Position numbers and translations under genes: made by a program | Notes under the pieces: model-generated | Database searches by the model: none | Told to the model about the DNA's origin: nothing | The model's input: the letters and a program-made list of their open reading frames with translations, nothing else | Shown: positions 1 through 22,184 of the stretch, in pieces | Position numbering within the stretch: the stretch's first letter is position 1 | Layout: each line of letters begins with the position of its first letter | Virus record (IMG/VR): IMGVR_UViG_3300025680_000013 | Coordinates: 1-22,184 of that record | Reading direction: 5' to 3' (one strand) | DNA length: 22,184 bases | Source of the DNA: a virus

Positions 1-1
1 T

Positions 2-379
2 TACGGCAAGTCAGTAACTATTAGAACGGCTAGTGGTGGAGGGCATATACCTTCAGTTAAATTAAAGAAAGGTGCAGCCTTAAGAGGTCGTTCATTTGAT
101 CAACATGGCAACCCAACTGATTGGAAAACAGGTACACATAAACAAGTGTTAGAAGCAAGAAAAGATAACAAAGCAAACGCAATAACAAGTGCAACAAAAG
201 ATAGTGTAGTAGCATATTCAAAAGAAGAATATAGAAAGCTAACACCACTAGAATGTGAAAGATTACAAACTGTTCCTGATGGGTATACAGAAGGGGTGTC
301 TAATACACAAAGATATAGAATGTTAGGTAATGGTTGGACAGTAGAAGTAATCAAGCACATATTAAAGGAAATAATATGA
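2..379 (+). CDS. DNA (cytosine-5-)-methyltransferase, C-terminal part (5' truncated by window edge)
   Basis: The frame is open from the first bases of the window, so only the last 125 residues are present and the start lies outside. The visible part carries the end of a C5-methyltransferase: LTPLECERLQTVPDGY matches conserved motif IX, and QRYRMLGNGWTVEVI matches motif X, which packs next to the SAM site. The catalytic PC motif and the SAM-binding motifs would be upstream and are not seen. The enzyme would transfer a methyl group from SAM to cytosine in duplex DNA; in phages such enzymes usually protect against host restriction or modify the phage genome. The GTG at 146 is an internal codon, not the start. 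Its stop overlaps the next ATG by two bases. The family call is firm, but the target sequence cannot be read. Confidence 0.88.
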   Translation, partial: YGKSVTIRTASGGGHIPSVKLKKGAALRGRSFDQHGNPTDWKTGTHKQVLEARKDNKANAITSATKDSVVAYSKEEYRKLTPLECERLQTVPDGYTEGVSNTQRYRMLGNGWTVEVIKHILKEII

Positions 380-609
380 TAGTAGAGTTTGTCTTAGTAG
401 TGAGTGTTACTACACCAATAGAAAGTTTTAGATATGTTGGACATTTTACTAGCTGCGAGCAAGCACATCTGTATGTAGAGTTAAACATACCTGATGCCAA
501 AGCAACACGATGCTTGTTAGAAGATTATATTTATTTACCGGATTCAGTTAAGAAACGCACAATAAGGATTCATGATGGAGCTGAAAGCTTTTTACCAGTG
601 GATCTGTAA
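376..609 (+). CDS. hypothetical small phage protein (77 aa)
   Basis: I do not recognise a characterised family. The ATG at 376 overlaps the methyltransferase stop (ATGA) and sits about 6 nt after AAAGGA, so I prefer it to the in-frame upstream codon at 334, which lies inside the methyltransferase. The 77 residues begin with a hydrophobic beta-like strand (VEFVLVVSV), followed by mixed sequence with two Cys residues and a DYIYLP segment. The layout suggests a small cytoplasmic alpha/beta domain; the hydrophobic start is too short and too early to call a membrane helix. Overlap on both sides places it in the same transcript as the DNA-metabolism genes. The function is unknown. Confidence 0.6.
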   Translation: MIVEFVLVVSVTTPIESFRYVGHFTSCEQAHLYVELNIPDAKATRCLLEDYIYLPDSVKKRTIRIHDGAESFLPVDL

Positions 610-832
610 AGAGTTCAACGAGGGTGAGCCGTTGGAGTATAAGTGGACGAGGGCTGATGGCTATTGGAAGGTAACTAAGGGCTTTCCAATGGGAGGTAGA
701 TCAGTCTCACTCCACGCAGTAGCAGAGGTAATGGAATACGAACGATGGCTGTTGAAAGAGAAAGATGCAGATAAGCGTAAGCCAGGCAGGATTAAGAAAG
801 TTGTTACTAAATATAAAGGAGAGGAACTATGA
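572..832 (+). CDS. hypothetical small basic phage protein (85-86 aa)
   Basis: The product is unrecognised. Two consecutive ATG codons (572 and 575) could start it. AAGGA at 564-568 is better spaced for the second, giving 85 residues. It overlaps the previous gene by about 38 nt in another frame. The protein has a Trp/Tyr-containing first half (FYQWICKEF, YKWTRADGYWKV), a GFPMGGRSVSL turn, a helix ending in EYERWLLKEK, and a strongly basic tail (KRKPGRIKKVVTKYK). The basic tail would allow nucleic-acid contact, but that is inference. Its stop overlaps the start of the ribbon-helix-helix gene (ATGA), which suggests translational coupling. Confidence 0.6.
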   Translation: MMELKAFYQWICKEFNEGEPLEYKWTRADGYWKVTKGFPMGGRSVSLHAVAEVMEYERWLLKEKDADKRKPGRIKKVVTKYKGEEL

Positions 833-990
833 GTGATTTAAAACCATTTCTAGTTAGACTGACACCGCAAAGTGTTGAGCTGCTAGATAAAGCATCAAAG
901 TCAGAAGAGAAGACGAAGGCCGGATTAATTAATGAGGCTATTAAGGCTTACTTAACATCTGACTTAAAATCCAGATTAAAGAGATTATGA
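829..990 (+). CDS. ribbon-helix-helix (Arc/CopG-like) DNA-binding protein, 53 aa
   Basis: This short gene has a good ribosome site (AAAGGAGAGGAACT just before the ATG) and overlaps both neighbours by 4 nt. The 53 residues fit a minimal ribbon-helix-helix subunit. A beta strand (KPFLVRLT, about residues 5-12) is followed by helix A (SVELLDKASK), a loop containing KTKAG, and helix B (LINEAIKAYL, about 33-42). In Arc/MetJ/CopG proteins the strand pairs across a dimer and enters the major groove, with the polar residue alternation seen here at K5/L8/R10. The likely role is a small dimeric regulator, perhaps of the phage's own transcription. No operator could be identified by eye. The size and pattern are convincing; regulation is inferred. 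Confidence 0.7.
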   Translation: MSDLKPFLVRLTPQSVELLDKASKSEEKTKAGLINEAIKAYLTSDLKSRLKRL

Positions 991-1361
991 GTCCAACTAT
1001 AAGATTAGAACTGCCTTATCCACCAAGCGTCAATAGTTATTGGCGTGCTAACGGACATAGACGATACATCAGTAAAGAAGGTGTAGAGTTTACTAAAGCA
1101 GTAGATCTTGTAGTGAAGCAAAGTAATGCCAAGAGTTTTGAAGAAAAGAAAGTAGCAATTAGTGTAATGATACACCCCAGATCTAAAAGAAAGTTTGACT
1201 TAGATAACACACTTAAGGCAATATTAGATGCATTAATGAAGGCTGGCATGTATAATGATGACAGTCAGATTGAGTACATTGAGATTGCTAGAGGTGAAGC
1301 AGTCGATGGCGGTAAAGCTGTCGTACATTTATATGACTATATAGGAGAAGAACATGGCTGA
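987..1361 (+). CDS. rusA: RusA family crossover junction endodeoxyribonuclease
   Basis: The protein has 124 residues, the usual size of RusA. The N-terminal LPYPPSVNSYWR (9-20) is the family's signature start. The catalytic block FDLDNTLKAILDAL (70-83), followed by a DDSQIE segment (91-96), supplies the acidic residues: D71, D73 and D91 or D92 correspond to the three essential aspartates of E. coli RusA, and K77 fits the conserved lysine. RusA homodimers cut Holliday junctions symmetrically with Mg2+. In a lytic phage this would resolve recombination or replication branches before packaging, which suits its position just ahead of the terminase genes. The ATG overlaps the previous stop (ATGA), and the 3' end overlaps the next gene by 8 nt. 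Confidence 0.92.
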   Translation: MSPTIRLELPYPPSVNSYWRANGHRRYISKEGVEFTKAVDLVVKQSNAKSFEEKKVAISVMIHPRSKRKFDLDNTLKAILDALMKAGMYNDDSQIEYIEIARGEAVDGGKAVVHLYDYIGEEHG

Positions 1362-1644
1362 ACAACCATATCAACGTAAACCAGGTAGCGGAAGTATTTT
1401 TAAGAATGATCGTAAGACAGAAGATTGGCATGCTGATTGGCGTGGTAAAGTATTACTACCAGATGGCACGGAGCATTACGTAGACTTATACAGTAACAAA
1501 AGTCAGCGAGATGGCACGGAGTATTATGGCTTACGAATTGGTAATCCTGTCGCGGCATCCGCATCCAACACATCCGCACCAGTACGTAATCAAGCACCAG
1601 CGCCTGAGACTGTGGCCGAACTCGAGGACGATCTTCCCTTTTAA
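1354..1644 (+). CDS. small phage protein with SSB-like acidic C-terminal tip
   Basis: This 96-residue protein belongs to a type often left as hypothetical in phages. The first two thirds hold a KPGSGSIFKND start, a DWHADWRGK segment and two DGTE-Y segments that read like a small beta-barrel (about 10-65). A flexible Ala/Ser/Pro-rich linker follows (about 66-88), and the protein ends in ELEDDLPF. The ordered domain, disordered linker and acidic tip ending DDLPF copy the layout of bacterial SSB, whose DDDIPF tip recruits repair proteins. I infer an ssDNA-binding or SSB-mimicking role. A downstream place beside RusA supports a recombination link. The start at 1354 follows AGGAGAAGAAC. No direct OB-fold motif can be proven by eye. 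Confidence 0.65.
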   Translation: MAEQPYQRKPGSGSIFKNDRKTEDWHADWRGKVLLPDGTEHYVDLYSNKSQRDGTEYYGLRIGNPVAASASNTSAPVRNQAPAPETVAELEDDLPF

Positions 1645-2069
1645 TGAGTGAAGCTAAAAACAAGAATAAACCTATCCCGTCTTTGGCGGGTTATGGTGGT
1701 GTGAAAACACTACAAAAGAATCTGGAGCGCAGCACAACATTAGCTGCCAACAGAGAAGCTGTCGCGTATTCCTTATTGTCTATTGCTAACACCAAGATTA
1801 CTGACTTTATGGAATGGGATGAGACAGGTAAAGTAAGAGTAAAACCAAGTCGTGATATTCCGGAGCATGCCCTGCAAGCAATTAAGTCTATCAAGATTGA
1901 TAAGGATGGGCAGATTGCTATTGAGATGTGGGACAAGCCCGGAGTGTTACGCATACTAGCAAAAGCATCAGGCTTATTAGATAACCCAGAAGAATCGGAT
2001 AAACCATCCGTTATTGGTATTAACATTAAAGCACCCACTATAATAGATAGCGATATCGATGAGTCCTAG
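1644..2069 (+). CDS. terS: putative terminase small subunit
   Basis: The 141-residue protein carries the C-terminal pattern seen in many phage terminase small subunits. A segment ITDFMEWDETGKVRVKPS is followed by a helix IPEHALQAIKSIKI, a short strand pair around DGQIAIEMWDK, and a helix PGVLRILAKASGLLD (about 103-117), matching the ITD..., AIxSIK, DKxxALxxLxxxLGL layout. The usual N-terminal helix-turn-helix DNA-binding domain is not obvious; the first 40 residues are basic and Gly/Ser-containing. TerS recognises phage DNA and delivers it to TerL, and the large subunit follows at 2587. The ATG shares a base with the previous stop (TAATG). An alternative is a TerS-derived protein that has lost DNA recognition. 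Confidence 0.65.
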   Translation: MSEAKNKNKPIPSLAGYGGVKTLQKNLERSTTLAANREAVAYSLLSIANTKITDFMEWDETGKVRVKPSRDIPEHALQAIKSIKIDKDGQIAIEMWDKPGVLRILAKASGLLDNPEESDKPSVIGINIKAPTIIDSDIDES

Positions 2070-2238
2070 AGAAAAATATCTTCAAGCAGTAAAAGACCTT
2101 GCGGCGAAACGAAGAGACCCAAAGCAATGGGCGCGTGATATATTAGCTGATCCTAATTACAAATCCGACCTTGGCATTGCTATGGCCAAGAAAGCACTAG
2201 ACCCTAACAACTTAAGAGGAATCAAAGATGAATCCTAA
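2059..2238 (+). CDS. hypothetical small protein (59 aa)
   Basis: This 59-residue frame overlaps the preceding gene by 11 nt and the next by 11 nt. No clear ribosome site precedes the ATG, so expression would depend on coupling to the upstream gene. The sequence is basic and helical: a first amphipathic helix (REKYLQAVKDLAAKRR), a WARDILADPNY segment, and a second helix (DLGIAMAKKALDP). I do not recognise a family. Its place between TerS-like and TerL genes might suggest a packaging or DNA-binding accessory, but nothing in the sequence proves this. It fills a gap that would otherwise be the only unexplained stretch in this tightly packed block. Confidence 0.5.
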   Translation: MSPREKYLQAVKDLAAKRRDPKQWARDILADPNYKSDLGIAMAKKALDPNNLRGIKDES

Positions 2239-2458
2239 AGACACCCAAGTCGGTGGTAACCATTACACTAAGATGAAGATACAGCCAATGGAGTTTTCCA
2301 TGGCAAACAATCTTAATCCTATGCAGCATACTATTATTAAGTATGTCACTCGTGTTGACCTTAAAGGCAATGGCGATGAAGATATAGACAAAGCAATACA
2401 CACACTACAACTTTGGAAACAGTGGAGGAAAGATAATGGACATAAAGCTACAGATTGA
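2228..2458 (+). CDS. DUF3310 family protein (T7 gp1.7-related)
   Basis: The 76 residues are covered by the DUF3310 signature. VGGNHYTKMKIQPMEF (8-23) is the near-invariant N-terminal block, NPMQHTIIKYVTR (30-42) the middle, and KGNGDEDIDKAIHTLQLW (46-63) the C-terminal helix with the conserved Asp-Lys-Ala. T7 gp1.7 belongs to this family and has been reported to act as a nucleotide kinase that affects sensitivity to dideoxythymidine, so a role in nucleotide metabolism is possible; this short form is only the core domain. AGAGGA at 2215-2220 is well spaced to the ATG. It overlaps both neighbours. The family call is firm, the biochemical role is not. Confidence 0.85.
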   Translation: MNPKDTQVGGNHYTKMKIQPMEFSMANNLNPMQHTIIKYVTRVDLKGNGDEDIDKAIHTLQLWKQWRKDNGHKATD

Positions 2459-2597
2459 CCAACTGCGTGAAGAATTTAAGATGGCAAACATGAATAACTC
2501 TCGAGTCATGCAGATCATTGATACGCTATATGCGGAAAACCAAGAACTCAAACGTCTAATGACAATGAAGTTCAAAGATATAGACGATGAGCAATAA
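2436..2597 (+). CDS. hypothetical short helical protein (53 aa)
   Basis: A strong ribosome site (GGAGG at 2424-2428) precedes this 53-residue frame, which overlaps the DUF3310 gene by 23 nt and the terminase gene by 11 nt. The sequence is nearly all predicted helix, with hydrophobic residues at heptad-like spacing (LQIDQLREEFKM, then MQIIDTLYAENQELKRLMTM) and an acidic end (DIDDEQ). A short coiled-coil dimer is likely. I do not recognise a family. Its location directly before TerL is where some phages keep a small terminase partner, so a packaging accessory is one possibility, but that rests on position only. Confidence 0.55.
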   Translation: MDIKLQIDQLREEFKMANMNNSRVMQIIDTLYAENQELKRLMTMKFKDIDDEQ

Positions 2598-4143
2598 AAA
2601 AGAGCGCAGTAAAAAAGCACTCAGTGGTCCGGGCATTGACCTGGACTTTAGCACATCGCCGGCGGTATATGGATTCTTACAGTCTAATAAGTTTGTCCGC
2701 GGACTAATGGGACCAGTTGGGTCAGGCAAATCATACGCCTGTGCTGCTGAGATTATGATGCGTGCCGTTAGACAAAAGCCCTCCCCACAGGATGGCATTC
2801 GCTATACCCGTTTTGTCATCGTACGAAACTCGTATCCAGAACTTAAGACTACCACAATTAAGACATGGCAGGAGTTATTTCCTGAGAATACTTTTGGTCC
2901 AATGTTATATACCCCACCCATCACGCACCACATACGTCTCCCCTCCAGAGGAGATGCTGCGGGAATCGATTGTGAGGTCATATTCTTAGCATTGGATCAA
3001 CCTAAAGATGTAAGAAAACTATTATCACTTGAACTAACGGGGGCGTGGGTTAATGAAGCTAGAGAACTTCCTAAGGCAGTTATTGACGGTCTTACTCATA
3101 GGGTGGGTCGTTATCCTACTCAGCGTGATGGTGGTCCTACATGGCATGGTGTTTGGATGGATACCAACCCAATGGATGACGATCATTGGTGGCATCGTCT
3201 AGCAGAGAAAGAACCGATTACCGGTAAGTATGGCTGGGACTTCTTTCAACAACCCGGTGGTGTTATAGAAGTACCGATAGATGAACTACCAGATAATCCA
3301 GAAGCAAACGATCATATCTTTGCTAGTGGACGATGGTGGAAACTGAATCCTAAAGCAGAGAATGTAAAGAACTTACCAGCAGGTTACTATTCACAAATGT
3401 TGGGTGGTAAGAACTTGGACTGGGTGCGCTGTTATGCTGAGGGTAAATATACTTACGTACAAGAAGGCAGACCTGTATGGCCGGAGTACGATGATAATTT
3501 AATGAGTTCAGATGAGGTAGAGTACGATCCTAACCTTCCATTACATATTGGTCTTGACTTTGGTTTAACTCCAGCAGCAGCTATTGGTCAGCGCCTAGCA
3601 AATGGACGTTGGGTTGTATTACATGAGATAGTTACTGAAGATATGGGACTAGAAAGATTTGGTAATCAGTTACTAGCTGAACTCAATGCTAGGTACCCTA
3701 AGGCACAAGTGTTAGTGTGGGGCGATCCTGCTGGTATGCAACGTGATGCTATCTATGAAGTAACAGCCTTTGACTACTTACGTACATTAGGACTACGCGC
3801 ACAGCCAACTGCATCTAACAACTTCAGAGTAAGACGTGAAGGGGCAGCAGCTCCAATGCAACGATTGATTGCCGGTAAGCCAGGTCTAATGATACACAAG
3901 TCATGTAAGATGATTCGTAAGTCATTGGCTGGTGGTTATCATTTTAAACGTGTAGCAGTTGGTGCGGGCCATGAGCGATTCAAAGATAGTCCAAACAAAA
4001 ACGAACACTCACACATTGGTGATGCGTTTGGCTACTTAATGTTAGGTGGTGGTGAACATAAGCGCATGACTAAGAGTCCATTAGCTGCTAGTACATTGAT
4101 TGCGCCAACAGTTGCAGGGAGTGACTTTGACGTCTTTTCTTAA
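2587..4143 (+). CDS. terL: terminase large subunit (packaging ATPase and nuclease)
   Basis: The 518-residue protein has both terminase domains. In the N-terminal ATPase, Walker A is GPVGSGKS (42-49), the adenine-motif region is FVIVRNSYPEL (77-86), a Walker B-like strand ends TGAWVNEARE with the acidic N-E pair (156-157), and DTNP (192-195) fits the coupling motif. In the C-terminal RNase H-like nuclease, metal ligands are D324 in HIGLDFG, D380 in VWGDPAG and D479 in HSHIGDAFGYL. TerL docks on the portal, translocates DNA into the prohead and cuts the concatemer. The length is normal for short-tailed phages. The ATG overlaps the preceding short gene. The gene lies upstream of the portal rather than after the tail genes as in T7. 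Confidence 0.95.
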   Translation: MSNKKERSKKALSGPGIDLDFSTSPAVYGFLQSNKFVRGLMGPVGSGKSYACAAEIMMRAVRQKPSPQDGIRYTRFVIVRNSYPELKTTTIKTWQELFPENTFGPMLYTPPITHHIRLPSRGDAAGIDCEVIFLALDQPKDVRKLLSLELTGAWVNEARELPKAVIDGLTHRVGRYPTQRDGGPTWHGVWMDTNPMDDDHWWHRLAEKEPITGKYGWDFFQQPGGVIEVPIDELPDNPEANDHIFASGRWWKLNPKAENVKNLPAGYYSQMLGGKNLDWVRCYAEGKYTYVQEGRPVWPEYDDNLMSSDEVEYDPNLPLHIGLDFGLTPAAAIGQRLANGRWVVLHEIVTEDMGLERFGNQLLAELNARYPKAQVLVWGDPAGMQRDAIYEVTAFDYLRTLGLRAQPTASNNFRVRREGAAAPMQRLIAGKPGLMIHKSCKMIRKSLAGGYHFKRVAVGAGHERFKDSPNKNEHSHIGDAFGYLMLGGGEHKRMTKSPLAASTLIAPTVAGSDFDVFS

Positions 4144-4621
4144 TCAACAATATTTAGATAAGTTCATGCCAAGCGTGACTGGAGTTACTTATCGAGTTTA
4201 TCAACCATATTATGTAGAACAATATAAAGGATTAGACAACTATGGGTTTCCACACATGTCGGCTCAAGATAGAAAGAATCATATCAATCATCAGTCTGAA
4301 TGCGGTCCATCTGTTGCTGTTTTCGTTGAGCGTGATCTTGTCGCTATTTTTGGTATGGTGCTTGTATGGAAGGGTGTGGGTGAGGCGTGGTCTACTTTCG
4401 ATGAGAAAGCTAGACGATACCCAATAGCTATGACTAAGTCTGCATTTACATTCTTTGATATCTGTGAGATATTATTTAATTTACATAGAGTGCAAATTAC
4501 GGTAGACTCCAGTGATAGTCGAGCTATGCGATGGGCAAAATGCTTAAAGTTTGAATCAGAGGGTTTGATGAAAGAATATAGTTCAGATAAGAAAGATTAT
4601 CATATTATGAGGAGAAAGTAA
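4127..4621 (+). CDS. T7 gp13-like internal virion protein, acetyltransferase (GNAT) fold
   Basis: The sequence fits the GNAT-fold proteins related to T7 gp13. A GPSVAVFVERDLVAIFGMV strand pair is followed by GVGEAWSTF, a helix of about 20 residues, the strand HRVQITVDSS, and the typical C-terminal S(D)SRAMRWAKCLKFESEG segment with a final YHIM strand. The acetyl-CoA pyrophosphate loop (Q/RxxGxG/A) is not clear, so catalysis is doubtful. In T7, gp13 is needed for proper virion formation. No good ATG exists at the 5' end. TTG at 4127 lies 5 nt after AGGGAG and is my choice; TTG 4100, GTG 4121 and ATG 4166 are alternatives. The gene overlaps TerL by 17 nt. Confidence 0.75.
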   Translation: MTSFLNQQYLDKFMPSVTGVTYRVYQPYYVEQYKGLDNYGFPHMSAQDRKNHINHQSECGPSVAVFVERDLVAIFGMVLVWKGVGEAWSTFDEKARRYPIAMTKSAFTFFDICEILFNLHRVQITVDSSDSRAMRWAKCLKFESEGLMKEYSSDKKDYHIMRRK

Positions 4622-4622
4622 C

Positions 4623-4865
4623 ATGGGTGGTTTATTTGGAGGAACGCCAGATAATTCAGCTGCTATGGCTCAGATTGAACAATCTCGTAAAGAGACAGAG
4701 CAAGCAAGAGCTGACGCACAAGAAGAGAAAAGAACATTGCAAGAAGAGATGGCAGCAAAGAAAAGAGCAAGACTTGCTGGCGGATCAAGAGCGCTTTTAT
4801 CTGATACAAGATTAACACCAGAGACTGGCATCGATGATGAAGCTAGTACAACACTAGGAGGATAG
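4623..4865 (+). CDS. small T7 gp7.3/6.7-like candidate virion protein, Arg/Gly motif (80 aa)
   Basis: A strong site (GAGGAGAAAG) precedes the ATG. The 80 residues start MGGLFGGTPDNS, continue with a long charged helix (about 12-50, rich in Gln/Glu/Lys/Arg) and end with RARLAGGSRALLSDTR followed by an acidic segment and TTLGG. The RxRxxGG...LL block recurs in the genes at 4870 and 5856. Small T7 virion proteins such as gp7.3 also end in a Gly/Arg/Ser-rich tail, so a tail- or head-associated accessory is a reasonable guess. No enzymatic motif is present. An overlapping frame at 4627 is a shadow with a codon pattern unlike the neighbours. Confidence 0.6.
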   Translation: MGGLFGGTPDNSAAMAQIEQSRKETEQARADAQEEKRTLQEEMAAKKRARLAGGSRALLSDTRLTPETGIDDEASTTLGG

Positions 4866-4869
4866 TATT

Positions 4870-5079
4870 ATGGGTGGAGTAGTAAAATCAAAACCAAAAG
4901 CAGCAGCACCGGCGCCAGCACCAAAGCCTGTACCAGTTATTAAAACAAGAGATGTAGGTGCTGAAAGAGAAGCGGCTACGTTAAGGTCAAGACGTGGAAG
5001 AGCAGGTGGCTTGTTAGCTAAAGCATTGCCATCAGAAATGGAAACTGCCAACACATTAGGCACTAAAACAAAAGTATAA
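4870..5079 (+). CDS. small Pro/Ala-rich candidate virion protein, Arg/Gly motif (69 aa)
   Basis: AGGAGGAT at 4856-4863, which includes the previous stop, is a very strong ribosome site for the ATG at 4870. The protein begins MGGVVKSKPK, has a flexible Ala/Pro run (about 11-24), then a charged helix and the block RSRRGRAGGLLAKAL (about 40-54), ending TLGTKTKV. The MGG start, the RxGRAGG-LL block and the TLG near the C terminus resemble the upstream 80-residue protein, so the two may be diverged tandem duplicates. T7 gp7.3 is the nearest characterised analogue I can name. Function is inferred only from composition and place between terminase and portal. Confidence 0.6.
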   Translation: MGGVVKSKPKAAAPAPAPKPVPVIKTRDVGAEREAATLRSRRGRAGGLLAKALPSEMETANTLGTKTKV

Positions 5080-5095
5080 TTACCTAGGATAACAA

Positions 5096-5668
5096 ATGGG
5101 GTTAAAGACAATAAGAAGCGAGTTGCTTTCTGATGCTGATTCAGTATCTGCATTAGAGCTTGCTGCTAGTTTAAAAGAAAGACAAGATCCTAGTATTAGC
5201 AAAGAATCTATTGTTGATACCGTTATACTGCCTATAGCATATCATGAGTCTCAACTAGATCCACAAGCTAGGCAAAAGATAATTAAGCGTGGCGTAGAGG
5301 TAGATGGACCAGGAAAAGGGTTAATGCAATTTGAGGACGCGTCACTATACACCGCATCTAAAAGAGCAAAAATGTTACTTGAAAAAAACAACCAGAAAGT
5401 TCCTTCTTACATACAAAAGGTAATTGATCGAAAGATTACTGATGCATCTAAACTAACCACTGGACAACAGTCAGCATTAGCTGTTTATGATTTGTTGCAG
5501 AAACCTAAAGCTAATATTGCTTTGGTAACTTCTGGAGTAGAAAGTATTAAGATGCTATGGGAAAATTATTGGTGGGCAGGGAAGAGAAACAAACCGACAA
5601 GACGTGCTAAATTTTTAGATGATTACAAGTCGTATCTTTTAGATTATCGCGATAACATTAAAGACTAG
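5096..5668 (+). CDS. putative lysozyme-like peptidoglycan hydrolase (SLT-type)
   Basis: The 190-residue protein has the key marks of a lysozyme-superfamily domain. A helix ending IAYHESQLDPQA places a Glu (E51) where lytic transglycosylases carry the catalytic acid (the ES in xxES). GPGKGLMQFE (71-80) matches the GxxGLMQ turn that follows. The remainder is helical and has a WENYWWAGKRNKPTRRAKF segment near the C terminus, known to me from phage proteins of this type. No signal peptide or membrane helix is seen. Its site among virion genes rather than a lysis cassette suggests a virion-borne enzyme that opens the peptidoglycan during DNA entry. It could instead be an endolysin, since no other is visible here. 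AGGA at 5086-5089 serves the ATG. Confidence 0.65.
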   Translation: MGLKTIRSELLSDADSVSALELAASLKERQDPSISKESIVDTVILPIAYHESQLDPQARQKIIKRGVEVDGPGKGLMQFEDASLYTASKRAKMLLEKNNQKVPSYIQKVIDRKITDASKLTTGQQSALAVYDLLQKPKANIALVTSGVESIKMLWENYWWAGKRNKPTRRAKFLDDYKSYLLDYRDNIKD

Positions 5669-5676
5669 GAGCTAAC

Positions 5677-5853
5677 ATGGCAGAACCAAAGCTAACAAAG
5701 AAACAAAAAGAAATGCTGAAGAAGCAAATGGAAAAGAAGATGGACGAAAAGACTGACGAAGGCTATGACAAGTATTATGAAGATGAAGAAAAAGACAACA
5801 AAGCCGACAGAGAAAAAATGATGAAAGTCCTTAAAAAACTACTAGGTAAATAA
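5677..5853 (+). CDS. hypothetical highly charged lysine-rich protein (58 aa)
   Basis: AGGAGC at 5667-5672 serves the ATG, so the gene is very likely translated. Of 58 residues about 17 are Lys and 15 are Asp or Glu, with almost no bulky hydrophobics until the VLKKLLGK end. It reads as two charged helices (LTKKQKEMLKKQMEKKMDE and the EDEEKDNKADREKMMKVLKKLL part) joined by a YDKYYEDE segment. It is not similar to any named family that I can recall. Small charged proteins of this kind cluster between terminase and portal in many podoviruses and are sometimes found in virions. The function is unknown. Confidence 0.55.
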   Translation: MAEPKLTKKQKEMLKKQMEKKMDEKTDEGYDKYYEDEEKDNKADREKMMKVLKKLLGK

Positions 5854-5855
5854 AT

Positions 5856-6119
5856 ATGCAAAATAATACATGGTCATCTGAGTTAAAAGGCGGTCCACTC
5901 TTGGCTAGGCTGTTTACAGAACTGACATTAAAAAAAGAAAAAAACCCTGAGAAAAAGGCATTTTTGGAGAAAGCTAGAAAAGCTTTATATTCGCCAACAG
6001 AGCAAGTTAATGCAAGCAAACAAGAAGCAGTAAGAGAAAAAAGTGATGTAGCATCTACTTCCGCTGCAAGAAGAAGGGCCATGCGAGGCAGATCAGGTTT
6101 GATGTCAACAATAAGGTAA
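5856..6119 (+). CDS. small basic candidate virion protein, Arg/Gly C-terminal motif (87 aa)
   Basis: The ATG follows the previous stop by two bases, with only a weak AGGT upstream, so coupling is likely. The N-terminal half is amphipathic (WSSELKGGPLLARLFTELTLKKEK), then a charged middle leads to a basic C-terminal end, SAARRRAMRGRSGLMSTIR. That end matches the RxRxG(G/S)xL block found in the proteins encoded at 4623 and 4870, here placed exactly at the C terminus as in T7 gp7.3-type tails. I infer a third member of a small virion-protein set. No enzyme motif is visible. Confidence 0.55.
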   Translation: MQNNTWSSELKGGPLLARLFTELTLKKEKNPEKKAFLEKARKALYSPTEQVNASKQEAVREKSDVASTSAARRRAMRGRSGLMSTIR

Positions 6120-6123
6120 AGAT

Positions 6124-6261
6124 ATGTGGAGCTGGCATTTATATTGGGGTATGGGTTTTGGTGTTGAATGGACTGAGTCTGAATGGCATTCAGGTGAGAT
6201 TATCTCTCACTTCTTAATTAACATAGGATGCTTACGCATTCAATATAGTGAGTGGGCGTAA
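6124..6261 (+). CDS. hypothetical Trp-rich mini-protein (45 aa)
   Basis: AAGG at 6113-6116 is correctly spaced for the ATG, and the stop shares a base with the next start (TAATG). The 45 residues hold six Trp and several aromatic or Gly residues (MWSWHLYWGMGFGVEW), then a hydrophobic stretch ISHFLINIGCLRI. It is too polar for a confident membrane helix and looks more like a tiny beta-sheet protein. The family is not recognised. Its compact fit between two genes on the same strand, with no spare bases, argues for a real gene. Confidence 0.5.
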   Translation: MWSWHLYWGMGFGVEWTESEWHSGEIISHFLINIGCLRIQYSEWA

Positions 6262-6845
6262 TGGCTATTAATGTAAAAAGAGAATCAGATACCACGAATT
6301 CTAGGTACGTTGTATTAACACAAGCTGACATAGATAATAACCAGCAGGTTACTGGTAGTGAAAGACCACTAATCGTTGTTAATACTAATCATCATAGGCT
6401 ACATGAAGGGCGTGCATATTTTTTATATGAAAACAGAACTAATGGTACACCTTTAGCAGATGGTGCTTCAATAGATTTTGTGATTGCCTCAGGTAGTGGT
6501 ACAAACATGCACATAACATTTGGTGCAATTTGTGGTGGCGATGCAGAATTATATTTATATGAGGGAGCAACTGCCTCAGGTGGCACTAGCGTAACCGCTG
6601 TTAGAAGAAATCGCACTATTAGTAACACAAGTAATACAGCAGCTTTATTAGACCCAACAGTAACTAATGTAGGAACAGAGTTATTTGCTGAGTTAGTAGC
6701 TGGTGGGATTAAAAAGAAAGCAGGTGGTGGTGATGGTGGTTCGTTAGAATATATCTTAAGCCCATTAACTACTTATTTAGTTCGATTAACTAATGTAAGC
6801 AATGCTGCACAATACGCAACTTTGGAGTTAGAATGGTATGAATAA
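6261..6845 (+). CDS. putative virion structural protein (194 aa, beta-sandwich-like)
   Basis: I start the gene at the ATG at 6261, which overlaps the previous stop; the GTG at 6252 would lie inside the upstream gene and has no ribosome site. The 194-residue protein alternates short hydrophobic strands with Asn/Thr/Gly-rich turns (YVVLTQADI, RPLIVVNT, AYFLYENRT, DAELYLYEG), and ends YLVRLTNVSNAAQYATLELEWYE. The same ending is typical of phage proteins kept near portal genes and usually called structural. A Gly-rich loop (AGGGDGG) interrupts the last third. No enzyme residues are seen. A capsid decoration or head fibre role is a guess from fold type and location. Confidence 0.6.
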   Translation: MAINVKRESDTTNSRYVVLTQADIDNNQQVTGSERPLIVVNTNHHRLHEGRAYFLYENRTNGTPLADGASIDFVIASGSGTNMHITFGAICGGDAELYLYEGATASGGTSVTAVRRNRTISNTSNTAALLDPTVTNVGTELFAELVAGGIKKKAGGGDGGSLEYILSPLTTYLVRLTNVSNAAQYATLELEWYE

Positions 6846-6975
6846 GCCAGGATTATACGCAAACATTAATGCAAGAAAGAAAGCAGGTACTAGCAGGACT
6901 AAAAAGAAATCAACTATATCTGATAAAGCTTATGCACAGATGAAAGCTGGCTTTCCTAAAAAGAAGAAAGCTTAA
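6838..6975 (+). CDS. small lysine-rich phage protein (45 aa)
   Basis: GGAG at 6824-6827 precedes the ATG, and the gene overlaps the previous one by 8 nt. The 45 residues begin NKPGLYANINARKKAG, a start I recognise from short basic proteins that sit beside portal genes in many phages (GLxANIxAKRKR type). They end with KAGFPKKKKA. Eleven Lys and three Arg and the lack of a hydrophobic core suggest an unstructured nucleic-acid- or capsid-binding peptide. The family role is not known. Confidence 0.65.
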   Translation: MNKPGLYANINARKKAGTSRTKKKSTISDKAYAQMKAGFPKKKKA

Positions 6976-6977
6976 CT

Positions 6978-7250
6978 ATGCCTGCTAAAAAATATCAAAA
7001 TCCAGAGGGTGGACTTAATGAAGCAGGAAGAAAACACTTTAAAAAAACAGAAGGTGCTAACCTTAAAAGACCGCAAGGATCTGGCACTGATAGTCGGCGT
7101 GTATCTTTCGCTGCTCGTTTTAGCGGTATGGCTGGACCTTTAACAGACGAGAAAGGTAGACCAACAAGATTAAAACTTGCATTAAAGAAATGGGGTTTTG
7201 GTAGTAAAGAAGCAGCACGTAATTTTGCAAACAGACATAAAAAAGGATAA
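6978..7250 (+). CDS. DUF6321 family phage protein (90 aa)
   Basis: The sequence matches the DUF6321 pattern along its whole length. NPEGGLNEAGRKHFKK (8-23) opens the domain, GTDSRRVSFAARFSGMAG (36-53) is the highly conserved centre, and RLKLALKKWGFGSKEAARNFA (64-84) closes it. The protein is small and very basic. The family is common in phages with this head module and usually lies directly before or near the portal or among packaging genes, as here. No function has been established to my knowledge; a virion or DNA-linked role fits the charge and neighbours. Confidence 0.8.
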   Translation: MPAKKYQNPEGGLNEAGRKHFKKTEGANLKRPQGSGTDSRRVSFAARFSGMAGPLTDEKGRPTRLKLALKKWGFGSKEAARNFANRHKKG

Positions 7251-7252
7251 TC

Positions 7253-8833
7253 ATGGTAGCAATGATGAGATTAACAGCTGAAGATGTTTTAAACAGACAT
7301 GAAAAAGCTTTAATTAGAAAAGAAGATTTTAGAAACTTATACGAAGAAGCCTATGAGTTTGCATTACCACAGCGCAATCTGTATGACGGACATTATGATG
7401 GTAAGGTCGGTGGCAGTAAGAAAATGAATCGTGTGTTTGATTCTACTGCAATCAGCTCTACTCAGCGTTTTGCAAACAGGATGCAGTCAGGCATATTCCC
7501 TCCACAAAGAAAATGGTGTAGGTTAGAACCAGGACCAGATATTCCTGAAGAACGAAATGCTGATGCACAAGCAGCGCTAGATGTCTATAACGAAAGATTG
7601 TTTGCTGCATTAAAGCAGTCTAACTTTGACATTGCCATTGGTGAGTTTTTGTTAGACTTGTCTGTAGGTACTGCGGTTATGATGGTTCAACCAGGTGATG
7701 ATATTAATCCAATTAACTTTATTCCAGTTCCACAATACCTTGTTTCAATTGAGGAAGGCGCTAATGGTCAAGTAGATAATGTATATAGACGTATGCGTAT
7801 CAAAGGTGAAGCAATACAAAGACAATGGCCTGAAGCAAAAATTCCATCAGAACTACAAAAGAAAATAGATCAAAAGCCAACTGACGAAGTTGAACTAATT
7901 GAAGCAACGGTATTAGATCAAAAGCGTGGTGACTATTGTTATCATATTATACACAAAGAATCCAAGACAGAATTGCTCTACAAAAGAATGGAATATAGTC
8001 CTTGGGTTGTGTCTAGGTACGCTAAAGTTGCTGGTGAAATATATGGGCGCGGACCATTAATCACTGCAATGCCTGACATTAAAACACTAAATAAAACATT
8101 AGAGTTGTTACTTAAAAATGCTTCTCTAGCTATTAGTGGTGTGTATACAGCAGCTGATGACGGAGTGCTTAATCCAAATACGGTGAAGATTATGCCTGGT
8201 GCTATTATTCCTGTTGCACGTAATGGCGGACCACAAGGTGAATCACTTAAAGCTTTACCAAGAGCTGGTGACTTTAATGTATCACAAATTGTTATTAATG
8301 ATTTGCGAATGAACATTAAACGCACATTGTTAGATGAGTCATTACCTCCAGACAACATGTCAGCACGTTCTGCTACTGAGGTTGTAGAAAGAATGAAAGA
8401 ATTATCACAGAACCTCGGCTCTGCATTTGGTAGGCTCATTAATGAAACAATGATTCCTTTAGTATCCAAGATGTTGCAGGTGATGGATCAGCGTGGCATA
8501 ATAGACTTACCACTTAAAGTCAATGGACTTGAGATTAAGATTTCTCCAGTAGCGCCATTAGCTATGGCACAAAACATGGATGAAGTACAGAACATCTTAC
8601 AATACGCACAGATTGCACAGCAAGCTGGACCACAAGGACAAATGGCTATTAAAGTTGATGTTATGTTAGATCATATTGCAGAGAAGCTAGGTATACCTCA
8701 GAAATTGAGACCTACCCCACAAGAGCGCATGATGATGCAACAACAGATGGCACAACAAGCACAACAGATGGCGCAACAAAATCCTGAGATGGCTACTCAA
8801 GTAGCGGAAGCTGCGATTAAAAAACAAGGATAG
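7253..8833 (+). CDS. portal (head-tail connector) protein, T7 gp8-like
   Basis: The 526-residue protein matches podovirus head-tail connectors. Visible family marks are YEEAYEFALPQRNLYD (about 30-45), FDSTAISSTQRFANRMQSG near residue 62, the SVGTAVMMVQPG clip-region strand (about 137-148), YGRGPLITAMPDIKTLNK (about 264-281), and a C-terminal crown segment rich in Met and Gln (MMMQQQMAQQAQQ). Twelve copies would form the ring at one capsid vertex that docks TerL during packaging and later the tail. The length is near T7 gp8 (536). The ATG at 7253 follows AAGGAT; ATGs at 7262 and 7265 would remove only a few residues. Confidence 0.93.
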   Translation: MVAMMRLTAEDVLNRHEKALIRKEDFRNLYEEAYEFALPQRNLYDGHYDGKVGGSKKMNRVFDSTAISSTQRFANRMQSGIFPPQRKWCRLEPGPDIPEERNADAQAALDVYNERLFAALKQSNFDIAIGEFLLDLSVGTAVMMVQPGDDINPINFIPVPQYLVSIEEGANGQVDNVYRRMRIKGEAIQRQWPEAKIPSELQKKIDQKPTDEVELIEATVLDQKRGDYCYHIIHKESKTELLYKRMEYSPWVVSRYAKVAGEIYGRGPLITAMPDIKTLNKTLELLLKNASLAISGVYTAADDGVLNPNTVKIMPGAIIPVARNGGPQGESLKALPRAGDFNVSQIVINDLRMNIKRTLLDESLPPDNMSARSATEVVERMKELSQNLGSAFGRLINETMIPLVSKMLQVMDQRGIIDLPLKVNGLEIKISPVAPLAMAQNMDEVQNILQYAQIAQQAGPQGQMAIKVDVMLDHIAEKLGIPQKLRPTPQERMMMQQQMAQQAQQMAQQNPEMATQVAEAAIKKQG

Positions 8834-8836
8834 ATT

Positions 8837-9100
8837 ATGGCAGGATGGGATGATTTAGAACAAGCACTACCTCTTGACGTACGTGATGTTAGTCAAGCTA
8901 GAGATGATTTAGATCGCTTAACATTAAGAGTGTTAGGTGATGAAGACGGAAAGAAACTGATGGATTGGTTACGCCAATCTATTTTGGAGCAACCCGTAGC
9001 CTTGCCGGGAAGCGATCCTAGTTATGCATTTTATCGAGAAGGGCAAAATTCGTTAATTAGGGATTTAGAAGCAAGGATAATTAGAGCAAGGAAACTATAA
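8837..9100 (+). CDS. Bbp19-like small phage protein (87 aa)
   Basis: The 87 residues fit the small Bbp19-like phage domain. There is a helix around RVLGDEDGKKLMDWLRQSIL (31-50), a loop with PGSDPSYAF, and REGQNSLIRDLEARIIRA (67-84), where the REGxxxLIRxL helix is the usual signature. Members are short and sit between portal and scaffold or capsid genes, as here. The role is unknown, and it is absent from T7 itself. AAGGAT before the ATG is the ribosome site; the stop shares a base with the scaffold start (TAATG), so both are probably made in a fixed ratio. Confidence 0.65.
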   Translation: MAGWDDLEQALPLDVRDVSQARDDLDRLTLRVLGDEDGKKLMDWLRQSILEQPVALPGSDPSYAFYREGQNSLIRDLEARIIRARKL

Positions 9101-9906
9101 TGGAAGAAGCAATCGAGCCTAGTGTTCAGGAAACTGAATCGACTGGCCTACTCGATGGAGCAATGCCAGAAACCGAGGAAGTTAGTCAAGATACAAATGC
9201 AGTAGAAATAGATCATCGTGATCCAGCAGAACTACAAGCAAAGCAAGATTATGAAAATGCTGATGATGAACCATTAGAAAGACCCGATTGGTGGCCAGAA
9301 AACTTTTGGAAAGGCGAAGAAGCTGAACCAGATTTAGAAGCCATAGCAAAATCTTGGACTGACCTTAGGAAACAAATATCTCAAGGTAAACATAAAGCAC
9401 CTGCTGATGGCAAGTATGATACATCAGCTTTTGGTAATACACCTGAAGATGACCCAGTTAGAAAGCATGTTATGGATTGGGCAAGAGATAATAGCGTTAG
9501 TCAATCAGCTTTAGATCACCTAGTTGGTAAAGTTGTAGACATGGGAGCTATGCAACAAGAAACATTCCAAGTCAACGTCCAACAAGAAATGAAGCAGCTT
9601 GGACCTAATGCTGATGCCAGAATTAACGGTATGAAGAAATGGGGCGCAAGCCTTGTAAGCAAAGGAATATGGTCTAATGATGATTACGAAGAGTTTACTA
9701 TCATGGGTGGTACAGCAAGAGGTATCAACGCATTAGAGAAGCTTAGATCATCTTATGAAGGCAGTGTTCCAATAGAAGCAGCTCCAGTTGAAGGCGCACC
9801 TTCTAAAGACGAACTATATCAAATGGTTGGTGACGAGAAGTATAAGAATGACCCAGCCTATCGTGCTAAAGTAGAAAAGCTTTTCGCTCAAAACTTCGGC
9901 TCGTAA
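9100..9906 (+). CDS. capsid assembly scaffolding protein
   Basis: This 268-residue acidic protein has the usual podovirus scaffold organisation. A disordered Glu/Asp-rich N-terminal third leads to RPDWWPENFWKGE (61-73), then SWTDLRKQISQGKHKAPADGK (85-104) and DDPVRKHVMDWA (117-128), all frequent in scaffolds of T7-like marine phages. A helical core and a short charged C-terminal helix (YRAKVEKLFAQNFGS) follow; in P22 and T7 the C-terminal end binds the coat protein. It would guide capsid assembly and then leave the shell. It directly precedes the major capsid gene. Confidence 0.85.
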   Translation: MEEAIEPSVQETESTGLLDGAMPETEEVSQDTNAVEIDHRDPAELQAKQDYENADDEPLERPDWWPENFWKGEEAEPDLEAIAKSWTDLRKQISQGKHKAPADGKYDTSAFGNTPEDDPVRKHVMDWARDNSVSQSALDHLVGKVVDMGAMQQETFQVNVQQEMKQLGPNADARINGMKKWGASLVSKGIWSNDDYEEFTIMGGTARGINALEKLRSSYEGSVPIEAAPVEGAPSKDELYQMVGDEKYKNDPAYRAKVEKLFAQNFGS

Positions 9907-9910
9907 TTCA

Positions 9911-9939
9911 TTGCAAATAAGCCTTATCTGTGGTATATT
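9911..9939 (+). promoter_or_regulatory. sigma70-like promoter candidate with extended -10, upstream of capsid gene
   Basis: TTGCAA (9911-9916) resembles a -35 box (4 of 6). After exactly 17 bp comes TATATT (9934-9939, 5 of 6), preceded by TGG, which supplies an extended -10 (TGn). Transcription would begin near 9946, giving a leader of about 145 nt before the capsid ATG. It is placed in the only large gap of the head module, where extra transcription of the most abundant protein would be useful. Host polymerase use is inferred, since no phage RNA polymerase is present in the window. Confidence 0.5.
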
Positions 9940-9951
9940 CATGGGTAAGGC
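9921..9951 (+). other. stem-loop overlapping the capsid promoter candidate
   Basis: GCCTTATCT (9921-9929) pairs with GGGTAAGGC (9943-9951) over 9 bp, including two G-U pairs, around a 13-nt loop. After a one-base mismatch a further AATA/TATT can pair outside. No T-run follows, so it is a poor intrinsic terminator. In the read-through transcript it could slow polymerase, mark a processing site, or act as a protein-binding operator at the DNA level. Confidence 0.45.
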
Positions 9952-10003
9952 ATATTGTAAAGCACCATCATACAACCCTTAATGCAAGTAACCTTGTCGA
10001 ATG

Positions 10004-10041
10004 GCTATCGTAAATAGCAAGCACAGGCCCAGACTTTCTGG
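10004..10041 (+). other. two small hairpins in the capsid mRNA leader
   Basis: GCTAT-cgtaa-ATAGC (10004-10018) forms a 5-bp stem with a 5-nt loop. CCAGA-ctt-TCTGG (10029-10041) forms a perfect 5-bp stem with a 3-nt loop. Both are short and could occur by chance. They lie inside the predicted leader, upstream of the AU-rich stretch that leads to the ribosome site, and may protect or space the mRNA 5' end. Confidence 0.3.
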
Positions 10042-10075
10042 CATACCAAAGCGATTAAATTTTATTTTTAATTTC

Positions 10076-10082
10076 TAAGGAG
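10076..10082 (+). promoter_or_regulatory. strong Shine-Dalgarno site for the capsid gene
   Basis: TAAGGAG is a near-perfect anti-16S match, 8 nt before the ATG at 10091, preceded by an A/T-only stretch that should stay unpaired. It is among the strongest sites in the window and fits very high capsid protein output. Confidence 0.7.
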
Positions 10083-10090
10083 AAACAACA

Positions 10091-10933
10091 ATGGCTATTG
10101 GATTATCTAATGCTTTTGTAACACTCTTTGATGCCGAAGTTAAGCAGGCTTACCAAGCGAAAGCACAATTGGTTGGTGCAACTAGACAAAGACGCGGCGT
10201 TGAAGGTGCAACAGTAAAATTCCCTAAAGTTGGGAAAGGCGTGGCTACACTACGTGTACCACAAACAGACGTAACTCCACTTAATGTGGACTTCAGTCAA
10301 GTAACAGCTACACTCGAAGATTGGAATGCAGCTGAATACTCAGACATTTTCATGCAACAAAAAGTTAATTTTGACGAAAGACAAGAGTTAGTTCAAGTAG
10401 TAGCGAACGCTATTGGCCGTAGACAAGATCAATTGATTCTTGACGCACTTGCTGCTTCAGGTACATCTAACACAGTTGCCAACGACATTGGTGGTACTGA
10501 CACAAACCTTAACGTAGCTAAACTACGTGAAGCTAAGAAGTTACTAGATAAGAACAACGTGCCACCGCAAGATCGTCACATTCTTCTTCATGCTAACAAC
10601 CTAGCATCTTTACTATCAGAAACAGCAGTAACATCATCTGACTTTAACACTGTTAAAGCTTTAGTTGCTGGTGAAATCAATACATTCTTAGGTTTCACAT
10701 TCCACACATTAGGCGATCGTGCTGAAGGTGGTTTAGCTGTTGATGGTTCTTTAGATAGAACTCTTTTTGCATTCCATAAAGAATCTATGGGTTATGCTGA
10801 AGGTATTGGTCCTAAAACAGAAATCAACTATGTACCAGAAAAAACATCATTCCTTGTGAATGCTATGTTCTCTGCTGCATCAGTAGCGATTGATGCTGAA
10901 GGTATTGTTCAACTCACATGTCGTGAATCTTAA
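10091..10933 (+). CDS. major capsid protein
   Basis: The 280-residue protein fits the compact phage capsid family with an HK97-type fold. Visible marks are the start GLSNAFVTLFDAEVKQAYQ (4-22), KFPKVGKGVAT (43-53), the strand and loop VTPLNVDFSQVTATLEDWNAAEY (61-83), DERQELVQVVANAIGRRQDQLILDAL (94-119, the long spine helix), DRHILLHANNLASLL (161-175) and the C-terminal strand region ending IDAEGIVQLTC. There is no N-terminal delta or protease region, in keeping with a separate scaffold gene. It is shorter than T7 gp10A (about 345 residues). Hundreds of copies would form the shell. It has its own promoter candidate and a very strong ribosome site. Confidence 0.9.
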   Translation: MAIGLSNAFVTLFDAEVKQAYQAKAQLVGATRQRRGVEGATVKFPKVGKGVATLRVPQTDVTPLNVDFSQVTATLEDWNAAEYSDIFMQQKVNFDERQELVQVVANAIGRRQDQLILDALAASGTSNTVANDIGGTDTNLNVAKLREAKKLLDKNNVPPQDRHILLHANNLASLLSETAVTSSDFNTVKALVAGEINTFLGFTFHTLGDRAEGGLAVDGSLDRTLFAFHKESMGYAEGIGPKTEINYVPEKTSFLVNAMFSAASVAIDAEGIVQLTCRES

Positions 10934-10949
10934 TATTAGGAGAAAATAA

Positions 10950-11216
10950 ATGGCTTTTAATAAAGACGGATTAGTAGCGGCGGGCGGACAGTCTAAAGCT
11001 GGTGATGCACCACAAACCTGGAACTACACAACTATTGATGCTTATACAGCAGTAGCAGCTTCAGGCTATTTCAATGAAGTATCTAGCTTACTTAAAGTTG
11101 GTGATATTGTCTGGAACTATGATTCAGATGCGCCAACAATGTACGTACATGTTGTATTAACTAACGCTGCTGGCGTTGTCGATGTATCAGCAGGTACTGC
11201 AATAAGCGTAGCTTAG
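10950..11216 (+). CDS. capsid-associated small protein, possible decoration protein (88 aa)
   Basis: A ribosome site AGGAGAAAATAA stands before the ATG, 16 nt after the capsid stop. The 88 residues hold FNKDGLVAAGGQSKAG, then WNYTTIDAYTAVAASGYFNEVSSLLKVGDIVW (about 24-55) and a VVDVSAGTAISVA end. I recognise this domain as a frequent neighbour of phage capsid and tail genes, with the GYF...LLKVGDxV core well kept. It looks like a small beta-sheet protein. A decoration or stabilising role at the capsid is inferred from position and size; no experiment is known to me. Confidence 0.6.
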   Translation: MAFNKDGLVAAGGQSKAGDAPQTWNYTTIDAYTAVAASGYFNEVSSLLKVGDIVWNYDSDAPTMYVHVVLTNAAGVVDVSAGTAISVA

Positions 11217-11228
11217 TAATAGTAATAA

Positions 11229-11265
11229 TGCAGAAGGTGGGGGTTTAGGCTCTCACCTATTTGCA
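11229..11265 (+). terminator. stem-loop downstream of the capsid genes, possible terminator or attenuator
   Basis: AGGTGGG (11235-11241) pairs with CTCACCT (11252-11258) over 7 bp (one G-U) around a 10-nt loop. Beyond small unpaired bases, TGCA at 11229-11232 can also pair with TGCA at 11262-11265. The tail is only moderately T-rich and lies 16 nt before the next ATG, so termination would be partial. T7 keeps its T-phi terminator at the equivalent place, just after gene 10. Confidence 0.45.
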
Positions 11266-11281
11266 CATTTGGAGAAAGTAA

Positions 11282-11896
11282 ATGGCAACAGGTGATACCG
11301 ATATTAGAATATGCTCTGACTCATTATTAATGTTGGGCGCAAATCCTATTTCTTCATTTACAGAAGGAACAGATGAAGCAAACATCTGCGACAGACTTTA
11401 TCCTGATATTAAGATTAAAACATTGGCCAGTTACCCCTGGTCTTTCTCATTTAAAAAGGTGCAGTTAGCTAGGCTAATTACGACACCAACCAACGAATAC
11501 AAGTACCAATATCAAATGCCATCAGACATGGTTGGCGTTCCAAGAGCTGTGTACGACACAGCCAGTGTTGGTGGTCCTGTTAGAAAAGAATATAGATTGA
11601 TGGGAGATAAAATACTGACTGACTACGAAAAAGTATACGTAGACTATCAGTATAATGTTCCAGAATATGCATTACCTCACTATTTTGTGCAGTTACTGAA
11701 ATACCAAATGGCTTGGCATCTCGCAATGCCTATTACCGATCAAAATGAAAAGTCTCAATATTGGCAAGTAGTAGCACAAGGAACTCCTGGAGAAAATGGT
11801 AGAGGTGGTTACATGCGCCAAGCTATGAGCATTGATGGACAAGGACAACCTACCAATGCATTCCAAGACTTCTCACTTATTGACGTGAGATATTAA
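11282..11896 (+). CDS. tail tubular protein A (gp11-like)
   Basis: The 204-residue protein fits the gp11 family of podovirus adaptors. The N-terminal helix block DIRICSDSLLMLGANPISSF (6-25) with DEANICDRLYPDIKIKTLASYPWSFSFKKVQL (31-62) is the usual signature, and the C-terminal half has YVDYQYNVPEYALPHYFVQLLKYQMAWHLA. Twelve copies would form the ring between portal and nozzle. GGAG at 11271-11274 serves the ATG. The stop shares a base with the start of the next gene, so the two tail-tube proteins are translationally coupled. Confidence 0.9.
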   Translation: MATGDTDIRICSDSLLMLGANPISSFTEGTDEANICDRLYPDIKIKTLASYPWSFSFKKVQLARLITTPTNEYKYQYQMPSDMVGVPRAVYDTASVGGPVRKEYRLMGDKILTDYEKVYVDYQYNVPEYALPHYFVQLLKYQMAWHLAMPITDQNEKSQYWQVVAQGTPGENGRGGYMRQAMSIDGQGQPTNAFQDFSLIDVRY

Positions 11897-13878
11897 TGGC
11901 TCGCTTTGTAAGCATACAAACTAACTTTACATCCGGTGAACTAGATCCATTATTGCGTTCACGTGTAGACTTAAAGGCTTACGAAAACTCTGCTGAAAAA
12001 GCACAAAATGTTATATGCCAACCTCAAGGTGGAGTAACCCGCAGACCTGGTACAAAGTTTATTAATGAGCTTGGTGGTAGTCCAGAGAATGGGATTAGAT
12101 TAGCGTCGTTTGAGTTTTCAGTAGATGATAGTTATATGTTGTGTTTTACTACAAACAGAATGTATGTCTATAAAGATAAAGTGCTAATTACCAACATTAA
12201 TGGTTCTGGTAATGATTATTTAGATACCACAGGGTATGGGCTGGTAGGATCTCATTTAGATCATATGTGTTGGACACAGTCTGCTGACACACTTATTGCT
12301 GTTGATGAACATGATGCCCCAGTAAAGATTGTTCGTGGCGCTACAGACAGTTCATGGAGCATTACTAACATATCATTTGCTAGCATACCTAAGTATGCAT
12401 TTACATTAACAACTAGCAATCCAGCAGGCAGTATTACTCCTAGTGATGTATCAGGCAAGGTTACTATTACAGCAACATCTGGTGTATTTAATGCAAGTCA
12501 TGTTGGTCAATATATCAATGCATCTCCACAAGGCAGAGCAAAGATTGTTAAATATACTAGCGCAACATCAGTCAATGTAGTAACAGAATTTCCATTCTTT
12601 GACACTACGGCTACCACTACAGGTAACTGGGAGTTAGAAACAGGGTATGAGGATGTATGGTCCAACAGTAGAGGATGGCCTAGAACTGTTACGTTCCATC
12701 AAGGTCGTTTATACTTTGGCGGATCTCAATCAAGGCCGTCAACTATATGGGGTTCTAAAGTAGGATTATTCTTTGATTTTGAAGCCGTGGAAGGATTGGA
12801 TGATGACGCTGTTGAAGCTACCCTCGATACTAATACTTATAATGCTATCACTGATATTATTTCTGGCCGTGATTTGCAAGTGTTTACTACGGGCGGTGAG
12901 TTCTACGTTCCGCAAGAAGGATTAACACCTATTACACCATCGGACTTCTTCTTCTCCACTACATCGCGTATTGGCTCAAAAGAAGGTATCCGTGTTAAAC
13001 AACTAGAATCTGGCGTTCTCTTTGTGCAAAGACAAGGAAAGTCATTATCTGAGATTGCGTATTCTGATACACAGCTAACTTACTTAACATCTAAAATATC
13101 ATTATTAGCCGGGCATCTTTTAAAGAATCCTAATAGGATGGACTTACGAAGAGCTGTTGCTACAGATGAAAATGACTTGTTATTATTAGTTAATGAAGAT
13201 GATGGTAGTATTGCAGCATTCTCACTACTAAGATCACAGAATGTTATTGCGCCATCACAGTTTACCACTGAAGGTAATTTTCTTGATGTTGGTGTAGATA
13301 TTACCGATATTTATACCGTAACTTCAAGAGATGATGGAGGGACAACTAGATACTACGTTGAGGTATTCGACAACACTACACTAACCGATTGTGCGGTAAT
13401 AGGAACTACATCTCCTACTGCCGATATGAGTCATCTGGTTGGGCAGGTAGTACATGTTATTTCAGATGGTTACGTTGAGTCAGATCAAACAGTACCCGCT
13501 GGCGGAACAGTAACATTTACAAACCCACCTGCCACCTCAAGTGAAGTAGGACTACCAATACATGTAGAGATTAAGACTATGCCAATTGACCTTAAGATTC
13601 AATCTGGCACTAGATTAGGATTTAGAAAACGAATTGTTGAGGTTAATGCTTTAATATTGAATACTCAAAATTTAGTGATTAATGGAAACCTAGTTCCTAT
13701 TAGGTCATTAGGACTAGATGTAGTTGGAACCGCAGTGCCAGAATTTACAGGGACTAAAACTTTACATGGTATACTAGGTTACAACAGCGATGGGCAAATC
13801 ACTGTGACACAAAGCGCCCCGCTTAAGTTTACATTGTTAGGGTTAGAATATAAAGTGTCAGTACACCAAGGAACATAA
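11896..13878 (+). CDS. tail tubular protein B (gp12-like nozzle)
   Basis: The 660-residue protein matches gp12-like tail nozzles. The start block FTSGELDPLLRSRVDLKAYE (11-30) with GGVTRRPGTKFI is typical, as is VTFHQGRLYFGGSQSRPSTI (265-284), followed by WGSKVGLFFDF, the hallmark of the family. The rest is beta-rich, as expected for the beta-propeller of the nozzle. It is shorter than T7 gp12 (about 794). Six copies would close the tail end and bind the fibres. It overlaps the gp11-like gene by one base and is followed after 2 bases by the gp14-like gene. Confidence 0.9.
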   Translation: MARFVSIQTNFTSGELDPLLRSRVDLKAYENSAEKAQNVICQPQGGVTRRPGTKFINELGGSPENGIRLASFEFSVDDSYMLCFTTNRMYVYKDKVLITNINGSGNDYLDTTGYGLVGSHLDHMCWTQSADTLIAVDEHDAPVKIVRGATDSSWSITNISFASIPKYAFTLTTSNPAGSITPSDVSGKVTITATSGVFNASHVGQYINASPQGRAKIVKYTSATSVNVVTEFPFFDTTATTTGNWELETGYEDVWSNSRGWPRTVTFHQGRLYFGGSQSRPSTIWGSKVGLFFDFEAVEGLDDDAVEATLDTNTYNAITDIISGRDLQVFTTGGEFYVPQEGLTPITPSDFFFSTTSRIGSKEGIRVKQLESGVLFVQRQGKSLSEIAYSDTQLTYLTSKISLLAGHLLKNPNRMDLRRAVATDENDLLLLVNEDDGSIAAFSLLRSQNVIAPSQFTTEGNFLDVGVDITDIYTVTSRDDGGTTRYYVEVFDNTTLTDCAVIGTTSPTADMSHLVGQVVHVISDGYVESDQTVPAGGTVTFTNPPATSSEVGLPIHVEIKTMPIDLKIQSGTRLGFRKRIVEVNALILNTQNLVINGNLVPIRSLGLDVVGTAVPEFTGTKTLHGILGYNSDGQITVTQSAPLKFTLLGLEYKVSVHQGT

Positions 13879-13880
13879 TT

Positions 13881-14363
13881 ATGGAAATGTTATCAATAGC
13901 AGGATCGGTCTTCAGTGCAATGCAAGGGATGCAACAGGCAAAAAGCCAAAAGGCCATGTACAAACTACAGGCATTGCAGACACAAGCAGAAAGTGAACGC
14001 AAAGCATTACAGTATGAACAACGTGCAAATGATACGTTACGTAACCTAAATAAAGCTATTGCTTCTAATCTATCTCGTGGCTATGCTGGCGGAGTAGTAG
14101 GCTTTGAAGGGTCAACAGCTTTAATCAATACAGCCAGTGGAAGAGATGCTGGAAGAGACTTTATGTTTGATATTCAGAATGCAGAAAATGCATTACTAGC
14201 AGGAACAACACAAGCTGAAATTTACGGCATAGCTGGTAAAACTGCTTACACTAGCGGTATGTTTAGTGCAGCAGCTGGATTAGCTGAAGCTGGATACAAG
14301 TATAGTAAGATAGGATCAGCACCAGCACCAACAAGTACAACCCCATCATTATTAATTAGTTAA
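13881..14363 (+). CDS. internal virion protein, gp14-like (DNA ejection)
   Basis: The 160-residue protein has the pattern common to gp14-like ejection proteins. A hydrophobic start (MLSIAGSVFSAMQGMQQAKSQ is broken by Gly and Ala) leads to a long helix QALQTQAESERKALQYEQRA (about 30-49), then RGYAGGVVGFEGSTALI (66-82), a DAENALL-type segment (IQNAENALLAGTTQAE, 98-113) and a Gly/Ala-rich C-terminal region AYTSGMFSAAAGLAEAG. In T7, gp14 leaves the capsid first and forms the outer-membrane part of the ejection channel. It lies between tail tubular B and the gp15-like gene, in T7 order. Confidence 0.8.
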   Translation: MEMLSIAGSVFSAMQGMQQAKSQKAMYKLQALQTQAESERKALQYEQRANDTLRNLNKAIASNLSRGYAGGVVGFEGSTALINTASGRDAGRDFMFDIQNAENALLAGTTQAEIYGIAGKTAYTSGMFSAAAGLAEAGYKYSKIGSAPAPTSTTPSLLIS

Positions 14364-14374
14364 AGAATAATACT

Positions 14375-16078
14375 ATGGCACAAGACCCAAGATACAGAAG
14401 CAGAGGAGTAAGTTTAGAGAATACCAGACCTCTTGATTTTGCTTCAGTGCGTGAGAGCTTTCAGGCATCTCAGTCGCTGCAAAAGCGATTAGATCGAGTA
14501 ACTGACATTGCTTTTTCTGAACTAAAGACTAAAGCTGAAAGAGAGGGAAAGATGTATGCAGTACAAAACCCTATTTCACTTCAGCAAATTCAAGATGCTA
14601 TTGGCAGTGGGACACCTTTAGAAAGCTTAATTCAAGACAGTGATACCGTATTTGGTGCATCAGCAGCAGCAGCACAAGCTACATTATTAAGACAGGATCT
14701 ACTAAATGACTTTACCTTAAAGCTTCAAGAGTTAAACTCAGGTATTGATTCAAATATGGTTACTGATGTTGACTCAGTTATTGTTGACGTTAATGCGAAC
14801 ATAGATGGATACGCCAATGTATTGTCTCAGATTGATCCTGAGTCATCTATTAACTTTAGAGCATCCGCTGCAACCATTGGAGCAGCTACTGTAAAGAAAG
14901 CATTAGATGCGGCAGAAGCAAGAAACATGGCAGAGAATGAAGTCAAGTCACAAAATCAACTTAACTTCTTTAAACAATATTGGGCTAGTACATTAAGAAC
15001 TGACTCAGATGCCTTATCTAAACTTGCTTTCTTAAAGGAAAGGGAGGTTAATTCCTTTGCGGTATTTAGAAGGAATCCTAAGACATTTAGTGACAATGTA
15101 GCTAAGTTTAATGCAGAGGTAGACTCAGGTATACAGAACGAATTAGCTAACCACCTTATTGAAAGCAAAACTATCTCTAAGTTCTATAACGGGGAAAGAG
15201 GTGAGTGGGGCATGATTCTAGCAGCAAGAGGATTAGATACTCCAGATAATATACAGAAGATTATTAAAATAGCTACTGATAAGATTGACCAGCAAGGTAC
15301 TCTCATGAAAGCTGAAAGAGATGCTCAATACAATCTTAAACAAGAAACCTTTATTGACCTGTATGATAAATTTACCTCTCAAGTTTATAGCGGGGAAGAG
15401 TTTAAGAATGAACTTAAAGCTATTAATTATCCACTATCAGTTGAATTGCTTAAAGAGATTAACAACGAAAAAGCTTCTAGCTTAATACAGAATGAAAACT
15501 TTTCTGACTTATCACTGCAAGTACAGCTTGGCAAGATGGATTATGGATCAATTGATAATAAGGCTTACGCTGGTGATATTAGTTACTTTCAAGCAGCTGA
15601 TCTTAAAAAACAATACTTGCAAGTTACTAAGACATTGAAAGCAGGCAATGATATTATTAATAACAGACTCCGGATTGACGACTTGACTGTAATGAGAATG
15701 AATCAAGACAATCCACTAAGAACATTGATTGCTGATGCAAGATTTGAATTATCACTAGCTCAAAGTAGAGCTGTAGGCAATGGCGAAGAGTTCGACCAAA
15801 GAACAGCTGCGATAGAGATAGCAGAGAAGACTGCTCAGAAATACAAAGAATTAGCTTTACCAAAACATATCTCTACTGTATCAAGACATCTTAAAAAAAC
15901 TGACTATCAGTTTACTACTGGTGAAGCCTTTGCTGAACTTACTGACGCAGAGATTCTTTCACTTAAGTATAAAGGTAAGGACTTAGCTCCAAGAACCTAT
16001 GAACGATTAATGAAGAATCGTAACACTCTAAAAGATATTTATGAAGGACAGATTGTAATGGAGATGCCAAATGAATGA
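14375..16078 (+). CDS. internal virion protein, gp15-like (DNA ejection)
   Basis: The 567-residue, mostly helical protein follows the gp14-like gene and precedes the gp16-like gene as in T7. The start block YRSRGVSLENTRPLDFASVR and the following QSLQKRLDRVTDIAFSELKTKAEREG are found in gp15-like proteins of many podoviruses. Long helices with few Cys or Trp and a DVDSVIVDVNANIDGY segment make a rod-like protein, suited to the periplasmic tunnel that gp15 builds with gp16. It is shorter than T7 gp15 (about 747). No enzymatic motif is seen. It overlaps the next gene by 8 nt. Confidence 0.75.
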   Translation: MAQDPRYRSRGVSLENTRPLDFASVRESFQASQSLQKRLDRVTDIAFSELKTKAEREGKMYAVQNPISLQQIQDAIGSGTPLESLIQDSDTVFGASAAAAQATLLRQDLLNDFTLKLQELNSGIDSNMVTDVDSVIVDVNANIDGYANVLSQIDPESSINFRASAATIGAATVKKALDAAEARNMAENEVKSQNQLNFFKQYWASTLRTDSDALSKLAFLKEREVNSFAVFRRNPKTFSDNVAKFNAEVDSGIQNELANHLIESKTISKFYNGERGEWGMILAARGLDTPDNIQKIIKIATDKIDQQGTLMKAERDAQYNLKQETFIDLYDKFTSQVYSGEEFKNELKAINYPLSVELLKEINNEKASSLIQNENFSDLSLQVQLGKMDYGSIDNKAYAGDISYFQAADLKKQYLQVTKTLKAGNDIINNRLRIDDLTVMRMNQDNPLRTLIADARFELSLAQSRAVGNGEEFDQRTAAIEIAEKTAQKYKELALPKHISTVSRHLKKTDYQFTTGEAFAELTDAEILSLKYKGKDLAPRTYERLMKNRNTLKDIYEGQIVMEMPNE

Positions 16079-16556
16079 TGATATTGAACAGTTGTTTATA
16101 GACGATGCATACATTCGTAAAGGCATTATGGTTGATCCAATTGTTGTCTCTCCAAAAGAAGATCCATCCCTTATGGATACGTACGCTGCTGCTGTAACAG
16201 AGCCATTAGCTGATGTAACAAAAGCTACTCCAGATGCTTATAAGAAGATGGCTGGCGCTACAGCTAAAGGTGGTGTACAAGCTCTTGGAACACCAATGGA
16301 TATTGTGGGCTTACTTGGTGGACTATTAAACATGGCTAGTCCTGACCCAGAAGGTAAAGGTAACCTGGCTCAATTTGAGGAAATATATGGGGCTATACCA
16401 TTTACCTCAGAAGATATTAAAGGTATGTTGGAAGACGCTGGATGGAAGTATGAAGAAGGGCCAGAACAAGCAGCAGAACTTATTGGTGAAGTAGGACCGG
16501 TTACAGAGGTTGTAGCAAAGGGCGTTAAGAAAATCATTAAGAAAAAGGCTAAATAA
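16071..16556 (+). CDS. hypothetical protein between gp15- and gp16-like genes, possible ejection accessory (161 aa)
   Basis: I do not know a characterised homologue. The 161 residues have an acidic N-terminal third, a Gly-rich hydrophobic stretch GGVQALGTPMDIVGLLGGLL (67-86) and a segment AIPFTSEDIKGMLEDAGWKY (108-127). The end is strongly basic (KGVKKIIKKKAK, 150-161). Similar Gly-Thr-Pro-x-Asp-Ile plus Pro-x-Thr-x-Glu-Asp-Ile pairs occur in phage ejection and large polyvalent proteins, where they may form membrane-active helices. The site in the ejection operon supports such a role. T7 has no gene here. It might be a piece split from the large gp16-like protein. Confidence 0.55.
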   Translation: MNDDIEQLFIDDAYIRKGIMVDPIVVSPKEDPSLMDTYAAAVTEPLADVTKATPDAYKKMAGATAKGGVQALGTPMDIVGLLGGLLNMASPDPEGKGNLAQFEEIYGAIPFTSEDIKGMLEDAGWKYEEGPEQAAELIGEVGPVTEVVAKGVKKIIKKKAK

Positions 16557-16558
16557 TT

Positions 16559-19500
16559 ATGTCTACACAAGAACAATCTATCAATCAAGACATAGACCAA
16601 ATGGTTGGTATTGAGCAAGACTTAGAAGAAGTAACTAAAGAGATTACTCCATTAGCTACTGCCGAGGATGTATTACAAGAAGATGTTGCAGACGATATTC
16701 CTGAGGAAGTAGATCAAGACGTATTAGTACCAACAGGTCAACCAACATTTACTGACGAAGAACCAACCAAGGTTGCAGGCATAATTCCTAAAGTTATTAA
16801 AAAGGTTACGACTCAAAGCGAAGATTTCGCTGACTTAATGGCAAAGCGTAGCAAATTACCATCAAGTTCTGATGAATACTTAATTATCCCAAATGCTACT
16901 GACGATGAGGTAAATGCCGTATTAAAGAGCTATGGAGATACGCCTGTTGACCCAGCAGCAGAAGGCGCTACCGTTGGAGCAAAAGCTACAATCTCACCTA
17001 GATTTAATGTTAATCAGATTGAAGACTCACAGGGCGTTAAAGACTTTATTAATGTCGTTGGTGATGTTTATCTTGGTGAAAAGAAAGTAATCTCTACTAA
17101 GCAAATAGCTGAGGAATTAAGCAGAGCTAGGTATACAGTATATAAAGACGGCAATTCATTTAAGCAATTTAAGACACAAGATGAAGCTTATGCCTATGTT
17201 AGAGAGCAAGGGGATAATGCAGTGAACTTTACTGTAGAAGGCAAGGCTCCATACTCTAGTGACTATCTAGCTAGAATACTAGACCCTAACAACCCTACGA
17301 TTGCAGATCCAACAGAAGCATACAAGATGTTGATGGCGCAATTAGATGTTACCAATAAAGCAGAGATATTAGCCAGACAGATTATTGACCAAGGTGTAAA
17401 TGCAACAGATGCATTAAGACTTGAGTTTGACCAGACATTAGCATTAGCTGGTGAAATATCTAAAGCAGTAGACAGAAGGACTGCTGACTATGGTAGAACA
17501 TTGCGTATGTTTGGTGAATTAAGAAGCTCTGGAAACTTGAAAGAGATTGATAACTTCATTGCTGAGCATGGAGGAAGGTCTGGCACTGAAGAAAGAGCAA
17601 GACAATTCTTAGCATTACCCACAACTGAATCAAAAGCACGTACTGCAAGAGCGGCATTTGGTATGGGTGCTGTTAAGGATATTTGGCTTTCTACATGGAT
17701 TAATGGATTATTATCTAGCCCAATAACTCATGCTAAGAATATAGCAGGTAACGCTATGTTTGGCGCAATGCAACCAGTTGAGCGAGCTATGATGTCTATT
17801 GTTGGAAAGGTACGTAATGGTGTATTTGGTAGTGATGATGCGATTAGGATGAGCGCTGTAGTCGATCAAGCTCAAGGATACTTTGGCTCCATTGTAGATG
17901 CTGGAAGATTAGCTGGAAAAGCATTCGTCAAGAATCAAGGCATGGATGAAGCATCTAAAATGGAATTAGATAAGTTTGCAAGACGCAATGAGTTTGATGT
18001 TGACTTTGGAGATTCAACCATAGGAAAAGCAACAAGTGATATGTTAAGGCTGTACGGAAAGTTTGTTACTTTGCCGGGCAGAACATTACTTGCTGAGGAC
18101 GAGTTCTTTAAAGGAGTGGCTTATGTTGGAGAATTTAGATTCCTAACAAAACAAAAAGCTGAGGTATTTTATAGTGCAAGATTAAAGGAAGGTATTGACA
18201 AAGAGACTGCTAAGAAACTTACTTCAGATTATTTAGCTGAGATAAGAACTAACCCAACAGATGACATCCTAACAGCTTCTACAGAAAGAGCTAAAGAGAT
18301 GACGTTTACTAAAGAACTAACAGGCACTATGGCTGACATACAGCGTGGTATAAATAGCGGCAAGTTATCTCCAATACTTAAGATGTTCTTTCCCTTTGTT
18401 CGTACTCCAACAAATCTTGTTATCGAGGCTGGGAAGAGAAGTCCATTACAGTTGATTAACCCAGGGTTTTATAGAACGGTAGCTAAAGGTGGCGTGGAAG
18501 CAGATGCAGCTATAGCGAAGATGACATTAGGTACGACTATGATGGGAGGTGCTGCCTATTATGCTCTTCAAGGACAACTAACTGGCGCAGGTCCAACTAA
18601 TAGACAGCTACGAAAAACATTAGAAGCAACCGGATGGCAACCATACTCTTATGTATACAACAAAAGTGATTTAAGCGAAGATCAGATTAAAGACTTCATG
18701 GACAAAACACCAGTATCTGTCGGAGAGGATAAGGTCTATGTCTCGTATCAAGGCTTGCAACCTATCTCCACATTAATCGGTGTATCAGCCACTATAGCTG
18801 AATACTTTACATACAACTCATATGCTAATACCGCAGAACAAACTACAGCAGAAGAACTCGATAAAATAGTGCAAGCAGCAGGTTTGGGTGTTTATGACTT
18901 TGTTGGTCAGCTCCCTATGCTACAAGGATATTCCGAGTTTACTGACATTCTTGCTGGCGACCCTATGAGTAGTGCTGCTAGTTTAAATAACATGTTAAAT
19001 AAGTTAGGGAAGAAGGCTGCTGATGTTGCTATTGGTGGATCTCCATTAGGCGTATATAGCAGTGGTATGGCTACAGTAGAAAGAATCATGTCTCCAGAAC
19101 GATCTAATGTTATGAGGTCAGAGGGCAGTCCAGAGGGTGGGCCAATATCTGCATTAGGTGATGGATTCGATAGAGCATGGAATCAGTATACATCTAGGTC
19201 TCCATTTTATAATGATGAGCTTCCAGAGGCATTAGATCCATTAACTGGTGATATAGTTACTATAGGAAAAGGCAATTGGGGAGAAGCATTTAATCCATTT
19301 AAAAACTCAGAAGGTAAAGTTGCTGAAGGATACCGAGCCTTAGTTAGTGCTGGTGTTCCAGTATATAGTCCTCCAAGGAAATTACACGGCTATCAACTAT
19401 CAGCTGAGATGTATAACGAATGGATTGTTATTGCTACTGCCGGTGGAGAGCTAGAGGATGCAGTAATTGATGCAGCAGATATGATGTATGAAGATGATGA

Positions 19501-19654
19501 CCTAGGCAAAGTTCAAAGAACTCTACGCAGAACGATGACCACAGGATACAAAGAGGCATTGATAGAATTGAAAGAGTTTTATCCTGACCTAGAGATGCAT
19601 CTAGAAGATAAAGATTTAGAGAGTGCTGTTGAGGGAGTATACAGTTATTACTAG
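16559..19654 (+). CDS. internal virion protein, gp16-like, lacking an obvious transglycosylase domain
   Basis: This 1031-residue protein takes the gp16 place. T7 gp16 is larger (about 1318) and has an N-terminal transglycosylase; here residues 1-90 are acidic and low in structure, and no GLMQ or catalytic Glu motif is seen. A short domain lies around 189-240 (RYTVYKDGNSF, DEAYAYVREQG). WINGLLSSPITHAKNIAGN (380-398) and MTFTKELTGTMADIQRG (581-597) with KMFFPFVRTPTNLV (608-621) are widespread in the C-terminal parts of gp16-like and polyvalent phage proteins. A hydrophobic stretch at 656-670 could insert in membrane. It would form the inner-membrane part of the ejection channel that pulls in the genome. 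Confidence 0.75.
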   Translation: MSTQEQSINQDIDQMVGIEQDLEEVTKEITPLATAEDVLQEDVADDIPEEVDQDVLVPTGQPTFTDEEPTKVAGIIPKVIKKVTTQSEDFADLMAKRSKLPSSSDEYLIIPNATDDEVNAVLKSYGDTPVDPAAEGATVGAKATISPRFNVNQIEDSQGVKDFINVVGDVYLGEKKVISTKQIAEELSRARYTVYKDGNSFKQFKTQDEAYAYVREQGDNAVNFTVEGKAPYSSDYLARILDPNNPTIADPTEAYKMLMAQLDVTNKAEILARQIIDQGVNATDALRLEFDQTLALAGEISKAVDRRTADYGRTLRMFGELRSSGNLKEIDNFIAEHGGRSGTEERARQFLALPTTESKARTARAAFGMGAVKDIWLSTWINGLLSSPITHAKNIAGNAMFGAMQPVERAMMSIVGKVRNGVFGSDDAIRMSAVVDQAQGYFGSIVDAGRLAGKAFVKNQGMDEASKMELDKFARRNEFDVDFGDSTIGKATSDMLRLYGKFVTLPGRTLLAEDEFFKGVAYVGEFRFLTKQKAEVFYSARLKEGIDKETAKKLTSDYLAEIRTNPTDDILTASTERAKEMTFTKELTGTMADIQRGINSGKLSPILKMFFPFVRTPTNLVIEAGKRSPLQLINPGFYRTVAKGGVEADAAIAKMTLGTTMMGGAAYYALQGQLTGAGPTNRQLRKTLEATGWQPYSYVYNKSDLSEDQIKDFMDKTPVSVGEDKVYVSYQGLQPISTLIGVSATIAEYFTYNSYANTAEQTTAEELDKIVQAAGLGVYDFVGQLPMLQGYSEFTDILAGDPMSSAASLNNMLNKLGKKAADVAIGGSPLGVYSSGMATVERIMSPERSNVMRSEGSPEGGPISALGDGFDRAWNQYTSRSPFYNDELPEALDPLTGDIVTIGKGNWGEAFNPFKNSEGKVAEGYRALVSAGVPVYSPPRKLHGYQLSAEMYNEWIVIATAGGELEDAVIDAADMMYEDDDLGKVQRTLRRTMTTGYKEALIELKEFYPDLEMHLEDKDLESAVEGVYSYY

Positions 19655-19671
19655 ATTAAAACCCCAAATTA

Positions 19672-19680
19672 TGCTAGAAT
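19672..19680 (+). promoter_or_regulatory. possible extended -10 promoter element before tail fibre gene
   Basis: TGCTAGAAT (TGn plus TAGAAT, 5 of 6 to TATAAT) lies in the 43-bp gap before the fibre gene. The expected -35 area is poor, so activity is uncertain. The leader would be short, since AGAGGA follows immediately before the ATG at 19698. Confidence 0.25.
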
Positions 19681-19697
19681 TTTAAAGAGGAAAACAT

Positions 19698-21449
19698 ATG
19701 GCAATTGATATATCAAACACAACTAGGCGCATAGTCTATACAGGATCTGCTGGTACAGGTCCTTATGCTTTTGCGTTCGAGGTATTGTCTGAAACAGACA
19801 TTGCCGTATACTTCAATGAGACTGAACTTACACTTACTACTGATTATACAGTATCTATTAGTGGTACTGGTACAGGTAGCGTAACTATTGTTGTTGGTGT
19901 GAATGTACCTACTACACCAGACGCTGATGATCGTATTACTATTGTTGGCGATAGAGCCATTGAAAGATCAACAGACTTTACTACTGGTGGCCCTTTATTT
20001 GCTCAAGCATTAAACGATGAGTTTGATAGTCTAACCATCTTTACCCAACAAAACTTAGAACAATCTAACCGATCACTACGCGCACCTAACACTGATCCAA
20101 CTACAGTCAATATGACATTGCCTATCAACACTGTTCGGGCAAACAAAACCTTAGCGTTTGATGCTAACGGGGATCCAGTTATTGGTGAGATCATTGGTGA
20201 TAACCGAGGTGACTGGGCAGCAGGAACAACCTATAACAAACGTGACTTAGTTAAAGATACCAGTAACAACAATGTTTACCTCTGTAATACAGCGCATACA
20301 TCCTCTGGTTCACAACCTATATTCACCAATACCGATGCAGCTAAATGGGATCTATTAGTTGATGCAGCTAGTGCAGCGGCAAGTGAAGCAGCGGCAGCAG
20401 CTAGTGCAGCGGCAGCATCTACATCAGAAACTAACGCAGCTACATCAGAAACTAATGCAGCGACTTCTGCTAGTACAGCAACAACCAAAGCTAGTGAAGC
20501 TTCAACAAGTGCAAGTAACGCAGCAGCTTCTGAGTCTAGTGCTTCAAGTAGTGCAAGTTCAGCGAGTACATCTGAAAGTAACGCAGCCACTAGCGAAACC
20601 AATGCGGCAACATCAGAAACTAATGCAGCCACTAGCGAAACCAATGCAGCATCAAGTGCATCATCCGCATCGACATCAGCTTCTACTGCAACAACACAAG
20701 CAGGCATAGCAACCACTCAGGCAAGCAATGCGGCTACATCTGCATCTAATGCAAGCACCAGTGAAACTAACGCAGCTGCTAGTGCGACTAATGCTTCCAA
20801 TGCACAGACTGCTGCTGAAGCTGCACAGACCGCAGCTGAAAATGCAGCGGACAGTATTGAAGCTTTTTATCTAGGAGCGCAAGCATCCGATCCTACTGTA
20901 GATGGTAATGGCGATCCTGTAACCGCAGGTGATTGGTACTTTAATACAGTAGCGAATGAGACACGCATTTACAATGGATCAACATGGCAAGTAACGGCTA
21001 TATCTACTGCTGGATTACTAACTACAGCAAACAACTTATCTGACGTAGCTGACGCAGGAACCTCTAGGGCTAACCTTGGATTAGCTATAGGCTCAGATGT
21101 ACAAGCCTATGATGCTGATAACGCGGTGACAGATGCTACTCAAACATTCACTGCCCCACAACGAGGAACAGTTACTGCTGATAATGACCTGTCATTTGAT
21201 ATGAATGTAACTAACAACTTTACTTGTACACCGACAGGTGGAGGTACTCTTACATTTACTAACCATACCGCAGGCCAATCAGGATATATACTTTTAGTTA
21301 ATGGTAGTGACTATGCCATTGCAGCCCATGCTAATACGAAGATTAATGCAGCGGACTTAGCTACTATTAGCACAACAGGTACTTACCTTGTATCTTACTT
21401 TGACAACGGCACTAATGCTTATTTAACAGTTAGTGCATCTTACGCATAA
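19698..21449 (+). CDS. tail fibre protein (T7 gp17-type N-terminus)
   Basis: The 583-residue protein begins with the T7 tail-fibre attachment domain: YTGSAGTGPYAFAFEVLSET (14-33), the TDYTVS and ADDRITIVGD strands, and RSTDFTTGGPLFAQALNDEF (90-109), which binds the tail. Residues 170-222 (GDWAAGTTYNKRDLV, VYLCNTAHTSSG, KWDLL) look like a CBM5/12-type carbohydrate-binding module. Residues 223-385 are an Ala/Ser/Thr heptad region, likely a trimeric coiled coil. The C-terminal part carries GDWYFNTVANETRIYNGSTW (411-430), a LSDVADAGTSRANLGL repeat and a beta-rich tip. The C-terminal tip would contact the host surface. Overlapping frames on both strands here are artefacts of the repeats. Confidence 0.9.
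   Translation: MAIDISNTTRRIVYTGSAGTGPYAFAFEVLSETDIAVYFNETELTLTTDYTVSISGTGTGSVTIVVGVNVPTTPDADDRITIVGDRAIERSTDFTTGGPLFAQALNDEFDSLTIFTQQNLEQSNRSLRAPNTDPTTVNMTLPINTVRANKTLAFDANGDPVIGEIIGDNRGDWAAGTTYNKRDLVKDTSNNNVYLCNTAHTSSGSQPIFTNTDAAKWDLLVDAASAAASEAAAAASAAAASTSETNAATSETNAATSASTATTKASEASTSASNAAASESSASSSASSASTSESNAATSETNAATSETNAATSETNAASSASSASTSASTATTQAGIATTQASNAATSASNASTSETNAAASATNASNAQTAAEAAQTAAENAADSIEAFYLGAQASDPTVDGNGDPVTAGDWYFNTVANETRIYNGSTWQVTAISTAGLLTTANNLSDVADAGTSRANLGLAIGSDVQAYDADNAVTDATQTFTAPQRGTVTADNDLSFDMNVTNNFTCTPTGGGTLTFTNHTAGQSGYILLVNGSDYAIAAHANTKINAADLATISTTGTYLVSYFDNGTNAYLTVSASYA
20364..20852 (+). repeat. Ala/Ser/Thr heptad repeat region in the tail fibre gene
   Basis: About 163 residues are built of seven-residue units like AATSETN and ASTSASN. 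At the DNA level the unit of 23 bases beginning GCAGCCACTAGCG at 20583 returns exactly at 20625, a 42-bp period equal to two heptads. Synonymous changes separate most other units, so the array is diverged rather than freshly expanded. Recombination between units could change fibre length. Confidence 0.8.
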
Positions 21450-21456
21450 GGGTTAG

Positions 21457-22184
21457 ATGAGTTTATTAAACAACAGTAATGCCATATCCACAGGTGGTGG
21501 TTATAACCTAGAGAACAGCTTACGCTTTCGTGAGTCTGCTTCTGCAAATTTATTAAGAACTCCTACTACTGCAGGTAATCGTAAGACTTGGACTTGGAGT
21601 GCTTGGGTTAAAAGAGGTAATGTAGCAGATTCTTCTTATTATTGTTTGTTTGGTGTTGACGGAGTTACACCTACTGATAGAACAGAAATTACATTTTCAG
21701 CTAATGCTATATTTATATATGAACAAGTAACAACAGCTACTATTTCATTAACTACTACTGGTTTATTTCGTGACCCTTCTGCTTGGTATCATATCGTAGT
21801 AGCAATAGATACTGCACAAGCAACATCAACTAATAGAGTAAAACTTTATGTTAATGGTGAGCAAATAACATCATTTTCTTCGGCAACGTACCCAAGTTTA
21901 AATTATAATACTTTTGTTAATTCAACAAATACCCATGTTACTGGTGCTAGAAGGTACTCTAATGGAACAATAAATAAATACTTTGACGGCTACCAAACAG
22001 AAGTAAACTTCGTAGACGGACAAGCACTAACACCATCAGACTTTGGTGAATACAATGCAACTACAGGTGTATGGCAACCTATAGAATACACAGGCACATA
22101 TGGTACTAACGGATTCTACTTACCATTCAAACCTACTACACAGGCTACAGGATTTAACACAGTAACTTATACAGGGAATGGAAG
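21457..22184 (+). CDS. LamG/concanavalin A-like phage protein, possible receptor-binding (3' truncated by window edge)
   Basis: The frame runs open from ATG 21457 to the window end, giving 242 codons and no stop. The start SLLNNSNAISTGGGYNLENS with LRFRESASANLLRTP, then WTWSAWVKRGN, opens a LamG/concanavalin A-like jelly-roll. WYHIVVAIDTAQ and RVKLYVNGEQI are the central strands, and NKYFDGYQTEVNFVDGQAL closes it, all typical of the fold. A sequence GYNLxxSLRFRxSASAxLxRTP is widespread in proteins encoded beside tail genes of aquatic phages. Binding of surface glycans on the host, or attachment to the fibre, is inferred. It starts 7 nt after the fibre stop, with GGTTAGA as a weak ribosome site. 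Confidence 0.75.
   Translation, partial: MSLLNNSNAISTGGGYNLENSLRFRESASANLLRTPTTAGNRKTWTWSAWVKRGNVADSSYYCLFGVDGVTPTDRTEITFSANAIFIYEQVTTATISLTTTGLFRDPSAWYHIVVAIDTAQATSTNRVKLYVNGEQITSFSSATYPSLNYNTFVNSTNTHVTGARRYSNGTINKYFDGYQTEVNFVDGQALTPSDFGEYNATTGVWQPIEYTGTYGTNGFYLPFKPTTQATGFNTVTYTGNG

Follow-up and report, generated by a model that had tools for sequence, protein, structure and literature searches.

Candidate gp7.3-like proteins with exchangeable N parts between the terminase and portal genes of a relative of OM43 phage MEP301

The window analysed here (the whole stretch of DNA, an IMG/VR virus record of 22,184 bases) comes from a marine phage that is related to the OM43 phage MEP301 and has a T7-type tail. 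The interval between its terminase and portal genes holds three small proteins, A, B and C, in the same genome as a T7-type adaptor and nozzle; their C-terminal tails are related, and in the slot occupied by B the tail is kept among relatives while the N part is exchanged. We consider it probable (roughly 60%) that A, B and C are gp7.3-like small tail-channel proteins which dock by their C-terminal tails and whose N parts are exchangeable. They are best labelled a gp7.3-like set, i.e. a known kind of protein, the new element being the exchangeable N parts.

Results

Gene neighbourhood

MEP301 (a Methylophilales / OM43 phage) aligns with positions 2587-10933 of the window at 93.9% identity over 97% of that stretch. 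The genes follow in the order terminase, putative acetyltransferase, A, B, lysozyme-like protein, 58-aa protein, C, small genes, portal, adaptor and nozzle (Table 1). A sequence-only reading had singled out A, B and C (80, 69 and 87 aa), and the reading frames it gave, the blocks RARLAGGSRALL, RSRRGRAGGLLAKAL and RRRAMRGRSGLM that it quoted from them and the MGG start of the first two are correct. Ribosome-binding sites, read by eye from the upstream bases, are clear for A and B and weaker for C. Scanning A, B and C against Pfam and PHROG turned up no named family that merited follow-up. The acetyltransferase was considered from synteny as a counterpart of T7 gene 7; this was unsupported, with no detectable similarity to T7 gp7. 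The tail-fibre protein (19698-21449) contains a long Ala/Ser/Thr/Asn-rich repeat stretch.

Table 1. Features of the window around the terminase-portal interval and the T7-type tail genes.
Feature	Position	Strand	Remarks
Terminase	starts 2587
Putative acetyltransferase	4121..4621	+	between terminase and A; phrog_4177; GTG start inferred from MEP301 annotation
A	4623..4865	+	80 aa; starts MGG..GG..PD; single long helix predicted at 12-56; C-terminal tail conserved
Tail core of A	4758..4832	+	residues 46-70, KKRARLAGGSRALLSDTRLTPETGI; gp7.3-like spacing
B, small form	4870..5079	+	69 aa; Pro/Ala-rich N part and C-terminal tail
Tail of B	4984..5076	+	residues 39-69, RSRRGRAGGLLAKAL...
Weak lysozyme/SLT-like protein	5096-5668		190 aa, within cassette
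58-aa protein	starts 5677
C	5856..6119	+	87 aa; accessory gene absent from MEP301, B-type tail
Tail of C	6060..6116	+	residues 69-87, SAARRRAMRGRSGLMSTIR
45-aa ORF (MWSWHLYWG...)	6124-6261		counterparts in MEP301 and several contigs
DUF6321 protein	6978-7250		directly upstream of portal; 4.2e-22; similar proteins in relatives
Portal (head-tail connector)	7253..8833	+	PF12236 3.1e-95; downstream limit of cassette
Phage head-assembly gene	at 9100		phrog_1052
gp11-like tail adaptor	11282..11896	+	phrog_394 1.2e-35; part of supposed docking site
gp12-like tail nozzle	11896..13878	+	PF25675 1.4e-6; phrog_376 6.3e-128; supposed docking partner

Protein A

Relatives were collected by a TerL search, the best 80 of at least 600 contigs giving, with the window and MEP301, 82 records. 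Homologues of A were found in 76 of these 82 (tblastn, E ≤ 1e-3), and the six records that have none (L015, L016, L021, L029, L034 and L077) stop 36 to 393 nt past the terminase match. The 57 distinct A proteins have in common the MGG..GG..PD start, a charged helix and a tail GGxRxLLSxxRLxPExG...LG, with G54, R56, L58, E67, G69, L78 and G79 invariant in all 57 rows of the alignment. The earlier description of a basic block near the C terminus holds in so far as the blocks are present; in A, however, the block is followed by 21 residues that are conserved too and is therefore not terminal, and the basicity is local, A being about neutral (net charge -3 for the whole protein and -1 for the last 40 residues). 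The net charge of the whole protein is +9 for B and +10 for C. The A genes of the window and MEP301 differ by three nucleotide changes, all synonymous, which fits a constrained real gene. The AlphaFold2 model of A is a single helix (12-56) with a weakly defined tail. An A-like protein also lies in the terminase-portal interval of Pelagibacter phage Hodr (7.7e-5 of 7038 ORFs), while a pattern search with one A protein over genome contigs gave 594 pattern matches and no relative.

Likeness to T7 gp7.3 and two types of tail

The likeness of the blocks goes beyond chance, since B, C and A come out as the top three (E = 0.0042, 0.0047 and 0.027; the next 1.9) when the 150 six-frame ORFs of the window are searched with a profile built from 11 gp7.3 proteins and no window sequence. 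Residue shuffles reached the real score in 2 of 2000 cases for A and in 0 of 2000 for each of B and C. An enlarged gp7.3 profile (44 T7-like proteins) gave 0.0025 for C, 0.023 for B and 0.56 for A, and no other of the 150 ORFs at E 1. When this profile was run on 7038 ORFs with filters off, the matches at E ≤ 1 were 49 A, 11 gp7.3, five B and three C proteins and no other protein; with default filters they were 20 A, 11 gp7.3 and five B. A profile restricted to the gp7.3 tail missed all three window proteins (A 7.9, B 5, C 0.97).

In hhalign, A against the enlarged gp7.3 profile reached 54% over 60 columns, with 0 of 150 shuffles as good. The hhalign values vary with the alignment used (8.9, 9.7 and 54% for A; 84.5, 39.4 and 33.3% for B) and lie under customary cut-offs. 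Whole-protein profile-profile scores against gp7.3 are modest, yet above every column shuffle; when the tail of B was compared with just the gp7.3 tail, 4 of 200 shuffles did as well. T7 gp7.3 (structure 9jyz) belongs to phrog_1320, annotated as 'host range and adsorption protein'. When 44 A members were scanned against 38,880 PHROGs, this family was matched by 14 of the 44 (E ≤ 0.1, best 0.0027) and the next family by seven. Small-B members matched it in 4 of 17 cases at E ≤ 0.5 (best 9.6e-5), the window's own B falling outside that threshold. The link to gp7.3, proposed in the sequence-only reading, has more support than expected, from the A family, which matches the gp7.3 PHROG most often, from the small-B relatives and from the profile-profile comparison, but not from the window's A taken alone (no match at E ≤ 0.1), and homology is short of formal significance.

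A and gp7.3 share the residue order G-x-[KR]-x-L...R...G-[IV], so that T7 G83-K84-K85-x-L87...R91...G96-I97 is in register with A G54-x55-R56-x-L58...R63...G69-[IV]70. The corresponding spacing pattern, drawn up after A and gp7.3 had been seen, occurs in 77 of 78 A ORFs, 10 of 11 gp7.3 proteins and 0 of 6949 others. It is absent from B, C, the ICP3 stretch, BPP-1, HTVC010P, HMO-2011, P-SSP7 and Syn5, and a loose regular-expression search for the tail core returned A and an unrelated terminase stretch only.

A canonical gp7.3 tail after a charged helix, an architecture resembling that of A, is found in ICP3 gp36 and in contig L116. ICP3 gp36 (L113:4825-5115; NC_015159 18824-19114) matches the gp7.3 profile at 4.4e-15 of 104 ORFs. 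It has this tail despite the statement, in a 2026 preprint, that gp6.7/gp7.3 orthologs are not readily identifiable in Peru-2 or ICP3 (PMC13320782).

The tails of B and C, which read R..GRxGGLL, differ from that of A. A slot-B tail profile from which four MEP301-like records had been excluded gave 1.6e-6 for B, 4.4e-6 for C and 0.54 for A among the 150 ORFs; it thus catches B and C and barely A, so there are two tail types, with B and C close and A related but different. A and B had also been proposed to be tandem duplicates. This is plausible, as none of 200 column shuffles was as good as the real A-B comparison and HTVC010P offers a precedent in its two tandem phrog_831 copies, but it is not proven.

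Slot B and exchange of N parts

Of the ORFs of 60 aa or more that start -40 to +120 nt from the end of A, the longest was taken as the slot-B gene. Among the best 80 of at least 600 contigs, together with the window and MEP301, it could be called in 67 of the 76 A-bearing records, the other nine contigs stopping within 586 nt. In this set slot B is a small Pro/Ala-rich protein at 23 of the 67 loci and a large protein of about 200 residues (147 to 238 aa) at the other 44. The N parts of the two forms are unrelated and the tails correspond. A profile of the large-form tail (last 60 residues), run on 7038 six-frame ORFs, detected 9 of 24 small B proteins at E ≤ 0.01 (11 at E ≤ 1; best 9.4e-14), all three C proteins (0.0014), five A proteins at E ≤ 1 and none of 6879 ORFs outside the A, B, C and large-form classes. 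On the same ORFs, the large-form N-part profile matched the large form only, and the small-form N-part profile matched small B only, plus one other ORF at 0.1. Detection in the reverse direction was poor, small-form profiles reaching few large forms (2 of 44 with the whole protein and 5 of 44 with the tail, E ≤ 1). Besides C, the other ORFs matched by the small-B profile were the B genes of L084 and L085, an 89-aa protein of L008, one gp7.3 and BcepC6B gp04.

On a TerL tree of 67 rows, 52 of them different (a quick tree with SH-aLRT support only), the small and large states of slot B need eight changes, at least five of which are forced by well supported branches. In one pair of loci, L068 (large) and L069 (small), the sequences are 91% identical through the end of A, and their similarity returns where the slot-B gene ends. 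Two further loci, L008 and L020, look chimeric, with a small-type N part and a tail that scores best with large-form tails (104 vs 89 and 96 vs 89). These mixed types point to exchange of parts and not of whole genes alone, the evidence for chimeras being alignment scores at two loci. For slot B, cross-detection of tails, repeated exchange and the chimeras thus show the block kept in related genomes while the rest varies, which is the check that the sequence-only reading had proposed.

In the AlphaFold2 model of a large slot-B protein (L011), a mixed domain takes up about 170 residues, and the tail after it stays below pLDDT 50. This is as expected of a segment that is ordered only when bound, though low pLDDT is no proof of disorder. 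Foldseek with this model gave nothing at E ≤ 0.001. At the position of the window's lysozyme-like gene, L008 has a lysozyme-like protein of another kind, whose start looks signal-like (by eye). In a simple downstream walk from slot B in L010 (protein of 189 aa) and in L049 (177 aa), the portal comes next with few or no listed genes between; the other small genes therefore look dispensable.

Protein C

C is carried by the window, by L003 and L004 and by the near-identical L102 and L103, and by no other record in a direct sequence search of the best 80 of at least 600 contigs and further contigs. The alignment of the window with MEP301 is interrupted from about 5852 to about 6107, so that C is an insertion in the window phage or a loss in MEP301. 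In L008, the gene of a distant counterpart of 89 aa directly precedes that of the portal (19.8 bits, a score reached by 0 of 1000 shuffles).

Comparable proteins in other phages

The closest PHROG for small B is phrog_831, which includes HTVC010P gp03 and gp04 (function unknown) and is matched by 13 of 17 small-B members (E ≤ 0.5, best 1e-5), although the window's own B reaches it at 0.29 only. HTVC010P has its two tandem phrog_831 proteins between terminase and portal, but their tails read GRxSTILTGPxGV...LLGx (by eye). In Bordetella phage BPP-1 the order is terminase, acetyltransferase, bbp23, bbp22, portal, so that bbp22 adjoins the portal upstream; its tail alone matches phrog_831 (positions 39-70, 2.1e-6), whereas its N part differs and the profiles of A, B and gp7.3 all miss it. 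Pro-rich proteins are also encoded between terminase and portal in P-SSP7 and Syn5, where the present profiles miss them too. PDB sequence searches with two A alignments (A2 and A3), HTVC010P gp04 and BPP-1 bbp22 gave nothing convincing, the best match, a cytochrome subunit (0.0089), being taken as a composition effect.

Discussion

Like A, B and C, T7 gp7.3 is small, and it is encoded just upstream of the portal as they are in the terminase-portal interval; it combines a conserved C-terminal loop G-K-[KR]-x-L...R...G-I with a variable N part. There are also differences. T7 is no close relative of the window phage, which carries several gp7.3-like proteins; the tail of A continues to ...TLGG, and A is neutral whereas T7 gp7.3 is basic; B and C are without the exact A/T7 spacing; and the exchange of a folded N part of about 170 residues is not seen among the gp7.3 proteins collected. 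According to the structural report on T7, residues 84-98 of gp7.3 lie at the adaptor-nozzle junction in six copies, K84/K85 contact the packaged DNA at its end, the structure does not resolve the N part and the protein is required for infectivity, its docked tail having been resolved only recently (PMC11784390). That the matching T7 segment docks at this junction and contacts DNA fits the earlier idea of a docking tag for the tail (PMC11784390). In evolved T7, in-frame deletions in gp7.3 clustered around G39-Q55, which is consistent with a tolerant middle of the protein (PMC12798971).

By analogy with T7, the tails of A, B and C, disordered alone, would bind the nozzle-adaptor junction, and the basic residues after the glycine(s), among them R56 of A, which is in register with T7 K85, would touch the packaged-DNA end. 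The N part would then sit in or above the channel and its job would differ: A would have a helix there, small B a flexible arm rich in Pro and Ala, and the large slot-B form a domain of about 170 folded residues. A and B may be two coexisting versions, and C an accessory copy with a B-type tail; since the B/C tail differs from that of A, the two types may bind neighbouring rather than identical sites. If the T7 analogy holds, these proteins would help to assemble or seal the tail and would be the first to leave when the nozzle opens.

The strongest competing explanation, which we nevertheless regard as unlikely, is that A, B and C serve the head or packaging as accessory proteins (scaffold helpers or DNA plugs) and do not belong to the tail nozzle, the binding site of their tails being the portal, the head interior or the packaged DNA. 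The genes do lie between terminase and portal, the blocks are rich in Arg and Lys, phrog_831 as the family closest to small B has no known function, and the only PHROG match of the window's A at E ≤ 0.1, which is also its best, is a head scaffolding family (0.0062). That scaffold match, however, was found for 1 of 44 relatives, against 14 of 44 for the gp7.3 family, and the genome already has a head-assembly gene (Table 1).

T7 encodes gp6.7 together with gp7.3 just upstream of the portal. The former is a small virion protein that forms a 12-copy adaptor between the portal barrel and the core. With two standard proteins in the corresponding place of the window phage, A (or B) might be the gp6.7 counterpart and only the other the counterpart of gp7.3, and the MGG..PD N-ends are, by eye, loosely like the N-end of gp6.7. 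We think this quite improbable, as A and B both point to gp7.3 and as hhalign with 11 gp6.7-slot proteins (phrog_1391) gave 0.24% for A and 0.31% for B. Convergence, with short Arg/Gly/Ala-rich low-complexity ends recurring in DNA-contacting phage proteins without common docking, accords with segments that are short and composition-biased, with modest absolute scores and with the different types of A and B tails, but is very improbable given that composition-keeping shuffles seldom or never reach the scores (except for the tail of B against the gp7.3 tail alone), that other basic small proteins at the same loci are unmatched and that the tail persists through exchanges of the N part.

In the literature searched, we found no virion proteomics of MEP301-type phages, no paper combining gp7.3 and pelagiphage, and nothing on a shared tail. 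If A, B and C are gp7.3-like tail-channel proteins, it is tempting to speculate further, although this is tentative and the less likely outcome, that the C-terminal tail serves as a transferable address label for the tail channel. Phages of the MEP301 type would then retain this docking tail, swap the cargo attached to it (arm, helix or domain of about 170 residues) and add further tagged proteins such as C, the cargoes at the DNA end would be the first to exit the virion, and gp7.3 would be a single example from a widespread class of tagged channel proteins whose genes lie upstream of the portal in T7-tailed phages. Should related tails mark small 'hypothetical' proteins of marine phages far from T7, such proteins would become annotatable and testable, and the repeated swapping of the tail-attached part, if true, would mean that these phages re-tool the plug at the end of their DNA.
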